Below are positions 1-64,000 of a stretch of DNA of 64,000 nucleotides, one piece after another (position 1 is the stretch's first letter; every line of letters begins with the position of its first letter). A model generated the notes under the pieces. That model had not been told where the DNA came from. It did no database searches and was given only the letters and a program-made list of their open reading frames with translations. The DNA is from Bhargavaea sp. CC-171006 (lineage in GTDB: Bacteria > Bacillota > Bacilli > Bacillales_A > Planococcaceae). A program made the translations under genes and the position numbers. The stretch is taken from positions 62,001 to 126,000 of the forward strand of contig NZ_QUZH01000033.1 of NCBI RefSeq assembly GCF_009761675.1, in the 5' to 3' direction.

Positions 1-124
1 CTTCGTCATCAACGATCGGAAGGTGCCGGATTTTTTTGTCTTCCATCAGTTCACGCGCTTCTCGTATGGTGTGGCCGGGACCGAGTGTCACGACCTCCGT
101 ATTCATCATTTCCTCCAAAATCAT
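1..124 (-). CDS. acuB: AcuB, CBS-domain acetoin utilization protein (partial)
   Basis: Only the first ~41 residues are in the window; the gene continues past the left edge. The minus strand reads MILEEMMNTEVVTLGPGHTI and then a CBS-type segment ending KIRHLPIVDDE, the usual start of AcuB. An AAGGGGG ribosome-binding site precedes the ATG at 124. CBS domains typically bind adenosyl nucleotides; the precise role of AcuB in acetoin/acetate use is poorly known. It lies 22 bp downstream of acuA on the same strand, so the two are presumably one operon. Confidence 0.85.
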   Translation of the reverse strand, partial: MILEEMMNTEVVTLGPGHTIREARELMEDKKIRHLPIVDDE

Positions 125-146
125 CCCAACAACCCCCTTGAGTGAG

Positions 147-779
147 TCAGTACATGAACCGGTTCATGAACCGGAGCTGGTCAAACTGCTGGACGGATTC
201 CTGGTCCACGCGGTTGCCGATCCTTGCCATCAGACAGTTTGCAGGATGCGAGCTGATTTCAGGGTCGTCCGTTGCATAATAGGTGAGCCCACCGGCATTC
301 ATCATCTTTTCCATCACCTTGCGGTACTCCCATACATTCAGTTTTGTTCCCTTGAGATCCCAGTGCCAATAGTATTCTGTCGTGATGACGATGTAGTCTT
401 CCATCTGGTCATCCATCATTGAGACTTTCAGCAACTGTTTGCCGACGCCACCACTCCGGAAGGCAGGGATGACTTCAATGGCCCCGAGTTCGATCAGGTT
501 TTCCATTTTGCCTTCCGACCAACGCTCCAGCGGATCAGGATAAAGGAATGTCACATAGCCGACAATTGTGTTTTCATGGCGTGCTATGATAATCCGCCCC
601 TCGGGCAGTTTCGAGATACCGATAATGGCCCGGTGCTGCTGTTCCGGCTGGCGGAAGGCAACCAGGTCTTCGTGGAATTCAAGCGATTCCAATGTTTCGG
701 GAGAGATCGGCCCCTCGATGATTAAATCTCCAGACGGATGGGCCAGCTCCGACGAATAGTAGGTTTTCACATGTTCCAA
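147..779 (-). CDS. acuA: AcuA, protein lysine acetyltransferase acting on acetyl-CoA synthetase
   Basis: A 210-residue GNAT-family protein of the length expected for AcuA, with the acetyl-CoA binding core around residues 95-120 (IELGAIEVIPAFRSGGVGKQ). In Bacillus subtilis AcuA acetylates the catalytic-loop lysine of AcsA and so switches acetate activation off. Its presumed target acsA lies ~1.9 kb away on the other strand; in B. subtilis the two genes are adjacent and divergent, whereas here an SDR/TetR pair lies between them. The upstream region carries a cre-like site and a TGTATAAT promoter element, so carbon catabolite control is likely. Confidence 0.93.
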   Translation of the reverse strand: MEHVKTYYSSELAHPSGDLIIEGPISPETLESLEFHEDLVAFRQPEQQHRAIIGISKLPEGRIIIARHENTIVGYVTFLYPDPLERWSEGKMENLIELGAIEVIPAFRSGGVGKQLLKVSMMDDQMEDYIVITTEYYWHWDLKGTKLNVWEYRKVMEKMMNAGGLTYYATDDPEISSHPANCLMARIGNRVDQESVQQFDQLRFMNRFMY

Positions 780-812
780 ATTGTCACCGCCTCATTATAG
801 TGGCTATTACAG

Positions 813-834
813 ATTATACATGAATGCGCTCACA
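813..834 (-). promoter_or_regulatory. acuA promoter -10 with overlapping CcpA cre site
   Basis: On the minus strand a perfect TATAAT occupies 813-818, preceded by TG. Immediately upstream, 821-834 reads TGAATGCGCTCACA, a one-mismatch fit to the cre consensus TGWAANCGNTNWCA. A CcpA complex there would sit in the promoter spacer and block RNA polymerase. A second TATAAT-like element lies at 794-799. The promoter assignment is from motif matching only. Confidence 0.6.
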
Positions 835-936
835 TGATGGGGGAGAATTTTCTCATTTGTGTGACCACGGCCTGTACTGCGGACCAAAGATCCGACAAAA
901 ATCCTATTCCCTCTAATAGACGGCAGAATCATCATG

Positions 937-985
937 TTGACGCTTTCCTATTATTTTAATATTCTAAACATACCGTCCGGTATGT
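937..985 (+). promoter_or_regulatory. SDR-tetR operon promoter and 18-bp TetR-type operator
   Basis: TTGACG (937-942) is followed after 17 bp by TATTCT (960-965), a plausible sigma-A promoter. Immediately downstream lies a perfect palindrome, ACATACCG-TC-CGGTATGT (968-985), of the size and symmetry bound by TetR dimers. The first two genes downstream are an SDR and a TetR regulator, so autoregulation of this two-gene operon is the simplest reading. Confidence 0.6.
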
Positions 986-1056
986 ACAATACATTGTCCG
1001 ATGATGCTTATACCGGAAGGGCTTGATCGAGAAAAAGGGGAAGAGGTGCATGAAAG

Positions 1057-1827
1057 ATGAGTGTATTGGATCTGTTCAGGCTTGACGGAAAAACGGCGAT
1101 TGTCACCGGGGGAGGCAGGGGGCTCGGTGCGCAGATTGCGGAAGCCTATGCGGAGGCAGGGGCGAATGTGGTCGTCTGTTCACGGAATCTGGAGGCCTGT
1201 GAAGAGATGAGCCGAAAGTTGAGGGAGAGGGGGACGGACTCACTTGCTTTCCGCTGTGATGTCACGGACCCCGAAGAGGTAAGGGGTGTCGTGGAAGGAA
1301 CTCTCGAACATTTCGGCAGAATCGATATACTCGTCAACAATAGTGGAGCCACATGGGGAGCGACCGTTGAGGAAATGCCGATCGAGGCTTGGGAAAAGGT
1401 GATTAACGTGAATGTAACAGGAACGTTCCTCATGAGCCAGGAGGCAGGAAAAGCAATGATTTCCCAGAAAGGCGGGAAAATCATTAACATCGCGTCCATT
1501 GCCGGATTTGGCGGGACACCGCCTTTTATGCAGACAATCGGCTACAACACAAGCAAAGGCGCGGTCATGACATTCACAAAAGACCTTGCTGTGAAATGGG
1601 GACGGCATGGCATTAATGTCAATGCCATCGCACCGGGCTTTTTCCCGACCAAGATGTCAAAGGTGCTGATTGAAAGAGGGAATGATGCCATTATGCAGAA
1701 TACGCCTCTCGGTAGGCTGGGCAGTGACTCCGATCTGAAGGGAGCGGCTCTATTCCTTGCATCACCGGCCTCAGACTACGTTACGGGGGATATTCTCACA
1801 GTAGACGGCGGCATGCATGCTATGTGA
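1057..1827 (+). CDS. SDR-family NAD(P)-dependent oxidoreductase (FabG/gluconate 5-dehydrogenase-like)
   Basis: A 256-residue classical short-chain dehydrogenase. The Rossmann dinucleotide motif TGGGRGLG is at residues 17-24, NNSG at 94-97, and the catalytic Ser147, Tyr163 and Lys167 (YNTSK) are present. It should oxidise or reduce an alcohol/keto substrate in the cytoplasm. The substrate cannot be told from sequence: it could be a sugar acid, a 3-hydroxyacyl compound or another secondary alcohol. RBS GGAAGAGGTG precedes the ATG. The next gene, 58 bp downstream on the same strand, is a TetR regulator, and a TetR-type palindrome lies in the promoter, so expression is probably ligand-controlled. 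Confidence 0.88.
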   Translation: MSVLDLFRLDGKTAIVTGGGRGLGAQIAEAYAEAGANVVVCSRNLEACEEMSRKLRERGTDSLAFRCDVTDPEEVRGVVEGTLEHFGRIDILVNNSGATWGATVEEMPIEAWEKVINVNVTGTFLMSQEAGKAMISQKGGKIINIASIAGFGGTPPFMQTIGYNTSKGAVMTFTKDLAVKWGRHGINVNAIAPGFFPTKMSKVLIERGNDAIMQNTPLGRLGSDSDLKGAALFLASPASDYVTGDILTVDGGMHAM

Positions 1828-1885
1828 CCGGAGGAAGTTATAGACAAGTGATACGGTTCACTCAAGCACTCGGGGAGAATGACCG

Positions 1886-2455
1886 ATGAAAGAAAAAATC
1901 ATACGTGCAAGCATTACGCTTTTTGAACAGAGAGGGTTCAGTTCCACATCTGTCCAGGACATCGTCGACCTGATCGGAGCCACTAAGGGGACCTTTTATT
2001 ATTATTTCAAGAGCAAAGAACAACTGCTCATGGACATTCATAGGGAGTATATTTCTGACCTGCTCAGACGGCAGGAGGTCATTCTGGAAAACGGTGATTG
2101 GTCATCTGGACAGAAACTCTCTGCCATGGTCGACATGTTAATCTCGGATATCCGAAAAAATGGCCCGAGCGCCAGAGTGTTTTTCCGCGATATCCGGCAT
2201 CTGTCGGAAAAAAATATCCGCATCATTACCGAAGACCGTGACCGTTTCCGTCTGAATTTCGAAGAAATCATCCGTAAGGGGGCCGAATCCGGAGAATTCC
2301 GGAAAGACATCAGGCCCGATATGGCAGCGTTTGGAATCCTTGGACTGGCGAACTTCAGCTACAATTGGTTTGATCCGGAGGGTGAAGTAAATCCGGAAGA
2401 GTTGGCGGTTATCTATTCAGTCATGATACTTGAAGGGATCGTTGCCCGGAATTGA
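1886..2455 (+). CDS. TetR/AcrR-family transcriptional regulator
   Basis: 189 residues. The N-terminal helix-turn-helix spans about residues 8-50, with the recognition region TSVQDIVDLIGATKGTFYYY and the typical FKSKEQLL that follows. The remainder is an all-helical ligand-binding domain resembling TetR_C domains of fatty-acid and xenobiotic regulators. It is co-directional with the upstream SDR gene and probably cotranscribed, which makes the ACATACCGTCCGGTATGT palindrome upstream of that pair the likely operator. The effector is unknown. Confidence 0.88.
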   Translation: MKEKIIRASITLFEQRGFSSTSVQDIVDLIGATKGTFYYYFKSKEQLLMDIHREYISDLLRRQEVILENGDWSSGQKLSAMVDMLISDIRKNGPSARVFFRDIRHLSEKNIRIITEDRDRFRLNFEEIIRKGAESGEFRKDIRPDMAAFGILGLANFSYNWFDPEGEVNPEELAVIYSVMILEGIVARN

Positions 2456-2654
2456 CGACAACGCGCCGGAGGTTGGGAATCAGTGCCGAACGACCGACGC
2501 ACGGGCTTGCCCGGAAACCAATAGTCCTCTCCAAGAAAGGAAGTAAATGATTCGTTCAGGTCTCTTTCCAAAGGCCCAAAAGTTAAAAGATTGCCACATA
2601 TGACTCTTTTTCATGTAGAATGGTAGAGTATTCGTATAACGAAAGGGTGATTTT

Positions 2655-4382
2655 ATGGCAACAATGGAAAAGAGCATCATGCCGGTTAAAGAGGGGGACT
2701 TTAATCTGGCGGACTATGAAAAGACCGCTAAAGAGTTCCGTTGGGAAGATGCCGAAAAGGAATTCAGCTGGTACGAGTCGGGCAAGGTGAATATCGCCTA
2801 TGAAGCTGTAGACCGCCACGCCGAATCCTTCCGGAAAAATAAAGTCGCACTCTACTACAAAGACCAAAAACGGAAAGAAGCGTATACGTATGGCCAGATG
2901 AAGCGCATGACGAACAAAGCTGCGAACGTGCTGAAAGCGCATTCAACGCTTGAGATGGGTGACCGTTTGTTCATCTTCATGCCGCGCTCTCCGGAGTTGT
3001 ACTTCGCACTTCTCGGAGGCCTGAAGCTGGGCACAATCGTCGGCCCGCTGTTCGAAGCTTTCATGGAAGGTGCAGTGTTTGACCGCCTGGACGACTCAGA
3101 GGCAAAGGCGATTATCACGACGCCAGACCTGTTGGAGCGGATCCCAGTCGATCGCCTTCCGAAGCTCGAGAAGGTCTTCCTGGTGGGTGAAAATATCGAC
3201 GAAACCGACAAGATTGTCGACTTCAATAAACATCTGAAGGAGGCATCGGTCCACTTCGAACCGGTATGGCTCGGCAAAGAGGACGGCACGGTCCTCCACT
3301 ATACTTCCGGCTCGACCGGACGCCCGAAAGGCGTGCTGCATGTCCAATACGCCATGGTCCAGCAGCTGCAGACTGCAAAATGGGTGCTGGATCTGAAAGA
3401 AACGGATGTTTATTGGTGCACGGCAGACCCGGGCTGGGTTACCGGAACTGCTTACGGGGTGTTCGGCCCGATGCTGGCCGGCGCGACGTCGCTCATTGTC
3501 GGAGGACGTTTCAAGACTGAGGACTGGTACCAGGCGATCGAGGACTATGGCGTAACAGTCTGGTATTCCGCGCCAACTGCGTTCCGCATGCTGATGGGTG
3601 CCGGGAATGAGCTGATCAAGGACTTTGATCTTTCATCCCTCCGGCATGTTCTTTCGGTCGGCGAGCCGCTGAACCCGGAAGTTGTGAAGTGGGGACTTGA
3701 AGTATTCGATAAGCGCATCCATGATACTTGGTGGATGACGGAAACAGGTGCCCAGATGATCGTCAACTTCGGTTCGATGCCGATCAAACCGGGTTCGATG
3801 GGCAAACCGGTACCAGGCATCGAAGCGGCGATCGTCGACGATCAGGGCAAAGTGCTCCCACCTAACTCTATGGGGAACCTCGCGCTGAAAAAAGGCTGGC
3901 CTGCGATGATGAGGAAAATATGGAACAACCAAGAAAAGTATGACTCGTACTTCCTGAACAACGAGTGGTACGTTTCCGGAGACTCCGCCTATATGGATGA
4001 GGACGGCTACTTCTGGTTCCAGGGACGTGTCGATGATGTCATCATGACATCGGGCGAACGGGTTGGTCCATTTGAAGTCGAGAGCAAGCTGATCGAGCAC
4101 CCGGCGATCGTGGAAGCCGGTGTCATCGGCAAGCCGGATCCGGTGCGCGGTGAAATCATCAAAGCGTTTGTCGCCCTTTATGACGGCTACGAGCCGACGG
4201 ACGAGCTAAAGGAAGATATCCGCCAGTTCGTCAAGAAGGGTCTCGCTGCCCATGCGGCACCGCGTGAAATCGAATTTAAGGACAAGCTTCCGAAAACCCG
4301 GAGCGGCAAGATCATGCGCCGTGTGCTGAAAGCCTGGGAGCTCGACCTTCCGACAGGCGACCTGTCGACAATGGAAGATTAA
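2655..4382 (+). CDS. acsA: AcsA, acetate-CoA ligase (AMP-forming)
   Basis: A 575-residue acyl-adenylate enzyme that makes acetyl-CoA from acetate, ATP and CoA. The AMP-binding signature LHYTSGSTGRPKG starts near residue 214, and the C-terminal hinge and lysine motif LPKTRSGKIMRR is intact, with Lys552 as the expected adenylation and AcuA acetylation site. The gene matches the Bacillus AcsA type rather than the longer enteric Acs. Start ATG at 2655 follows GAAAGGGTGATTTT. Its regulator gene acuA is close by on the other strand. A strong bidirectional terminator follows within 25 bp. Confidence 0.93.
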   Translation: MATMEKSIMPVKEGDFNLADYEKTAKEFRWEDAEKEFSWYESGKVNIAYEAVDRHAESFRKNKVALYYKDQKRKEAYTYGQMKRMTNKAANVLKAHSTLEMGDRLFIFMPRSPELYFALLGGLKLGTIVGPLFEAFMEGAVFDRLDDSEAKAIITTPDLLERIPVDRLPKLEKVFLVGENIDETDKIVDFNKHLKEASVHFEPVWLGKEDGTVLHYTSGSTGRPKGVLHVQYAMVQQLQTAKWVLDLKETDVYWCTADPGWVTGTAYGVFGPMLAGATSLIVGGRFKTEDWYQAIEDYGVTVWYSAPTAFRMLMGAGNELIKDFDLSSLRHVLSVGEPLNPEVVKWGLEVFDKRIHDTWWMTETGAQMIVNFGSMPIKPGSMGKPVPGIEAAIVDDQGKVLPPNSMGNLALKKGWPAMMRKIWNNQEKYDSYFLNNEWYVSGDSAYMDEDGYFWFQGRVDDVIMTSGERVGPFEVESKLIEHPAIVEAGVIGKPDPVRGEIIKAFVALYDGYEPTDELKEDIRQFVKKGLAAHAAPREIEFKDKLPKTRSGKIMRRVLKAWELDLPTGDLSTMED

Positions 4383-4403
4383 AATCACCATCATCAACAT
4401 CAT

Positions 4404-4438
4404 AAAAAGCAGGCAGGGATTTTTCCTGCCTGCTTTTT
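4404..4438. terminator. acsA terminator (bidirectional)
   Basis: Stem AAAAAGCAGGCAGG (4404-4417) pairs with CCTGCCTGCTTTTT (4425-4438) around a GATTTTT loop. T-rich ends on both strands suit intrinsic termination of acsA and of anything coming leftward. Confidence 0.85.
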
Positions 4439-4524
4439 ATGATAGGGAAAACGGGGAGTGGTGCCCCGCTTAACCTGCCTCCATAAAATGTCCGATACCC
4501 AGAAAGGTTCCTGATGCATAAAAA

Positions 4525-4551
4525 CCCGGCATCCCTTTTCGGGATGCCGGG
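4525..4551 (-). terminator. Terminator of the class A PBP gene
   Basis: CCCGGCATCCC (4525-4535) and GGGATGCCGGG (4541-4551) form an 11-bp stem. On the minus strand it is followed by TTTTTATG, and it lies 15 bp beyond the PBP stop codon. Confidence 0.85.
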
Positions 4552-4565
4552 AAAATGATGGAGAA

Positions 4566-7559
4566 TCAGTCGCCATTTCCGTTGTTTTCATCTTTCGGTT
4601 TTTCTTCTTTTTTCTCTTCTTTCTTGTTGTCTCCATTTTCTTTGCCGCTATCGGAATCGCCGTTTCCGCTTTGGTCGCCGGATTGGTCTTTTTGGGGTTT
4701 CTTCTCTTCTTTGTCTTTATCCTTGTCCTTGTCTTGAGGCGGTGTGTCGTTCCCGGAATTGTTATCGCTGTTTTTATCAGCCGGCTTCTCGTCTTTGGGT
4801 TCACCTTTTGGTTCAGGCGCATCAGCCTTGATGACGTTTGACGGGCCTGACAGCTGTCCGGTGATATCAACGGCTCGGACGCTGTAGGTGCCAGGTGACG
4901 ATGCATTTACACTATAGGATCCGCCATATGCCACTGATGCAATTTTCTTGTCATCTTTGTAGACATAGTAGCCGACCACATCAGCGGAAGGGGAGTTGCT
5001 CCAGACGATGTTACCTCCCGAGCGTGAGGCGCCGGGTGCGACCGGAGCGCCGTCAATGCCGCTGTAGCTGCGTGCGGAGACGATATTGGTTCCGAACTTG
5101 GACCCGTTCGGGAAAAGTCCTGCCGGGTCACCGCCGTAAGGCGATAGCATGCGGTCCACGAAATCTTTGTTGATTCCTGCAGCACCGCTCTGGACGAATT
5201 CCTTCGGTGTCGACGGGAGGGCCTGATAGCGGGTTCCGCCTGCTATGACAAAGGAACCTCCTCCTGCACCGAAACTGTCGTCCGGCTTGTTCGGTACGTA
5301 AGTGTGGGCGTTGAACAGGTCAGAACGTACGAGCCCGGCCTTCTTGCAGGCCTCGGATGGTGCAAGGCCCGAGATTCCGCAGAAGGAGCGGGTAACGACA
5401 CCTTCCGGTTGCTGGAACCGTTCGCCTGCCGCCACAATGTCCGGAGCTACTTCATTCATGCCGTTCATGAGCCGCGCGAACAGCTTGTTCACCCGAGTGC
5501 TCGGCTGCAGGTCGCCTGATGTCATTCTTCCAAGGTTATACTTCTTCTCGTTATCATAGCCGAGCCAGACACCGAGCGTGACATTCGGGTTGTATCCCAT
5601 CATCCAGACGTCTCTATAGTTGTTGGTCGTACCACTCTTGGCCGCGAGATCGGATCTGAAATTCAGTTCGCGTCCCATGATGATGGCCGTACCGGATGAT
5701 ACCGTATCTCTCAGCATGTCAGTGACAAGATATGCCGTCTGCGGGCTGAATACGTCAACCGGCTCCGTCTTGTGTTCGTAGACCAGGGTGCCTTCGCTGT
5801 CTTCGATTCGCTCGATGATGTATGGCTTCACGAACTTTCCGCCGTTGGCAAGGGTTGAGAACCCGCCGACGTTCTGTTCGACGGATGCCGAGTAGACACC
5901 GAGCGCGGCGGAAGGGACGTTCCGCTGCGTATCTGCTATTTTGTTGAAATTCATCTTGTCGAGGAACTGGGTCGGGTCTTTGTCCGCGATCTTACCGAGT
6001 GTCCGGACGGCAGCCAGGTTATAGGATTTGGAAAGCGCCTCACGAGCAGGAACAATCCCGTATTGGCGGGCAGCGAAGAAGTTCTTCGGCTCCCAGCCCC
6101 CGATATTGGCCCAGACGTCCACGACCGGGCTGCCCGCGCCGATCATGCCAAATTCAATCGCAGGTCCGTATACAAGCAGCGGTTTGACGGATGATCCTAC
6201 CTGCCTGAAAGCACTGGTCGCATGGTTGGTCTGCTCAATCTCATGGTCACGGCCGCCCACAAAGGCGAGGATGCGGCCGGTGCCGTTTTCCACAGCCATG
6301 GATCCGACCTCGACGGGATTGAGCTCTTCGACCGATTCGCCGGTCTCGTTGTCGACTTTTGTCTCGGTCAGCGTAGGCCCGTAATACTCAAAGTTGTTCT
6401 TGATTTCCTGGAAGCGGTCATACAGGTCCTTTTTGATAGTTGAGTGGATCCGATAGCCGCCGCTTTCCAGGTCCCGTGCCGCCAGCTGCATATACTTGGC
6501 AAGGAGTTCAGATTCTTCGTCGAGCCTTGCCGGATCGATCCCATCCTTTTCAGCGAGGATCCGGGCGATGATCTCTTTTGCACGAGCCTGGATTTCAGGG
6601 GTCAGGAACGGATAACGTTCCGTTGCGCGCTGCTCCGGCTGTTTGAAGTCCTTTGTGATGTCATAGACGACAGCCTGTTCATATTCTTCCTGGGTGATGT
6701 AGCCGGTCTCCTTCATCCTGAACAGGACGGTTTTCATCCGCTCGATGCCCGGTTCAAGCTCTTCCGGTGTCTTCATACCCCGCTGGCCCGAATAAAACGG
6801 GGTGTAGAGGAATGGGGCTTGGGGAAGGCCGGCGATATAAGCCGACTGAGGAAGATTGAGTTCCTTCGGAGTGATGCCGAACAGCCCCTCCGCAGCTGTC
6901 GCGACACCGGCGATGTTCTGGCCTGATGCGTTGCGGCCATAAGGGATGATGTTCAGGTAGGCCTCTAGGATCTCATCCTTATTCATGAATTTCTCGAGGC
7001 GCATCGCCAGGAGAATCTCCTTCGCCTTCCGCTCGTAGGACACTTCGTTCGTCAGGATCTGGTTCTTGATCAGCTGCTGGGTCAGCGTCGAGCCCCCTGT
7101 CTGGGAGTCGGCGTTCGTCACGTCCTGGAACAGTCCCCGGAGAATCGCTTTAGGAACGATCCCCTCGTGTTCGCCGAAGTATTCGTCTTCGGTCGCAAGC
7201 ACCGCATTGATGAGGTGAGGGGAAACGTCGCCGAGCTTGGTCTCCCTCCGCTCGATATCCGCATTGACTTTGCCGAGATAGACCCCGTCGGCAAAGTACA
7301 ATTCGGACGTTTCCTCATAGGTCAGAACGGTCTGCCGCATTTCGTCCTTTGTTCGGAGAGGTTCTTCAACAACAAGCGAAGCGAAATAGCCCGCTCCGAC
7401 AGAACCGGCGAAGATTCCGAGCAGAACCCCCGTGACCCCGAAGAGGAGAAGAAGATTCCAGGCAACGCCCGATCCGATTCTGAGCCGCCTGCCCCATTGC
7501 GTTTCCTGGAACTCCGCGACTTTCTCTTCAATATATTTAAATGGATTTTTTGATTCCAC
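4566..7559 (-). CDS. Class A penicillin-binding protein 1A-like (glycosyltransferase/transpeptidase)
   Basis: A 997-residue bifunctional cell-wall synthase. A short cytoplasmic N-terminus precedes one membrane helix (~residues 32-58). The GT51 glycosyltransferase follows, with catalytic Glu124 in ATEDEYF and the GGSTLTQQ motif near 155-162. The transpeptidase has SxxK at Ser456-Lys459, SxN at 512-514 and KSGT at 641-644. After that comes an FN3-like domain (~845-925) and a ~70-residue tail rich in Lys, Glu, Asp and Asn. The tail is low complexity and probably lies outside the membrane near the wall. RBS GGGGGGATCC precedes the ATG. The gene resembles PonA/PBP1. Its promoter region abuts the left prophage attachment site. 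Confidence 0.9.
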   Translation of the reverse strand: MESKNPFKYIEEKVAEFQETQWGRRLRIGSGVAWNLLLLFGVTGVLLGIFAGSVGAGYFASLVVEEPLRTKDEMRQTVLTYEETSELYFADGVYLGKVNADIERRETKLGDVSPHLINAVLATEDEYFGEHEGIVPKAILRGLFQDVTNADSQTGGSTLTQQLIKNQILTNEVSYERKAKEILLAMRLEKFMNKDEILEAYLNIIPYGRNASGQNIAGVATAAEGLFGITPKELNLPQSAYIAGLPQAPFLYTPFYSGQRGMKTPEELEPGIERMKTVLFRMKETGYITQEEYEQAVVYDITKDFKQPEQRATERYPFLTPEIQARAKEIIARILAEKDGIDPARLDEESELLAKYMQLAARDLESGGYRIHSTIKKDLYDRFQEIKNNFEYYGPTLTETKVDNETGESVEELNPVEVGSMAVENGTGRILAFVGGRDHEIEQTNHATSAFRQVGSSVKPLLVYGPAIEFGMIGAGSPVVDVWANIGGWEPKNFFAARQYGIVPAREALSKSYNLAAVRTLGKIADKDPTQFLDKMNFNKIADTQRNVPSAALGVYSASVEQNVGGFSTLANGGKFVKPYIIERIEDSEGTLVYEHKTEPVDVFSPQTAYLVTDMLRDTVSSGTAIIMGRELNFRSDLAAKSGTTNNYRDVWMMGYNPNVTLGVWLGYDNEKKYNLGRMTSGDLQPSTRVNKLFARLMNGMNEVAPDIVAAGERFQQPEGVVTRSFCGISGLAPSEACKKAGLVRSDLFNAHTYVPNKPDDSFGAGGGSFVIAGGTRYQALPSTPKEFVQSGAAGINKDFVDRMLSPYGGDPAGLFPNGSKFGTNIVSARSYSGIDGAPVAPGASRSGGNIVWSNSPSADVVGYYVYKDDKKIASVAYGGSYSVNASSPGTYSVRAVDITGQLSGPSNVIKADAPEPKGEPKDEKPADKNSDNNSGNDTPPQDKDKDKDKEEKKPQKDQSGDQSGNGDSDSGKENGDNKKEEKKEEKPKDENNGNGD

Positions 7560-7585
7560 AGGATCCCCCCTTAAAATCTCGTCAT

Positions 7586-7614
7586 ATTATACCATAATAC
7601 AACGTGGTTCCGGG
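7586..7614 (-). promoter_or_regulatory. Probable extended -10 promoter of the PBP gene, abutting attL
   Basis: On the minus strand TATGGTATAAT gives an extended -10 with TATAAT at 7591-7586, 27 bp upstream of the ATG. Seventeen base pairs further upstream the -35 position (CCCGGA, 7614-7609) is poor and falls on the conserved core of the phage attachment repeat. No experimental support. Confidence 0.5.
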
Positions 7615-7622
7615 AACCTATT
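7588..7622. other. attL: left prophage attachment repeat
   Basis: This 35-bp stretch matches 49508-49542 at 27 of 35 positions without gaps. It includes TATACCATA at the left end, the 7-bp identical block CCGGGAA (7610-7616) and CTATT at the right. The integrase gene lies immediately to the right, as expected for attL. Seven identical base pairs inside a wider imperfect repeat is what a tyrosine recombinase overlap with core-type sites would give. The exact crossover point is inferred. Confidence 0.65.
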
Positions 7623-7658
7623 GGCAGCACTGGCTCGGCGGCCGATCGGCGTATGGGC

Positions 7659-7678
7659 TCCCCCAAAATCTCCCCCAA
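7659..7678. promoter_or_regulatory. Putative integrase arm-type site (left)
   Basis: TCCCCCAAAATCTCCCCCAA matches 49370-49389 at 18 of 20 positions, in the same orientation. It is itself a double TCCCCCAA. It sits 43 bp inside the attL core and overlaps the 3' end of the integrase gene. Two copies either side of a core is the standard attP arrangement for arm-binding integrases. Confidence 0.55.
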
Positions 7679-7679
7679 T

Positions 7680-8897
7680 TCATAGATTTAGGGCGTTTGC
7701 GAACAGGGTGACGGACTCTTCTTTCAAGTCATCAATAGCATGTCCATAAATCTTCATAATCATTTCGGCAGTGTTTCCTAAACGTTCAGCGACATCATGG
7801 ACCGGCAGACCCTGGGTGAGTAGCAAGGTGGCATGGGTATGACGCAACCCGTGAAGGGTGATGTTTGGTATCCCTAAGTCGTGGCGCCTCAGAAAATCTT
7901 TTAGGTAACGTTGGCAGGCGGAAGCGCTGATCGGGACGCTTTGAGTTGAGACAAAGGCAAAATCACTTTCGGAGTGACCTTTCCCATGCCGCAGTTTTAG
8001 AGCCTTGGTCCAAAGCTTGTAGCTCACCAGCATGTCGATGATTTGGCTATCAATCATAATGGTTCGCTGACTGTTTAGCGTCTTCGGGGACCGGACCCCT
8101 TTGGTGTCCCGCGTCCTGTTCACTGTGATGGTCCTTTTTTGTGCGTCGATATCCTCCCAGGTGAGACCAAGCGCTTCACCTAACCGCAATCCAGAGTATG
8201 CCAGAAGATGAAAGAGGGCGCTATGGGTGGGCAGCGCATGATCACTGACCGCCTTTAAGAAAGCATTTAACTGCCTTGCATCGAGAAAGGCGGTCTTTTT
8301 CCTCGTCTCATCGACGGACATCCCACTAAACCGATTCCTCGGAAGGTATTCGTCGTCAACGGCTGCATTCACCACGATCATGAAGGTCTGATGATAAAGG
8401 TGAACGGTCCGTTGAGCCAGCTTCTGATGCAGGACATTAAGAAATTCTCGTTCATAGGTGGTCCTGTCGAGAGAGGATAACTTATATCTTCCTATTAAAG
8501 GCTTAATATAATTATTAATTATACCCTCCCGATGATCCCGTGTGGATACCTTCCATTTATGTTGTTTCGTGTCGAACCAGATATCTACCCATTCGGATAC
8601 CGTCATGTTCGATTTTTCGATTTGCCGAGTCTCTCCGTTAAATATGGATGCCTTTACTTCAAGTAGGGCGCGAATGGCCGCATTTTCCGAAGGCAGTCCC
8701 TGTTTCGACTTCTCCCGCCGTTTGCCAAGGGCATCGTAATATCGCATCCGGTAGCCCCACTTCTTTTCCTTCTTGCCAGTGTAGTAATAGAAAACTTCCT
8801 TCTCCTTCTTCGATGGGAATCGTTCCATCTCATTGATCTCCCTTTCTTTCGCGTGGACAGACGCATGTGGGGGAGGGGACGGAAGTGTTGACATCAC
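7680..8897 (-). CDS. int: Phage integrase, tyrosine recombinase
   Basis: Up to 405 residues. Arm-binding N-terminus (~30-70) with the usual WGYRMRYYDALGKRRE segment, SAM-like core-binding domain (~98-190), catalytic domain from ~205. Catalytic residues: Arg238 (SGLRLGEAL), Lys272, His349 and Arg352 (HGLRHTH), Tyr384 (MKIYGHA). The usual LGH is LGN here (Asn375). The longest frame begins with GTG at 8897, but the ATG at 8828 (MERFPSKK) has a better placed GGGAG and may be the true start. It should integrate and excise the prophage at the CCGGGAA core. Confidence 0.93.
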   Translation of the reverse strand: MMSTLPSPPPHASVHAKEREINEMERFPSKKEKEVFYYYTGKKEKKWGYRMRYYDALGKRREKSKQGLPSENAAIRALLEVKASIFNGETRQIEKSNMTVSEWVDIWFDTKQHKWKVSTRDHREGIINNYIKPLIGRYKLSSLDRTTYEREFLNVLHQKLAQRTVHLYHQTFMIVVNAAVDDEYLPRNRFSGMSVDETRKKTAFLDARQLNAFLKAVSDHALPTHSALFHLLAYSGLRLGEALGLTWEDIDAQKRTITVNRTRDTKGVRSPKTLNSQRTIMIDSQIIDMLVSYKLWTKALKLRHGKGHSESDFAFVSTQSVPISASACQRYLKDFLRRHDLGIPNITLHGLRHTHATLLLTQGLPVHDVAERLGNTAEMIMKIYGHAIDDLKEESVTLFANALNL

Positions 8898-8916
8898 CCC
8901 CTTTCTGGATACCTAT

Positions 8917-9096
8917 TCATTCGTCATCATCGATCTGTTTCCACCGGCGAGTAGTCGGATCAATCCATTTCTCTACTTCGACAAATGATCTACCGTCCAA
9001 GTCTTTAAAACGTCCGAGAATAGGCAAGAGGCCAATTTTATACTTCGGATGCTCCTGGAGTTTTTCGAACTCAACAAATTTTGATTTCTTTTTCAA
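8917..9096 (-). CDS. Small phage protein, TTG start, unknown function
   Basis: A 59-residue protein starting with TTG at 9096, whose TTGA overlaps the stop codon of the metallopeptidase gene. AAAGGAG lies 9 nt upstream, so translational coupling is likely. The product is charged (begins MKKKSKFVEFEKLQEHPKYK, ends in an acidic IDDDE tail) with no recognised domain. The longer open frame to 9183 runs inside the neighbouring gene and is unlikely. Being in the lysogeny operon, it may be made in the lysogen. Confidence 0.6.
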   Translation of the reverse strand: MKKKSKFVEFEKLQEHPKYKIGLLPILGRFKDLDGRSFVEVEKWIDPTTRRWKQIDDDE

Positions 9097-9566
9097 TGGA
9101 CCCAGCTCCTTTGTAGGTGGTTTCTTATGTACTGGTGCAGTCGTCGACGGGCAAATTCGGGTTCGACGCAAAACGTCGAGCACAGCATATCCACTGCGGC
9201 CGCCTCGTGGTCCGGGAGATCCAATTGCATGAGCATGGACGTCGGGATGCAGGCGTGCCGCGCGAATATCTCTGCCTTCTCTTCCTGGTAATCCCGGAAT
9301 GGGGGAGGCAGCTGGATTTGATTACCGACATGCCAGAGGGCGTGGCAAAGTTCGTGGTTAAAGGCTTGCCATTGTTCAGGTTCAGAAAGTCGCTCGTCTA
9401 CAGTGATTAAACCATCCATGTAGACTGACGGGGCAGGGGTGTACAGAATGCTCAGGCCAAGCCGGGCGGCGATTGATTCAGGATCGAGCTGGACAGGACG
9501 ATAAATATCTATGGATTCATACAAGACATGCACGTAATCCTCGATGGTGGTATATGTATATCTCAT
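9093..9566 (-). CDS. ImmA/IrrE-family metallopeptidase
   Basis: 157 residues from the ATG at 9566, which has AAAAGGAG eight bases upstream (a GTG at 9575 is too close to that site). The zinc-protease motif NHELCHALWH (HExxH) is near residue 73, with a downstream EEKAEIFARHACIP segment that supplies the third ligand in this family. In ICEBs1 and related phages ImmA cleaves the cI-like repressor after DNA damage or signalling. The repressor here lies ~700 bp upstream in the same leftward operon, which fits that role. Direct evidence is absent. Confidence 0.88.
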   Translation of the reverse strand: MRYTYTTIEDYVHVLYESIDIYRPVQLDPESIAARLGLSILYTPAPSVYMDGLITVDERLSEPEQWQAFNHELCHALWHVGNQIQLPPPFRDYQEEKAEIFARHACIPTSMLMQLDLPDHEAAAVDMLCSTFCVEPEFARRRLHQYIRNHLQRSWVH

Positions 9567-9610
9567 CGAGATCACTCCTTTTGGGAACGTATGTTCTATT
9601 TTAGGTTTAA

Positions 9611-9640
9611 AAGAAAAGCCCGAAAACGGGCTGGAGAAAA
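9611..9640 (-). terminator. Terminator after the lysogeny-module lipoprotein gene
   Basis: AGCCCG (9617-9622), an AAAA loop and CGGGCT (9627-9632). On the minus strand it is followed by TTTTCTTTT. It separates the lipoprotein gene from the metallopeptidase and integrase genes. Confidence 0.75.
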
Positions 9641-9641
9641 C

Positions 9642-10193
9642 TTACTTCAAATCGATAGTAACAGGATGGTCTTCTGTGAAATCCATATCATCCCATGAGA
9701 AAACATGGAGAACCATTTCGATATTTTCTTCTAATGAAGGAAGATCACCTTCGTAGTTTTCGATAGTTAGAACAGCATCGGCTAGCTTTCCACCTGCTAC
9801 TTCTTGACTCATGTTCAGCATCATATCGTCCACCATTTTGCCGTCTGCAGAAACTTCATTCGCTTGGAATTCAAGAGTATCGTCACGCTTATTTTCTACT
9901 TCAAATGTGACGTTGAATTTTTCTTCGTCCCATTCTTTATCTATGATATGTTCTGCTTTCACAAGTGTCGCTTTAATGTTTTCATTATCGACAATTACTT
10001 CGTTGTACTCCTTGGAGAAAGCCTCATCAGCTTTATCTTCGGTAGCTTTTTCGTCAGTAGCTTCTTCTGCAGGGGCTTGTTCTTCAGATGCATCGTTTTT
10101 GTTAGCTTCATCCTCGGAGCCTTCCTCAGTTGAGCCGCAAGCCGACAGAGTTACGGCGCTACCCATGAGTAATGCAATCAACCATTTGTTCAT
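9642..10193 (-). CDS. Prophage lipoprotein, candidate lysogenic-conversion gene
   Basis: 183 residues with a lipoprotein signal peptide: a short hydrophobic run then LSAC with Cys19 as the lipidation site. An acidic Glu/Ala/Asp linker (~20-60) is followed by a globular beta-rich domain of about 120 residues, plausibly Ig-like. No family was recognised. It sits between the repressor and the metallopeptidase in the leftward lysogeny operon and has its own terminator, a typical moron arrangement. Surface lipoproteins at this position in other Gram-positive prophages can block superinfection (e.g. Ltp of phage TP-J34); that role here is only a hypothesis. Confidence 0.75.
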   Translation of the reverse strand: MNKWLIALLMGSAVTLSACGSTEEGSEDEANKNDASEEQAPAEEATDEKATEDKADEAFSKEYNEVIVDNENIKATLVKAEHIIDKEWDEEKFNVTFEVENKRDDTLEFQANEVSADGKMVDDMMLNMSQEVAGGKLADAVLTIENYEGDLPSLEENIEMVLHVFSWDDMDFTEDHPVTIDLK

Positions 10194-10263
10194 TTCTATC
10201 TCTCCCCTTTAGGTGTTATCTCCTAAACTATACACAATTTGCACCAATTCTTCTATATTCCAG

Positions 10264-10686
10264 TCACAATTTATCCTTTAGCTTCTCATAAATCGGCGCA
10301 TACTTCGGAAGTTCTTCTACTATATCCTCTGGCCGGTCATGGAACGCCAGGTCCTTCCGCTGAAGGAACCAGTCGAGAACCTTCTGATAGTACGGAGTAA
10401 GTTCCTCATACTTTTCATCCGGAATGCCCATTCGGACGTGCAGCGGGACTTCTTTTGGCTCCGCTGGTTTGCTGCCGGCCATCTCAGGAATGTCGGTGCG
10501 GCCCAGGAGGTAGTCGGTAGAGACGCCAAAGTAATCAGCTATTCTGGCCAGGGTTTTGTTGTCTGGCTCTCTATTCCCTTGTTCGTACATGGCATAGGTT
10601 GTGCGTGCGACACCAACCTTCTCGGCCATTTGAGCTTGGGTTAACTTTTCTTGGTTTCTTAATAATTTCAATCGTTTAGTCAGCAA
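10264..10686 (-). CDS. XRE-family phage repressor (cI-like)
   Basis: 140 residues. An N-terminal helix-turn-helix (~5-60, LTQAQMAEKVGVARTTYAMYE) is followed by a linker and a helical C-terminal region. It begins with TTG at 10686, with GGGGG eight bases upstream, so translation is probably weak. It is divergent from a cro-like gene that shares the same recognition helix (KVGVARTTYAMYEQG), so both probably read the TACACA-type operators between them. The nearby ImmA-type peptidase suggests inactivation by cleavage. Confidence 0.9.
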   Translation of the reverse strand: MLTKRLKLLRNQEKLTQAQMAEKVGVARTTYAMYEQGNREPDNKTLARIADYFGVSTDYLLGRTDIPEMAGSKPAEPKEVPLHVRMGIPDEKYEELTPYYQKVLDWFLQRKDLAFHDRPEDIVEELPKYAPIYEKLKDKL

Positions 10687-10716
10687 GTCGTTTTCCCCCT
10701 GTACGACTATTATACC

Positions 10717-10821
10717 TACACAATATGTGTATTAAATAGATTTACACGAAATGAGTAAGAAATAGTTGACATTACACATAGGGTGTATTATGATTCTATC
10801 AACAGCTACACAGACCGTGTA
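10717..10821. promoter_or_regulatory. Lysis-lysogeny control region: divergent promoters and four operators
   Basis: Four 15-bp sites with half-sites TACACA and TGTGTA lie at 10717-10731 (TACACAATATGTGTA, perfect), 10743-10757 (degenerate), 10773-10787 (TACACATAGGGTGTA) and 10807-10821 (TACACAGACCGTGTA). The rightward promoter is TTGACA (10766-10771), 17 bp, TATGAT (10789-10794), with the third operator filling its spacer. The leftward promoter has TATAAT just downstream of the first operator, which lies in its spacer. Repressor or Cro binding would therefore block one or both promoters. Confidence 0.8.
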
Positions 10822-10835
10822 AAAAAGGAGGTGCA

Positions 10836-11063
10836 ATGATGAGAGAGTGGCTGAAAGAGAAGCGAGAAAAGAAAAATCTCACCCAAGAACAGGTCGCTAT
10901 AAAAGTCGGGGTCGCACGCACCACTTATGCGATGTACGAGCAGGGTCGGCGCAATCCTGATGTGGGTGTGGCTGTTAGAATCGGTGATTTACTCAAATTC
11001 AAGTGGACGCTTTTTTTTGAAGAAGAAGTACACGAAGCGCGTAAAAAGCAGGAGGTTTCCTGA
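10836..11063 (+). CDS. XRE-family Cro-like regulator
   Basis: 75 residues, one helix-turn-helix domain (LTQEQVAIKVGVARTTYAMY). Its recognition helix is nearly identical to that of the divergent repressor, which points to shared operators. It is the first gene of the rightward early operon, with AAGGAGG just upstream. ATG is possible at 10836 or 10839. Likely role: repress the lysogeny promoter and set the early gene level. Confidence 0.87.
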   Translation: MMREWLKEKREKKNLTQEQVAIKVGVARTTYAMYEQGRRNPDVGVAVRIGDLLKFKWTLFFEEEVHEARKKQEVS

Positions 11064-11093
11064 ACATTTAAGACTGGATGAGGAGGCGAAACA

Positions 11094-11828
11094 ATGAACG
11101 AACTGATTCCAACTCAAGAGACCAACGAAGGTCAAATCATCGTGAGCGGTCGTGATCTTCATGATTTCCTGGAAGTAAAAACCGAGTATCGTAAATGGAT
11201 CGGTCGGATGATCGAGTATGGATTCACAGAGAATGCAGATTTCATAAGGGTGACCCAAAAATGTCCGACCCCTGGTGGTGTACAAGAAATAGCCGATCAT
11301 CATATCCGCCTCGACATGGCGAAGGAAATCTCCATGCTCCAAAGGAACGAGCGCGGGAAGATGGCCAGACAGTATTTCATAGAAATCGAACGCCGTTGGA
11401 ACAGTCCGGAAATGGTCATGAAGCGAGCCATGGATTATCTGAACGCTCAGGTTCAAAAGCTGACCACTCAAAATCTCGTGCTTGAACAGCAAGTGAAAGA
11501 GTTCCAGCCAAAAGCTAGTTACTATGATTTGATTCTGCAGAATAAGTCGGTGATCTCAGTAAGTCAGATTGCTAAGGATTACGGGATGGGCGCGCCAACA
11601 CTCAACCGTAAACTCAAGGACCTAGGCGTTCAATACAAGCAGGGCGGTGTGTGGCTGCTTTACGCAAAGTATCAGGACAAGGGATACACCAGCACCAAAA
11701 CCCACGCTATAGATAGTGAAAAGTCAAAACTTCATACCTATTGGACTCAAAAAGGACGGTTGTTCATCTACGACCTGCTGAAAAGCCAGGGTATCTTGCC
11801 GGTCATCGAGCGAGAACAAATTAGCTGA
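11094..11828 (+). CDS. Phage antirepressor, AntA plus KilAC domains
   Basis: 244 residues. The N-terminal part (~10-105) has the AntA/BRO-like pattern (VSGRDLHDFLEVKTEYRKWI and IRLDMAKEISMLQRNERGK). After a short coiled linker comes a KilAC-type DNA-binding domain (~135-240, ISVSQIAKDYGMGAPTLNR). Antirepressors of this type counteract phage repressors or modulate early transcription. RBS GGAGGCGAAACA precedes the ATG. Third place in the early region behind repressor and cro is usual. Confidence 0.9.
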   Translation: MNELIPTQETNEGQIIVSGRDLHDFLEVKTEYRKWIGRMIEYGFTENADFIRVTQKCPTPGGVQEIADHHIRLDMAKEISMLQRNERGKMARQYFIEIERRWNSPEMVMKRAMDYLNAQVQKLTTQNLVLEQQVKEFQPKASYYDLILQNKSVISVSQIAKDYGMGAPTLNRKLKDLGVQYKQGGVWLLYAKYQDKGYTSTKTHAIDSEKSKLHTYWTQKGRLFIYDLLKSQGILPVIEREQIS

Positions 11829-11842
11829 GGGGAGGGGTTCAC

Positions 11843-12109
11843 ATGGGTTTGGCTCAAGTCCAACTGGATGAGCAGGAGATCCAGCGACAGATCAATGAGC
11901 GCCTGGATCAAATATTCCGAGACACTCTAATTTTGTGGGACATCAATGAGATGAGCAAGCGGCTCTGCATGAGCAAGTCATTCTTGGAAGAGAATATTCT
12001 GCACGATCCTCGGATGCGGCTGCTGGAACGCCGGAAGCAAAACGGGAAGCGCTTCTGGTACTACGAACAGTCGGTGCAAGTCATTAAGCAAATCATGGAT
12101 GAATGGTGA
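11843..12109 (+). CDS. DUF771-like phage protein
   Basis: 88 residues. The segment LWDINEMSKRLCMSKSFLEENIL followed by a basic RRKQNGKRFWYYEQ resembles DUF771 and excisionase-like winged-helix proteins of Firmicutes phages. It probably binds DNA; an excisionase role is possible because no other xis candidate was seen. It starts 14 bp after the antirepressor with GAGGGGAGGGG upstream. Confidence 0.65.
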   Translation: MGLAQVQLDEQEIQRQINERLDQIFRDTLILWDINEMSKRLCMSKSFLEENILHDPRMRLLERRKQNGKRFWYYEQSVQVIKQIMDEW

Positions 12110-12283
12110 TTAAAAACTAAGCGTGGACAGACGTAAAAAAAATGGGGAGGGGGCCGGGAAGACCGGCCATAAGAGGAGCCATGAGAAGAGTGAGTCTTTC
12201 GGGGCGTGTGGGAGGTACAACTTTAGATTACATCGTATGGCACTCGCTCACCATTCCATTTTGGAATAAGGGGGTGAGGAGAG

Positions 12284-12553
12284 ATGAAATACGGAGCCAT
12301 TTTAAAAGCGGCCAGGGTCCGTTCGGGCCTCAGTCAAGAAGAGTTGGCACACATGCTGCACATCAATCAGTCGGACGTCAGCAAATACGAGTCAGACCGC
12401 AAAGAGCCACACATGAGCCTGTTCCGAGACTGGACAGCACTCACGCAGGCGCAAGACGTCATGGTGGCCTTTATATGCGGTATGGACGGACTGACGATCT
12501 TACAAAACATGATGTCGGTTGTCACGGGATTCATAGGAGGGTGGTTCATTTGA
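12284..12553 (+). CDS. Small XRE-family DNA-binding protein
   Basis: 89 residues: an N-terminal helix-turn-helix (RSGLSQEELAHMLHINQSDVSKYES) followed by a hydrophobic C-terminal helix (~65-89, ILQNMMSVVTGFIGGWF) that could enter the membrane. GGGGGTGAGGAGAG lies upstream. This is a third HTH gene beyond repressor and Cro, with a different recognition helix. The 170 bp before it (12110-12283) hold a GGCCGG/CCGGCC hairpin and no convincing gene. Confidence 0.75.
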   Translation: MKYGAILKAARVRSGLSQEELAHMLHINQSDVSKYESDRKEPHMSLFRDWTALTQAQDVMVAFICGMDGLTILQNMMSVVTGFIGGWFI

Positions 12554-12633
12554 TCAAGCGACTTGCAGAAGAGTACGGATTCGTAGCCGCCGGGATGCTG
12601 ATGATTTTTGTGGTCTTATGGATTGCACTTTGA
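12550..12633 (+). CDS. 27-residue membrane protein, TTG start
   Basis: A TTG at 12550 overlaps the stop of the HTH gene and has AGGAGG nine bases upstream. The product MIKRLAEEYGFVAAGMLMIF plus a short hydrophobic end is one transmembrane helix. Overlap coupling and the strong ribosome-binding site argue for translation. Function unknown. Confidence 0.5.
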   Translation: MIKRLAEEYGFVAAGMLMIFVVLWIAL

Positions 12634-12644
12634 GGAGGGATGAA

Positions 12645-12803
12645 GTGGACGAACTAATAGCGGCCAAGATTCGGATCCTGCAAGCGATCCGGATCGCCAA
12701 GCAAGAAGACCAATTACTAAGAGAAGCACTCGAACTAATCGACAGACAAATAAAAAAGCGGCCTGACGTTGCACCGCCAGAACCGCCAAAGCCTGTTTTG
12801 TAA
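12645..12803 (+). CDS. Small phage protein, GTG start, unknown
   Basis: 52 residues from GTG at 12645, with GAGGAGG six bases upstream. A helical, possibly coiled-coil protein (ELIAAKIRILQAIRIAKQED) with a Pro-rich tail ending PPEPPKPVL. The longer frame from 12618 overlaps the preceding gene and lacks a ribosome-binding site. No family recognised. Confidence 0.55.
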   Translation: MDELIAAKIRILQAIRIAKQEDQLLREALELIDRQIKKRPDVAPPEPPKPVL

Positions 12804-12817
12804 CTCAAGTATACCAC

Positions 12818-12890
12818 GGGAGCTTGGCTCCCATCAAGAAGCGTCGGGGTGCCACATTCCCCCAATAGATGCCTCGGCGTTTCTTGATGG
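12818..12890 (+). other. Structured intergenic RNA element
   Basis: A tight hairpin GGGAGC-TTG-GCTCCC (12818-12832) is followed by a long imperfect inverted repeat: CATCAAGAAGCGTCGG from 12832 pairs, with G-U pairs and one offset, with CCTCGGCGTTTCTTGATG ending at 12889. There is no T-tract, so this is not a simple terminator. It may control the next gene or protect the message. Confidence 0.45.
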
Positions 12891-12918
12891 GGTTCAACCA
12901 TCAGAGAGGAGAGACAAC

Positions 12919-13113
12919 ATGCCAAAGATCATCGATGCCCGCATCGCCTATTACACCCGCAAGGTGGCACAGCACTTCGGCCGTAAACAACAATGGTCGC
13001 CGGAAAGGATAGCGGCCCGACATGGCCGACTGATGCACTATAAAGCGGCGATGCACAAACAAATTGAAAAGGAGGCACCAGAATGGATCACCCAACCGTA
13101 TCTCAAATCATGA
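12919..13113 (+). CDS. Small basic phage protein, unknown
   Basis: 64 residues, basic and helical (ARIAYYTRKVAQHFGRKQQW). AGAGGAGAG lies upstream of the ATG. It overlaps the next gene by 31 bp. No domain recognised; its position just ahead of the recombination genes suggests an early role. Confidence 0.6.
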   Translation: MPKIIDARIAYYTRKVAQHFGRKQQWSPERIAARHGRLMHYKAAMHKQIEKEAPEWITQPYLKS

Positions 13114-13337
13114 CAACTGGCTACCCGTCACAGACCTACCTCACCTACGAGGACCGGCAGTGGAGCGCTATCGATCACGCCGTAGTCGCGGACCATCCCA
13201 TCGAGGACATGTATGGCGATGAGGTCCGAACAGGAGACAAGTACTTCATCGATGACGCCGGCCGGATTGTGCTGCAGGAGAACTTCAGGGACTACCTGAT
13301 AGACCAATGTGGCGCAGTGTTTTACGAAACAAAATAA
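13083..13337 (+). CDS. YqaI-like phage protein
   Basis: 84 residues. The C-terminal half (HPIEDMYGDEVRTGDKYFID then RIVLQENFRDYLIDQCGAVF) resembles YqaI of the B. subtilis skin element. As in skin, it lies directly before a YqaJ-type exonuclease and a RecT gene. AAAAGGAGGCACCAG precedes the ATG. Biochemical role unknown. Confidence 0.65.
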   Translation: MDHPTVSQIMTTGYPSQTYLTYEDRQWSAIDHAVVADHPIEDMYGDEVRTGDKYFIDDAGRIVLQENFRDYLIDQCGAVFYETK

Positions 13338-13405
13338 GCCCGCTGCAGCAACAGCGGACTTCGGGCTCTTCGATATAAGTTCACCTTAAGTATACCCGGA
13401 GAGCC
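13338..13405 (+). other. Alternative-hairpin leader upstream of the exonuclease gene
   Basis: The segment contains three mutually related arms: GCCCG near 13338, CGGGCTCT near 13365 and AGAGCCCG near 13402. The central arm can pair with either neighbour, so two exclusive folds are possible. Inside the first fold is CGCTG/CAGCG. This resembles an attenuator but lacks a T-tract. Confidence 0.4.
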
Positions 13406-13432
13406 CGTCCTAATTCAAGAGGAGGGAAAAAG

Positions 13433-14380
13433 ATGCAAGCTGAATCACTGAAGAATGTGTTGCAGATGGACCGTTCGGAATGGCTTGAGGAACGACGCCG
13501 TGGAATTGGAGGTTCGGATGCCAGTGTGATTCTGGGCGTGAACAACTGGAAGTCAAAGTTCCAGCTGTATCTCGAGAAGACCGGTGAATACACCGAGGAA
13601 GTCAACAATGAATATATCTACTTCGGAAATATTTTGGAGGATATCGTCGCTCAAGAGTTCGCACGACGGACCGGTAAGAAAGTCCGCCGGAACAACCGGA
13701 TGCTCGTTCATCCAAAGCACGAGTTCATGAGGGCAAACCTTGACCGGGTCGTCGTCGGGGAGAAAGCAATCCTCGAATGCAAGACGACAAGCGCCTGGAA
13801 CGCTGATCAATGGGAGGGCGAGGACATCCCGGCCTCTTATATCTGCCAGGTGCAGCATTACATGGCAGTGACCGGTTACGAGAAAGCCTACATCGCTGTC
13901 TTGATCGGCGGCAACCGGTTCGTCTGGAAGGAAATTGAACGGGACGAAGAACTGATCGACATCATGATCGAGCGTGAAGCGGATTTCTGGTACAACCACG
14001 TGCTCGCCGGTGTACCGCCTGAGATTGATGGCAGCCCAGCGGCCGGCGAACTGCTCGCGAAGCTTTACCCGAATGACGATGGGGAGACGATAATGCTCAC
14101 TCAGTCCGACGATGAACTGCTCGATGCTCTGGAATCCATCAAAGCCGAATTGAAAGAGCTCGAAACGGTCAAGAAGCAATACGAGAACCGATTGAAACAG
14201 ACCCTCGAGAACAGCCCTCACGGCGTCTCTCCAAGGTTTGAAGTCACTTACAAGTCACAGGTCCGGAACACCATCGACTCTAAGCGTCTGCGTGAAGAGT
14301 TGCCGGATATCGCACAGAAATTCACCAAGGAATCGAAGGCCCGCATTCTGCGGATCAAGAAGCTCGAGGAGGCTAACTGA
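13433..14380 (+). CDS. yqaJ: YqaJ-family viral recombinase exonuclease
   Basis: 315 residues of the lambda-exonuclease-like YqaJ family. RRRGIGGSDAS lies at ~21-31; the PD-(D/E)xK core is ANLDR (Asp104) and LECKTT (Glu115, Lys117), followed by VQHYMAVTGY. The C-terminal third is a coiled coil. It should resect double-stranded DNA ends 5' to 3' so that RecT can anneal strands; the recT gene overlaps its stop codon by one base. GAGGAGGG precedes the ATG. Confidence 0.93.
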   Translation: MQAESLKNVLQMDRSEWLEERRRGIGGSDASVILGVNNWKSKFQLYLEKTGEYTEEVNNEYIYFGNILEDIVAQEFARRTGKKVRRNNRMLVHPKHEFMRANLDRVVVGEKAILECKTTSAWNADQWEGEDIPASYICQVQHYMAVTGYEKAYIAVLIGGNRFVWKEIERDEELIDIMIEREADFWYNHVLAGVPPEIDGSPAAGELLAKLYPNDDGETIMLTQSDDELLDALESIKAELKELETVKKQYENRLKQTLENSPHGVSPRFEVTYKSQVRNTIDSKRLREELPDIAQKFTKESKARILRIKKLEEAN

Positions 14381-15273
14381 TGGCAACTGTAAACGAACTA
14401 AAGAAGCAAGTTTCAAAGGCACCTCAACAGGCTCAGAAGCAGCCGAAGACAATCGAGGACTACCTGAAGCAGATGGCGCCGGCGATGGCCGAGGCGCTGC
14501 CGAAGCACATGAATATCGACCGGCTTACGCGAATCGCACTCACCACCATCCGCACGACTCCAGATCTCCGACATGCCGACCCGGCAAGCTTGCTCGGCGC
14601 TGTCATGCAGGCTGCACAGCTTGGATTGGAGCCTGGCCTTCTCGGCCACTGCTACCTGCTTCCGTTCAAAAACAGCAAGAAGGGCATCACCGAGGTTCAG
14701 TTCATCATCGGCTACAAAGGGATGATAGACCTGGCCCGCCGGTCCGGCCATATCGAATCCATTTACGCCCATTCGGTTTACGAGAACGACGAATTCGAAT
14801 ATGAGCTCGGACTGGATCCGAAGTTGGTCCACCGGCCGACGATGGACGTCAACAAAGGCCAGTTCATTGGCGCCTATGCCGTTGCCAAATTCAAAGATGG
14901 CGGCTACCAGATGGAATTCATGAGCCGCGCGGACATCGAGCAACGGAAGAAGCGTTCAAAGGCTGCCAACTCGAGCTACTCACCTTGGACCACAGACTAT
15001 GAGGAAATGGCTAAGAAGACGGTCGTCCGGCACATGTGGAAGTACCTGCCGATCTCCATCGAGGTCCAGGAGCAGGTCGAGTACGACGGCGGCACAGGGC
15101 GCAGTATCAAGGATGTTACACCGGATGATGGAATGTTCCTCGAGGCTCCGGACTACGAAGTTTTGGACATGCCTCAAACGGCTGCTGAGGAGCCGGAGAA
15201 AGAGCCGGTACCGGTCGCAGAGGAGAAACCCGGCAAACAGAAGGCCGCTGAAGCTTTAGGGAAACTGGTGTGA
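14380..15273 (+). CDS. recT: RecT single-strand annealing protein
   Basis: 297 residues with the RecT family pattern: LLGAVMQAAQLGLEP (~69-83), FIIGYKGMIDLARRSG (~107-122) and PWTTDYEEMAKKTVVRHMWK (~200-220). The C-terminal ~50 residues are charged and disordered. It anneals complementary single strands and works with the upstream exonuclease in phage recombination and concatemer formation. Start ATG overlaps the exonuclease TGA. Confidence 0.95.
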   Translation: MATVNELKKQVSKAPQQAQKQPKTIEDYLKQMAPAMAEALPKHMNIDRLTRIALTTIRTTPDLRHADPASLLGAVMQAAQLGLEPGLLGHCYLLPFKNSKKGITEVQFIIGYKGMIDLARRSGHIESIYAHSVYENDEFEYELGLDPKLVHRPTMDVNKGQFIGAYAVAKFKDGGYQMEFMSRADIEQRKKRSKAANSSYSPWTTDYEEMAKKTVVRHMWKYLPISIEVQEQVEYDGGTGRSIKDVTPDDGMFLEAPDYEVLDMPQTAAEEPEKEPVPVAEEKPGKQKAAEALGKLV

Positions 15274-15276
15274 TGT

Positions 15277-15296
15277 GAGGGGCTAAAAGCCCCCTC
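15277..15296 (+). terminator. Hairpin after recT
   Basis: GAGGGGCT-AAA-AGCCCCCTC starts at 15277 just behind the recT stop codon. There is no T-run, so it may be an mRNA 3'-end stabiliser or a factor-dependent or partial terminator rather than a full stop. Confidence 0.45.
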
Positions 15297-15322
15297 CATC
15301 ATCAGAAAGGGATGAGCTTTGA

Positions 15323-16225
15323 ATGAGTGGATGGATAAAGTTGCATCGGCAGATTTTTGATAGCGACCTATGGAGTGATGTTGTCGCCTTCCGACTCTTC
15401 ACATACCTGCTGATGATGGCAGCGCATCAGGATGGTATCAAAATCAACGGTATTGAGTTGAAGCGCGGACAGTACATCAGATCCTACCGAAACCTCGCAA
15501 AAGACCTGGGTTATGTAGAAAAAAGAGGGGTCAAACAGCACTCGATTAGCACCATTAAGCGGAACGTCGAAAAACTTGTTAAGTCCGGTAGAGTGAACGC
15601 CATCGAAACGGATTACGGAACGCTGTTCACCATCGTTAACTACGATAAGTACCAGGGTTCAAGGGATGCTTCAGAGGATAAACGGAACACCCAAAACGAG
15701 TTTTACGGAACGTCATCGGAACGACAACGGAACGCGATTGGAACGTTATCGGAACAAGAACAAGAATGTAAGAACTTAAGAATGCAAGAAGATATATCTA
15801 CTACACCTACAACAGGCGACGGATTCGTCGAAGCCTACAACTTTATCAATTATCAAATTGTCGGGCTGAATGATTTTCAAAGGCAGGATCTTGAATGCTG
15901 GTATGACGATTTCAACCAAGACAAAGAGGTCCTGATGGAGGCCGGTCGGATAGCTGCTGACCGTAACCGTAAAAATTACGGGTTCATCAAAGGGCGCTTA
16001 AAAGAGTGGGCTGACAACAAGTGTAACAGCATTCAAGACGTTCGCTTGTATGAGCAGAACAAGTTCAGTAAGCAAACAAACGTCCGTCAATTCGCGCCTC
16101 GCAATAAGCAAGCGGTCGGAGGGTCCTTGTACGACCCATCACCCGAAACACTGGAACGCCAACGCCGAGCCATAGAAAACTTCAATCCTCAACAAATCAC
16201 TGACGACTCTGATCTTCCGTTCTGA
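15323..16225 (+). CDS. DnaD-type replication initiator / replisome organizer
   Basis: 300 residues. The winged-helix N-terminus (WIKLHRQIFDSDLWSDVVAF, then a HTH-like SISTIKRNVEKLVKSGR) is typical of phage replisome organizers. A disordered low-complexity linker (~115-165) leads to a DnaD-like C-terminal domain (~167-225, NFINYQIVGLNDFQRQDLEC and GFIKGRLKEWA). It probably binds the origin and loads the helicase through the DnaC-type protein encoded next. The DNA coding for the linker holds an 11-bp iteron array that is probably the origin itself. Confidence 0.85.
   Translation: MSGWIKLHRQIFDSDLWSDVVAFRLFTYLLMMAAHQDGIKINGIELKRGQYIRSYRNLAKDLGYVEKRGVKQHSISTIKRNVEKLVKSGRVNAIETDYGTLFTIVNYDKYQGSRDASEDKRNTQNEFYGTSSERQRNAIGTLSEQEQECKNLRMQEDISTTPTTGDGFVEAYNFINYQIVGLNDFQRQDLECWYDDFNQDKEVLMEAGRIAADRNRKNYGFIKGRLKEWADNKCNSIQDVRLYEQNKFSKQTNVRQFAPRNKQAVGGSLYDPSPETLERQRRAIENFNPQQITDDSDLPF
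15684..15800. other. Putative phage replication origin with iterons
   Basis: GGAAC(G) begins at 15684, 15707, 15718, 15729, 15740 and 15751; the last five are spaced exactly 11 bp apart. Since 11 is not a multiple of three, protein repetition does not explain the spacing. AAGAA then recurs at 15762, 15770, 15778 and 15786 (8-bp spacing), and an AT-rich stretch with GATATATCTA follows. Iterons plus an AT-rich unwinding region inside an initiator gene is the lambda-O-like layout. Confidence 0.6.
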
Positions 16226-16236
16226 GGAGGGACAAC

Positions 16237-17091
16237 ATGCAAGCGATAAACGAGGGCACGTTCACCTTCATGGGTCTCCGCATGGTCGACATCTTCTTCA
16301 AGGTCCGGCCGGAGATGATTGAACGTGCTGAGGAAGTCGAGATGGGAACCATCACTTGCCCGAGCTGCAAAGAAAAGTCGCTGGATGCCTGGATCTACCT
16401 GGAGAACGGGGAGTGGCAGGCAGAGAAGGTCTGGAGTATCTGCAAGCCCTGCCAGCAGGAGGCCCTTTCGAAAAAGATCACCCGAGACCTGATGAAAAAG
16501 CGTCAGGAGGTCATAGAGGGCAGCTAGTACCACGTTCCGGATAGTGACGAGTCGGGCTTCAAGAACTTCGAAGCACTCGACGAGCAGACGCGGGTCGCTC
16601 TGGAAAACGCCAAAGCATTCGCCCGGGTCATCGCCGCTGGTGGGGTCGGTAACCTCCGAATCGCCGGATCGACCGGCACCGGTAAGACTCACCTTGCCAA
16701 AGCAATTGCCCGGACGGCCAAGCATGCTGGCATTAACGTCGCTTTCATCGAAGCTGCCAAGCTGTTCGAAATGATCAAGGCCACATTCGGCAACGATTAC
16801 GAGCGGCGGAGGTTGGACGAGCAGTTTGCCGGGTTCGACGTGATGGTGATTGATGACATCGGCGTCGAGACCAAAAAGCGGGACGAAATCTCTTGGACCA
16901 GTTCGGAATGGGTCAAGCTGATCGACATGCGCAAGGACAAGAGCACGATCTACACCACCAACTTTGATGACGATTCACTCCGCAAGGTGATCGGTGCCCG
17001 GGCAGAGTCCCGGATGAGTGTGAATGCCGTAACCATCGACCTGTTCACCAGCAAGGACTACAGAAAACGATCACAGGGGGAGCAATTATGA
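16237..17091 (+). pseudogene. DnaC-like AAA+ helicase loader interrupted by an in-frame TAG
   Basis: One continuous frame of 285 codons is split by TAG at codon 97 (16525-16527). The first part (96 residues) has a CPSC...CKPC zinc-binding pair. The second begins YHVPDSDESGFKNFEAL and carries Walker A GSTGTGKTH and Walker B VMVIDDIGVE, as in DnaC/DnaI-type ATPases. After the TAG there is no ATG, GTG or TTG in frame before 16771, which lies beyond Walker A, so an independent ATPase start is not available. Either the gene is a nonsense mutant, or the amber codon is read through, or the base is a sequence error. The loader would deliver the host replicative helicase to the phage origin. Confidence 0.85.
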
Positions 17092-17309
17092 ACCAAATCG
17101 AGAAGCAAGCCGACGCCGTCCTGAACACACCGGAATACCTGGCGGGCGCCCTAATCATCGCGGTCGGCCAGTGGAACGACTCCGGCCAGCAGGACGAGCA
17201 GCTGGAGCGCGTGGCAACCGAGTACCTGGAAAGGCTGCAGGCTGCACTTAGGACGGATCGGGACGGCGCGGTGGCGTATCTGCTAGGGATGGAGGTGCAG
17301 GCGGCGTGA
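17088..17309 (+). CDS. Small phage protein, unknown
   Basis: 73 residues, acidic and helical (begins MNQIEKQADAVLNTPEYLAG). ATGA overlaps the end of the helicase-loader frame, indicating coupling. No domain recognised. Confidence 0.6.
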   Translation: MNQIEKQADAVLNTPEYLAGALIIAVGQWNDSGQQDEQLERVATEYLERLQAALRTDRDGAVAYLLGMEVQAA

Positions 17310-17782
17310 GGGCGATCAAGTTCAGTGCTATCTATAAGCCAACCGGAGAGCATTTTGTTCCTTGGAAGATTGATTTTAATAATCAGTCGGTAGTGGGCAG
17401 CTTCGATGGACAAGAAGGTGATTGGTGTAATTTTTCACTGGATGGCAACAGAGGGGATGCGATTTTGCGTCAATTCACCGGGCTGCACGACAAGAAGGAG
17501 CGGGAGATTTATGAGGGGGATGTGTTGCACTGCTTTGGCTCTTTCGGCACCAAGCACAAGTACGAAGTGAAATTCGGACTGTACGAGCAGGACGGTAGTG
17601 GCGGTGAGTACGGACCAAGTATTTGCCTTGGCGTTTATGCGGAATCTCTCGAGAAAGACAAACGGAATGAATATGGATCGCTCGTAATTCATGAGGAAGA
17701 TCATACCAAGTCGTTACTCGAGTTTGAAGAATACGAAGTCATTGGCAACATCCACGAGAACCCAGAACTGCTGAACGGCTAA
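17306..17782 (+). CDS. YopX-family phage protein
   Basis: 158 residues from GTG at 17306, overlapping the previous stop as GTGA. The block LRQFTGLHDKKEREIYEGDV and the C-terminal YEVIGNIHENPELL are hallmarks of YopX (SP-beta) proteins, common in the early regions of Firmicutes phages. The fold is beta-rich; function is unknown. Codon use is somewhat more AT-rich than its neighbours. Confidence 0.85.
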   Translation: MRAIKFSAIYKPTGEHFVPWKIDFNNQSVVGSFDGQEGDWCNFSLDGNRGDAILRQFTGLHDKKEREIYEGDVLHCFGSFGTKHKYEVKFGLYEQDGSGGEYGPSICLGVYAESLEKDKRNEYGSLVIHEEDHTKSLLEFEEYEVIGNIHENPELLNG

Positions 17783-17833
17783 TTTTTTTCACCAACTCTA
17801 TCAATCTCAAAAATTACTAGGGGGAGAACCGGC

Positions 17834-18187
17834 ATGCAAGTAGAGCACAAAGACTGGGCGGCAATCGAAAGCAGGCAAGATCGGTACCGGCCGAATCAAC
17901 GTTTTTCCAAAGAGGACCTTGCTGCCGCTCGGCTCCACGGAATGAATTATGCCCAGCTCTATTACCGGGTCGCGGTATTGGGGTGGACAGTTGAGCAAGC
18001 CATCCGGACGCCGAACGGCGCCAATCGTTGGACAGCTGAGGAAGACGATTTGCTACGGCAGTTACTTCAGCGAAAATACAAGAGCACGCAAATCAAGCGC
18101 CGGTTCCCAAACCGGACCCACGCGGCCATAGCTGCTAGGTGCACGATTATCCGCAAGCAATTGCGGGAGGAGGGTTTGCTTCGATGA
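17834..18187 (+). CDS. Phage protein with SANT/Myb-like segment
   Basis: 117 residues. The C-terminal half contains RWTAEEDDLLRQLLQRKYKS then IKRRFPNRTHAAIAARC, a Myb/SANT-like helical pattern that suggests DNA binding. Start ATG at 17834 follows AGGGGGAGAACC. Its 3' end overlaps the next gene by ATGA. Role unknown. Confidence 0.55.
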   Translation: MQVEHKDWAAIESRQDRYRPNQRFSKEDLAAARLHGMNYAQLYYRVAVLGWTVEQAIRTPNGANRWTAEEDDLLRQLLQRKYKSTQIKRRFPNRTHAAIAARCTIIRKQLREEGLLR

Positions 18188-18417
18188 GTTACGCTACCGA
18201 CTTCATCCCGAAGGTCGTTAAGAAACGCGCCGATGGCTCCCTGCAGAAAGTCATCTGGGCGGCGACGGATAAGCGACTGGACAAGCTAATTAAAGACATG
18301 GTCAAGGGCGGGTGGCGCTTGTCCGGCGAGCCATTCCGCCGAGACCGGCAGATTGTCGCTGTGATGATTCATCCGGGCAACCGAACGAGCACTGTAACAC
18401 GACCTGGATGGCAGTGA
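18184..18417 (+). CDS. Small phage protein, unknown
   Basis: 77 residues from ATG at 18184, coupled to the previous stop (ATGA). Basic, with a probable alpha/beta fold (DKRLDKLIKDMVKGGWRLSG). An upstream extension in frame to 18139 lies inside the previous gene and is less likely. The next 150 bp (18418-18569) contain nothing recognisable. Confidence 0.55.
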   Translation: MSYATDFIPKVVKKRADGSLQKVIWAATDKRLDKLIKDMVKGGWRLSGEPFRRDRQIVAVMIHPGNRTSTVTRPGWQ

Positions 18418-18569
18418 CCTTATAGTTTTTTCTCACTGCGGAAATCATGCCGAATTTAGCGGTTTCTGGACGATATACAGGCGTTAAGTACCGGAGATGA
18501 ACAAAGACTCGCGGAAAAATAGAACGGCTCTGAGAGGGCGAGAGGGCTGTTCAAGAGGGAGATGGATGG

Positions 18570-18797
18570 TTGGTGGATTGGAATCGAGTAAGAGCCGCAC
18601 TGGCGCAAGTGGGAAGAGCCAAAAACATCGACGACACACGAAAGCAGATTTATGAAGTCTCCAAGATGTTGCCGGTAGACGAGGGCTACGAACTGCTAAA
18701 GAAGTTCGACAGTGCCATTGAATCTGCGAAGCAAATCACGAGAAGGGCGATAGAGGCCGAAAGGGATAAACGAGATGAATCTAACAAAACTGTTTGA
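18570..18797 (+). CDS. Small helical phage protein, unknown
   Basis: About 75 residues, largely alpha-helical and charged. Initiation is at TTG 18570 or GTG 18573, with GAGGGAGA upstream. It overlaps the dUTPase gene by 23 bp. No family recognised. Confidence 0.5.
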   Translation: MVDWNRVRAALAQVGRAKNIDDTRKQIYEVSKMLPVDEGYELLKKFDSAIESAKQITRRAIEAERDKRDESNKTV

Positions 18798-19416
18798 AGC
18801 ACAGAAAGCACTCGACGAACGAATCACCAAAGAAAAGGGGCTGCACGGGCAGGATCTGCTGCATAAAAAGATTCTGGCATTCAATGCGGAGCTCATGGAA
18901 TGTGCAAACGAGTGGCGCGGATTTAAATACTGGAGTGAGGATCAGGAGCCGCGGACTTCTTTTATACACGAATGTCCGGACTGTGTGGAAGGAAGCGGTT
19001 GGGCATATCAAAACGTTGAGATCGAAGGGCCAGAAGGACTTGATTATCATTCGGTGGGTTTTAAGTGCCCTACCTGCAAAGGGACAGGAGGAGCCGGTGA
19101 AACCAATCCACTTCTCGAAGAATACGCAGACGTCGTGCATTTCGCACTATCGCTCAATCTGTACGTTTGGAACGGTAATCCCGGCACGGTAAATGCGATG
19201 CCAAGAGTATTCGACACCATTGAGCAACAGTTCATAGAGATTGGCGGAGAGGCCTACAAGCTTTATGAAAACGCAGATGTATTCATGCATTCGGGACTGT
19301 TGCTCGCCAATGTCCTTGGGCTGGGCCAAGTGCTCGGATTCACGGAGGACCAGATCGAGGCCGCCTACTTTGCAAAGAACCGGACCAATCACAAAAGACA
19401 AGCAACTGGCTACTGA
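18775..19416 (+). CDS. All-alpha dimeric dUTPase (dUTPase_2) with a zinc-finger insert
   Basis: 213 residues. The MazG-like all-alpha dUTP diphosphatase core is split: the first half has KKILAFNAELMECANEWRGF with the acidic metal ligands, the second NPLLEEYADVVHFALSLNLY. Between them (~62-105) is an insert with CPDC...GSGW and CPTCKGTG, a DnaJ-like CxxCxG zinc-binding pattern not usual in this family as I know it. The enzyme would lower dUTP during phage replication. Confidence 0.8.
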   Translation: MNLTKLFEAQKALDERITKEKGLHGQDLLHKKILAFNAELMECANEWRGFKYWSEDQEPRTSFIHECPDCVEGSGWAYQNVEIEGPEGLDYHSVGFKCPTCKGTGGAGETNPLLEEYADVVHFALSLNLYVWNGNPGTVNAMPRVFDTIEQQFIEIGGEAYKLYENADVFMHSGLLLANVLGLGQVLGFTEDQIEAAYFAKNRTNHKRQATGY

Positions 19417-19432
19417 GGGAGAGAAGGAACAC

Positions 19433-19519
19433 ATGAGCACGGAACAATTCATGGGACTGGCCCTGGGGATGGTGGCACTCATCGTCCTGCTGGCGGTCCT
19501 TACGGGAGGGAGCCTGTAA
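19433..19519 (+). CDS. 28-residue membrane protein
   Basis: ATG at 19433 with GAGAAGGA upstream encodes MSTEQFMGLALGMVALIVLL plus eight more residues: one transmembrane helix with a short N-terminal tail. The stop overlaps the next start as TAATG. Function unknown. Confidence 0.55.
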   Translation: MSTEQFMGLALGMVALIVLLAVLTGGSL

Positions 19520-19689
19520 TGAGCAACTGCAAACGTTGCAACCGGCCGCTGAAGACCACCCAGAGCATTGAGAGGGGGTACGGTCCGACTTGCAAGAAAA
19601 AGCATGACGAGGCCGAGGCGGAGTTTCTTAAACGGCAAATCACCATAGACGAGTATGCCGAGTACGAGGCGAAGGCGGTGGGACGATGA
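19519..19689 (+). CDS. DUF6011-like small zinc-binding protein
   Basis: 56 residues starting at the ATG in TAATG (19519). CKRCNRPLKTTQSIERGYGP followed by TC gives the C-x2-C...GxGPxC pattern of DUF6011-type phage proteins, probably one zinc site; the rest is a charged helix. It overlaps the next gene by 4 bp. Function unknown. Confidence 0.65.
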   Translation: MSNCKRCNRPLKTTQSIERGYGPTCKKKHDEAEAEFLKRQITIDEYAEYEAKAVGR

Positions 19690-20159
19690 GACAGCGACAA
19701 AAAGGCGCCCGGTCCGTCCGGCAGCCGCGGCAATTCGTCTCCAAGATGGTCACGGTGGACGGCATCGAGTTCGACTCAGCAACCGAGGCCGCCTACTACA
19801 AGCTGCTGAAAAAGGATCCTGCGGTTAAGGACATCGAGGTCCAGCCGCAGTTCCAGATAATCGAACGGTACAAGGTCGCGTGCAAGCGGTGCTCCGGTAC
19901 CGGCCGGCAGGTCAGCATCAAGACTGGTAATGCAATCAAGTGCTCCCTGTGCCGCGGGATAGGCGAGCGTGAGAAACCGGGTGCGGTCTATACGGCGGAC
20001 TTCCGTGTGACCTTTCTCGACGGATACGAGGAAATTCTGGACGTTAAGGGCGGACCGGTTACAAGGGACTTTCCACTTCGCCGTAAGTTGCTGGAGCAAG
20101 CGATTGGCAAGGAGCTCATAGTGGTGCGGCTGAAAGGCAAGGAATGGGTGCGGGAGTGA
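19686..20159 (+). CDS. DUF1064 phage nuclease-like protein with zinc-finger insert
   Basis: 157 residues. The DUF1064 frame is clear: VDGIEFDSATEAAYYKLL (~20-37), IEVQPQFQI (~48-56), YTADFRVTFLDGYEEILDVK (~97-116) with nuclease-like Asp/Glu/Lys residues. Between QPQF and YTADF is an insert with CKRCSGTG and CSLCRGIG, again a CxxCxG zinc pattern like that in the dUTPase upstream. It may process recombination or replication intermediates. Confidence 0.75.
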   Translation: MRQRQKGARSVRQPRQFVSKMVTVDGIEFDSATEAAYYKLLKKDPAVKDIEVQPQFQIIERYKVACKRCSGTGRQVSIKTGNAIKCSLCRGIGEREKPGAVYTADFRVTFLDGYEEILDVKGGPVTRDFPLRRKLLEQAIGKELIVVRLKGKEWVRE

Positions 20160-20176
20160 TGAAAGGGGGGAGGAGG

Positions 20177-20368
20177 ATGGAAAAGGAGAAGACAATCCTG
20201 TTTTATCTTTGCGGCGAGTGCAAGGCAGTCAACATCATCCCTGGCATCGCAGAGACCGCGCTTGATCGCTTGACCTCTCTACGGTGCAACGAGTGCGCGG
20301 ACGAGCTGACTGCTCTCCAGATGAGGAGCCTGCGAGCGTACTCCAAGTGGACGAGGCTACACCAATGA
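20177..20368 (+). CDS. Small zinc-ribbon-like phage protein
   Basis: 63 residues from ATG 20177, which follows AAAGGGGGGAGGAGG. CGEC (~13-16) and CNEC (~39-42) form a likely zinc site. The stop overlaps the next ATG. No named family recognised. Confidence 0.55.
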   Translation: MEKEKTILFYLCGECKAVNIIPGIAETALDRLTSLRCNECADELTALQMRSLRAYSKWTRLHQ

Positions 20369-20520
20369 GCCGGACGAAGTGGGTGCTGATGCACCGGACA
20401 GAGTGGATCGATGGCCAGAAGCAAAAGGTGTGGGTCTACGAGCCGGCCGTGCCTGCTGAGGTCGGCCGAAAGAAGCAGAAGGGATGGAGGGTGGAAGCAT
20501 GGCAGAGGCAAGGCAGATGA
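20365..20520 (+). CDS. Small phage protein, unknown
   Basis: 51 residues from ATG 20365 (ATGA overlap). Rich in Trp, Arg and Lys (TKWVLMHRTEWIDGQKQKVW). No domain recognised. Confidence 0.5.
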   Translation: MSRTKWVLMHRTEWIDGQKQKVWVYEPAVPAEVGRKKQKGWRVEAWQRQGR

Positions 20521-20771
20521 GCTTGTTTGGAGTGGATAGGAGTCACGAAAAGGAGACGGATAGGCTTTACACGGTCCTCCTCTCCAATCTCAGCAAGTGG
20601 CAGCCCGGCAAGTACGCCGAGGACAAGCCCAATGGTTTCAAGGACGAAAAATTCACGTCGCTGTCCGTGATGTACCTTATGCAGGATGCCGGGGAGAGCT
20701 GCACATTTTCTGAGCGACGCGTACTTATAAAGCGCCTGGAGGCCGAGGGGCGGTGTCCGACGGCGTGGTAG
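20499..20771 (+). CDS. Phage early protein, unknown
   Basis: 90 residues from ATG 20499, with GGAGG eight bases upstream; an ATG at 20484 is in frame but poorly placed. It overlaps the previous gene in another frame. No family recognised. Confidence 0.5.
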   Translation: MAEARQMSLFGVDRSHEKETDRLYTVLLSNLSKWQPGKYAEDKPNGFKDEKFTSLSVMYLMQDAGESCTFSERRVLIKRLEAEGRCPTAW

Positions 20772-20956
20772 GACGAACAGTAAAACAGGCAATCATCCAA
20801 GATGCACTGGACCGCATTACGGACTGGGTACTGTCCGGCGGGAGGCTGACTGACCCTTATGTGCAAAGGCAGTACGCATTCGTTCAGGAAGTATTGGGGA
20901 GGGAAGATTTATGTGGCGCATCCGTAAGAAAGGAGAGCGGTTCCGTCCGATTGTGA
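20753..20956 (+). CDS. DUF6877-like small phage protein
   Basis: About 67 residues from GTG 20753 or GTG 20765. The segment ALDRITDWVLSGGRLTDPYV resembles DUF6877 proteins of Firmicutes phages. Function unknown; the family match is from memory of the pattern. Confidence 0.5.
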   Translation: MSDGVVGRTVKQAIIQDALDRITDWVLSGGRLTDPYVQRQYAFVQEVLGREDLCGASVRKESGSVRL

Positions 20957-21060
20957 CGGTGCTCAAAACAAAAAAGGATGTCCCGACGGTGATCGAGGTG
21001 TCCGGCTTCAGGTATGTGCTCAAGCATGAGGACCACCATCGGGGAGGGCGGAAGAAATGA
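20911..21060 (+). CDS. Small basic phage protein, unknown
   Basis: 49 residues from ATG 20911, with GGGGAGGGAAG upstream, overlapping the preceding gene. Strongly basic (MWRIRKKGERFRPIVTVLKT). It overlaps the next gene by ATGA. Confidence 0.5.
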   Translation: MWRIRKKGERFRPIVTVLKTKKDVPTVIEVSGFRYVLKHEDHHRGGRKK

Positions 21061-21278
21061 CGCATGTCCTTTTCGAAGACCGGAACGTCCGGTGGGTTTA
21101 CAAGGACAGGGAGATTCAGCATTTCCGACAGCTTTGGAATGATGGTGTATCGCTCAAAGGCATCGCATTTGCCATGAGGAGGACGCAACTGGACATTACG
21201 TTGCTGATCATCGACCAGGCGGAAGATGGAAAGATTGGACCGAGGGAGACAGGCATATTCGGGGAGGAGACGGCATGA
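21057..21278 (+). CDS. Small phage protein with HTH-like segment
   Basis: 73 residues. The core QHFRQLWNDGVSLKGIAFAM then RRTQLDITLLIIDQ looks like a helix-turn-helix. It is coupled on both sides by ATGA overlaps. A DNA-binding role in the early operon is possible but not shown. Confidence 0.5.
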   Translation: MTHVLFEDRNVRWVYKDREIQHFRQLWNDGVSLKGIAFAMRRTQLDITLLIIDQAEDGKIGPRETGIFGEETA

Positions 21279-21433
21279 ACATCAAGAAAGACGAGAACGC
21301 CGTCTACATCGTGAAAGACGGAAAGGTTAAGAAAGTGGAGGGGCCGCCGCACGGATTTGGAAAACAGACCGTGACCTGGCAGCACGGGAAGCCCTCACAC
21401 GTTGAACTGAACTATAGCGAAAAAGTGGACTGA
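21275..21433 (+). CDS. XtrA/DUF3954-like small phage protein
   Basis: 52 residues from ATG 21275. NAVYIVKDGKVKKVEGPPHG then KQTVTWQHGKPSHVE matches the pattern of XtrA/YqaO-type proteins (DUF3954) of PBSX and skin. As in those elements it lies at the end of the early operon just before the late regulator. Function unknown. Confidence 0.65.
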   Translation: MNIKKDENAVYIVKDGKVKKVEGPPHGFGKQTVTWQHGKPSHVELNYSEKVD

Positions 21434-21450
21434 CGTTATCGGACAAACCG

Positions 21451-21503
21451 AGACGCTGATCGAACCTCTGGGGAGGGGTATCGAGCAGCGTCTTTTCATT
21501 TTC
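21451..21503 (+). terminator. Early-operon terminator
   Basis: AGACGCTG (21451-21458) pairs with CAGCGTCT (21486-21493); inner TCGA and CCTC/GAGG arms extend the stem, and TTTTCATTTTC follows. It lies between the early operon and the late-regulator gene. Confidence 0.7.
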
Positions 21504-21524
21504 TTTGAAACGGGAGGGGTCAAG

Positions 21525-21920
21525 ATGGAGAAAGAACAGCTGGAGCAATTGCTGAAAGACTACTCGTGGATGATCAATAGTGTCCGGATGAACCGGGAAA
21601 GCCTGAACGACATCGCAGAAGGTTTGACAGCTGCCTATGGAACCGAAGCCGCGATGCCGAAAGCCGTCGGCGCTCATAGTGATCCCGTCTTCCGTGAGTA
21701 CATCCGGCGAGAAAAGCGATGGAAACGAATCAGCCACTATGAGAAAAAGATCATGGCCGTTCAAGAACGGATCTGTATAATCACCGATGATCGGGAGGTC
21801 GAAGTACTTCACTGGCTGCTGGAAGGGAAGTCCATGCGATGGATCGGTAGGCACATGGGGCTGTCTCACACGAACATCCAGCGGATCAAAGATTCCATCG
21901 TCTCAAAGATGGTAGGTTGA
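21525..21920 (+). CDS. Late-gene transcription regulator (ArpU/sigma-like)
   Basis: 131 residues. The C-terminal ~45 residues (VEVLHWLLEGKSMRWIGRHM then GLSHTNIQRIKDSIV) form a sigma-70 region-4-like helix-turn-helix. Proteins of this size between the early operon and the terminase genes (ArpU, Xpf type) switch on late transcription. Start ATG has AACGGGAGGGG upstream. The 180-bp gap after it, with GTGCCAAAAGTGCCA repeats, is a candidate late promoter region. Confidence 0.8.
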   Translation: MEKEQLEQLLKDYSWMINSVRMNRESLNDIAEGLTAAYGTEAAMPKAVGAHSDPVFREYIRREKRWKRISHYEKKIMAVQERICIITDDREVEVLHWLLEGKSMRWIGRHMGLSHTNIQRIKDSIVSKMVG

Positions 21921-22051
21921 TGTGCCAAAAGTGCCACACCTGCCATAGTTTTTTAAAAGCTCATTTCCGGGTATACTGGGAGGCAGGTCGGCGCGGCAGG
22001 TAGTTCGGGCAGTTTATCCCGCCGTGCTATGTACATAATGCGAGCGTTCTA

Positions 22052-22076
22052 GGCACCCATGGCGGTGCCTTTTTGC
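22052..22076 (+). terminator. Terminator after the late regulator
   Basis: GGCACC-CATGGC-GGTGCC (22052-22069) followed by TTTTTGCG. It separates the regulator from the packaging region. Confidence 0.8.
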
Positions 22077-22107
22077 GTTCATTGGAGGGGGTCAGTAATG
22101 GTCAGTA

Positions 22108-22209
22108 ATGGAGACCATCTATGAGAATCCGTTACTTACGACGTGGTTCATCTTCTCGATTGGCTTCTGGCTGGTGGTAGCAGCTGGGCAGATTCACCCG
22201 AGAAAATGA
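22108..22209 (+). CDS. 33-residue membrane protein behind a duplicated start region
   Basis: ATG 22108 encodes METIYENPLLTTWFIFSIGF and a short hydrophobic end, one transmembrane helix. The 10-bp sequence GTCAGTAATG is tandemly duplicated (22091-22110), so the GGAGGGGG site is now 17 nt away. An upstream out-of-frame ATG at 22098 sits at the ideal distance. Expression may be reduced. Confidence 0.45.
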   Translation: METIYENPLLTTWFIFSIGFWLVVAAGQIHPRK

Positions 22210-22269
22210 CAGAATGTTGAAGGATTCCTTTCCAGAGATGGAGAATATTGTCGGAAAGGGGGTGGAGAG

Positions 22270-22731
22270 ATGACACAGGGCATCTTTGTTTTGCAAACGT
22301 TAGTCGAGAAGATTCGTAACTCATATCATGGTGCAAACACAGCTCACAGTATCCTTGTAGATTCAGAACACTATACTGAGGAAAAGCCATATGAGCTTGC
22401 GATGGCCATGATGAACAATTCAGCGATCTATATTACGGCAGCTCAAGCGTACTATGATCAAAATGAAATTGTACATGGCTTCAGTGAAATTACAGCTTAT
22501 TTTGATGCGTTTTTCGATTTACAGAATGAGTTATTTGAAGTTCTTGAGGTGAAAGAGCGCAATCTATCTTGGTTCCAATCTAGATATGACAGATTTAGCA
22601 ATGCCATAGGAGACATTGAGCAACTAATGAAAAGGGAAAATGATAATTTTCAAGTATTACAAGAAGAAAAGAGAACGAATTCAAAAGCTTACAAAGAAAA
22701 TGCACACAAATTTATTTCAAAAGGAAAATAG
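22270..22731 (+). CDS. Phage accessory protein, unknown
   Basis: 153 residues, almost entirely alpha-helical, with a coiled-coil-prone C-terminal third (RYDRFSNAIGDIEQLMKREN onward). The gene is visibly more AT-rich than its neighbours and lies between late regulator and terminase with a terminator on each side, so it looks like a recently acquired accessory gene. GGGGGTGGAGAG precedes the ATG. No family recognised. Confidence 0.6.
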   Translation: MTQGIFVLQTLVEKIRNSYHGANTAHSILVDSEHYTEEKPYELAMAMMNNSAIYITAAQAYYDQNEIVHGFSEITAYFDAFFDLQNELFEVLEVKERNLSWFQSRYDRFSNAIGDIEQLMKRENDNFQVLQEEKRTNSKAYKENAHKFISKGK

Positions 22732-22740
22732 GGTTTTCAA

Positions 22741-22765
22741 GGCATCCTACGGGGTGCTTTTTTGT
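22741..22765 (+). terminator. Terminator before the moron lipoprotein
   Basis: GGCATCC-TACG-GGGTGC followed by TTTTTTG. It ends the transcript of the preceding AT-rich gene. Confidence 0.7.
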
Positions 22766-22779
22766 ATTTCAAATCATCA

Positions 22780-22808
22780 TTGGAATTCATTCCTGAAATA
22801 GGTAAAAT
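22780..22808 (+). promoter_or_regulatory. Promoter of the moron lipoprotein gene
   Basis: TTGGAA (22780-22785), 17-bp spacer, TAAAAT (22803-22808). It lies directly between an upstream terminator and the lipoprotein ribosome-binding site, so this gene can be expressed independently of phage operons. Confidence 0.65.
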
Positions 22809-22827
22809 GATTTCAGGAGGGATAACG

Positions 22828-23148
22828 ATGAAAAAGCTAATCTTAATTCTACTGGCAGGAGTTTTTCTGCTTGGGGCTTGTAGCTCAACACCAGAACCAG
22901 ACTACACAACCGAACAACTTGAGTCCGCCTTGAATGATGGCGAAAATCCTGAAGGGAAAATAGTTTCGGTCAAAGTCGATGAATTGGTTCCTGACAGCGC
23001 ATTTGGTTATAACATTCAAACGGGTGAGCATTTGAACTTTGTTTCGAGTGAAAACCCAGATGTTAAAGTAGGCGACGAAATCGTTGTTAAGGTCGAGAAG
23101 GTCGAAAGCCTAATGGGTTCATACATCATTACTTACGAACAGCAATAA
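22828..23148 (+). CDS. Moron lipoprotein, unknown function
   Basis: 106 residues from ATG 22828 (CAGGAGGGATAACG upstream). Signal peptide MKKLILILLAGVFLLGACSS with the lipobox LGAC. The remaining ~85 residues look like a small beta-barrel, OB-like domain (GKIVSVKVDELVPDS and VKVGDEIVVKVEKVES). It has its own promoter and terminator, the definition of a phage moron. A role in altering the lysogen surface, such as superinfection exclusion, is possible. Confidence 0.75.
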   Translation: MKKLILILLAGVFLLGACSSTPEPDYTTEQLESALNDGENPEGKIVSVKVDELVPDSAFGYNIQTGEHLNFVSSENPDVKVGDEIVVKVEKVESLMGSYIITYEQQ

Positions 23149-23159
23149 TCGTTTTCGAA

Positions 23160-23190
23160 GGCATCTGCGTTTTGGATGCTTTTTTTATGT
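23160..23190 (+). terminator. Terminator of the moron lipoprotein
   Basis: GGCATC-TGCGTTTTG-GATGC followed by TTTTTTTATG. Its stem resembles that of the terminator 420 bp upstream. Confidence 0.75.
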
Positions 23191-23229
23191 CACAAAAAGG
23201 GATTACCTTGATGGGGGTGGTGATGTGAA

Positions 23230-23658
23230 GTGAAACTGACAGAGAAACAGAGACGCTTTGCAGATGAGTATATTCGGTTAGGGAATGCAACTGAGGCTGC
23301 GCTGAATGCTGGCTATAGCAAAAAGACAGCTAGAGCGATTGGGAGCGAGAACCTGACCAAACCTGACATTAAAGCATATATCGATAAACGGCTTGACGAA
23401 CTGAAGAAAGAATCCATCGCCGAACAAGACGAGATCCTTCAATTCCTCACTAAGGTACTTCGTGGCCAGGCAAAAGGAACAGAGCTAGTCGGTCTTGGCA
23501 TGGGCGAACAGGCAGTCGAGCAAGTCCCTCCAACTGTATCCGAACGAACCAGGGCAGCTGAACTTCTCGGCAAACGCTACATGATGTGGGCAGACAAGCA
23601 ACAGGTCGAGGTTGTGGTTCCGACGTTTATCGAGGACGTGCCGCAAGATGACGACTAA
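23230..23658 (+). CDS. terS: Terminase small subunit
   Basis: 142 residues from GTG 23230 with GGGGGTGGTGATG upstream. LTEKQRRFADEYIRLGNATE and NAGYSKKTARAIGSE are the terminase_2 DNA-binding signature; a central oligomerisation helix and an acidic tail ending QDDD follow. It recognises phage DNA for packaging and overlaps the large subunit gene. Confidence 0.93.
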   Translation: MKLTEKQRRFADEYIRLGNATEAALNAGYSKKTARAIGSENLTKPDIKAYIDKRLDELKKESIAEQDEILQFLTKVLRGQAKGTELVGLGMGEQAVEQVPPTVSERTRAAELLGKRYMMWADKQQVEVVVPTFIEDVPQDDD

Positions 23659-24940
23659 GGTAACCGGCCCGGTCAGCATTCACAGCCTCATAGGGAAGGG
23701 CTATAACCGTTTCTGGCATGACCGCTCATTCTACCGAGTCGTGAAAGGATCCCGGGGGTCAAAGAAGTCCAAAACGGCAGCCCTCAACTTTATCAGCCGC
23801 ATTATGAAATACCCGTGGGCGAACTTATTGGTAGTCCGCCGGTACTCGAACACGAACAAGCAGTCCACGTTTACGGATCTAAAATGGGCAGCGAACAAAC
23901 TGGGCGTCGCTCACTTATTTAAGTTCAACGAGTCCATGCCGGAAATCACATACACCCCGACGGGACAAAAGATCCTGTTTCGGGGTCTTGACGATCCTCT
24001 CAAGATCACCTCGATCACCGTGGACATCGGTATTCTGTCCTGGCTATGGGTCGAGGAGGCCTATCAACTTGAGTCAGAGGATGCCTTTTCGACGCTTGTG
24101 GAATCCATCCGGGGGAGTCACGATGACCCGGAGTTCTTCAAACAAGTCACGATTACATTCAACCCGTGGAGTGAAAGGCATTGGCTCAAGGCGGCATTCT
24201 TTGACCCGGAGACAAGGCGGGCGAATACGTTCGCAACCACGACCACTTTCCGGTGCAACGAATGGCTCGACGAGGTGGACGTTCAACGCTATATGGATCT
24301 ATACGAAACCAACCCACGACGCGCCAGAATTGTTTGCGACGGCGAGTGGGGAGTTGCTGAGGGTCTTGTTTTCAATAATTTCGAGGTGCGCCATTTCGAG
24401 CCAGTGGAGGTCATCCGGAAGGTACGGGAAACGACGCACGGCCAAGACTATGGGTTCACGAATGACCCGACCACTCAAGTCTCCTCGGCCGTGGATCTAG
24501 AAAATAAGGAATTGTGGATATACGACGAGCATTATGAGTACGGAATGCTAACGGACGATATATTCAACATGGTTCGCGAAAAAGGACTTCTCAAAGCGTC
24601 CATAACAGGGGACAACGCAGAGCCTCGAATGATTGAAGAACTACGCAGAAAGGGACTCAGGCGCATCCACGGGGCCATTAAGAAACCGGGCAGCATTAAG
24701 CACGGGATTCAGTTCTTGAAGGGGTTCAAGATTTATATACACCCGTCGTGCGAGAACGCGATAGAGGAATTCAACACCTATGTATACCAACGCGACAAGG
24801 AAGGAAAATGGCTTAACGAGCCGGAGGATGCAAACAACCACATCATCGACGCCCTACGTTATTCCATGGAGAGGTACCACCTGGGAACACGCCAGGACGC
24901 ACATGACAAAGCCCGTGCAATCAAATCGCTGGGCTTGTAA
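23648..24940 (+). CDS. terL: Terminase large subunit (PBSX-like)
   Basis: 430 residues from ATG 23648. ATPase P-loop-like VVKGSRGSKKSKT (~32-44), Walker B region LSWLWVEEA, nuclease domain with GQDYGFTNDP, ITGDNAEP and a late HIIDALRYSM acidic motif. It matches the PBSX/SPP1 type (terminase_3). It powers DNA translocation into the prohead and cuts the concatemer. The frame extends upstream to 23612 inside the small subunit but without a suitable site. Confidence 0.94.
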   Translation: MTTKVTGPVSIHSLIGKGYNRFWHDRSFYRVVKGSRGSKKSKTAALNFISRIMKYPWANLLVVRRYSNTNKQSTFTDLKWAANKLGVAHLFKFNESMPEITYTPTGQKILFRGLDDPLKITSITVDIGILSWLWVEEAYQLESEDAFSTLVESIRGSHDDPEFFKQVTITFNPWSERHWLKAAFFDPETRRANTFATTTTFRCNEWLDEVDVQRYMDLYETNPRRARIVCDGEWGVAEGLVFNNFEVRHFEPVEVIRKVRETTHGQDYGFTNDPTTQVSSAVDLENKELWIYDEHYEYGMLTDDIFNMVREKGLLKASITGDNAEPRMIEELRRKGLRRIHGAIKKPGSIKHGIQFLKGFKIYIHPSCENAIEEFNTYVYQRDKEGKWLNEPEDANNHIIDALRYSMERYHLGTRQDAHDKARAIKSLGL

Positions 24941-24946
24941 GGAGGG

Positions 24947-26446
24947 ATGACCGTGACGACTGACATCAATGAATTTGAAACCGCAGCTGATGAAACGTAT
25001 ACCAGTCCGATTTATAAAGGTGCCGGTGTGCAGTTCAGCGCCGAGGCGAGGATGCACTACACCTACCCGAGCATTGAAGAACTTCTCGCTAATCCAAAAG
25101 ATTTATCCGATATGCTTCAGCATCACCAACAGCACCAACGGCATCGGCTCGACATTCTAGACGATTACTACGAGGGAGAGAACAGCCGGATCACGCAGGG
25201 GCGGCGTCGCCGCGAGGAGCATTTAGCCGACCACCGGCCACCGCACAATTTCGCGGAATACGTGAGCCAGTTTATTCAGGGATACATGACGGGCGTGCCA
25301 ATCCGCGTTACCTATCCGGAAGATGAGGCGTTAAATAACCTTCTGCTCGACATCAATCGGGAAAATGATGCGGATGCACATAACTCAGAGTTGATTCTCG
25401 ATCTGTCCATCTACGGACGGGCCTATGAGCTCCTGTTCCGCGATAAGAGCGATCTGGTTCGATTTGTCCGACTGGATGCGTTGCAGACGTTTGTGATCTA
25501 TGACGATACGGTGGAGAGGAACCCAATTGCCGGTGTCCGGTACTTCAAGCGCGGAGTCGGACAGGACCGCCCTTACACAGTGGAAGTCTATACAGACAGA
25601 GACATTATCACGTTTGAGACGAAGAACTTTCTCTCCTCTGAACTCGTGGAAAAGAAGCAAGAGGCACATTATTTCAAGGGCGTGCCGCTGATTGAATACG
25701 AGAACAACCGCTTCCGGCAGGGAGATTACGAAAAGGTGCTGCCGCTGATTGACCTGTACGATGCTGCACAGGCCGACACGGCCAACTACATGACGGATCT
25801 CAATGATGCTATGTTGAAGATTGTCGGGAACGTCGCTATGCCGGATGCGAAGGCGATGAAAGACGCCAATATTCTACTACTGCAAACGGAAATGTCTGCT
25901 GACGGGAAGGAAGGATCCGCAAACGCCGATTACATTTATAAAAAGTATGATGTGGGCGGCGTTGAAGCGTACAAGAGCCGGATAGCGAATGACATCCACA
26001 TGTTCACGAACACCCCAAACATGAATGACGAGAAGTTCGCCGGGAACGCCTCAGGGGTCGCTATGGTGTATAAGCTGTTCGGGCTTGAGCAGAAGCGAGT
26101 CACAAAAGAGCGCTTTTTCAAGCGGTCACTCATGGAACGCTACCGCCTAGTGAATAACGTCCTGAGCGCCGCGCAGGAGGGTTCTTTCGATGTTTCGATG
26201 CTGGATATCACCTTCACTCCGAACCTGCCTAAGAACGTCAAGGACGAGCTTGAAATGTTTAGTCAGAACGGCGGCCGGCTTTCGAACCGAACACTTCTGG
26301 AACTTCTGTCCTTTATCGACGACCCGGCCGAGGAAGAAGAGCGCATTGAGGAAGAGGAGGAGTCAAAGCGGATTCCGTACGACTTTCCCTCAGATGATGA
26401 AGAGCAGCCGGACGCGCCGGCAGTAAAGGATGAACCGAATGGCTGA
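24947..26446 (+). CDS. Portal protein, SPP1 gp6-like
   Basis: 499 residues. HNFAEYVSQFIQGYMTGVPI and DIHMFTNTPNMNDEKFAGNA followed by SGVAMVYKLFGLEQK are the phage portal (SPP1 gp6) signatures. A Glu-rich tail (EEEERIEEEEESKRI) ends the protein. It forms the dodecameric DNA entry ring. ATG at 24947 is close to GGAGGG; GTG at 24953 has better spacing and may be the actual start. Confidence 0.93.
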   Translation: MTVTTDINEFETAADETYTSPIYKGAGVQFSAEARMHYTYPSIEELLANPKDLSDMLQHHQQHQRHRLDILDDYYEGENSRITQGRRRREEHLADHRPPHNFAEYVSQFIQGYMTGVPIRVTYPEDEALNNLLLDINRENDADAHNSELILDLSIYGRAYELLFRDKSDLVRFVRLDALQTFVIYDDTVERNPIAGVRYFKRGVGQDRPYTVEVYTDRDIITFETKNFLSSELVEKKQEAHYFKGVPLIEYENNRFRQGDYEKVLPLIDLYDAAQADTANYMTDLNDAMLKIVGNVAMPDAKAMKDANILLLQTEMSADGKEGSANADYIYKKYDVGGVEAYKSRIANDIHMFTNTPNMNDEKFAGNASGVAMVYKLFGLEQKRVTKERFFKRSLMERYRLVNNVLSAAQEGSFDVSMLDITFTPNLPKNVKDELEMFSQNGGRLSNRTLLELLSFIDDPAEEEERIEEEEESKRIPYDFPSDDEEQPDAPAVKDEPNG

Positions 26447-27329
26447 TAACTATTGGGTGGAGCGCGAACAGGAGAACATGAGAAAGCTCCAGAAGTCTGA
26501 TGCTGAAATCGCTGCCGAACTTGAGGAGGAGTACAACCGGGTCCTTGAAGAGATCCAGAAGCAAGTGGACCGCTTCTACTCCTGGTACTCGGACAAAGAA
26601 GGTATCAGCCTTGCCGACTCTCGTATGCGTGTGAAGAAGTTGGAAATCGAAAAGTACTCGGAGCTGGCCAAGCGGTATGTGAAGACAAAAGATCTCACAC
26701 CGACCGCTAACCGGCAGATGCGTCTTTATAATCTCACCATGAAAATCAATCGACTTGAGCTTCTGATGGAACACATCCGTCTGGAGCTTATTTTATTGTC
26801 CAGCAAAGAGGAGAAGATCCTGAGAGAGTCGGCAATGAAGGAAGCGCGCCGGGAGTTTGAACGGATGGCTGGTATTCTTGGGCAGTCGCTTAATGCAAAC
26901 GAGAAGTTGTTCCGGACATTAGTCGATGCCTCTTTCCATGGGGCGCATTTCTCCGAGAGAATCTGGAACAACCATGAAGAGCTAAAGTCGACCCTTAACC
27001 AGGTGTTACATGCGGGTGTTATTCAGGGCAGGAGTTCTAGAGAGATTGCGAGCGAACTAAAGCATCGATTCAACGTGTCTGTCTTTAATGCTAAACGACT
27101 TGCACAGACCGAGCTGGCACGGGTGCAGATTGCAGCCCAGGAATCATCATACAAGCGCGGGGGCATCGAGAAGTATGAATATCTGGCGTGGATTGACCAA
27201 CGGACCACACAGAAATGCAAGAGCCTGAACGGGAAAGTTTTCAACGTGAAAGATATGCAACCCGGCGTGAATGCGCCGCCTATGCACCCGTTTTGTCGGA
27301 GTTCGACCATTCCAGTAGTGGAGGGATGA
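26439..27329 (+). CDS. Minor head protein, MuF/SPP1 gp7-like
   Basis: About 296 residues from ATG 26439 (AAAGGA eight bases upstream); ATG 26430 is also in frame. A long coiled-coil N-terminal part precedes the MuF domain (~195-296) with RLAQTELARVQIAAQ, YEYLAWIDQRTTQKC and HPFCRSS. Members are internal head proteins injected or used in head assembly, encoded directly after the portal as here. There is no toxin-like C-terminal extension. Confidence 0.9.
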   Translation: MADNYWVEREQENMRKLQKSDAEIAAELEEEYNRVLEEIQKQVDRFYSWYSDKEGISLADSRMRVKKLEIEKYSELAKRYVKTKDLTPTANRQMRLYNLTMKINRLELLMEHIRLELILLSSKEEKILRESAMKEARREFERMAGILGQSLNANEKLFRTLVDASFHGAHFSERIWNNHEELKSTLNQVLHAGVIQGRSSREIASELKHRFNVSVFNAKRLAQTELARVQIAAQESSYKRGGIEKYEYLAWIDQRTTQKCKSLNGKVFNVKDMQPGVNAPPMHPFCRSSTIPVVEG

Positions 27330-27330
27330 C

Positions 27331-27588
27331 ATGAACGCATCAGAGGAAATGAAAGAATTGGAGAAAGCATGGCGACAAATGAAACAGGCCATCACGCAGA
27401 TATGGGAGGCCTTCACAGAGGCGCTCGGAAAGAGGCTCCGTGGGATTATCTTTGGCGAGGAAGAACATCAGCCCGATAACAGCCGCGAACGCTTGCGGGC
27501 TTCCTGGATGATCGATAAGGACACTCGCCGGCCGCACCAGGTCATGATGAGACGCCCTGTTCATACGCCGAGAAAAATTATCCCGTGA
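27331..27588 (+). CDS. Small head-region protein, unknown
   Basis: 85 residues: helical N-terminal half rich in Trp, Lys and Glu (ELEKAWRQMKQAITQIWEAF) and a basic C-terminal half ending PVHTPRKIIP. Starts next to the MuF stop (TGACATGA context). A structural or accessory role is likely; no family recognised. Confidence 0.6.
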   Translation: MNASEEMKELEKAWRQMKQAITQIWEAFTEALGKRLRGIIFGEEEHQPDNSRERLRASWMIDKDTRRPHQVMMRRPVHTPRKIIP

Positions 27589-27899
27589 AGGAGGCGGTCC
27601 GCTTTGCTTTACGCTATCCCCGCGACATGCGGAGAAAGGGCATGGTGATCCAGACTATCTCCGGATCGGCCGCCCGGTAATGCGGCCGGTACATGTTTGA
27701 AGGAACAAAGCTGTGACCGGCAAGTCGTTAAACTGCAGACCACCTCACCACTAAATCAATCGTGCGCGGGCACGGAAGGAAGCGGAATACAACCAATCAG
27801 GACAGCACTGGACGGGCCAATGGGCGTGGACGGGGCTGTTTTCTGTTTGTGCGGAAACGTAACCGGAAGAGCGTGCGTGGGATAAGGAGAAATGGACAT
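27589..27899 (+). other. 311-nt non-coding, hairpin-rich leader of the scaffold gene
   Basis: No convincing gene is present, unusual for a phage head operon. Several GC-rich hairpins occur: CCGC-GACAT-GCGG, GATCC...GGATC, CGGCCGC-CCGGTAAT-GCGGCCG near 27670-27695, and CGTGC-GCGG-GCACG near 27763. They end before AAGGAGAAATGGACAT and the scaffold ATG. It could be a regulatory RNA that sets scaffold level or a processed transcript. Confidence 0.5.
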
Positions 27900-28499
27900 A
27901 TGAAATTCAAAACGAAATGGCCTTTGCGCCTTGACATTCAATTCTTTGCTGAAGATCCACCGCCTGCTGACCCTCCTGCCGATCCGGGTAAAGGCGATCC
28001 GGAAGAAAAGCCGGCAATCTTCACGCAATCCGAAGTGGACAGCAAGATCTCAAAAGCGGTGGACAGCGCCCTCGAAAAGGCGCGGAAAAAGTTCGAGGAC
28101 GAAAAGAAACAGGCTATTGAGGACGCAAAGAAAGACGCCGAGGACTATGCCAAAATGTCCGCCAAAGAGCGCGAAGAGGCGGAGATCCAAAAGCGGCTGA
28201 AAGCCATTGAGGAACGAGAGCGTGAGCTTAATGAGAAGCAGCTTCTGTCCGAAATCGAATCAGACCTTAAGGAACAGGCACTCCCGCTGTCATTTGCTCA
28301 GTCTCTCCTACGTCTTGGAGAGAACGAGGAAATCAAGAAGGCAATTACGAGCATCAAGAAAGATTTTGACGCTGCCGTTAATGAGCGCGTCAAAGAAGAG
28401 CTCCGACAAGAAACGCCGGGCGTAGGGTCCGGCCGAAAACAGACACACTCCGCATCAAGCATGGCGGAGAAAGCACGTAAACACCGACTCATTAAATGA
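27900..28499 (+). CDS. Scaffolding protein (DUF4355-like)
   Basis: 199 residues from ATG 27900. N-terminal MKFKTKWPLRLDIQFFAEDP, a Pro/Asp-rich linker, then a long charged coiled coil (~45-145, KARKKFEDEKKQAIEDAKKD) and a small C-terminal domain. Size, composition and position directly before the capsid gene identify a head scaffold. Its N-terminal PLRLDIQFFA closely resembles the start of the capsid protein. Confidence 0.87.
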   Translation: MKFKTKWPLRLDIQFFAEDPPPADPPADPGKGDPEEKPAIFTQSEVDSKISKAVDSALEKARKKFEDEKKQAIEDAKKDAEDYAKMSAKEREEAEIQKRLKAIEERERELNEKQLLSEIESDLKEQALPLSFAQSLLRLGENEEIKKAITSIKKDFDAAVNERVKEELRQETPGVGSGRKQTHSASSMAEKARKHRLIK

Positions 28500-28513
28500 T
28501 TGGAGAGATCAAT

Positions 28514-29497
28514 TTGAAAACTTACCGAAAAATGAAGGCACCACTCCGCCTGAACATCCAGCATTTCGCTGACACGAAGTCCGCAACTTTCAACCCTGAC
28601 AATGTTGTGATGTCCGACTTCCTTGCAGGGGAAATCCCTTCTGAGTTCCAGGAGGTCATCGTAGAGGACATCATGGCGAACTCTGTGACTATGCAGCTGG
28701 CGCAGTATGAAGAAATGAATCAGCAGCGCAAAGAATTCACCTACCTGACTGGTCCGGTTGGCGCTTACTGGGTTGGAGAAGGTAAGAAGATCAAGACGAC
28801 CAAGCCAACTGTCGTCCGTGCCGTAATGGAGGCCCACAAGCTCGGCGTTATCGTCCTGGCTACTCGAGAGGCCCTGAACTACACGGTCCGTCAATACTTC
28901 GAGCAGATGCGTCCCCAGATTGCCAAGGCTTTCTATATGAAGTTTGACGAGGCTGCCATTCTAAACGTCGACAATCCATTCCCACAGTCGCTTGAGCAGT
29001 CCGTAGCAACGGCAAAACATGTCGTCACCGCTGAACAGCTGAATCGCATTTCTGCCGGAGATTTCTTTGCACTGACTGACCTGGTCAACGACGAAGGGTA
29101 TGACGTGAACGCTTTTATTTCGCGTACACAGAACAAGTCGCTACTGCGCGGTGTGGTCGATGGTGCCGACACGACAGACCCAGTTCGCCTGTACAACCGC
29201 GCGGCAAATACACTTGATGGCCTGCCGATCGCAACGCTTGATTCTGACTCGATGAAGAAAGGAACGCTTTACGCGGGAGACTTCAACTACCTACGTTACG
29301 GCATTCCGTTCAACCTGAATTTCAAGATTGCAGAAGAAGGCCAGATCTCCACAATCGTTGATGAGAATGGTGATCCGATCAACCTGTTCGAGCGTGAAAT
29401 GATCGCCATGCGCGCAACGATGGATGTCGGCTTCATGGTTCTCAAAGACGACGCTTTCGCAAAACTTGAGCCAGCGGCAGAAGTGCCAGGAGCATAA
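28514..29497 (+). CDS. Major capsid protein (HK97 fold)
   Basis: 327 residues from TTG 28514, which has TTGGAGAG at good spacing; the frame extends to 28496. After the PLRLNIQHFA leader come patterns of phage major capsid proteins: ANSVTMQLAQYEEMNQQRKE (N-arm/E-loop), a central helix MRPQIAKAFYMKFDEAAIL, and MIAMRATMDVGFMVLKDDAF at the end. It forms the icosahedral head. The last base of its frame is 15 bp before the next gene. Confidence 0.92.
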   Translation: MKTYRKMKAPLRLNIQHFADTKSATFNPDNVVMSDFLAGEIPSEFQEVIVEDIMANSVTMQLAQYEEMNQQRKEFTYLTGPVGAYWVGEGKKIKTTKPTVVRAVMEAHKLGVIVLATREALNYTVRQYFEQMRPQIAKAFYMKFDEAAILNVDNPFPQSLEQSVATAKHVVTAEQLNRISAGDFFALTDLVNDEGYDVNAFISRTQNKSLLRGVVDGADTTDPVRLYNRAANTLDGLPIATLDSDSMKKGTLYAGDFNYLRYGIPFNLNFKIAEEGQISTIVDENGDPINLFEREMIAMRATMDVGFMVLKDDAFAKLEPAAEVPGA

Positions 29498-29511
29498 GGG
29501 AGGGTTTCTGA

Positions 29512-29838
29512 ATGACCAAATACAAGGTTGTCGCTGATTTCCGTGATCTCCAAGACGGAGATCACATTTACCGTGAAGGACACGTCTACCCTAGGAAGGG
29601 TAAGCGGCTCGACGAAGACCGGGTTGCTGAACTTGCCGGATCAGATAACGCTCAAGGAAAGCCCCTTATCGTGGCTGTCAGCGACGAGGGTGAGCAGGAG
29701 ACTTCAGAGGGTGAGGTTTCTGTCGATTCGACGCGCTACCCGAAACATAATGGTGGCGGCTGGTATGAGCTGTCCAACGGCGAAACCGTGCAGGGCAAAG
29801 ATGCAGCCATTGATGCTGAGGCCAAACTCCAGAAATGA
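29512..29838 (+). CDS. Small protein downstream of capsid, possible head accessory
   Basis: 108 residues. The N-terminal part (YKVVADFRDLQDGDHIYREG then HVYPRKGKRLDEDRVAEL) is typical of small proteins encoded right after Firmicutes phage capsids. The C-terminal half (GGGWYELSNGETVQGKDAAI) could be a second small domain. Possible decoration or connector role; not established. Confidence 0.7.
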   Translation: MTKYKVVADFRDLQDGDHIYREGHVYPRKGKRLDEDRVAELAGSDNAQGKPLIVAVSDEGEQETSEGEVSVDSTRYPKHNGGGWYELSNGETVQGKDAAIDAEAKLQK

Positions 29839-29849
29839 GGTGAGCCTGC

Positions 29850-30194
29850 ATGGATAAAAACCAAATCCTGATGCGGGTGCGCACGCTACTCGACATTAAG
29901 GACGGCCTGCAGGATGATGCGCTCGAAGAGATAGTCGGAAGCCGGATCGAGCACCTGAAATTGGAGCTTGAATCGGATACGGTGCCCGAGGCGCTCTCCT
30001 TTATCATCGTCGAGCTGGCTGTCCGGCGCTTCAACCGACTCGGCAGCGAAGGGATGAAAGGGGAAAGCGTGGAAGGCCACTCGGTCAACTTCTACGGCTT
30101 GGAGGATGAATTTAAACCCTACCAGCGTCTGATTGACCGGTTCCGTCCGAAAACACAACACCCTCCCGGTCGTGGGAAGGTGTTTTTCTTATGA
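29850..30194 (+). CDS. Head-tail connector protein (gp6/gp15-like)
   Basis: 114 residues. The helical pattern ILMRVRTLLDIKDGLQDDAL then LSFIIVELAVRRFNRLGSEG matches phage DNA-packaging/adaptor proteins that dock under the portal (SPP1 gp15, HK97 gp6). It overlaps the next gene by ATGA. Confidence 0.85.
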   Translation: MDKNQILMRVRTLLDIKDGLQDDALEEIVGSRIEHLKLELESDTVPEALSFIIVELAVRRFNRLGSEGMKGESVEGHSVNFYGLEDEFKPYQRLIDRFRPKTQHPPGRGKVFFL

Positions 30195-30496
30195 GATATT
30201 CCGACCGAGTAACATTCATCCGAAACACAGAGGGCTATTATGATCCGGATCTCTCTGAATATGTGGAGGGAGCCGAGGAACGTGAGACGCTGCCATGTAA
30301 CCATTCTTATCTCGGCATCGATCGGCAGCGGGAGCTTTTCGGCCGGGTTGACCGGACCACTGCGGTAGTGCGCTTGATGCGGCCGTACAATCTCCCATTT
30401 GACTACGCCGAGATAGAAGGGCGCCGGTATGAACTCCTTCGAGAGACGCCGCTTCGCTCCGAGTCCGTTTTCTATTTCGAGGAGGTGGCCCAGTGA
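30191..30496 (+). CDS. Head closure / head-tail joining protein
   Basis: 101 residues, beta-rich (MRYSDRVTFIRNTEGYYDPD, AVVRLMRPYNLPFDYAEIEG). Order and size fit the SPP1 gp16-type stopper that closes the head after packaging. It overlaps its neighbours on both sides by 4 bp. Confidence 0.75.
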   Translation: MRYSDRVTFIRNTEGYYDPDLSEYVEGAEERETLPCNHSYLGIDRQRELFGRVDRTTAVVRLMRPYNLPFDYAEIEGRRYELLRETPLRSESVFYFEEVAQ

Positions 30497-30822
30497 AACT
30501 GAAAGGTATGAATCCGCTGTTAAATAAACTGAACAGCGCCCAGAACATTCAAGGACCGGTTCGGCAGATTGTCAAAAAGCACTCGACCAATATTAACCGA
30601 CACGCACAGAAACAGGCTCCTGTGGACACAGGAGAGCTCAGGCGTTCCATCCGCACTGAATACCAGGACGGAGGGCTCACCGGAGTCACCAGGGCGGGGG
30701 CGCACTATGCACCGTATGTTGAATACGGGACACGATTTATGACCGCACAGCCGTTCATGCGTCCCGCATTCTACAATTTTGCATGGGATTTTAAAGAGGA
30801 TCTCGAGAAGTTGGTGAAATGA
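30493..30822 (+). CDS. HK97 gp10-like tail completion protein
   Basis: 109 residues from GTG 30493. The block KQAPVDTGELRRSIRTEY then YAPYVEYGTRFMTAQPFMRP is the HK97-gp10 signature. It acts at the head-tail interface or tail completion. Confidence 0.92.
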   Translation: MKLKGMNPLLNKLNSAQNIQGPVRQIVKKHSTNINRHAQKQAPVDTGELRRSIRTEYQDGGLTGVTRAGAHYAPYVEYGTRFMTAQPFMRPAFYNFAWDFKEDLEKLVK

Positions 30823-31199
30823 TGAAGTCGCCACAACAGACGATTTATGACGCCGTATTCAAAGCATCACTGGACGCGGGGTTCCGGACGTTCGATTTCC
30901 TGCCTGCGAAAGATGAGGCTTATCCTTTCGTGTTCATCGGTGAGCAACTCGATGGTGACCGGATTCTAAAAACCGCCGTTCTGGGAGAAGTACGGCAGAC
31001 TATTCACATTTACCACAAGCACACGGAACGGGGCGAACTCTCGGCAATGGTCCACGAGTTGCGCCGCCGTATGTGGAATTTAGGCAAAACCGAGGGGAAG
31101 CCCTTTCGGTGTACAGCAGCAAGCGGCCAGATGATACCGGACAACACGGCGGGATCCCCCCTGTTGCACGGAATCATTGAGGCCGTTTTTGAATTCTGA
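30819..31199 (+). CDS. Tail terminator protein
   Basis: 126 residues. QTIYDAVFKASLDAGFRTFD, YPFVFIGEQL and a conserved TIHIYHKHTERGELSAMVHE pattern fit DUF3168/gp17-like tail terminator proteins, in the expected position before the major tail protein. ATGA overlap with the preceding gene. Confidence 0.82.
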   Translation: MMKSPQQTIYDAVFKASLDAGFRTFDFLPAKDEAYPFVFIGEQLDGDRILKTAVLGEVRQTIHIYHKHTERGELSAMVHELRRRMWNLGKTEGKPFRCTAASGQMIPDNTAGSPLLHGIIEAVFEF

Positions 31200-31216
31200 T
31201 AAAGGAGGCAGCAAGT

Positions 31217-31777
31217 ATGAACCCAATCACTGAATTTCAAGACCAATATGCCTCCATCCTGACCGATACGGCACTGGATGGAGTGATTCACGGGAAGGAC
31301 AAGATTCTCCTGTTCCGCCTGTTGGGTGATACGGATCCGGCGACGAAACTGGCATTCCAGACCACTCACACATTCACATTCTCCCCTGACCGGGAAATCA
31401 TCAAGACGAAAGACGGGGACGTGACCCGTAATAACGGCACGGGCACTGAAGTCTCCATCGAAGCGATTCAGAAGCGGGGAGACAAGCTACTAGGCATGTT
31501 GACGGTGGCAGCTATAGAAGACCTTACCGTTGAAGTCTGGGAGGTCACAGTTGACGAGGGGCTGAAAGACGAAGCCGGCGCTTACCCGGCCGTCTACGCT
31601 CGCGGAAAACTAGACTCCTGGGAGCTGCCTGCCGGAGCAGAGGAAGAAGCAACGGTCACATCCACACTCACGGTAGAAGGTAAACCGAAATTCGGCTATA
31701 CGCCGCTTACAGCAGATCAGGAGGCGGCAGTAGACTACGCCTTCCGGACGGCTGAAGCAATTCCGTCGGGGGTTTAA
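31217..31777 (+). CDS. Major tail protein (TP901-1 type)
   Basis: 186 residues. KILLFRLLGDTDPATKLAFQ, the DGDVTRNNGTGTEVS block and the C-terminal TVEGKPKFGYTPLT follow the TP901-1 major tail protein family. It forms the tail tube around the tape measure. AAGGAGGCAGCAAGT precedes the ATG, and an intrinsic terminator follows, which may set a high copy number relative to downstream genes. Confidence 0.9.
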   Translation: MNPITEFQDQYASILTDTALDGVIHGKDKILLFRLLGDTDPATKLAFQTTHTFTFSPDREIIKTKDGDVTRNNGTGTEVSIEAIQKRGDKLLGMLTVAAIEDLTVEVWEVTVDEGLKDEAGAYPAVYARGKLDSWELPAGAEEEATVTSTLTVEGKPKFGYTPLTADQEAAVDYAFRTAEAIPSGV

Positions 31778-31784
31778 AACAGTC

Positions 31785-31808
31785 GAGGGGGCAACCCCTC
31801 TTTTTTAT
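31785..31808 (+). terminator. Terminator after the major tail protein
   Basis: GAGGGG-GCAA-CCCCTC (31785-31800) plus TTTTTTAT. Partial termination here would give a surplus of tail tube message. Confidence 0.85.
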
Positions 31809-31843
31809 TTGCTTTCGATTGATCAATAAGGAGGAAATCACCC

Positions 31844-32233
31844 ATGAAATTCACGATTAATGGCAAGGAATTCGATCTCAGGTTTGGCATGTTGTTTCTT
31901 CAGGAGCTGGATAACCGCTACACGATGAAGGTGCAGGGCGGCATGGAGTTTTCAATGGGTATGAAGTTCGCCATCCCATACCTCAAAGCCGGCAATATCA
32001 CAGCGCTCTGGAACGTCCTCTCAGCGGCTCTCAAGTCTCATGGCATCAAACCCCAACAGGTGGAGAAAGAGATCGAGCGCATCGCTGAGGCGGACGCCGA
32101 GGAAGGCACAGACAAGCTCGGGGAGCTTTTCGAGGAGCTGCTGGATGAGATGGGAAAGCAACCGCTGTTGAGGAAGGAATTCTCCCAACTGGAGGCGGCA
32201 GAGGCTCAAGTGAAAGCCGAGCAGAACGCCTAA
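31844..32233 (+). CDS. Tail assembly chaperone (gpG-like, zero-frame product)
   Basis: 129 residues. MKFTINGKEFDLRFGMLFLQ then a helical body and a charged C-terminus are typical of siphophage tail chaperones. It coats the tape measure and recruits tail tube protein. Codons 103-105 contain the GGGAAAG slippery heptamer, so a fraction of ribosomes should shift -1 and make a longer fusion. Confidence 0.88.
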   Translation: MKFTINGKEFDLRFGMLFLQELDNRYTMKVQGGMEFSMGMKFAIPYLKAGNITALWNVLSAALKSHGIKPQQVEKEIERIAEADAEEGTDKLGELFEELLDEMGKQPLLRKEFSQLEAAEAQVKAEQNA

Positions 32234-32559
32234 CCCTCGACAGGATTGTCATCAACTGTTTCCGCTATCTCGAGGTTCGGGATATGCGCGAAGTGGAGGA
32301 GATGACATTGAGGGAGTATCTTCTCCGGATGCATGCCTATCGCCTCAAAAGGATTGATGAAAACCGGAACATCCACCTGCAAGCCTGGCTCAATTTTCTC
32401 GCTACGTCGACGAAGGAGAAAGGATCTAAGCAGGTGCCGGTCTATCCGAAATTCGAGGACTTCTTTGATTACGAGAAAGAGCTCAAAGAGGTGGAAGGCG
32501 TGAAGAAAAATCCGAGAAATCTCCGCCTCGCAAACCTTGCCGCGAGTGTGAACGGGTGA
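32149..32559 (+). CDS. Tail assembly chaperone, -1 frame extension (gpT-like)
   Basis: This frame is open from just after TGA (32146-32148) to 32559 and overlaps the zero-frame gene by ~85 bp. After a -1 shift at 32152-32158 the fusion continues ATAVEEGILPTGGGRGSSES then RLTLDRIVINCFRYLEVRDM and on to ASVNG. An internal ATG at 32284 has no good ribosome-binding site, so the frameshift is the likely route. Same layout as lambda G/GT. Confidence 0.85.
   Translation, partial: DGKATAVEEGILPTGGGRGSSESRAERLTLDRIVINCFRYLEVRDMREVEEMTLREYLLRMHAYRLKRIDENRNIHLQAWLNFLATSTKEKGSKQVPVYPKFEDFFDYEKELKEVEGVKKNPRNLRLANLAASVNG
32152..32158 (+). promoter_or_regulatory. Programmed -1 ribosomal frameshift site GGGAAAG
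   Basis: The heptamer reads G GGA AAG in the zero frame, the X XXY YYZ form and the same heptamer known for lambda G-GT. The -1 frame has a stop six bases upstream and is open downstream. Confidence 0.88.
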
Positions 32560-32575
32560 GAAAGGAGGTCACACT

Positions 32576-35353
32576 ATGGCCCAAACTTACGCGGTGGAAG
32601 CCATACTCAAAGCGAATACTACAGGTTTCGAGCAGGGTTTTCGCGCCGCCGCGGAAGCCGCCCGGAATTTCCAGTCCTCAATAGATAGGATTAGCACCGC
32701 TGGCATCGAGAGGGCCGGACGGGAGTTCCAGACAGCAGGGAACAACATGAAATCTGCCGGAAAGAGTGTCATGGGTATCGGTGCCGGCTTGACTGCTGGT
32801 CTGACCGTTCCGATCGTCGGTGCGGCTGCAGCCGCTTCTAAGCTCGGCATGGATTTCGACGATTCAATGGCTCAAGTATCGGCGGTCTCGGGAGCCACAG
32901 GGAGTGACTTGGACAAGCTCAGGGGTCTTGCCCGGGAGATGGGAGCTACGACTCGATACTCCGCTTCCGAAGCCGCTGAGGGTCTGAATTACATGGCAAT
33001 GGCGGGCTGGAAAACGGATCAGATGATGGCCGGACTTCCGGCAATCCTGAATCTCGCCGCTGCTGCCGGTGAGGATCTTGGCGTTACTTCGGATATTGTG
33101 ACCGACGCCTTGACCGGGTTCGGGCTGAAGGCAGAGGATGCCGGGATGTTTGCTGACGTTCTGGCCGCCGCGTCGTCGAACGCCAACACCAACGTCGCTA
33201 TGCTTGGGGAATCGTTTAAGTACGTTGCTCCGGTTGCGGGTGCACTCGGTTACTCAGCTCAGGACGTAGCGGTTGCCCTCGGGCTGATGGCGAATGCGGG
33301 CATTAAGGGGTCGCAAGCTGGTACGTCTCTCAGAACGATGATGACAAACCTTTCGGCCCCGACAAAGCAAATGCAAGAGGCGATGGACGACCTCGGAATT
33401 TCCATCACCGACTCAAGTGGAGAAATGAAGCCGTTCGCGACGCTGATGGAAGAGCTTCGGACTAAATTCTCCACGCTTGACGAGGCTCAACAGGCTCAAT
33501 ACGCATCTACCATTTTTGGCAAGGAGGCAATGGCCGGCGCGCTCGCCATCATCAATGCCTCATCTGACGATTATGACAAGCTGACCACAGCTATCAACGA
33601 GTCAGAAGGGGCAGCGGCAAAAATGGCTGCGATCATGGAGGGGACACTCGGCGGAACGTGGCGAAGCATCCGGTCAGCGGTCGAGGAACTGGCATTGAAA
33701 TTGTATGAACAACTCCGGCCGGCTTTGCAGGCTATATCTGACGCTATCCTCACTTTCATCAATTGGCTGAACACAGCATCGCCGGCCGTGCAGAAGGTCG
33801 CAGTTGCGCTCGGAATCTTCCTTGCAGCCATCGGTCCTCTTATTGCCGGGATTGGACTATTAATCTTTATCGCTGGCTCATTGATTGGAAATTTCGGGGT
33901 GCTCGCTACGAAGTTTGCGCCACTCATTGCGAACTCTGCTCTTTTGCGCGTCGGGTTCGCCGGTATTTCACGGGCCATCAGTTTAATTTTCGGGCCTGTA
34001 GGCGTTCTGATCGCGGTCCTGTTGTCGCTCATTCCGGTGTTCGTCCGGCTCTACCAAGAAAATGAGACCTTCCGGAACGTGGTGCAGACGGTCTGGTCTT
34101 TTATACAAAATATTATCACCCAGGTAGTTTCCGCAGTGGTCTCTTTCGTGATGGATTTGTGGGGCCAATTGGTCGCTTTCTGGAACGAAAACGGACAAAT
34201 GATCCTGCAAGCGACACAGAACGCATGGTCTGTTATTTCATCGGTGATTTCCGTGGCGCTATCCGTTATTGCCGGGGTTTTCCGCGCGGTCTGGCCTGCA
34301 TTGCAAATTATAGTATCTGTTGTCTGGTCCGCCATAAAGGGCGTGATTCAAGGAGCGCTAAATATCATTCTTGGATTGGCGAAAACTTTTGCCGGCCTGT
34401 TCACCGGGAACTGGTCGAAAATGTGGTCCGGAGTGAAGCAATTATTCAGCGGCGCCCTTCAATTCGTCTGGAACCTACTGCAACTGACCTTCCTCGGCAA
34501 GATGATGGGGGCTGTCCGGACGTTCGCTGGCCTGTTGCGCGGCGGGGTTAGTTCAATGTGGTCCGCGGTGCGTGGTATTTTCACCTCAGCGCTCAATTCT
34601 ATTCGGAGCTTTTTCTCTAATTCATTCAACACTATGAAAAATATAGCGAATACGTCGCTCAGTACCATTCGCTCAACCGTGAGCAACGTCCTATCCGCTA
34701 TTCGGAGTGTTTTCTCCTCATCACTATCGACTATTCTTTCGACGGTGCGGTCAAAGTTTCTCCAGATGGTTTCTGCAATACGAAGCGCACTATCAACTGC
34801 AGTTAGCACGGTGCGCTCGATGATTACCAACATGATAACCGCCGTCAAATCCGGAGCATCTCGGATGGTAACAGCCGGGAAGGATCTGATCCGCGGTCTC
34901 ATCAACGGTATCAAGAACATGGGAGCTGCAGCTATAGGGGCCATTACCCGAGTCGTGGATGGGGTCATCAACAAGGCGAAAAGCCTGCTGAAAATCAAGT
35001 CTCCGTCCCGGGTATTTCGACAGTTCGGGGAATACACTTCGGAGGGATTGGCAATCGGCGTAAGTTCCGAGGCTGGAGCCGCTATTCGTGCAGTGTCAGA
35101 CATGGCGAGCGGCATGACTAAGGCGTTTGTTCCAGACCTTGCGATGCCGGAGGGTGACTATGCAAAGCAGATTCGCACAATCAACAGTCAAGCCGAGCGA
35201 CAGTTGACGGCACAATTTGATAGCGAACTAAGCGTCAGCCGTCAGCCAGCATACATCAGTCTCAGGATCGGAAGCGGTGACTTTGAGGCTTTCGTCGAAG
35301 ATATTTCAAGATCACAGGACCGTATGACCTTCCGACGGCGGAGACGACCATGA
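32576..35353 (+). CDS. Tail tape measure protein
   Basis: 925 residues. N-terminal TP901-type tape measure domain (~70-330, DFDDSMAQVSAVSGATGSDL and GSQAGTSLRTMMTNLSAPTK). Then hydrophobic segments (~400-520), a long repetitive helical region rich in Trp-Ser and Ser-Thr repeats (SVVWSAIKG, IRSFFSNSF), and a conserved KSLLKIKSPSRVFRQFGEYT near 805-825. At ~1.5 angstrom per residue the tail would be about 140 nm. Confidence 0.94.
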   Translation: MAQTYAVEAILKANTTGFEQGFRAAAEAARNFQSSIDRISTAGIERAGREFQTAGNNMKSAGKSVMGIGAGLTAGLTVPIVGAAAAASKLGMDFDDSMAQVSAVSGATGSDLDKLRGLAREMGATTRYSASEAAEGLNYMAMAGWKTDQMMAGLPAILNLAAAAGEDLGVTSDIVTDALTGFGLKAEDAGMFADVLAAASSNANTNVAMLGESFKYVAPVAGALGYSAQDVAVALGLMANAGIKGSQAGTSLRTMMTNLSAPTKQMQEAMDDLGISITDSSGEMKPFATLMEELRTKFSTLDEAQQAQYASTIFGKEAMAGALAIINASSDDYDKLTTAINESEGAAAKMAAIMEGTLGGTWRSIRSAVEELALKLYEQLRPALQAISDAILTFINWLNTASPAVQKVAVALGIFLAAIGPLIAGIGLLIFIAGSLIGNFGVLATKFAPLIANSALLRVGFAGISRAISLIFGPVGVLIAVLLSLIPVFVRLYQENETFRNVVQTVWSFIQNIITQVVSAVVSFVMDLWGQLVAFWNENGQMILQATQNAWSVISSVISVALSVIAGVFRAVWPALQIIVSVVWSAIKGVIQGALNIILGLAKTFAGLFTGNWSKMWSGVKQLFSGALQFVWNLLQLTFLGKMMGAVRTFAGLLRGGVSSMWSAVRGIFTSALNSIRSFFSNSFNTMKNIANTSLSTIRSTVSNVLSAIRSVFSSSLSTILSTVRSKFLQMVSAIRSALSTAVSTVRSMITNMITAVKSGASRMVTAGKDLIRGLINGIKNMGAAAIGAITRVVDGVINKAKSLLKIKSPSRVFRQFGEYTSEGLAIGVSSEAGAAIRAVSDMASGMTKAFVPDLAMPEGDYAKQIRTINSQAERQLTAQFDSELSVSRQPAYISLRIGSGDFEAFVEDISRSQDRMTFRRRRRP

Positions 35354-35369
35354 GAGGGGAGGGAAACCT

Positions 35370-36152
35370 ATGTATGAATTTACGAAAGTCTCAGAAGTAG
35401 CATCAGAAACAAGCAACAGTCTAATGACCATCTTTAACGGAGTGAACCTGGACACTGAACTTTCGGATTCAGCCGGTTTTTTCAGGACTCTCTCCGTTTC
35501 AGGGCGAGGCGTGTCGAGCAGGCGTTTGCTCATGAGTGAACAAAGCCTCCGACACGGATCTCGGGAAAGGGGATACTCGCTGGACGTTAGGGAGATAGTA
35601 GTCCGCTTTCAAATTAAAGACCGAACATCGGAAGGTCTGAGAGAAAGGTTCAACAGACTGAACGGCCTCCTTATCGGTAGCAAAAAGGAACTCCGATTCA
35701 CTGATGAGGAAGCTTATTTCATCGGAACTCTTTCAGGGGGTGAAACTCCAGAGGAAACCTCGAATGACATTATTGGTACGCTCAATTTCATCTGTTCAGA
35801 TCCCGTTAAGAGAAAGGCTCAAAAAGTCCTGCCAGTCACCACCACTTTTTCACCGTTCACCATCACCGGCCAGGATAAGACGCCGTGGATCAGCCGCACA
35901 ACCTTCCCGGCTCCGGCGTCTTCTTATGTTCTCGAAACCAACAAAGGCGGCCGCATCGAACTGAAATACTCGTTCATTGCTGGAGACGTCCTGGAGATCG
36001 ATTACGAAAAACGGAAGATCACGCTCAACGGGAAGAACATCCAGACCGCGATGCAGATCGTGCCGACGCGGTGGTTTATGTTGGTGCCGGGGGCAGTGGA
36101 GATGAAGGCGAGTCATGCGACTACGGTTGAGTACACGGAACGATTTTATTGA
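35370..36152 (+). CDS. Distal tail protein (Dit)
   Basis: 260 residues. SRRLLMSEQSLRHGSRERGY, LLIGSKKELRFTDEEAYFIG and NDIIGTLNFICSDP are typical of Dit/phage tail family proteins. It forms the hub joining tail tube to tip. It follows the tape measure and precedes the tail tip protein, apart from the accessory insertion. Confidence 0.9.
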   Translation: MYEFTKVSEVASETSNSLMTIFNGVNLDTELSDSAGFFRTLSVSGRGVSSRRLLMSEQSLRHGSRERGYSLDVREIVVRFQIKDRTSEGLRERFNRLNGLLIGSKKELRFTDEEAYFIGTLSGGETPEETSNDIIGTLNFICSDPVKRKAQKVLPVTTTFSPFTITGQDKTPWISRTTFPAPASSYVLETNKGGRIELKYSFIAGDVLEIDYEKRKITLNGKNIQTAMQIVPTRWFMLVPGAVEMKASHATTVEYTERFY

Positions 36153-36164
36153 GGAGGGATTGGA

Positions 36165-36401
36165 ATGAGTGAAAAAGAGGTTAATTACGAACCAATTCGT
36201 AGCGATATTTACATCGGATCTAGAAATGCAGATGTAGTTTGGTCAAGGGCAGAGGAGACAACAAAGCTGGACCGCATCGAGCGGAAATTGGATAAGCTCC
36301 TCAACCTTGTGGAAGGCAAAGAGCTTTCAGTGAAAATTGATGGTGCCGAAATCATTGATGCTATCACAAAAGCTGACCGTCTAAAACGAGCCCGGATTTA
36401 A
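36165..36401 (+). CDS. Small tail-region protein, unknown
   Basis: 78 residues with a short coiled coil (TKLDRIERKLDKLLNLVEGK). TGAGGAGGGATTGG precedes the ATG. A strong terminator follows, marking the left edge of an accessory insertion. No family recognised. Confidence 0.6.
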   Translation: MSEKEVNYEPIRSDIYIGSRNADVVWSRAEETTKLDRIERKLDKLLNLVEGKELSVKIDGAEIIDAITKADRLKRARI

Positions 36402-36411
36402 ATAATCAATT

Positions 36412-36463
36412 AGGAGCTCCAACTTGCCGAATCCATGGAGGAACGAGTGGAGCTCCTCGTTTT
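36412..36463. terminator. Terminator at the left edge of the accessory cassette
   Basis: AGGAGCTCCA (36412-36421) and TGGAGCTCCT (36448-36457) form a perfect 10-bp stem followed by CGTTTTAATC. It would stop late tail transcription before the counter-oriented genes. Confidence 0.75.
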
Positions 36464-36507
36464 AATCTAGGTATGGAATCTAGGTGTGGAAAGGTTACAA
36501 GAGTGAA

Positions 36508-36708
36508 TTAATTAATGACAAATTCGATTGATCTGATTTCGTTTACTTTTAGCGGGATCTGACCGTTAGAACCATAAACAACAACATCAGAATTATTTGC
36601 TTGAGTTGTTTTTAATTTTTCGAAAAAATTCTTATCGAAATAGTCTGGAACTCCGTCGATAATTATCGATTGTCCATTTTTTAAATTCACCCGGGTCTCT
36701 ATTTTCAT
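36508..36708 (-). CDS. Small accessory protein, counter-oriented, unknown
   Basis: 66 residues from the ATG at 36708, with AAGGTGG nine bases upstream; a longer frame to 36879 lacks one. Predicted small alpha/beta protein (MKIETRVNLKNGQSIIIDGV). It runs against the tail operon and is AT-rich. Together with the next minus-strand gene it forms a leftward cassette. No family recognised. Confidence 0.55.
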   Translation of the reverse strand: MKIETRVNLKNGQSIIIDGVPDYFDKNFFEKLKTTQANNSDVVVYGSNGQIPLKVNEIRSIEFVIN

Positions 36709-36748
36709 TATGTCTGACCACCTTTTCATTTTTATTGGAGTGAGTTGA

Positions 36749-36862
36749 ATGATAAATGATTTTATCGACCTAACACAGGGACAACTATTGTTGAAATACT
36801 GGTGGCTTTGGTTGATTATCGTGATAATTGGCGTGGTAAATTTAAAGAAAAGTTCATCATGA
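36749..36862 (+). CDS. 37-residue membrane protein in the accessory cassette
   Basis: ATG 36749 with TTGGAGTGAG upstream encodes MINDFIDLTQGQLLLKYWWL, a hydrophobic helix and a KKSSS tail. It lies on the plus strand between the two leftward genes and overlaps the end of the 208-aa gene by 6 bp tail to tail. Function unknown. Confidence 0.45.
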   Translation: MINDFIDLTQGQLLLKYWWLWLIIVIIGVVNLKKSSS

Positions 36863-37483
36863 TAGACAAAACTCTGCAAAGTTGCGCCCTAACTTAGAGA
36901 GTTTGACGCTTTCAGCAAGCGCATTGTCTACGCCACCACCAACGTTCATATTACCTGTATAGACTTCGAGAAGCCCTAAGGTTCTAAACTTATTGATCGA
37001 AGCCAAGATGATATAAGGGTCATCAATGAAAGGAGATTCTATGTTGGAAACGGGAACGGCATGTTCTTGTTTGTATAGCAATACAAGCATCTCAATATCC
37101 AATTCAGAGAGAGAATCAAGTGCATCTAAGTAGTATTCTTCGTTCTGATAAGTGGAGCTATTTACACCTTGAATTAAAGCATTTATGAAGAAAGTCTTGA
37201 ATTTCTCTTGTTTTATTTCACGAGCTTCCCTTTCAATCTTCCTGGACACCTTTTCAATCAACATGGAGAGATATTCATCGTCGTGATAGCTATTTCTTAC
37301 AACGTCGGTGAGTTGTTCATCAAAACTTTTAATAGTACTAGCAACATCAGAATAAAACTTTTCCAGCCGTTCTTTTTCCTTTTTGGCTTTGGTAGAAGAA
37401 TATACAGTCGCCAAACTTCCGCCAACGTAGGGGATTAAGCTTAAGCCTGCAGCAATAACGGTAACCTTGTTATCCTCTTGAAT
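36857..37483 (-). CDS. Counter-oriented accessory protein with glycine-rich hydrophobic N-terminus
   Basis: About 208 residues. The N-terminus (VTVIAAGLSLIPYVGGSLAT) is a glycine-rich hydrophobic segment. The middle is coiled coil (KAKKEKERLEKFYSDVASTI), and the C-terminal ~90 residues look like a winged helix. The only well placed initiator behind the strong GGGAGGTGATT site is AUU at 37483 or 37486; GTG at 37492 is only 3 nt or less from it. AT-rich, opposite to the late operon, so probably expressed in the lysogen. Membrane-active defence or immunity is one possibility; the family was not recognised. Confidence 0.6.
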   Translation of the reverse strand: MQEDNKVTVIAAGLSLIPYVGGSLATVYSSTKAKKEKERLEKFYSDVASTIKSFDEQLTDVVRNSYHDDEYLSMLIEKVSRKIEREAREIKQEKFKTFFINALIQGVNSSTYQNEEYYLDALDSLSELDIEMLVLLYKQEHAVPVSNIESPFIDDPYIILASINKFRTLGLLEVYTGNMNVGGGVDNALAESVKLSKLGRNFAEFCLS

Positions 37484-37538
37484 AATAATCACCTCCCTCC
37501 CGTCTGTCACCATTCGACAGCAGGATAGGAAATCCTTC

Positions 37539-37561
37539 AAGAAAGGAGGAAATCAGTGGAA
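37539..37561 (+). repeat. Duplicated ribosome-binding/start region, left copy
   Basis: Matches 38143-38165 at 21 of 23 positions, including AAGAAAGGAGGAAA and a start codon (GTG here, ATG there) followed by GAA. This copy opens only a four-codon frame (GTG GAA GTT CAC TGA). It looks like the remnant of the original tail-gene start left by insertion of the DUF2441 gene. Confidence 0.6.
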
Positions 37562-37594
37562 GTTCACTGAATTGATGACTAAAGGAGGGGGACT

Positions 37595-38113
37595 ATGAAA
37601 GAAGTTAATGGTGAGGTTTTTTACCATATCAATTCAAAGAGCAACCACAACCCTTATGATCTTTTGAGGATAGGTGACAAATTCAAAGTTGGAGATAAGT
37701 TAAATCCTTTCATGAAATTGTACGAAGACGAGGCACCACCACTTGAACTAGATCGGAAAGTATTATTTAATGCAGCAGTTTTCTATTGGCACTATACAAG
37801 GGAAATAACTCTTGAGCAGATCAGGCTATCGATTAACAATGAATTGCCTTCCAGGTTTAATTCCTTATGGGTCACTGATTACGATCGAATCCAAAGATGG
37901 CGACAGCAATTTGCAAAATCAGAGCATCAGGTTTTAGAACTCTCGCTGACCGGTCAAATCTTTCAATGTGATGCAGGTTGGGTTGAGGGCAACCCCATTC
38001 CGTTGTCTACTTTACGACAGAAAGCCGGGTATTACTGGTCTGGGGAAATAGTTAAGCCTGACAGCTTAGAGTATTTATTCGAAGGTGAAGCAGAAGTGAT
38101 AAGAATTTTATAG
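37595..38113 (+). CDS. DUF2441-like protein, possible ADP-ribosyltransferase
   Basis: 172 residues. FYHINSKSNHNPYDLLRIGD at the N-terminus, LEQIRLSINNELPSRFNSLW in the middle, then YDRIQRW and a C-terminal YYWSGE follow the DUF2441 pattern. I recall this family as belonging to the ADP-ribosyltransferase superfamily, in which case His11 would be the NAD-binding residue. The gene is AT-rich, sits between Dit-region genes and the tail tip gene, and is framed by a duplicated ribosome-binding site. It is probably a moron; a toxin or anti-phage effector role is a hypothesis. Confidence 0.65.
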   Translation: MKEVNGEVFYHINSKSNHNPYDLLRIGDKFKVGDKLNPFMKLYEDEAPPLELDRKVLFNAAVFYWHYTREITLEQIRLSINNELPSRFNSLWVTDYDRIQRWRQQFAKSEHQVLELSLTGQIFQCDAGWVEGNPIPLSTLRQKAGYYWSGEIVKPDSLEYLFEGEAEVIRIL

Positions 38114-38134
38114 CACTCGTTAGAGTGCTTCCTT
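38113..38134 (+). terminator. Weak terminator after the DUF2441 gene
   Basis: GCACTC-GTTA-GAGTGC (38113-38128) followed by TTCCTTG. The short T-content suggests only partial termination. Confidence 0.45.
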
Positions 38135-38142
38135 GATTCTAA

Positions 38143-38165
38143 AAGAAAGGAGGAAACCAATGGAA
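38143..38165 (+). repeat. Ribosome-binding/start region, right (functional) copy
   Basis: Right-hand member of the 23-bp imperfect repeat that frames the DUF2441 gene. It contains AAAGGAGG and the ATG of the tail tip gene at 38160. Confidence 0.6.
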
Positions 38166-41100
38166 AACAATAGTGTGGAACTATACATCTTCGGGCCGGA
38201 CGATCAGTTGATGACGTCCATCACAGAAGAAACCGGACTATACGCAGCACGGTTCAAAGAGGGCATCAATCAGGTGTCCTCTTTCACATTTACTGTGGAC
38301 GCCACAGCTGAAGCGGCCGCCCATGTAGTTGAGGAAAACCAAGTCGTGTTTCGTGACAAGGAAGGCGACTTCCGTCTATTTGTCATCAAGGAGCCGACGG
38401 ACCGAGATGGCCCGGACGGACCGGAAACAGAAGCCGTCTGCGAGCCTTGGTACATGGAACTCAAGGAGCATATCGTCCTGGACCGTCGATTCGTGAATCA
38501 AACGGCTGACGTTGCGCTCAATGCGGCACTCGAAGGAACCCGGGCAACCGGCCGTGTGATCGGAGAGCTTGGTAGAGCAACTACAAACTTTTACCGTTTG
38601 CCCGCTATCGATGCGATCTGGGAGATCCCCAATGTCTGGGGCGGCGAGCTGAAGGATGTAGTTGAGTTTGACGGCAGCCGAATAAAGGCCCGGCGAATAG
38701 AGCTGCACATGCGGCGTGGCGCCGACCGGGGCAAGGTCTTCGAAATCGACCATGACATCGAGGAGATTGAACGTACCGTGCTGTCCTACCCGCTGACCGC
38801 GATGTACGGCTGGGGTGCGTCACTCGAGATTGAGGACGAGCAGGGAGAGCATACCGGCGGATATACGCGCTATATCGATTTTGCTGATGTTGAGTGGTCG
38901 AAGGCAAAAGGTGATCCAGTCGACAAACCGAAAGGTCAGAAATGGGTTGGTGATCCAGCTGCTTTGCAACGATACGGCCGGCTGCACAACGGGAAGCGTC
39001 TGCATAGGGAAGGACAGTACAGCAATCATGACATCGAGGATCCCGCGGAACTGCTCGAGGCCACATGGCTCCACTTGCAGGACGTCAAAGAACCGGAGGT
39101 CAACTATCGCTTGTCTGTGGCATTGCTGGAACGGTTGGCAGGCTACGAGCATGAGCACGTCCAGTTGGGAGATACTGCCGCTGCCATCGACCGGGAGTTT
39201 TCCCGGGAGATTGTCATCCAGTCCCGCGTCATTTCAATCGAGTACGACATCATCGATATTGAGGCGACGGGCATTGTGGAGATGGGACAGTTCCTCTCCG
39301 CCTATGAACAGAACCTCGGCCGTGAGATTGATGAAATCCGGAACGAATTGAATGACACACGATCCCGTGCAGACCGGCCTGTTACCAATGACCGGTTCCT
39401 GGACGTCAAACCCGGGACGCCATCCAATGTACTGGCAGCGGGCGGCTTTCGGGTCATCCAGCTCTACTGGAATTACGACAGCAACGTCAATATAGCTCAC
39501 TACGAAGTCTACGGCTCGCAAGTCGCATCGTTCGTGCCTGATTCTCAGCACCTGCTTTACCGTGGGCGGACGTCAGCCTTTTCTCATGAAGTAAATACTG
39601 ATGAAACCTGGTATTACTACGTCCGGGCGGTCAATCAACGCGGCACGCCGGGAGAATACAGTGTACGGGCATCCGCAGCTACTGTTCGTCTCCTCAGCGA
39701 TGACATTTTATTCGGCGAGATATTGGCGGAGCATCTTTCCGACAACCTCGACATCGCTGAAAAGCTCGCACAGGATACAATCGACCGAATCAACGCCGGG
39801 CCTCTCGAAGAAGTCGAAACGGCCAGGGCTGAGGCGATCGAAAACGCAAAGGCTGCGCTTGAGGCCGCTAAGAAAGATGCGACTGAGAAGGCGAACACCG
39901 CCCGGTCCGAAGCGATCAGCGCTGCAGAACAGGCGCTAGAGACAGCCAGGGCAGCCATTCTTGATGCCGCGGCAACTGACGCCTACACCAAAGCGTCCGC
40001 TGCGCAGAACGCCGCCATAAAGGATGCTGAAAGGAAGATCTCGGCGGCGGAAACCCGGCTCAATACGGCGATCGGCGGCAAGGCGGATGCGAACTCTGTT
40101 TACACGATTACCGAAGTGGACAATGCCCTCAAGGGCAAAGTCTCCACGTCAACATATACAACGGACCAAAACGGCATTATCAACCGCCTGGACAATGCAG
40201 AAACAAGCATCGAACAGAACGCAACGGCCATCACGTCGAAAGCATCCACGGAAGTCGTCAACGGCATCGCCGGCCGTGTAGAGACAGCCGAGACGACGAT
40301 CACGCAGCAGGCCGGGATGATTTCCAGCAAAGCCGAGAAAGCGTACGTTGACACGGTTTCAGGCGTGGCCAGCAGTGCGAAGACAACCGCAGAACAAACG
40401 GCCGAGGGTTTGAGGTCCAAAGCGGAGACAGCGACAGTAAATGCGTTGACCGGCCGAGTTGAAACGGCTGAGACTACCATCAGCCAGCATGCCACCGCGA
40501 TATCGTCGAAAGCAGAGAAATCAACCGTGGACACTGTCAGCGGTGTCGCCAATAGCGCAAAAACCCTTGCCGAACAGACGGCCGAGGGTTTGAAGTCTAA
40601 AGCCGAGACAAAGACCGTGAACGCGCTCTCGGGCAGGGTCGAAACTGCGGAAAGCACAATATCTCAGCATGCAGGACTGATCAGCTCTAAAGTAGATGCA
40701 AAGTATGTAACTGGTGCAATCGCGGACCTTAACATCAACGACAGGAACTTGATTCGTAACAGTGGTTTATTCAAAAACAGACATGGTTGGACATCAGGTA
40801 CAGTAGTCATGAAAGATGGTGTTCCTGTTCTTCAAACCACTGGCACCTTGTCTAACGTTGATGATCTTGCTCTAGAACCAGGCACAGAATATGTAATAAC
40901 GATGGTATTCATGCTCAGCTTCGATTTCAATGCCACCAATAACGTCCCTAACCATATCTATGTACGCTATCCTGGAGAGTCAACTCAATCTGCAATGGAT
41001 GGATCGCCAACGTTAATCGGCGGAAATCGTCTCTTGAAAGCAAACGAATGGCATACCGTATCTCTTAGATTCAAGACAAAAGCAGATACAACAAAGATTC

Positions 41101-43730
41101 CGTATATCAAGTATCATCTATATCCGTCGACGGTAGCAGGCACTCGGACGCTGAAATCAATCAAGTTGCAGAAAGGTAGCAAAGCAACAGACTGGACACC
41201 GGCTCCGGAAGATTTCCAAACTCAAATCGATTCGCACTCAACACTGATTGAGCAAAACGCCAAGTCAATCACTTCCAAGGCTTCTCAGTCTTCTGTTGAT
41301 ACGCTATCTGGAACAGTGTCGTCACACACCACGACGCTATCACAGCACGCTAGTTCAATTGCATCGAAGGCAGAAAAGTCGTATGTAGATACGGTGAGTG
41401 GAGTTGCAAACTCGGCCAAGTCTACTGCAGAGCAGACAGCGGAAGCAATTAAGACGAAGGTAGAATCCTCGACATTCAATGCACTTGCAGGTCGCGTAGA
41501 AACTGCGGAATCTACTATTACTCAGCACGCAGGTTTAATCAGCTCTAAAGTTGATGCGACATATGTCGATAGGGCTACATCAATCGTGGACGGCGATGTA
41601 GGTTCTGTGAAGATTTTCAAGGATGTTCTTGCATGGCAACAAAGTGCTGTGACGTTGACAGGTATGCTGGTTATCCGAACACCTATAACTGGACGACAGA
41701 TGACCCATATGTCAATTTCGGGTTACAACTACCGGAATAACAATGCGGTCATTGACCTTGAAATCTCGTTCTACAATTTCACGACGTCAATCACATCGCA
41801 CGGATTTGTGAGCAAAGGCTCAAGGGAAATCACGAAGGTCAGAGCAGCACGAGCCGCAGATGGTAGCGTTATACTCTTCATCGGTGATGAGACAGATACT
41901 TGGTCATACCCGCACATTACTATCGACAAAGTGAAGTTCGGATATGTTTCGACGCCTGACTCGTATGCCAACGGTTGGAGCGCTGAAATTAGTCAATCGA
42001 TGCCATCCGATATAACTTTACTCACCAACTTGGGTGGAATGGATTACGGATCGACACTGACAAAGCATTCATCTGAAATCTCTCAGAACGCCATAGCAAT
42101 TACTCAGAGGGTTACGACATCAACATTTAATGCTCTTTCCGGAAGGGTATCGACAGCAGAAGGTAAGATCACGACGATGGCTGGAGAAATTGATCTCCGT
42201 GTTACAAAGAACGGCGTCATCGCCGGCATCAATGTCACTCCTGAGACAATCCGAATAAATGGTGCGAAAATCCACCTAACCGGCCAGACGCTCATTGATG
42301 ACGCCATCATCGGCACAACGGCCATTGCGAATGCGGCCATCACGAATGCAAAGATTGGGAACCTTGCAGTCAGCACCGGACAGATCCAAAACGGAGCCAT
42401 TACCAACGCCAAGATTGGAAACCTGGCCGTCGACGACGCGAAGATTGCCAGTCTGTCCGCGACCAAGCTCATTGCAGGAACCCTGGACACCTCGAAGGTC
42501 ACAGTGCGGGGTGGCAGCTCTACGTCCTACACGCGAATCGACGGACCTCTCATTGAATCGCGAGGCCAGTTTACACGGACCTGGCAGGGCAAGACCGCGA
42601 CCCATGACGTTATAATGTCTTTCCGTGACGGCTACTTCAGGGCAAGCAACGCAGCGGCGGATCGGAATCTCTATTATTCCGATTTCGGAATTTCCACCTA
42701 TGCGAGCGGAAACCAAGATGAGTCGTCCGGTACGATTGAGTTCTTCTCTTATGATTACCACCCAACGAGAAAAGGTTTGACGATTTCTTCCGTTGGCGGT
42801 GTCGCCGCGCTTCGCTCAGGTCTGGAAAAAGTCATCATTGACGCCTATGATCACGCCTATATCAGATCCAATCGGCAGCAGATCAGGATCCAGCCCCGAA
42901 ATCACGTAGCAGGGAATAACACATTCACGATGCACGTCGTCGACAACGGCGATCCAAGTCTACAAGACGGCATCTTGTTCTTCGGTTCGGAGAGTAACCC
43001 GAAATGGTCATCCGGCCTCCGATTCAGTAAGCAGCTGAACAGCAATACTGTTTCAATCACGGATGGGGATGGCGGATGGGGTACCGGTAACCTTGAAGCC
43101 TTGAACGTCAAAGTCAACAACCGAATGACGGGAGCCATGGAAGCTCCGGTGGATAACGCCTTTATCCATGTCAACAACGCATTGAAGGTTGTAGACAAAG
43201 GAGCCGGAAACAGTCTTAGAGACCTCGAGGTCAGGAACGCTATCATGAACGAAGTGATCTTCGGAAGCCTGCGGACTGGCGACGTGAACTCCAACACCTA
43301 TATCGGCGTAGGATCCTATGAACTCCGGGTGACTAATAACCAATTCTACAACGGAGGAAACACGGTTTACCGGGCCGTTCGCGCCTCGGCATTTAATCAG
43401 GGTTCATCCCGAGCATTTAAGACTGACATCAAGCCGGTCGATGACATCGGCCTTGAAGTCGTTCGGTCGCTCACGGTAGTCGATTATATGCTTAAAGAAG
43501 AGGCCGAAAGAGGATTGATGGACAGGCACATTGGCTTCATCGCAGAGGATAGCGCACCCATTGCGACGAGTGACAAAAAGGCTGTGAATATGTATGCCGT
43601 GTCTGCCTACAACACCAAAGCCATCAAAGAGCTGGACAGCAAGCATTCAGATTTGGAGGGTGAGGTTTCCATAATGAAACTTGAAATCCAGTATCTAAAA
43701 CAAAAAATCAAGAAATTGGAGTGTGCATGA
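38160..43730 (+). CDS. Tail tip/fibre protein: prophage tail domain, FN3, repeats, S74 chaperone
   Basis: 1856 residues from ATG 38160. Residues 1-400 resemble siphovirus tail-hub proteins (gp37/endopeptidase tail type). An FN3-like domain lies at ~415-515. A coiled coil and ~60-residue repeats (AEKSTVDTVSGVANSAKT, GRVETAESTISQHAG) cover ~540-850 and ~1030-1130. Two beta-rich, carbohydrate-binding-like modules sit at ~857-1020 and ~1138-1300. An ITNAKIGNLAV-type stalk is near 1380-1440. The C-terminal ~110 residues are a peptidase S74 intramolecular chaperone (SSRAFKTDIKPVDDIGLEVV), which trimerises and then usually cuts itself off at the Ser. It should recognise the host surface. The two modules are more AT-rich than the rest. 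Confidence 0.92.
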   Translation: MENNSVELYIFGPDDQLMTSITEETGLYAARFKEGINQVSSFTFTVDATAEAAAHVVEENQVVFRDKEGDFRLFVIKEPTDRDGPDGPETEAVCEPWYMELKEHIVLDRRFVNQTADVALNAALEGTRATGRVIGELGRATTNFYRLPAIDAIWEIPNVWGGELKDVVEFDGSRIKARRIELHMRRGADRGKVFEIDHDIEEIERTVLSYPLTAMYGWGASLEIEDEQGEHTGGYTRYIDFADVEWSKAKGDPVDKPKGQKWVGDPAALQRYGRLHNGKRLHREGQYSNHDIEDPAELLEATWLHLQDVKEPEVNYRLSVALLERLAGYEHEHVQLGDTAAAIDREFSREIVIQSRVISIEYDIIDIEATGIVEMGQFLSAYEQNLGREIDEIRNELNDTRSRADRPVTNDRFLDVKPGTPSNVLAAGGFRVIQLYWNYDSNVNIAHYEVYGSQVASFVPDSQHLLYRGRTSAFSHEVNTDETWYYYVRAVNQRGTPGEYSVRASAATVRLLSDDILFGEILAEHLSDNLDIAEKLAQDTIDRINAGPLEEVETARAEAIENAKAALEAAKKDATEKANTARSEAISAAEQALETARAAILDAAATDAYTKASAAQNAAIKDAERKISAAETRLNTAIGGKADANSVYTITEVDNALKGKVSTSTYTTDQNGIINRLDNAETSIEQNATAITSKASTEVVNGIAGRVETAETTITQQAGMISSKAEKAYVDTVSGVASSAKTTAEQTAEGLRSKAETATVNALTGRVETAETTISQHATAISSKAEKSTVDTVSGVANSAKTLAEQTAEGLKSKAETKTVNALSGRVETAESTISQHAGLISSKVDAKYVTGAIADLNINDRNLIRNSGLFKNRHGWTSGTVVMKDGVPVLQTTGTLSNVDDLALEPGTEYVITMVFMLSFDFNATNNVPNHIYVRYPGESTQSAMDGSPTLIGGNRLLKANEWHTVSLRFKTKADTTKIPYIKYHLYPSTVAGTRTLKSIKLQKGSKATDWTPAPEDFQTQIDSHSTLIEQNAKSITSKASQSSVDTLSGTVSSHTTTLSQHASSIASKAEKSYVDTVSGVANSAKSTAEQTAEAIKTKVESSTFNALAGRVETAESTITQHAGLISSKVDATYVDRATSIVDGDVGSVKIFKDVLAWQQSAVTLTGMLVIRTPITGRQMTHMSISGYNYRNNNAVIDLEISFYNFTTSITSHGFVSKGSREITKVRAARAADGSVILFIGDETDTWSYPHITIDKVKFGYVSTPDSYANGWSAEISQSMPSDITLLTNLGGMDYGSTLTKHSSEISQNAIAITQRVTTSTFNALSGRVSTAEGKITTMAGEIDLRVTKNGVIAGINVTPETIRINGAKIHLTGQTLIDDAIIGTTAIANAAITNAKIGNLAVSTGQIQNGAITNAKIGNLAVDDAKIASLSATKLIAGTLDTSKVTVRGGSSTSYTRIDGPLIESRGQFTRTWQGKTATHDVIMSFRDGYFRASNAAADRNLYYSDFGISTYASGNQDESSGTIEFFSYDYHPTRKGLTISSVGGVAALRSGLEKVIIDAYDHAYIRSNRQQIRIQPRNHVAGNNTFTMHVVDNGDPSLQDGILFFGSESNPKWSSGLRFSKQLNSNTVSITDGDGGWGTGNLEALNVKVNNRMTGAMEAPVDNAFIHVNNALKVVDKGAGNSLRDLEVRNAIMNEVIFGSLRTGDVNSNTYIGVGSYELRVTNNQFYNGGNTVYRAVRASAFNQGSSRAFKTDIKPVDDIGLEVVRSLTVVDYMLKEEAERGLMDRHIGFIAEDSAPIATSDKKAVNMYAVSAYNTKAIKELDSKHSDLEGEVSIMKLEIQYLKQKIKKLECA

Positions 43731-44149
43731 TTATGAAGATTGCAATTGAAAACGGAAAGCTCGGGCAGGCGATCAGCCTGCTTTTTGATTTGCCTTTGAA
43801 AGGCAAGCAGTCTCGCCATCGGACAAAGTTTATCGGGAAGCTGAACGCCCGCCTGGAAGAGGTGGAAAACGACAGGATCGCATTGGCAAAGGAACACGCC
43901 AAGAAAGATGCTGACGGCGAGGCCGTTCAAACGGATGGCAACTTCGACATCGTGGATGTGGAGGCGTTCTCCAAAGACCTGAAAGAACTTTATGCCGAGG
44001 AGATGATCATTGAGGGAGGTGATGTCAGTGGGATGTTAAAGACGGTGAAGGCAATCCTGGAGGATTGCGATAAAGAGCTATCGGGTCAAGAGGCCTTTAT
44101 CTACGATTATCTGTGCGACCAATTTGAAAAAGGAGTGGATGAAGAATGA
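43727..44149 (+). CDS. DUF1617-like phage tail protein
   Basis: About 140 residues; ATG at 43727 overlaps the tail gene stop (an ATG at 43733 is an alternative). LFDLPLKGKQSRHRTKFIGK and a long charged helical remainder match DUF1617 proteins encoded behind tail genes of Firmicutes phages. Function unknown. Confidence 0.75.
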   Translation: MIMKIAIENGKLGQAISLLFDLPLKGKQSRHRTKFIGKLNARLEEVENDRIALAKEHAKKDADGEAVQTDGNFDIVDVEAFSKDLKELYAEEMIIEGGDVSGMLKTVKAILEDCDKELSGQEAFIYDYLCDQFEKGVDEE

Positions 44150-44373
44150 TTACTAACATCAATATTCAGCGCGAGGACGGACAGGTTACAGGTATTACGG
44201 CGTATGTATCAGGGCAAATGTTCCCGGGGTTGACGCTTAACGGCAGTATTCCGCTGGAGGCCGGTGAGTTTGGTAATTCGCTCGACCTGACTAAGTTGGA
44301 GGCAGCGGTGAAGCAAAAGATCATCAATCGTCTAGTGAGCGGAGATTCGCCGACTGAAGAGCAGTCTGTTTAA
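44146..44373 (+). CDS. Small tail-region protein, unknown
   Basis: 75 residues, beta-rich N-terminal half (MITNINIQREDGQVTGITAY), ATGA overlap with the DUF1617 gene. Similar small proteins usually follow DUF1617 genes. No function known. Confidence 0.65.
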   Translation: MITNINIQREDGQVTGITAYVSGQMFPGLTLNGSIPLEAGEFGNSLDLTKLEAAVKQKIINRLVSGDSPTEEQSV

Positions 44374-44387
44374 GGAAAATTAGTATT

Positions 44388-44415
44388 AGAGCGTCTAAAC
44401 CGGGCGCTCTCTTCT
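44388..44415 (+). terminator. Terminator after the tail genes
   Basis: AGAGCG (44388-44393) and CGCTCT (44405-44410) with CTTCTTTG behind. The modest T-tract suggests partial termination. Confidence 0.55.
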
Positions 44416-44505
44416 TTGTTGAAGGGTTAATCACCTAAAAGCGATAGGTTAACTCAAAAAAATTCTTTCAATAAGATAAGATGTATAAAGGATTCCACTT
44501 TTAGG

Positions 44506-44512
44506 TGTCGAA
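44506..44512 (+). promoter_or_regulatory. Spo0A-box-like site upstream of paralogue 1
   Basis: TGTCGAA, an exact match to the 0A-box consensus, lies 28 bp before the ATG. It is part of TGTCGAAATATGACA. The same motif stands 26 bp before the paralogue downstream. Confidence 0.45.
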
Positions 44513-44539
44513 ATATGACACTTGAAGGGGGATCGTCCG

Positions 44540-44800
44540 ATGATAAAAAGAGTATTTCGGAAAATTGCATTCGGTGATTGGGTAAGAATTGCACGAGGAA
44601 CAATCGAGGAAAACGCCAGTTACCTGGAGATCGGGACGGATAACGAGGCCGTATTGTCCTTTCTCTGTCGTTGTAGGAGAAGCGGAGAAGTTATTTCGAA
44701 TCCAGTTGTCTGGGTTGAAGAAAGCTATTCCGTCTACACAGGTGATTACAAAGTCATCCACATGGACGATCAAGGCACCGTATTGCGCAAGTTTAAATAG
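44540..44800 (+). CDS. Accessory paralogue 1, unknown family
   Basis: 86 residues from ATG 44540 with GAAGGGGGATC upstream. It aligns along its whole length with the next gene: (F)DW...GTI...AS.LE..T..E.V.SFL.RC...EVISNP.V.V...Y.G.YKV.H.D....LRK, roughly 40% identical. Probably a compact alpha/beta domain with a conserved Cys. No named family recognised. The pair lies between tail and lysis genes, an accessory site. Confidence 0.6.
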   Translation: MIKRVFRKIAFGDWVRIARGTIEENASYLEIGTDNEAVLSFLCRCRRSGEVISNPVVWVEESYSVYTGDYKVIHMDDQGTVLRKFK

Positions 44801-44856
44801 TAAGAAACGGCCTACGCAACATTTCTACCACTTTTGGGAAGGAATCCCTTCTTATT

Positions 44857-44863
44857 TGTCGAA
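44857..44863 (+). promoter_or_regulatory. Spo0A-box-like site upstream of paralogue 2
   Basis: A second exact TGTCGAA, 26 bp before the ATG, in a leader otherwise similar to that of paralogue 1 (TGTCGAATTGTGACG then a G-rich ribosome-binding site). Confidence 0.45.
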
Positions 44864-44888
44864 TTGTGACGCTGGAGGGGGGACTCCA

Positions 44889-45155
44889 ATGACAGATATA
44901 GAATTTTGGAGGATTTCGTTTAACGATTGGGGTTGTAATGTAAACGGCACAATCAGGAGATCTGCAAGCAGTCTCGAATTGTTGACTAAGAGTGAGGAAG
45001 TTAAGTCGTTCCTTACCCGCTGCATGGAGACTCAAGAGGTAATTAGCAATCCTTTAGTACATGTTGGACAAGGCTTCTACTGCTATGCGGGAAACTACAA
45101 AGTCAGCCATGTTGACGAGGAGAAAATGATTCTAAGAAAGTTATTGAAGAAATAA
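44889..45155 (+). CDS. Accessory paralogue 2, unknown family
   Basis: 88 residues from ATG 44889 behind GGAGGGGGGA. A diverged tandem copy of the previous gene, sharing ASSLELLTKSEEVKSFLTRC-like and EVISNP...YAGNYKVSH blocks. The duplication includes the upstream leader. Function unknown. Confidence 0.6.
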   Translation: MTDIEFWRISFNDWGCNVNGTIRRSASSLELLTKSEEVKSFLTRCMETQEVISNPLVHVGQGFYCYAGNYKVSHVDEEKMILRKLLKK

Positions 45156-45167
45156 CTGATTTGTAGA

Positions 45168-45200
45168 GAAGAGCATCCATCTTAGGTGCTCTTCTTAATA
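45168..45200 (+). terminator. Terminator after paralogue 2
   Basis: GAAGAGCA (45168-45175) and TGCTCTTC (45187-45194), followed by TTAATATTG. Confidence 0.6.
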
Positions 45201-45291
45201 TTGCTTGAAGGAAAAAGGGAAGTAGGTGACGAAATGAGGGTAGGAACCAAATTAATTTGTCGACAATAGTGTCGTAAGGAGAACAAAAGTT

Positions 45292-45534
45292 ATGAACGAC
45301 GAAGTGCACAAAAAGCTAGAAGAGAATGAAACGACATATCTAGGAGAATCCCGAGAACGAATTAGGAGAAAACTTGAACTCCTACTCGAGGGTATTCCTG
45401 AGGGAATAGAAAAGGCAGAATCAGGTGACGCGGAATATGCTGCAGTCTACCTTTCGGCCATTGAAAAGATAATTGTCGCGATACTAGAAGAAGAAGCAAT
45501 TGCATTTGAACGGTTCGTGATTAGGCAGGATTAG
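45292..45534 (+). CDS. Small acidic helical protein, unknown
   Basis: 80 residues, acidic and alpha-helical (RERIRRKLELLLEGIPEGIE). GTAAGGAG lies upstream. The leader again holds near-matches to the 0A box (TGTCGAC at 45258, TGTCGTA at 45270). Third small gene of the accessory block before the lysis genes. Confidence 0.55.
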   Translation: MNDEVHKKLEENETTYLGESRERIRRKLELLLEGIPEGIEKAESGDAEYAAVYLSAIEKIIVAILEEEAIAFERFVIRQD

Positions 45535-45558
45535 ATCAGACCCATAGAAGGATAAAGT

Positions 45559-45585
45559 GAGCGTCCATGAGGGCGCTCTTTTCTA
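45559..45585 (+). terminator. Terminator before the lysis cassette
   Basis: GAGCGTCC-ATGA?-GGGCGCTC type stem: GAGCG (45559-45563) pairs with CGCTC (45574-45578), extended by U-G and C-G pairs, then TTTTCT. Confidence 0.65.
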
Positions 45586-45616
45586 TTGCAATGATTCTGA
45601 GTAAAGGGGGGAGAGG

Positions 45617-46024
45617 ATGCCTGAAAAAGAAGGGAAGGATCTCTCCATGTTTGCAAGAGTCGAGAACCACGAAGAGCGGATTTCCAACCTGGAAGAGGCA
45701 GATCGTAAACACGAAGAGCGGTTCGTGCTCAACGAACAGCGCATGGATGCACTAGAAGGACAATATACCAAACTTCAAAACACCGTCATGATGGAGTCAC
45801 GCGAGACCCGCGAACAGGTCAAGAACACTGAAGTGAAAATGGAAAGCAAGTTTGACCGGTTGTTTGGAGTCGTCGAGACTGCGCTCGGAATCGGGGACAG
45901 ACGGGACGAGCGGAAACACGTCGAGCGCATGGCCAAGTGGGATAAAGTGTCGACTATCCTTCTTAAATGGGCCGGCGCCGGAGGGGTCATCTATCTCATG
46001 GCAGAACATTTCTTTTCAAAATAA
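45617..46024 (+). CDS. XhlA-like hemolysin/holin-associated membrane protein
   Basis: 135 residues. A long coiled coil (ENHEERISNLEEADRKHEER) with a C-terminal membrane helix (ILLKWAGAGGVIYLMAEHFF). The pattern matches XhlA of PBSX, which works with the holin in host lysis. It is the first gene of the lysis cassette. GGGGGGAGAGG precedes the ATG. Confidence 0.82.
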   Translation: MPEKEGKDLSMFARVENHEERISNLEEADRKHEERFVLNEQRMDALEGQYTKLQNTVMMESRETREQVKNTEVKMESKFDRLFGVVETALGIGDRRDERKHVERMAKWDKVSTILLKWAGAGGVIYLMAEHFFSK

Positions 46025-46036
46025 GGAGGAAACCAA

Positions 46037-46288
46037 ATGGATCCACGACATGCCGCCCTCGCGCGGCTTTTTGTATTGCTATTTTTAATCGTCAACCAGA
46101 CACTCATCACACTCGGGTGGTCCCCGCTACCATTTGACGAGCAGGAAGTCGAGGCAGGCGTTAATGCCGTGCTCCTGGCCGCGGCATCGGTTTGGGCGTG
46201 GTGGAAGAATAGCCCAATGACACAGGAGGCACGGAAGGTGCAAGAAGAACTAGAACGCAGGAAGCGTATCAAGAAAGGGGAATGGTAA
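46037..46288 (+). CDS. Holin, SPP1 family
   Basis: 83 residues with two membrane helices (LARLFVLLFLIVNQTLITLG and VNAVLLAAASVWAWWKNSP) and a charged C-terminus. LIVNQTLITLGWSPLPFDE and AWWKNSPMT are typical of SPP1-type holins. It times membrane permeabilisation. AAGGAGGAAACC lies upstream. Confidence 0.9.
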   Translation: MDPRHAALARLFVLLFLIVNQTLITLGWSPLPFDEQEVEAGVNAVLLAAASVWAWWKNSPMTQEARKVQEELERRKRIKKGEW

Positions 46289-46289
46289 G

Positions 46290-47321
46290 ATGAAAATCGT
46301 GGACATCAGGCACAAGACACCGCGAACAAACGGCACCCGGTTGCTTTCCCGTATCAAGAACATTGCTCGTCACCATTCAGCAACACCGACAGGGAGCTGG
46401 GAAAGCTTCTGGCCGCATTGGAGGGACGTCAAGAAATGGGGGACTGGCGGCTACCATGAAATCATCTTGAGGGATGGTACCATTCAGCTCTGCTACGATC
46501 CGGAAGAAATTACGAACGGCGTAGGAGGACAGAACAGCTACATCTACCACATCTGTGTCGTCGGCAACGGGTCCTTCACAGCGGCGCAGGAGCGAGCGTT
46601 TGAGGAGCGTGCCCGGTACTGGATGACACGCTTCAATCTCCCTGTCAGCGCTGTTAAGGGTCACCGGGAGTTCCCGGGGGCGAATACGACCTGCCCTGGA
46701 ATCAATATGGATACGGTCCGTGCGCGGCTTGCCGGTGGAAATGTGACCCATGCGACTACACCATCCACGCCAGCAGTCAAGTCAGCGGTTAAGCCATCCA
46801 CACCGTCTAATGGATCCATCGTGGACTACCTTAACAAGCAAGGCCGGGATAGCTCACTGGCGGCGCGGAAGAAGCTCGCGGCACAATACGACATTAAAGG
46901 TTATACGGGTACAGCGTCGCAAAACCTGCAGCTCCTGGGCAGGCTCAAGAGTGGGGCAAAACCGGTGGCCAAGCCTGCCCCGAAGGTTCCTGCCTACAAT
47001 GGCGAATCCATCGTTGATTATCTCAACATGCAGGGCCATGACAGTTCCCTCTCTGCACGTAAACGCCTGGCCGAGCAGTACGGCATCAAAAACTACACCG
47101 GCACCGCTGCACAAAATACGCAGCTGCTGGAAAAGTTGCAGTCAGGATCCGCACCGAAATCCAAGCGGATCGATACAGACTCGATTGTCGACTTCCTCAA
47201 AGCGACCGGCCAGTCGTCCAGTCTTTCACATCGAAAGAAGCTAGCGGAGAAGCACGGCATCAAGAACTACAAGGGAACTGCCGCTCAAAATAAGAAGTTG
47301 CTGGATATTCTGAATAAGTGA
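46290..47321 (+). CDS. Endolysin: N-acetylmuramoyl-L-alanine amidase with three C-terminal repeats
   Basis: 343 residues. The Amidase_2 domain (~1-150) has zinc ligands in ARHHS (His28/29), KGHREFPG (His125) and TTCPG (Cys135), and the substrate-side Tyr of GGYHEI. Three ~50-residue repeats follow (~170-340), each of the form SIVDYLNxQGxDSSLxARKK and YTGTAAQNTQLL, probably wall-binding. No signal peptide, so release depends on the holin next door. Stop is followed by two strong hairpins. Confidence 0.92.
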   Translation: MKIVDIRHKTPRTNGTRLLSRIKNIARHHSATPTGSWESFWPHWRDVKKWGTGGYHEIILRDGTIQLCYDPEEITNGVGGQNSYIYHICVVGNGSFTAAQERAFEERARYWMTRFNLPVSAVKGHREFPGANTTCPGINMDTVRARLAGGNVTHATTPSTPAVKSAVKPSTPSNGSIVDYLNKQGRDSSLAARKKLAAQYDIKGYTGTASQNLQLLGRLKSGAKPVAKPAPKVPAYNGESIVDYLNMQGHDSSLSARKRLAEQYGIKNYTGTAAQNTQLLEKLQSGSAPKSKRIDTDSIVDFLKATGQSSSLSHRKKLAEKHGIKNYKGTAAQNKKLLDILNK

Positions 47322-47366
47322 TACAATAGGCTCTGCAGCGAGTCTGTTATGGCAGAATTGACTGTG

Positions 47367-47414
47367 CGACAGCCGGTGACAAAGGTCCGTCAAAACCTGA
47401 CAGCCCGGCTGTCG
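47367..47414 (+). other. Strong hairpin downstream of the endolysin gene
   Basis: CGACAGCCGG (47367-47376) pairs with CCGGCTGTCG (47405-47414) over a 28-nt loop. There is no T-run, so it may stabilise the lysin message or form part of a compound terminator. Confidence 0.5.
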
Positions 47415-47425
47415 TAATACATAGT

Positions 47426-47469
47426 AAAGCGGCCTTCCCGGTAGTGGGTTGACCGCTTTCTTATTTTTT
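47426..47469 (+). terminator. Late-operon terminator
   Basis: AAAGCGG (47426-47432) and CCGCTTT (47453-47459) followed by CTTATTTTTT. Ends the lysis transcript before the toxin-antitoxin-like locus. Confidence 0.75.
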
Positions 47470-47498
47470 AAAGAATTATTTGTTTTATTCTTCGGTAA

Positions 47499-47537
47499 TG
47501 CAATTTGCACCTCTGTTCTATATAATAGATATATAGA
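47499..47537 (+). promoter_or_regulatory. Promoter/operator of the Panacea module
   Basis: A palindrome TGCAATTTGCA (47499-47509) is followed by TATAAT (47521-47526). A second inverted repeat, TCTATAT-AATAGAT-ATATAGA (47517-47537), covers the -10 box. GGGAGGTG follows. The layout suggests autoregulation typical of toxin-antitoxin operons, but neither protein has an obvious DNA-binding motif besides the Panacea domain. Confidence 0.5.
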
Positions 47538-47556
47538 ATGCGGGAGGTGAATGATG

Positions 47557-48078
47557 ATGAATTCATATGATGCAACTATCATCGCAGGCTATATTGCACA
47601 CCGCGCATTGGAAACTGGGAAAAGATTAACAAACCTGCAATTGCAAAAAATATTATATTTTCTGCAGGCTTATTGGCTTAAGAATTTTGATACCCCTTTG
47701 TTCTCCGATGAAATCCAAAAGTGGAAGCTGGGTCCAGTGGTACCAGATGTATATCATGAGTACAAGGTGTTTGGATCTAGTCAAATATCTTACATACCAA
47801 AGATATTTGACATTGATGCAGAGAACTCGACATTTAAAATTGTTAACTTTTCACCTAATATGGTACATGATAACGATCGTCGTATTCTCGAGCGCATCAC
47901 CGACAACTTGAGTAATTATAGCGGGCGCGAACTCGTCAATATTACACATGAACATGAGCCTTGGTCAAAAGATGAGAAGAAGATTCTTAGCGGAGAAATG
48001 AAAATCCCTTATGACATTGAAGAAATAAAAGCATACTTCAAAGAAAATCCTGAAAAACTGGAGATTTGTAATGTATGA
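47557..48078 (+). CDS. Panacea/SocA-like (DUF4065) antitoxin-type protein
   Basis: 173 residues from the third of three consecutive ATGs (47551, 47554, 47557). TNLQLQKILYFLQAYWLKNF, the KWKLGPVVPDVYHEYKVFGS block and the C-terminal HEHEPWSK are hallmarks of the Panacea (SocA/GepA/DUF4065) domain. Panacea proteins are known as versatile antitoxins paired with many unrelated toxins. The gene overlaps the next by 8 bp and both are AT-rich, so they form a two-gene operon beside attR. SocA in Caulobacter acts as a proteolytic adaptor; that mechanism here is speculation. Confidence 0.88.
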   Translation: MNSYDATIIAGYIAHRALETGKRLTNLQLQKILYFLQAYWLKNFDTPLFSDEIQKWKLGPVVPDVYHEYKVFGSSQISYIPKIFDIDAENSTFKIVNFSPNMVHDNDRRILERITDNLSNYSGRELVNITHEHEPWSKDEKKILSGEMKIPYDIEEIKAYFKENPEKLEICNV

Positions 48079-49198
48079 TCTTATTAGTATTATGAGAGAG
48101 CTTTCATCTGAATGGATTGGAAACGACGAGACTAAGGTTGCGTCGTTTCTTTCACGTTTCAAGGATTTTTATAATTTCAATGAAAGGCACCAGTATAGCC
48201 AAATTACCGCATTTATTTATACCGGCATTAGTGACCCGGAAAGAGATCTCTTAGGAGAAAACCTACAATTAGTATTGGAAGAGGCAATTCTGGAAGAGGC
48301 ACTCGGCGAGATAAGTGTAGCTAAGCAGATTGGAAAAATAATTGATCATATTAACTTAGCCGCAAGTCAAAAAACTTTAATTGAGAACCTCTCATACAAT
48401 GCATTGGAATTAGTAGAACGGCGTGCGGAATCCTTGAAAACACAAGAAAAAAAGATTCAAGAGCAAGCAAAAATTTTGGATGATGAGATTAAGGACTTGA
48501 AGGAAAAAGAACGTTCACTTGTTACTCAATTTGTGACTATACTTGGGATCTTTGCTTCTATCATTTTCGCTGCATTCGGCGGTTTCCAAATCATATCTAA
48601 TACAATAAACCATTTGTCATCCGATTTAAGAATTGGGATGTTAATGATTTTCTCAAGTATGGTTATGATAGGCGTCGTAGTCCTTCTTTATGTGTTATTG
48701 AATGGTATAGCAAAGATTACTGGCCAAAATTTCAGATCTTGTGGGTGCGACGGCAACAATAATGTTGACTGCGACCATTCAATGCTCGAGAAGTATCCTG
48801 TATTTTGCGTGGTACTAGTTATCTTGTTTTATTTCTTCTTCCTCGGTTTATCAGCTTTTGTTTTTGATTACGGTTTAATATTTAATCGCATTTTTGAAAT
48901 TAATTTTATATCCTCTTTATTAAAGGTTATAGCAATAGGAATACTTATGTTGTGGCCTGCCCCGTTGCTATGGAAACACTTTTTCCCACGCAACAAACTA
49001 AAGAAAGAACGTTCCCGAGTAAAGTTTATTTATCAACTTCTTCTTCAAGCTCTATTAAAATTCAGGAATATATTCGGTTCTAATGAACCAGAAGACAAAA
49101 TTAATAAAGATAATACTAAGACATCTCAAAATTCCCTTGGTGCAACTTCGGAGCAATCAGCGACTAATGAAGACTCTAATTCAAGAGAACAACAATAA
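48071..49198 (+). CDS. Four-helix membrane protein, candidate Panacea-neutralised toxin
   Basis: 375 residues. A cytoplasmic helical N-terminal domain (~1-110), a coiled coil (~110-150, RAESLKTQEKKIQEQAKILD), then membrane helices at ~151-176, 189-213, 243-266 and 279-300. A Cys cluster lies in the central loop (CGCDGNNNVDC, Cys224/226/234), and the C-terminal ~60 residues are polar and disordered. The ATG lies inside the antitoxin gene, as for many toxin partners. Membrane-damaging toxins partnered by Panacea are known, but I recognise no family for this one. It could alternatively be a phage-exclusion protein. Confidence 0.7.
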   Translation: MYDLISIMRELSSEWIGNDETKVASFLSRFKDFYNFNERHQYSQITAFIYTGISDPERDLLGENLQLVLEEAILEEALGEISVAKQIGKIIDHINLAASQKTLIENLSYNALELVERRAESLKTQEKKIQEQAKILDDEIKDLKEKERSLVTQFVTILGIFASIIFAAFGGFQIISNTINHLSSDLRIGMLMIFSSMVMIGVVVLLYVLLNGIAKITGQNFRSCGCDGNNNVDCDHSMLEKYPVFCVVLVILFYFFFLGLSAFVFDYGLIFNRIFEINFISSLLKVIAIGILMLWPAPLLWKHFFPRNKLKKERSRVKFIYQLLLQALLKFRNIFGSNEPEDKINKDNTKTSQNSLGATSEQSATNEDSNSREQQ

Positions 49199-49317
49199 GG
49201 AGTTGTCCAAAAGCTACTGATTCCTTCTGCTTACACAAGTTAAAACATTAAGAATCTGTAGGGTTTTCCGATGTTATCCGGAACCTGGTTTTCAAACTTG
49301 CTTCTATCACAATAACG

Positions 49318-49345
49318 AAAGCGGCCATTATGGCCGCTTTTCTGT
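49318..49345 (+). terminator. Terminator at the right end of the prophage
   Basis: AAAGCGGCCA-TTA-TGGCCGCTTT (49318-49340) followed by TCTGTTTGTC. Ends the toxin-type transcript before attR. Confidence 0.8.
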
Positions 49346-49369
49346 TTGTCTGTCCACATGATATAAACG

Positions 49370-49389
49370 TCCCCCAATAACTCCCCCAA
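49370..49389. promoter_or_regulatory. Putative integrase arm-type site (right)
   Basis: TCCCCCAATAACTCCCCCAA, 18/20 identical to 7659-7678, about 140 bp left of the attR core. After excision the two copies would flank the attP core at about -140 and +43. Confidence 0.55.
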
Positions 49390-49507
49390 ATGGTTGGTGT
49401 AAAATAAGCCCTTTTGGAAAACTGGCCTGCAGTCCAATTTCTTTAAAAACGCGTCATCTCAACGTCTCACTAAACACAAATTGACCCTTCAAATTCCGGC
49501 ATTACTA

Positions 49508-49542
49508 TATACCATATAGCGACAGGGTCCCGGGAATCTATT
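49508..49542. other. attR: right prophage attachment repeat
   Basis: 35-bp ungapped imperfect repeat of 7588-7622 (27/35), with TATACCATA, the identical CCGGGAA core at 49530-49536 and CTATT. Chromosomal DNA with the tyrS leader resumes to the right. From 49199 to 49700 there is no gene: only the terminator, arm site and attR. Confidence 0.65.
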
Positions 49543-49702
49543 AATAGAGTTATATGGGACCCCTAAAATTCATTGTGGATTGGGAAACAATGCCCGTTCC
49601 GGCCAATGGGAATTCGCCTCGGCCGAGTCAGTTTTCATTTCTCTGCAAAACGAACGATTCCGTATTATGCTGCCGGAAAGGGAGGCGGAGGAGAAATCAG
49701 TG

Positions 49703-49730
49703 TTGACATCGTATCGGATTCGGATAAAAT
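49703..49730 (+). promoter_or_regulatory. tyrS promoter
   Basis: TTGACA (49703-49708), 16-bp spacer, TAAAAT (49725-49730). Transcription from here would begin near 49737 and produce the T-box leader. Confidence 0.7.
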
Positions 49731-49736
49731 GAGGAT

Positions 49737-49985
49737 TATTATAATAAACAACCAAGCGAGGATGGGGCCGGAGTAGCGCCGTCCGCCGAGCAATCAGAGA
49801 GGCAGCGGAAGGTGTAAGCTGCCCGGCGGACGATCTGTGAATTACAGCCCCGGAGCAAGGCGCCGGCATGGCGTTACCATGCATAAGCGGGGAAGCGTTT
49901 GCGCTTCCCAAGCCGGGTGGTACCGCGTTGATGGAATCAGCGCCCCTGCAGGATCTTCGGATCCGCAGGGGCTTTTATTATTTTC
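49737..49985 (+). promoter_or_regulatory. Tyrosyl T-box riboswitch leader of tyrS
   Basis: Conserved elements appear in order: GGAGTAGCG, CAGAGAG, GGAAGGTGTAAGC, the specifier TAC (Tyr, 49843-49845) in GAATTACAGCCCCGGAGC, and the T-box GGGTGGTACCGCG (49915-49927). The terminator stem GCCCCTGC...GCAGGGGC (49942-49972) ends in TTTTATTATTTT. Uncharged tRNA-Tyr should stabilise the antiterminator. Confidence 0.92.
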
Positions 49986-49996
49986 TGGAGGGATGA

Positions 49997-51265
<1,269 letters not shown>

Positions 51266-51308
51266 CCGGGAAACCCGTTGGGGGACCGCCATGCAGGGAG
51301 GGAATACC

Positions 51309-52487
51309 ATGCTGAAAGACCGTCTGTACTATAAAGACCCTTACCGGACCGCATTTAAGTCAAATGTCGTCCGTGAAGGGGTGGAGGATGGCAGACCGTT
51401 CGCCGTGCTTGAAAACACGGTGTTTTACCCGACGGGTGGCGGCCAGCCGCACGATACCGGGAAGCTGAACGGCATCCGGGTGACGGATGTGGAAGAAAAG
51501 GACGGCGAGATTCGCCACTATGTGGAGGTGCCGCTGAATGCACTCATCGTCTCCGGCAAGATCGACTGGACACGACGCCATGATCATATGCAGCAGCATA
51601 CCGGCCAGCACATCCTGACGGCTGCATTCATCGAAACGGCCGGCTGCCCGACAGTCAGTTTTCATCTGGGCAGGGAAACGGTCTCGATCGACCTGGATAC
51701 CGAGCACCTGATCGACGAGCAGCTGGACGCAGCCGAAAAGCGGGCGAATGAGATCATTATGGAAAACCGGGAGATTGAAACCCGCTGGGTGACGGAAGGG
51801 GAGCTGGACCACAGCCGCCTGAGGAAAGCCGTCGCGGTGGAAGAGGAGATCCGGCTTGTCATCATCCCGGATTACGACTACAACGGCTGCGGAGGCACGC
51901 ATCCTTATTCAACCGGCGAAGTTGGGCAGCTTAAGATTCTCGGAATGGAACGAATGAAGAAAAAAACACGTGTCCATTTTGTATGCGGCAACCGTGTTCT
52001 TAGACAGCTCGGGAAAAAGAACCAAGTGCTAAAAGAAGCGATGGGGATGCTGAGTGTACCGGAAGAGGAAACGGCCGAAGCAATCAGGCGGCTTCTTAAC
52101 GCAAACCGTACGCTTGAAAAGCGTCTGCAGGAAGCTGAGGACAGACTGCTTGAAGCGGAGGCGCAATCCCTTATTTCCGGCGGGCGGTTGGTAAAGGCGG
52201 CATTCAGTGACCGTCCTATCACAGATCTGCAGAAATTGGGCAGAGCGGCTGTTGCAGCACGGGAAGATGTGATTATGCTGCTCGCTGTACGAAATGGCAG
52301 CAAGCTGCAGTTTGTCGCTGCACGCGGCAGCGAAGCCGGGTATTCCATGAAACAGGTGGCCTCTGCCGCGCTTGAAGCGACTGGCGGAAAAGGCGGCGGG
52401 AGCGATGCTTTTGTACAGGGCGGGGGAGACACATCCCTGACTGCGGAAGAACTCTTGGCCATCATGGCTGCATCCATCGGAGAATAA
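51309..52487 (+). CDS. Alanyl-tRNA editing protein (AlaX family, with DHHA1 domain)
   Basis: 392 residues from ATG 51309 (CAGGGAGGGAATACC); the frame extends upstream without a good start. FYPTGGGQPHDTG, the zinc/editing motif HMQQHTGQH (His97, His101) and CGGTHPYSTGEVG identify the AlaRS editing-like domain. The C-terminal DHHA1 region has GGKGGGSDAFVQGGG. Such trans-editing proteins hydrolyse mischarged Ser- or Gly-tRNA-Ala. It lies 44 bp after tyrS and may be cotranscribed. A strong terminator follows. Confidence 0.92.
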   Translation: MLKDRLYYKDPYRTAFKSNVVREGVEDGRPFAVLENTVFYPTGGGQPHDTGKLNGIRVTDVEEKDGEIRHYVEVPLNALIVSGKIDWTRRHDHMQQHTGQHILTAAFIETAGCPTVSFHLGRETVSIDLDTEHLIDEQLDAAEKRANEIIMENREIETRWVTEGELDHSRLRKAVAVEEEIRLVIIPDYDYNGCGGTHPYSTGEVGQLKILGMERMKKKTRVHFVCGNRVLRQLGKKNQVLKEAMGMLSVPEEETAEAIRRLLNANRTLEKRLQEAEDRLLEAEAQSLISGGRLVKAAFSDRPITDLQKLGRAAVAAREDVIMLLAVRNGSKLQFVAARGSEAGYSMKQVASAALEATGGKGGGSDAFVQGGGDTSLTAEELLAIMAASIGE

Positions 52488-52489
52488 AG

Positions 52490-52532
52490 AATAGCCCCTG
52501 CGGGATTGGCAAATCCGCAGGGGCTATTTTTG
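52490..52532. terminator. Terminator between the AlaX gene and the convergent cobalamin-binding gene
   Basis: AATAGCCCCTGCGG (52490-52503) pairs with CCGCAGGGGCTATT (52514-52527), followed by TTTTG. Arms suit both directions. Confidence 0.85.
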
Positions 52533-52533
52533 T

Positions 52534-53349
52534 TCACTTTGCCGTACTGACCCATTCCGGCAGCCGGAGGTTTCCGTACAGTTCCGGATGAAGCATGTTT
52601 CCCAGTTTCAGTGCCCCTTCCAGCAGACGCGGCGATGGACGGCAGTAGAGCCATTCTTCCATGACATCGACCTGTCCATCACGCACTGCACGGAGTTCCG
52701 GCCATCCCGGACGTTTCATAAGCAGTTCCGGCCGGATCTTTTCGATATGGACACCAACCCATGCAAGCAGGATCCGGTCCGGGTCGCGAGAGGCGACATC
52801 CTCCCAGTCCGTCTGGATGCTGGCAAGCTCAACATCTTCATAAACATTTCGACCGCCTGCAATCCGGCTGATTTCTGTTAGCCAGTTGACGCTTCCGGGA
52901 GTGAACACCGGTTTCGGCCACCACTCCCAGTAGAGAGAGGGTCTGCCTGTTGCCGCCTCAGAGCGTTTCTTAAGATCATTGATGAAGTCCAGGTACTCCC
53001 GTGCAATCTGATGTGCCTTTTGTTCAATGCCGCATGCCCGTCCGACGGTGACCAAGTCCTCTGCAATATCCTCAAGGCTCTGCGGATTCGTAACGAGGTG
53101 GGGAATGCCGCGTTTCACCAGCTCTTCCACGTTTCGCTCCATTCCGGGGACGCTGAGCGAAGCGAGGACAAGATCCGGTCCGAGCGCTTCCAGCCCTTCC
53201 ATGTTGATCGACAAATCCGGTCCGAGCTTCGGCAGTTCTGATACGGCCGGCGGCCAGTCGGAAAAGTCATCCACGCCTGCAAGCTGTCCGTCCAGACCGA
53301 GGTAAGCGAGTAATTCCGTATTGCTCGGGCAAATGGAAACAAGTTTCAA
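52534..53349 (-). CDS. Cobalamin-binding-type (BtuF fold) protein without signal peptide
   Basis: 271 residues from TTG 53349, with GGAGGGG seven bases upstream; the frame runs on to 53541 through intergenic repeats and is unlikely to be coding there. LVSICPSNTELLAYLGLDGQ, GPDLSINMEGLEALGPDLVL and the WPELRAVRDGQVDVMEEWLY block belong to BtuF-like helical-backbone metal receptors. No secretion signal or lipobox is seen, which matches a cytosolic subgroup in Bacilli. The ligand is unproven; cobalamin or a related corrinoid is the usual annotation. Confidence 0.8.
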   Translation of the reverse strand: MKLVSICPSNTELLAYLGLDGQLAGVDDFSDWPPAVSELPKLGPDLSINMEGLEALGPDLVLASLSVPGMERNVEELVKRGIPHLVTNPQSLEDIAEDLVTVGRACGIEQKAHQIAREYLDFINDLKKRSEAATGRPSLYWEWWPKPVFTPGSVNWLTEISRIAGGRNVYEDVELASIQTDWEDVASRDPDRILLAWVGVHIEKIRPELLMKRPGWPELRAVRDGQVDVMEEWLYCRPSPRLLEGALKLGNMLHPELYGNLRLPEWVSTAK

Positions 53350-53392
53350 TGCAACCCCTCCGTTCAGATAAACCGATTGTAACAGACAATTG

Positions 53393-53500
53393 GAATCACC
53401 CACCAGGCGAGTCGCAACCAATGGGGTGCTGAATTCCCACCAAGCCCCTGTTGAGTCGCAACCATGAGGTTCTGAATCCCTACCAAGCGGCGCTGAATCA
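53393..53500. repeat. Degenerate intergenic tandem repeat, about 2.5 units of ~40 bp
   Basis: Units begin at 53393, 53431 and 53474. Each has GAATyCC(C/T)ACCAAGC followed by GAGTCGCAACCA and GGT(G/T)CT, the third unit being partial. They lie between the cobalamin-binding gene start and the rpsD terminator. The open frame through them is probably fortuitous. Confidence 0.6.
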
Positions 53501-53550
53501 AAACTAACGCCGTCCGGCCTCATCATCGACGCCGACGGCAATCCCCGTAT

Positions 53551-53600
53551 GAATACAAAAAAGCTGCAGACAAGGAGGAGAACCTCGCTTTGTCTGCAGC
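53551..53600 (-). terminator. rpsD terminator
   Basis: GCTGCAGACAA (53563-53573) pairs with TTGTCTGCAGC (53590-53600). On the minus strand the T-run TTTTTTGTATTC follows, 14 bp beyond the rpsD stop. Confidence 0.85.
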
Positions 53601-53613
53601 CTGTAAGAGCTGA

Positions 53614-54216
53614 TTAGCGGTTGTAGAATTCAACGATCAGCGCTTCGTTGATCTCTGCAGGAAGTTCGCTGCGCTCAGGAAGGCGGACGAATGTGCCTTT
53701 CTTTGCTTCCGCATCGAATGTCACGTAGTCAGGAACGAAGTTTGTCGCTTCGATCGCTTCGTTGACAGCCGACAGGTTCTGGGAACGCTCGCGGAGCGCG
53801 ATTTCCTGACCAGGCGCTACGCGGTACGACGGGATGTCGACGCGCTTGCCGTCAACGAGGACGTGGCCGTGGTTGACGAGCTGACGTGCCTGGCGGCGTG
53901 TGCGGGCAAGGCCCATGCGGTACACGACGTTGTCGAGGCGTGTTTCAAGCAGGATCATGAAGTTTTCGCCGTGCTTACCAGGCATCTTGCCTGCACGGAG
54001 GAAGAGTGTGTGGAATTGGCGTTCGTTGACACCGTACATGTGACGGAGTTTTTGCTTCTCTTGAAGCTGCATGCCGTATTCCGAGAGTTTCTTACGCTGG
54101 TTCGGGCCGTGCGGGCCTGGAGCGTAAGGACGTTTTTCGATTTCTTTGCCCGTACCGCTCAGGGAAATACCGAGGCGGCGGGAGATTTTCCAAGATGGAC
54201 CTGTGTAGCGAGCCAT
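53614..54216 (-). CDS. rpsD: Ribosomal protein S4
   Basis: 200 residues, the standard bacterial length. [20 protein letters not shown], the S4 RNA-binding motif [20 protein letters not shown] (~100-120) and the C-terminal [13 protein letters not shown] are all typical. No CxxC zinc motif is present, so this is the zinc-free form. S4 starts 30S assembly on 16S rRNA and in Bacillus represses its own message through the leader. Confidence 0.97.
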
Positions 54217-54417
54217 GGATGACTCCTCCTCTTAAGTTGGTTTTATTTTGAGTAAAATAAAAACCAGATGTGTTCAAACACGGTGCCATTTCATCATCTT
54301 GCACCTTCGCCCCAGCAGCCAAGGGTTACGCGATGCACCGTTTACCCGGACATTGTCCAGCGTAAAGGGATAAAATGATCAGCCTTGCTCACACAACTGC
54401 TGCGTTTATTTTACACA
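54217..54417 (-). promoter_or_regulatory. rpsD mRNA leader (S4 autoregulatory RNA)
   Basis: About 200 untranslated nt separate the promoter from the rpsD ATG, with several complementary segments (for example GGTTTTTATTTTACTC pairing around 54240-54275). Bacilli are known to carry an S4-binding leader here. Identification rests mainly on position and length. Confidence 0.65.
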
Positions 54418-54423
54418 ACGAAT

Positions 54424-54452
54424 ATCATATAACGCATGCAAAAGGAAGTCAA
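54424..54452 (-). promoter_or_regulatory. rpsD promoter
   Basis: On the minus strand TTGACT (54452-54447), 17-bp spacer, TATGAT (54429-54424). Confidence 0.75.
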
Positions 54453-54488
54453 GGGACAAGGGCAGTTTCCTTTTCGTCCGCCGCAAGA

Positions 54489-54517
54489 TATAATAGTAGA
54501 AAATGATAACGCTTTCA
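54489..54517 (+). promoter_or_regulatory. Promoter -10 and cre site of the trans-sulfuration gene
   Basis: TATAAT at 54489-54494 is followed by TGATAACGCTTTCA (54504-54517), one mismatch from the CcpA cre consensus, lying at or just after the transcription start. CcpA bound here would act as a block. The -35 is weak. Confidence 0.6.
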
Positions 54518-54533
54518 AACAGGAGGGGCAGCG

Positions 54534-55748
54534 ATGAACAAGAAGGTACACCGGGATACACTCATTATCCACGAAGGGCATGATCCGCATGACCATCAGG
54601 ACAGCCTGGCCGTTCCGCTTTATCAGACGTCTACCTATGTATTTCCCGATGCGGCTACCGGGGCAGCCCGTTTTGCCGGTGAGCAGGAAGGCAACATTTA
54701 CTCGAGGCTGACGAACCCGACCGTAAAAGTACTGGAAGAGCGGATCGCCTCACTGGAAAAAGGAGCCGGCGCACTGGCATTCGGATCGGGCATGGCGGCG
54801 GTCAGCGCCGCGCTTGTCCACACGACGAAGGCCGGCGACCATATACTTTGCTCGAGAGGGATATACGGTTGCACATTCGGCCTCCTGAACATCATGGAAG
54901 AAAAGTACGGCATCACCCATGATCTGATTCCGATGAAGAGCGAAGAGGAGATCGAGCGGCATGTCCGGCCGGAGACAGCCGTCATTTATGTGGAAACACC
55001 GGTAAACCCTACGATGGAAGTGGCCGACCTCCGTGCTGCCGTCAACGTCGCCCGTCGACATGGCCTCAAAGTCATCGTGGACAACACGTTCTGCTCACCG
55101 TATATCCAGAACCCGATTGAATTTGGCGTGGATTTTGTTCTCCACAGTGCAACCAAATATATCAATGGCCATGGTGATGTCATCGCCGGCCTGCTGATCG
55201 GGGCGGATGAAGAGGAGATCGCCAAAATCCGGATGACCGTCCAGAAAGACTACGGCGGTATCATCTCCCCGTTCGATGCGTGGCTCATGATCCGCGGCCT
55301 GAAGACGCTGGCCGTCCGCATGGAGCGCCACACTTCCAATGCCGAGGCGGTCATCGGGTACCTGAAGACGGTCCCTGCAGTCAGGGAAGTGCACTACCCG
55401 CTCGATCCCGATCATCCGGACGTGGAGATTGCGAAGCGGCAGATGAATGCAGGCGGAGGGATTTTCTCCTTTACTCTGGACGGTGGCGTGGAGGAAGTGC
55501 AGATCTTCCTGGATGAACTCCGGCTCGTCAAACTGGCAGTGAGTCTGGGAGATGCAGAGTCGCTGATCCAGCACCCGGCCTCGATGACACACTCGCCGGT
55601 GCCGGAAGAAGAGCGGAAAGAAATGGGCATCAATGATTCAATGATCCGTTTTTCCGCGGGCCTTGAGCATCCGGACGATATCATCGCTGACCTGGATGCG
55701 GCCTTCAAAGCCCTTAAAAAGCGGACTCCGGCAACCGCAACCGAATAA
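54534..55748 (+). CDS. Cys/Met-metabolism PLP enzyme (methionine gamma-lyase / cystathionine gamma-synthase-like)
   Basis: 404 residues. YSRLTNPTVKVLEERIASLE, FGSGMAAVSA and the PLP lysine in HSATKYINGHGD (Lys208), with Tyr111 stacking on the cofactor (RGIYGCT). The Cys in the CTFG segment next to it resembles methionine gamma-lyases rather than strict cystathionine synthases, but the reaction cannot be settled by reading. Cre-type control suggests a catabolic or sulfur-carbon linked role. CAGGAGGGG precedes the ATG. Confidence 0.85.
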   Translation: MNKKVHRDTLIIHEGHDPHDHQDSLAVPLYQTSTYVFPDAATGAARFAGEQEGNIYSRLTNPTVKVLEERIASLEKGAGALAFGSGMAAVSAALVHTTKAGDHILCSRGIYGCTFGLLNIMEEKYGITHDLIPMKSEEEIERHVRPETAVIYVETPVNPTMEVADLRAAVNVARRHGLKVIVDNTFCSPYIQNPIEFGVDFVLHSATKYINGHGDVIAGLLIGADEEEIAKIRMTVQKDYGGIISPFDAWLMIRGLKTLAVRMERHTSNAEAVIGYLKTVPAVREVHYPLDPDHPDVEIAKRQMNAGGGIFSFTLDGGVEEVQIFLDELRLVKLAVSLGDAESLIQHPASMTHSPVPEEERKEMGINDSMIRFSAGLEHPDDIIADLDAAFKALKKRTPATATE

Positions 55749-55762
55749 CCACATCAAGAAAA

Positions 55763-55797
55763 GGACAGCACGGCTATTGGCCGGCTGTCCTTGTTTT
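55763..55797. terminator. Terminator after the PLP enzyme gene
   Basis: GGACAGC (55763-55769) and GCTGTCC (55784-55790) with inner GGC/GCC pairing, followed by TTGTTTTG. Confidence 0.8.
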
Positions 55798-55817
55798 GTC
55801 CATCAGGGCGAGATTTC

Positions 55818-56303
55818 TTATTTCAGATGTTTCTCAAGCACGCCGACGAACTTTTCGAGTCCGCGGGCGTCCTCTTCCGAGAAGCGTGCCAGCTCAGGGC
55901 TGTCGATATCAAGGACCCCGAATACACGGTCATTCACGATGACCGGCACGACTACCTCCGAGCGGGAGGCGGCATCGCACGCGATATGTCCCGGGAAGGC
56001 ATGGACGTCTTCCACCAGCTGAGTTTTGCGTTCCTGGGCGGCTGTTCCGCAAACCCCTTTTCCGAGAGCAATCCGCACACATGCCGGAAGCCCCTGGAAA
56101 GGACCGAGGACGAGCTCATCTTCTCCGTCCATAACGTAGAAGCCGACCCAGTTGGTGCGGCCGAGAAACTGGTTAAGGAGGGCGGAGGCGTTTGCGAGGT
56201 TTGCCATGGCGTTGTTTTCGCCTTCGAGCAGTGCATCAAGCTGCCTGCACAGCAGATCGTAGTTTTCCTGCAGGGTACCTTCATATTGTTGTTGAGTGAA
56301 CAC
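55818..56303 (-). CDS. GAF-domain free methionine-(R)-sulfoxide reductase (YtsP/MsrC-like)
   Basis: 161 residues, one GAF domain. TNWVGFYVMDG (~50-60), LGPFQGLPACVRI with Cys75, GKGVCGTA with Cys85 and FPGHIACDAASRSEVVVP with Cys109 are the fRMsr signature including all three redox cysteines. It reduces free methionine-R-sulfoxide in the cytoplasm. Same position relative to rpsD and ezrA as ytsP in B. subtilis. GAAAGGAGAG precedes the ATG. Confidence 0.9.
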   Translation of the reverse strand: MFTQQQYEGTLQENYDLLCRQLDALLEGENNAMANLANASALLNQFLGRTNWVGFYVMDGEDELVLGPFQGLPACVRIALGKGVCGTAAQERKTQLVEDVHAFPGHIACDAASRSEVVVPVIVNDRVFGVLDIDSPELARFSEEDARGLEKFVGVLEKHLK

Positions 56304-56458
56304 GGTAAATCTCTCCTTTCAGGGAAAGGCTCCCTGAGATGTGTGATGAACGATGGCGAATCATGCAATTTCTTGCGAAAAACAACGGCATAATCCCGTG
56401 AAACATGATACTATATAGGATAATACAGCGTTTACAGTGATTTTGGAACAGGGGGACT

Positions 56459-58150
56459 ATGATGAAGTACATCATCATTGGTATTATCATTCTCATTGCT
56501 TTGATCATCGTCGCCTTCATAATGAGGCGAAAGCATACAGTCATCATCAATAAGCTGGAAGTAGAGAAGCTGCAGATCCAGCATAAGCCGATCCTTGAAG
56601 AATTGACAAAAGTGAAGCAACTGAATATGAATGGCGAGACGGAGGAGAAGTTCGAACGCTGGCGGAGCAGCTGGACGGAAGTCATGGATGAGCACATGCC
56701 GACCATCGACAACCTCCTTTTTGATGCGGAAGAGGCCATTGACCGGCTGCGATTCGGCAAGGCGGCCGGAATTGAAAAAGAGATCGAGTCTAAGATTTCC
56801 TATGCAGATGGTGAGATGAACCGGATTCTCGAAGAGCTGGATGAGCTGATCGGCAGCGAAGAGCTGAACCGAGTCGAGATGGAGGAGCTGAAAAAGCGCC
56901 ATAAGGCCGCACGCAAGAGCCTGCTCGCTCATCAGCATTCGTTCGGAAATGCCATAGGCCTGCTTGAAAAGCGCCTTGAGGCCATCAACCCCCGCTTTGA
57001 AGAGTATGATGAGCTGACATCAGCCGGCAATTACCTGAAAGCCCGTGAGACCGTACTCGGACTTTCCGATGAAGCCAAAGAGACGTTTGCGCTGATCGAA
57101 GACGTTCCGGTCCTCCTGACTGAGATCCAGACGAAAATTCCGCAGTCAATCAGGGATTTGCGTGCAGGCATCCGGGAGATGGAAGACGGTGGCTACTATA
57201 TCGGACATCTGAAGATGGAAGAGCGGCTATCGGAAATCGACCGTGAGCTGGAGGACCTGAAAGCGGCGCTTGAATCGCTTGAAGTAGCTGAAGTCAAAGA
57301 GCGCACTGCCTTCCTGGAAACGGAAATCAACGGATTCTACGACAAGCTGGAACAGGAAGTGTATGCCCGGCATTATGTCGAGGAGAATCATGCGCATATC
57401 GCCGCGAACCTTGGCGAGCTGAGCGCATTCACCAGAAGCACTGCGGACGAAGCACGGTTTGTGCAGCAGAACTACAGGCTGAGCGAGAAGGAAGCAGCCA
57501 TTCCTGATGCGGCACTGGAACAGGTGGCCGGCCTGGAGAAGCGTTTTGGTCTGCTGACGGACCGGCTCAATGCCGGACAGTCCGCTTCGTCGGTACTTGA
57601 GGAAGAGCTGAAGGCGATCGATGAGGAGTCGAGGCAGCTGCTGGACGAGCAGGGCCGCTTCTCCGATCGTCTTAAGGAACTGCGCATCAATGAAACAGAG
57701 GCTCGCGCCCGGCTGTCAGAGCTCGGAAGAATTCTTCAGGAGACGGACCGGAAGCTTTTCAAGGCGAATACTCCCGGAATCCCGGAAGACATGGACGTTC
57801 GTCTCGAGGAAGCGGAAGAGCAGCTGTTCATCGTCAGCCGAAATCTTCAGGAAATGCCATTGAATATGTCGCTTGTGAATGAAAGCCTCACAAAAGCGGA
57901 AAGCTATATTCATGAGGTCTCGCAGAAAGCAGATGAAATGCTGGAAAACGTCGACTTGATCGAACGACTGATTCAGTACGGCAACCGTTACCGCTCCAAC
58001 CCTGCAATCGATGAGCAGCTCGCAGAAGCCGAAGAGGCATTCCACCACTGCCGCTATGGAAAAGCGCTGGAAGACGCAGCATCCGCCGTTGAGGCAGCGG
58101 AGCCCGGGGCCCTTAAAAAAATCGAAGTACTTGTCAAACAGGAAGTCTGA
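56459..58150 (+). CDS. ezrA: EzrA, septation ring regulator
   Basis: 563 residues: an N-terminal membrane anchor (~4-22) with a short outside tail, then an all-helical cytoplasmic coiled-coil body of spectrin-like repeats. Typical EzrA segments include the FERWRSSWTEVMDEHMPTID block and the C-terminal LIQYGNRYRSNPAID, then the QNR-like patch region FHHCRYGKALEDAA. EzrA restrains FtsZ ring formation at the poles and recruits division and wall proteins such as PBP1. Start ATG 56459 or 56462 after GGGGGAC. Confidence 0.95.
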   Translation: MMKYIIIGIIILIALIIVAFIMRRKHTVIINKLEVEKLQIQHKPILEELTKVKQLNMNGETEEKFERWRSSWTEVMDEHMPTIDNLLFDAEEAIDRLRFGKAAGIEKEIESKISYADGEMNRILEELDELIGSEELNRVEMEELKKRHKAARKSLLAHQHSFGNAIGLLEKRLEAINPRFEEYDELTSAGNYLKARETVLGLSDEAKETFALIEDVPVLLTEIQTKIPQSIRDLRAGIREMEDGGYYIGHLKMEERLSEIDRELEDLKAALESLEVAEVKERTAFLETEINGFYDKLEQEVYARHYVEENHAHIAANLGELSAFTRSTADEARFVQQNYRLSEKEAAIPDAALEQVAGLEKRFGLLTDRLNAGQSASSVLEEELKAIDEESRQLLDEQGRFSDRLKELRINETEARARLSELGRILQETDRKLFKANTPGIPEDMDVRLEEAEEQLFIVSRNLQEMPLNMSLVNESLTKAESYIHEVSQKADEMLENVDLIERLIQYGNRYRSNPAIDEQLAEAEEAFHHCRYGKALEDAASAVEAAEPGALKKIEVLVKQEV

Positions 58151-58173
58151 CGTACATAATAAGTCAGGGAATC

Positions 58174-58207
58174 AGCCACCTCACAACTTGTGATGGTGGC
58201 TTTCGTT
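58174..58207 (+). terminator. ezrA terminator
   Basis: AGCCACC-TCAC (58174-58184) pairs with GTGA-T-GGTGGCT (58190-58201), followed by TTCGTTT. Confidence 0.65.
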
Positions 58208-58226
58208 TGGAAAGGAAGCATGCATC

Positions 58227-59354
58227 ATGATCTATTTTGACAACAGTGCGACGACAATGCCCGACGATCGGGTTCTGGATACATTCGTTAAATCCTCGAA
58301 GGCTTTTTTCGCCAATCCTTCCTCGCTGCACCGGCTCGGCATAGAGGCCGACCGTCTCCTTGAGCGGGCAAGTGAGCAAGTGGCCGAGCTTGCCGGTATG
58401 CCGGGAGGCAAGGTCGTCTTCACATCCGGGGGCACAGAAGCCGACAATCTGGCTCTTTTCGGCCTGGCACGCGGCAACCGCAGCCACGGAAAGAAGATCA
58501 TTGTGTCGGCAATCGAACATCCGGCCGTTCTGCAATCCATTCCGCAACTGGAAGCTGAAGGTTTTATGGTCGAGAGGGTCCATGTCGGCCGTGATGGAGT
58601 CATCGACATGGCTGACCTGGACCGCAAGCTGACGGCGGACACGTCAGTGGTGTCCATCATGCACGTCAACAACGAAACCGGCGCGATCCAGCCGCTTGAG
58701 GAGGCGGGCAAGCTCATCCGGGCCAAAACCCGGGCAGTTTTTCATTCAGATACGGTTCAAAGCTTCGGGAAAATCCCGGTTCCGATATCTGAGAACGGTC
58801 CCGACGCCATATCTGTGTCGGCGCACAAAATACACGGCCTCGAGGGATCCGGTGCGCTGATCCTAAAAAAACGTCATGAGCTCCAGCCAATCTTGTTCGG
58901 AGGCGGCCAACAGGAGGGCCTCCGGAGCGGAACAGTGCCGGTTGCGCATGCGGCGGCGCTGGCCAAGGCGATGCGCCTCTCCGTGGAAGAAAGGGACCTT
59001 GCACCCTATGCGGATTGGAGAAATGATCTCGTCCGCTATTTCGGGACTTTCAGCAAGGTGATGGTTCTCGGTTCCGAAAACAATGCGCCCCATATCCTCT
59101 CCGTTGCCATCCGGGGCATCAAAGGAGAAATTGCGGTCAATGCTCTGCAGGAGAGGGAAATCTATGTATCCACATCGAGCGCATGCTCTTCGAGAAGCCG
59201 CAAGGAAAGCCACGTTCTCCAGGCGATGGGTGTTCCTGATGATTACCGCCATGGGGTGATCCGGATCAGTTTCGGGCGGATGAACACTGCCGGGGAAATT
59301 GAGAAATTCAAGGAAGTATTCAATTCGTTCATGGAAACGATAGAAAGGGTTTGA
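58227..59354 (+). CDS. Cysteine desulfurase (IscS/NifS family, NifZ-type partner of ThiI)
   Basis: 375 residues. FDNSATTMPD start, SGGTEADN (~67-74), His98, Asp174, PLP Lys201 in SAHKIHGLEGSG, and the active-site Cys320 in STSSACSSRSRKES. It moves sulfur from cysteine as a persulfide. The gene lies 7 bp before thiI; in B. subtilis the equivalent NifZ-ThiI pair makes 4-thiouridine in tRNA, and the ThiI here likewise lacks a rhodanese domain, so the partnership is probably conserved. TTGGAAAGGAAGC precedes the ATG. Confidence 0.93.
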   Translation: MIYFDNSATTMPDDRVLDTFVKSSKAFFANPSSLHRLGIEADRLLERASEQVAELAGMPGGKVVFTSGGTEADNLALFGLARGNRSHGKKIIVSAIEHPAVLQSIPQLEAEGFMVERVHVGRDGVIDMADLDRKLTADTSVVSIMHVNNETGAIQPLEEAGKLIRAKTRAVFHSDTVQSFGKIPVPISENGPDAISVSAHKIHGLEGSGALILKKRHELQPILFGGGQQEGLRSGTVPVAHAAALAKAMRLSVEERDLAPYADWRNDLVRYFGTFSKVMVLGSENNAPHILSVAIRGIKGEIAVNALQEREIYVSTSSACSSRSRKESHVLQAMGVPDDYRHGVIRISFGRMNTAGEIEKFKEVFNSFMETIERV

Positions 59355-59361
59355 TCCGAAA

Positions 59362-60567
59362 ATGATGTACCATGAAATCATGATCCGTTACGGGGAACTC
59401 TCATTGAAAGGGAAAAACCGGAACGTCTTTATCCGCAAGCTGAGAGACAATATCCGCCGCATCATGAAAGACCTTCCGACGGTCAAGGTCAAATCGGAAC
59501 ATGACCGGATGTACCTGTTCGCGGAAGAAGGACAAGAAATTGAAGAAGCTTTGGAGCGTCTGTCCGATGTTTTTGGAATCCAGTCGTTCAGTCCGGCGGT
59601 CCGCTGCAAAGCTGATCTGGAAACGATCAAAGAAACTGCGAAACGGATTCTTTCCGATATGGAAACAGAAGGAAAGACGTTCAAGGTTGAAGTTCGGCGC
59701 GCAGATAAGACTTTCCCGCTGAAAACAATCGAACTCCAGCAGGAAATGGGAGGTCATCTGCTCCCGCTCTTCCCGGGACTGGTTGTCAGGATGAAGAATC
59801 CTGAAATCCGCCTTCTCATCGATATCCGTGAGGACGGAGCTTACCTCTCGACAAAAACGCTCCAGGGAGCCGGCGGCCTTCCTGCGGGATCCAATGGACA
59901 TGCGCTCCTGATGCTCTCAGGTGGGATCGACAGTCCTGTTGCCGGATATCTGATGATGAAGCGCGGCCTGAAACTGGATGTCATCCATTTCCACAGCCCG
60001 CCATTTACGAGTGAGCAGTCCAAGCAGAAAGTCGTGGAACTTGCAGAACGGCTAAGCGCATTCGGGACGCGGATCCGCATGCATACCATCCATTTCACCG
60101 AAATTCAGCAGGCTGTGCAGGATGCGGTTCCATCAGCGCTTACGATGACAACGATGCGCCGCATGATGATGAAAATAGCGGACCGGGTTCGGGAGGAAAT
60201 CGGAGCCAAGGCGATCGTCACCGGTGAAAGCCTGGGCCAGGTCGCCAGCCAGACACTTGATAGTCTGAGTGCCATCAATGAAGTGACGACGACCCCGGTG
60301 CTCCGTCCGCTCATCGCGGTGGACAAACTGGACATCATCAGCATCGCCGAAAAGATCGGCACATACGAAACGTCAATCCGTCCATTTGAGGACTGCTGTA
60401 CCATCTTTACGCCTTCCAATCCGGCCACCAAGCCGAAAACGGATAAAGTCATTTATTATGAGGGCAACGCAGATTTCGGACCGATGATCGAAAAAGCCGT
60501 GGCCGAACGGGAAATCATCGAGCTGCCGCTTAAAAAAGAAGAAGATCCATTTTCGGATCTTCTGTAA
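59362..60567 (+). CDS. thiI: ThiI, tRNA 4-thiouridine synthase
   Basis: 401 residues: ferredoxin-like N-terminus and THUMP domain (~1-165), then a PP-loop ATPase with SGGIDS at 186-191 and the later TGESLGQVASQTLDS. No C-terminal rhodanese domain, as usual in Bacilli; sulfur should come directly from the adjacent desulfurase. It makes s4U8 in tRNA, a near-UV sensor. Ribosome-binding site AAAGGG is modest and lies inside the end of the upstream gene, implying coupling. Confidence 0.95.
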   Translation: MMYHEIMIRYGELSLKGKNRNVFIRKLRDNIRRIMKDLPTVKVKSEHDRMYLFAEEGQEIEEALERLSDVFGIQSFSPAVRCKADLETIKETAKRILSDMETEGKTFKVEVRRADKTFPLKTIELQQEMGGHLLPLFPGLVVRMKNPEIRLLIDIREDGAYLSTKTLQGAGGLPAGSNGHALLMLSGGIDSPVAGYLMMKRGLKLDVIHFHSPPFTSEQSKQKVVELAERLSAFGTRIRMHTIHFTEIQQAVQDAVPSALTMTTMRRMMMKIADRVREEIGAKAIVTGESLGQVASQTLDSLSAINEVTTTPVLRPLIAVDKLDIISIAEKIGTYETSIRPFEDCCTIFTPSNPATKPKTDKVIYYEGNADFGPMIEKAVAEREIIELPLKKEEDPFSDLL

Positions 60568-60595
60568 TCAGACACAAATTTCCAGTTAACCTGCC

Positions 60596-60624
60596 GTATG
60601 ATAATCCGCCTCCGGTACATTCTA
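60596..60624 (+). promoter_or_regulatory. Sigma-G-type promoter of SASP gene 1
   Basis: GTATG (60596-60600), 17-bp spacer, CATTCTA (60618-60624), agreeing with GHATR and CATNHTA boxes of forespore sigma-G promoters. The same elements precede the second SASP gene. Confidence 0.7.
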
Positions 60625-60647
60625 TGTGCACAAGGAGGTGATACATC

Positions 60648-60854
60648 ATGGCAAACAACAACAGCAACAACTCGAATCAGCTTCTCGTACCTGGTGTCCG
60701 CCAAGCGCTGGACCAGATGAAGTACGAAATCGCTCAAGAGTTCGGAGTTCAGCTGGGTGCCGACGCAACATCGCGTGCCAACGGTTCCGTTGGCGGAGAA
60801 ATCACCAAGCGTTTGGTTTCGATGGCACAGCAGCAAATGAAAGGCCAACAATAA
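60648..60854 (+). CDS. Small acid-soluble spore protein, alpha/beta type (copy 1)
   Basis: 68 residues. [20 protein letters not shown] with the GPR protease cleavage region, [20 protein letters not shown] and TKRLV are the alpha/beta SASP hallmarks. It coats spore DNA and protects it against UV and heat; degraded by GPR at germination. AAGGAGGTGATACATC precedes the ATG. Almost identical to the gene 380 bp downstream. Confidence 0.96.
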
Positions 60855-60864
60855 TGCAATGAAG

Positions 60865-60896
60865 GCCGCCCGTCCAAGACGGGCGGTCTTTAATTT
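60865..60896 (+). terminator. SASP gene 1 terminator
   Basis: GCCGCCCGTC-CAA-GACGGGCGGT (60865-60887) then CTTTAATTT. Confidence 0.8.
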
Positions 60897-60976
60897 ATAC
60901 CGGTTCTTTCTGAATAAAGTGTGCGGCATAGTTCCGGATTATCCGCCTGATCTATTTAATTTCCAGAGATCCTGCC

Positions 60977-61005
60977 GTATGATAATTCGCTTCCGGCACA
61001 TTCTA
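60977..61005 (+). promoter_or_regulatory. Sigma-G-type promoter of SASP gene 2
   Basis: GTATG (60977-60981), 17 bp, CATTCTA (60999-61005), a near copy of the first SASP promoter. Confidence 0.7.
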
Positions 61006-61029
61006 TGAGCACAAGGAGGTGATACATCC

Positions 61030-61233
61030 ATGGCAAACGACAACAACAACTCAAACCAGCTTCTCGTACCTGGTGTCCGCCAAGCGCTGGACCAGATGAA
61101 GTATGAAATCGCTCAGGAATTCGGAGTTCAGCTGGGTGCCGACGCAACATCGCGTGCCAACGGTTCCGTTGGCGGAGAAATCACCAAGCGTTTGGTTTCG
61201 ATGGCACAGCAGCAAATGAAGGGCCAACAATAA
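61030..61233 (+). CDS. Small acid-soluble spore protein, alpha/beta type (copy 2)
   Basis: 67 residues, identical to copy 1 from SNQLLVPG to the C-terminus and differing only in the Asn-rich first residues ([10 protein letters not shown]). Promoter, ribosome-binding site and terminator are also duplicated, so this is a tandem duplication of a whole transcription unit. Same role in spore DNA protection. Confidence 0.96.
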
Positions 61234-61243
61234 TGCAAGAGAA

Positions 61244-61275
61244 GACCGCCCGTCCATGACGGGCGGCTTTAAATT
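61244..61275 (+). terminator. SASP gene 2 terminator
   Basis: GACCGCCCGTC (61244-61254) pairs with GACGGGCGGC (61258-61267), then TTTAAATTT. Confidence 0.8.
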
Positions 61276-61356
61276 TGCAACCGCACTTATTACATAATCT
61301 GTCCCGGTCCATTCTCCTGCATCCTCTGGCTATATCTTCCGAAAACAAATTCGATT

Positions 61357-61385
61357 TTGAAACGCCGAAATGTTAGGCGTATAAT
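61357..61385 (+). promoter_or_regulatory. Promoter of the acyl-CoA synthetase gene
   Basis: TTGAAA (61357-61362), 17-bp spacer, TATAAT (61380-61385). The spacer contains an inverted repeat CGCC...GGCG that could bind a repressor. Confidence 0.75.
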
Positions 61386-61416
61386 CGATAGTGAATATGG
61401 AAAAGGGGTGACTGGC

Positions 61417-62982
61417 ATGAATAGAGAAGACCTGCTGGCACCGGAGCTGTATAACCTTGCTTCGGAATTTGAAAAATATGCCGATGACCCGGCGCGCAAA
61501 GCGTTGATTTGGACAGACGGACAACAGACACGGGAAGTGACATACCGTGAACTGATGGAGCGTGCAAACCGTTGTGCAAACGTGCTCGTGGCGCACGGGC
61601 TCGGAAAAGGCGATGTCGTCATCGTCATGATGCCCCGGCTGATCGAGGCTTATGTTGCTTATGTGGCTGCCCTTAAAGCCGGCATCGTCGTCATTCCAAG
61701 CTCTGAAATGCTCCGTGCATCGGATATCGACTACCGCCTCGTGCACAGCGGGGCCAAAGCGATCATCGCTTATGCACCATTTGCAGACCAGTTCAAGGAA
61801 GCCAGTCATATGGCCGGCGTAAAATTGTTTATTGTCGGCGATTCGGAGGAGGGGATTCCGCTTCTTGATGAAATGGAGCATGCATCAGACGCATTTGAAT
61901 CTCCCGAGACCCGCAGCGGTGATATGGCATTTCTATCCTACACGTCCGGGACGACAGGCAAGCCGAAGGGGGTTGTCCATACACACGGCTGGGGCTACGC
62001 CCATCTCCGGACATCTGCCGCAAACTGGCTCGGCATAGAGGATGGCGACACGGTTTGGGCCACAGCAAGTCCGGGATGGCAGAAGTGGATCTGGTCACCG
62101 TTTCTCGCAACGCTGGGCAGCGGTTCGACGGGCTTTGTCTACAACGGACGGTTTGAACCGAAAAAATACCTGGAGCTTATCGGGCAGTACGGGGTCAATG
62201 TACTTTGCTGCACCCCGACAGAATACCGGCTGATGGCGAAGACGGACAATCTTTCGGATTATGACCTTTCTTCGCTCCACAGTGCTGTTTCGGCAGGTGA
62301 ACCCCTTAATATTGAAGTGATTGAAACTTTCAGCCGTGAATTCGGCCTTGAGGTCAGGGACGGTTACGGGCAGACGGAAAACACGCTGCTCGTCGGAACA
62401 ATGAAGGGAATGGAAGCACGCCCGGGCTCGATGGGCAAGCCGACTCCGGGCAACCGGGTGGAAATCATCGACGATGAAGGTAAACCTTGTCCTCCGGGCG
62501 AGGCGGGAGATATCGCAGTTCACGTCGATACACCGGCGCTGTTCAGGGAATATCTGAATGATCCGGAGCGGACGAGCAGACAGTTCCGCGGGGACTACTA
62601 TGTCACGGGGGACCGGGCAAAGATGGATGAAGACGGTTATTTCTGGTTTGAAGGCCGTGCCGATGATATCATCATCTCCTCAGGTTATACGATCGGGCCT
62701 TTCGAGGTGGAAGACGCACTGACCAAACATCTGGCGGTTAAGGAATGTGCAGTTGTCGCAAGTCCGGATCCGGAACGCGGAAGCATCGTCAAGGCATTCA
62801 TCGTGCTCCGGAATCCGGAAGAAGCTTCGGATGAACTCGTGAAGAACCTGCAGGATCATGTCAAAACAGTTACGGCTCCATATAAGTATCCGCGTGCGGT
62901 CGAGTTTCTCGACGAGTTGCCGAAGACCGCATCCGGCAAGATCATGAGGGTCGAACTGCGCAAGCAGGAGGCCATGAGCTGA
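61417..62982 (+). CDS. Acyl-CoA synthetase, YtcI/MbcS-like (AMP-forming)
   Basis: 521 residues from ATG 61417 (AAAAGGGGTGACTGGC); the frame extends to 61357 through the promoter. AMP-binding signature SYTSGTTGKPKG (~183-194), DGYGQTEN, a GDRAKMDEDGYFWFEGRADD region and the C-terminal LPKTASGKIMR lysine motif. It should activate a medium- or branched-chain fatty acid to acyl-CoA; substrate not determinable. In B. subtilis ytcI occupies the same place beside the SASP gene and thiI. Confidence 0.87.
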   Translation: MNREDLLAPELYNLASEFEKYADDPARKALIWTDGQQTREVTYRELMERANRCANVLVAHGLGKGDVVIVMMPRLIEAYVAYVAALKAGIVVIPSSEMLRASDIDYRLVHSGAKAIIAYAPFADQFKEASHMAGVKLFIVGDSEEGIPLLDEMEHASDAFESPETRSGDMAFLSYTSGTTGKPKGVVHTHGWGYAHLRTSAANWLGIEDGDTVWATASPGWQKWIWSPFLATLGSGSTGFVYNGRFEPKKYLELIGQYGVNVLCCTPTEYRLMAKTDNLSDYDLSSLHSAVSAGEPLNIEVIETFSREFGLEVRDGYGQTENTLLVGTMKGMEARPGSMGKPTPGNRVEIIDDEGKPCPPGEAGDIAVHVDTPALFREYLNDPERTSRQFRGDYYVTGDRAKMDEDGYFWFEGRADDIIISSGYTIGPFEVEDALTKHLAVKECAVVASPDPERGSIVKAFIVLRNPEEASDELVKNLQDHVKTVTAPYKYPRAVEFLDELPKTASGKIMRVELRKQEAMS

Positions 62983-63040
62983 TTTTTGAGCGCTCCATCC
63001 TTCCCGTCCGGCTCAACCGGTACCGGATGGGCAGTGATCA

Positions 63041-63072
63041 AACCTCCCCCGGGTTCATCGGGGAGGTTTTTT
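63041..63072 (+). terminator. Terminator of the acyl-CoA synthetase gene
   Basis: AACCTCCCC (63041-63049) and GGGGAGGTT (63060-63068) followed by TTTTTT. Confidence 0.85.
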
Positions 63073-63126
63073 AGTTTGGTGTGCAAGCGGACGTCCGCTG
63101 CGCAGGAAGGAAAGGAGGGACTGTCC

Positions 63127-64000
63127 TTGGAAAGCAAGGAGAAAGCAGGCATCATCTGGGCGGCCTCCGCTTACCTGATATGGGGAGTGCTGCCGATCTA
63201 CTGGAAAGGCCTCGGTCATGTGCCGAGTGGAGAAGTTCTCGCCCAGCGGATTTTCTGGGCATCCATCACAACCGTCGCGGTGGTTTTATTGCTGGGCCAG
63301 GGAAAGCAGCTGGCCGGAGACCTTAAGGCCCTATGGGGAAACAAGCGTTCATTCTGGAGCCTGTTCGGCGCATCTGTCATCATCTCGGGCAACTGGTTCC
63401 TGTTTATCTGGGCGGTCAATAACGGACACATTGTGCAGACCAGTCTCGGCTATTACATCAATCCGCTTTTATCGATCCTCCTCGGGATCGTCTTTCTGAA
63501 GGAGAGGCTGTCTTCACCAGAAAAAGCAGCCGTTGTGCTGGCCCTCCTGGGTGTCCTGATCATCACCGTTTCCTACGGAACATTCCCGTGGCTGGCTCTC
63601 GGCCTGGCAGGAACGTTCGCCATCTATGGTTTTGCAAAAAAGACCATCCACTTGGATGCCCTGAGGGGCCTGACGATCGAGACGGCTTTTATCGCCCCGT
63701 TCGCCGCGGCCTATCTCATCTGGGCAGGAACATCCGACGGGCTGGCGTTCTTTGAGGCCGGAACGGGCACAGTCCTTCTCCTCGTTCTATCCGGAGCGGC
63801 AACGGCTGTCCCGCTTGTCCTTTTCGCGAAAGGGGCGCAGACCATGCCGCTTTATCTTCTCGGATTCCTTCAGTACATTGCGCCGTCGATGATGCTGTTC
63901 CTGGGGGTCGTGGTCTACGGTGAAGCATTCGGTTTAATTGAGGCGATCGCCTTTTCCTTCATCTGGGCAGGGCTGGTCCTGGTGACCGTATCGAAGTTCC
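63127..64000 (+). CDS. rarD: RarD-type EamA-family transporter (partial)
   Basis: Starts with TTG at 63127 (GGAAAGGAGGG eight bases upstream) and is open to the window edge, 291 residues. Polytopic, about ten predicted membrane helices. WAASAYLIWGVLPIYWKGLG at the start, LAQRIFWASITTV, and NNGHIVQTSLGYYINPL are RarD (drug/metabolite transporter, EamA) signatures. The transported compound is unknown. Only the last few residues should be missing. Confidence 0.88.
   Translation, partial: MESKEKAGIIWAASAYLIWGVLPIYWKGLGHVPSGEVLAQRIFWASITTVAVVLLLGQGKQLAGDLKALWGNKRSFWSLFGASVIISGNWFLFIWAVNNGHIVQTSLGYYINPLLSILLGIVFLKERLSSPEKAAVVLALLGVLIITVSYGTFPWLALGLAGTFAIYGFAKKTIHLDALRGLTIETAFIAPFAAAYLIWAGTSDGLAFFEAGTGTVLLLVLSGAATAVPLVLFAKGAQTMPLYLLGFLQYIAPSMMLFLGVVVYGEAFGLIEAIAFSFIWAGLVLVTVSKF

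Follow-up and report, generated by a model that had tools for sequence, protein, structure and literature searches.

A probable recent nonsense mutation in the DnaC-like helicase loader gene of a Bhargavaea prophage

Does an amber codon in the middle of a phage helicase loader gene mark a broken gene, a stop that is still read through, or an error in the assembly? The question is raised by a plus-strand reading frame of 285 codons, counting the TAG and the final stop, that lies at positions 16237–17091 of a 64,000-nucleotide stretch of the Bhargavaea sp. CC-171006 genome (the whole stretch analysed, here called the window) and carries TAG as its codon 97 (16525–16527). An earlier note on this DNA had described the frame as a split loader and had proposed these same three options. 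Our results indicate that a recent single nonsense mutation probably truncated the DnaC-like loader of a temperate tailed-phage prophage in which the main modules are otherwise recognised.

The profile of PHROG 50 (DnaC-like helicase loader) matched residues 26–279 of the frame unbroken, with the stop written as X (E 4.4e-48), and because this match extends across the TAG, the frame represents one gene and not two neighbours, in agreement with the earlier description. The N-terminal part alone also matched PHROG 50 (E 8.6e-4), while the downstream half matched the Pfam families IstB_IS21 (E 2.8e-13), Bac_DnaA (E 1.7e-7) and AAA (E 4.3e-6), and the profile of the full-length loader matched DnaC and DnaI chains of the PDB over the ATPase half (best E 2.6e-27). 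In this half, Walker A, Walker B and the sensor motifs were assigned by eye. An open run of 187 codons follows the TAG, the chance of which is about 5e-4 at the local base composition. The absence of an in-frame ATG, GTG or TTG between the TAG and Walker A was borne out by an in-frame scan, which found just the weak candidates CTG (codon 122) and ATC (codons 132 and 142); with the TAG in place and no such start before Walker A, the two domains are not carried by a single open frame. No promoter-like site was found on the plus strand within 15300–17400. Full-length loader DNA is present once in the host draft genome (3,266,877 bases in 32 contigs), where the only other DNA match is a stretch of 39 bases on a different contig, and the loader search found no second homologue in the host genome at E 0.001.

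The zinc-type N-terminus proposed earlier is supported, as a domain with putative metal binding, by four cysteines (Cys41, Cys44, Cys69 and Cys72) that are invariant in all eight aligned loader N-domains. Its predicted structure had a mean pLDDT of 82.8; a comparison of the model with the PDB gave nothing at E 0.001 or better (best E 1.0), and a sequence profile search gave no convincing match (best E 0.041). Helicase binding by the domain would be expected from knowledge of the family, given that in DnaI and DnaC the contact with the helicase is attributed to the N-terminal domain and the ATPase to the AAA+ domain (PMC4887207). The loaders of Anoxybacillus phage A403 and Bacillus phage Pascal, both in PHROG 50, have the same domain order as that of the window and likewise lie directly after a DNA replication or DnaD-type gene (tblastn identity to the window loader 44.7% and 32.0%, respectively), but their frames are open, whereas that of the window has the amber at codon 97. 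ORF013 of Staphylococcus phage 77, which the same source describes as a phage DnaI homologue that binds the host helicase (PMC4887207), belongs, by this description, to the same loader family and presumably has the same role.

Table 1. Coordinates of the split loader, of other prophage genes and of the flanking host genes in the window.
Feature	Positions	Strand	Match or remark
Penicillin-binding protein gene, flanking	4566–7559	-	
Integrase, prophage left end	7680–8897	-	PHROG 1, E 7.7e-73
RecE-like/YqaJ exonuclease, open frame	13433–14380	+	PF09588, E 9.9e-41; PHROG 434
RecT annealing protein, open frame	14380–15273	+	PF03837, E 1.6e-59
DnaD-like (DnaB_2) replication initiation protein, open frame, upstream partner of loader	15323–16225	+	PF07261, E 2.9e-9; PHROG 2514, E 1.2e-31
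Loader, four-cysteine domain (first 96 codons)	16237–16524	+	Sole part expected to be translated
Loader, in-frame amber (codon 97)	16525–16527	+	Conserved Trp column of linker
Loader, AAA+ ATPase half with final TGA stop	16528–17091	+	Translation not expected
Endolysin, near prophage right end	46290–47321	+	PHROG 2307/5182/822
Tyrosyl-tRNA synthetase gene, flanking	50000–51265		

The loader frame lies directly downstream of the DnaD-like gene, within a prophage that spans the region from the integrase to the endolysin or slightly further (Table 1). Regulators, terminases, portal, scaffold, capsid, tail and holin were also recognised by family matches, so that the view of the rest of the phage as intact holds at the level of modules, from integrase to endolysin, among the open reading frames that were scanned. 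Direct repeats of 9–10 bases, of the types TATACCATA and CTCCCCCAAA, occur at both ends of the prophage, near 7588–7679 and 49370–49516, and are suggestive of sites that may serve for attachment or as arm sites of the integrase; a 13-base repeat (7446/47974) was dropped as an attachment site because its right copy falls within a gene. At the right end, a plus-strand region (47551–49198) contains a gene for a SocA/Panacea-domain, antitoxin-like protein (PF13274, E 2.0e-22) that overlaps by 8 bases with a gene for a 375-residue protein with weak matches to membrane proteins, and the two form a possible toxin-antitoxin pair. Between the distal tail and tail-tip genes (36401–37600), a minus-strand frame for 227 residues (36857–37540; weak match to PHROG 11520) looks like a gene added into the tail module. 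A search of the window with Rfam gave nothing at gathering score.

The use of stop codons in the prophage gives little support to an altered code. The 48 hand-listed genes other than the loader end in TGA (32), TAA (13) and TAG (3), and the TAG at 22729–22731 is followed, 8 bases on, by the start of a terminator-like hairpin (22739–22760), which indicates that TAG works as a stop there. This TAG was also the only one besides that of the loader to join two frames of at least 80 codons in a scan of the plus strand. The amber-split frame that it forms (22270–23148, with an extension of 138 codons) was at first taken as support for read-through, but is better explained as two genes separated by the hairpin, since the downstream gene has a start of its own and opens like a lipoprotein gene. 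That downstream gene (22828–23148, plus strand) lies past the hairpin and before the small terminase gene; its small product matches PHROG 9078, a family with no assigned function, and has a weak match to a Cor superinfection-exclusion family. ARAGORN found no tRNA in the window, and none of the 17 complete tRNA genes that it found in the host draft, at 19 family matches, would read amber; this set is plainly incomplete, and a host amber suppressor could be among the many expected tRNAs that are missing from the draft. Phages that have reassigned TAG (genetic code table 15) resemble the window loader in having TAG inside a coding frame. However, such phages are described as losing much of their coding capacity under the standard code, and an amber-reading tRNA is reported for 375 of 715 of them (PMC11210395, in part), whereas the window has one split gene, TAG ends other genes, and neither many in-frame TAG codons nor a phage tRNA for amber was found.

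Comparison with relatives identified the residue that has been lost. In a ten-row alignment every row but that of the window has Trp at the amber column, and the next column is an invariant Tyr; among 20 partly redundant rows with E < 1e-60 the amber column holds Trp in 18, Leu in one and the stop in the window itself; the Gln codon (CAG) that had been expected in homologues occurs in none. In distant matches, for which the alignment is less sure, the column is mostly Ala, Ser or a gap, so the conserved Trp belongs to the close subfamily. The stop thus replaces a residue that intact relatives encode and conserve, as is characteristic of a nonsense pseudogene.

Stops at this position appear to be confined to the window. 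Loader matches at E 1e-10 or better were found in 45 of 261 genomes of the host family, at 48 places, three of which were flagged for TAG: the window, locus L055 (genome G164) and locus L046 (genome G199). The TAG of L055 was rejected as a loader stop because it terminates the upstream gene instead. In a class-level sample of 398 genomes, 36 genomes matched at E 1e-25, at 39 places, none of which had a stop apart from the window. A further scan covered 204 fetched loci, drawn from 80 of 269 and 80 of 497 relatives; they are partly redundant and exclude additional copies of the window locus, and 448 phage records matched by tblastn were left aside. They yielded 207 profile matches, four of which had a stop inside the match: two internal (window and L046) and two at the very edge (L010 and L254), which were dropped from the internal count because they sit at the start and end of their matches. 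No other match among the 204 loci has a stop at the amber column of the window, a pattern that differs from the conservation of position expected of programmed read-through.

The second split loader, L046, shares with that of the window a TAG in the linker, aligned with window residue 90 and thus 7 codons before codon 97, but it stops at a different and variable column, has a GTG as the third codon past the TAG that could restart the ATPase half, and has lost one of the four cysteines. Its DnaD-like and TAG-split DnaC-like pair (L269:14857-16547, G199:C30) has few other phage genes near it. Among the 43 open reading frames listed around L046, 28 were scanned against profiles, and besides this pair most of them either resembled enzymes or had no match. 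They included a thymidylate synthase, a dihydrofolate reductase, acetyltransferase, NUDIX and sporulation proteins, peptidase- or endolysin-type proteins, and one protein of 636 residues that matched a minor-tail/lysin family. For none of the 28 was the top match a terminase, major capsid or tape-measure gene; secondary cross-matches to portal, head or tail families came from one NUDIX-type protein, one peptidase-type protein and one other. Judged by this gene content, L046 looks as if it lies in a phage remnant. In the window's loader frame, 101 one-base changes create a stop and 57 of these give TAG; two random one-step nonsense positions fall within 7 codons of each other in 7.2% of draws, so the shared linker position of the two ambers is weak evidence of anything beyond chance.

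To judge the age of the lesion, we compared pairwise identities of the ATPase half. The window's identity was 0.55 to L045, 0.57 to L046, 0.54 to L047, 0.52 to L048, 0.52 to A403 and 0.39 to Pascal, compared with 0.48–0.63 among pairs of L045, L047, L048 and A403, and 0.41–0.44 between Pascal and these four. The value for the window and Pascal is therefore slightly low and the other five are not, so that by this measure the half past the stop is not clearly accelerated. With no sign of long relaxed evolution, either the stop arose recently or the gene remains in use, and the absence of relaxation is as expected for a recent mutation. Stops in prophage genes are not rare: RecT, taken as a control in the same 261 genomes, had an in-frame stop in 3 of 24 places (E 1e-25; these three were not checked individually, and two of them are partial matches). 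According to a survey of in-frame stops, the mobilome is the gene category in which they occur most often, and pseudogenization is among the fates that prophages can meet (PMC7918605).

Three kinds of alternative explanation compete with a recent nonsense mutation. If the amber were a base error in a draft assembly of 32 contigs, the loader gene would be intact, which would agree with the unaccelerated ATPase half and with the lack of any other noticed lesion in this prophage, the main modules of which are recognised. However, the copy of this DNA in IMG/VR (UViG_2890873656_000001) shows no difference across 6852 bases, nor across a second stretch of 9916 bases that overlaps the first in part; it probably comes from the same isolate and is hence not independent, and neither viral_contigs nor, for close relatives, genome_contigs supplied an independent copy of the prophage. 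We consider a base error unlikely. If leaky termination or a suppressor tRNA let some ribosomes pass the amber, full-length loader would still be made. The 187 open codons speak for this, the unaccelerated ATPase half is also compatible with a gene expressed in this way, and the survey cited above argues that many conserved in-frame stops are not pseudogenes (PMC7918605). The stop of the window, however, has no counterpart among the 204 loci, where the close subfamily has Trp, and neither the tRNAs detected nor the termination of other prophage genes at TAG favours its translation. Recoding or programmed read-through thus receives little support from the sequence comparisons, and we regard translation through the amber as quite improbable. 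Among the options of the earlier note, a lysogen with a nonsense mutation is accordingly the best supported, and recoding or read-through is disfavoured because TAG ends other genes, no amber-reading tRNA was seen and intact relatives have a sense codon; a base error keeps the small likelihood given above.

It is also conceivable that the truncation itself was selected, the 96-residue domain persisting because it serves as a decoy that binds the helicase or as an exclusion factor, and that linker stops recur for this reason. The TAG of L046 in the same linker would fit such a history, as would the binding of helicase by the N-domains of DnaI and DnaC and of the host helicase by a phage loader homologue (PMC4887207, in part). 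However, two random nonsense positions lie this close in 7.2% of draws, 57 of the 101 one-step stops are TAG, L046 apparently lies in a remnant and has lost a cysteine, and the modelled N-domain found no PDB counterpart within the threshold. Selection for truncation therefore seems very unlikely to us. In its extended form, the idea is that amber codons recur in the linker of prophage loaders because a free N-domain helps the lysogen, for example by occupying the loader site of the host helicase and so preventing the replication of incoming phages that depend on a loader of this type; we give this barely any weight.

A recent nonsense mutation would have direct consequences for the prophage. 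Under the standard code, termination at codon 97 would leave a 96-residue four-cysteine domain with no AAA+ ATPase. By analogy with DnaI and DnaC, the phage should then be unable to load helicase by itself, and because the search found no second homologue in the host genome at E 0.001, loading of the host helicase at the phage origin probably fails after induction. It would then probably be replication-defective and at an early stage of decay; a lysogen "locked" by the nonsense mutation, as proposed earlier, is plausible. A DnaI encoded by the host itself (E 1.9e-28) might stand in, weakly or partly, for the broken loader. This DnaI was missed by the loader search, which would likewise miss other distant loaders.

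Recombination offers another potential route of rescue. In a genome of the same genus (G002), the RecE-RecT genes of locus L271 (G002:C3:185000-203000) have 80% DNA identity to those of the window over query positions 1–2035, and are followed by an open DnaC-like loader (L271:10549-11412; PHROG 50, E 5.7e-48) that differs from the window's and was not matched by the window-loader search at E 0.001. The different replication module past RecE-RecT in L271 is in itself a sign of mosaic exchange at this point. Related RecE-RecT genes next to a different, open loader suggest that recombination could replace the broken gene.

We found no paper on this case in the literature, in a search of open-licence papers. 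If read-through or selection were demonstrated, the locus would show a loader interrupted close to the linker for which the role of an autoregulatory switch has been proposed (PMC4887207). The amber looks instead like ordinary decay of a resident prophage rather than a new reading of the genetic code. For annotation, this means that the amber in the loader is no ground for assigning an altered code, and that the prophage should be listed as probably replication-defective.
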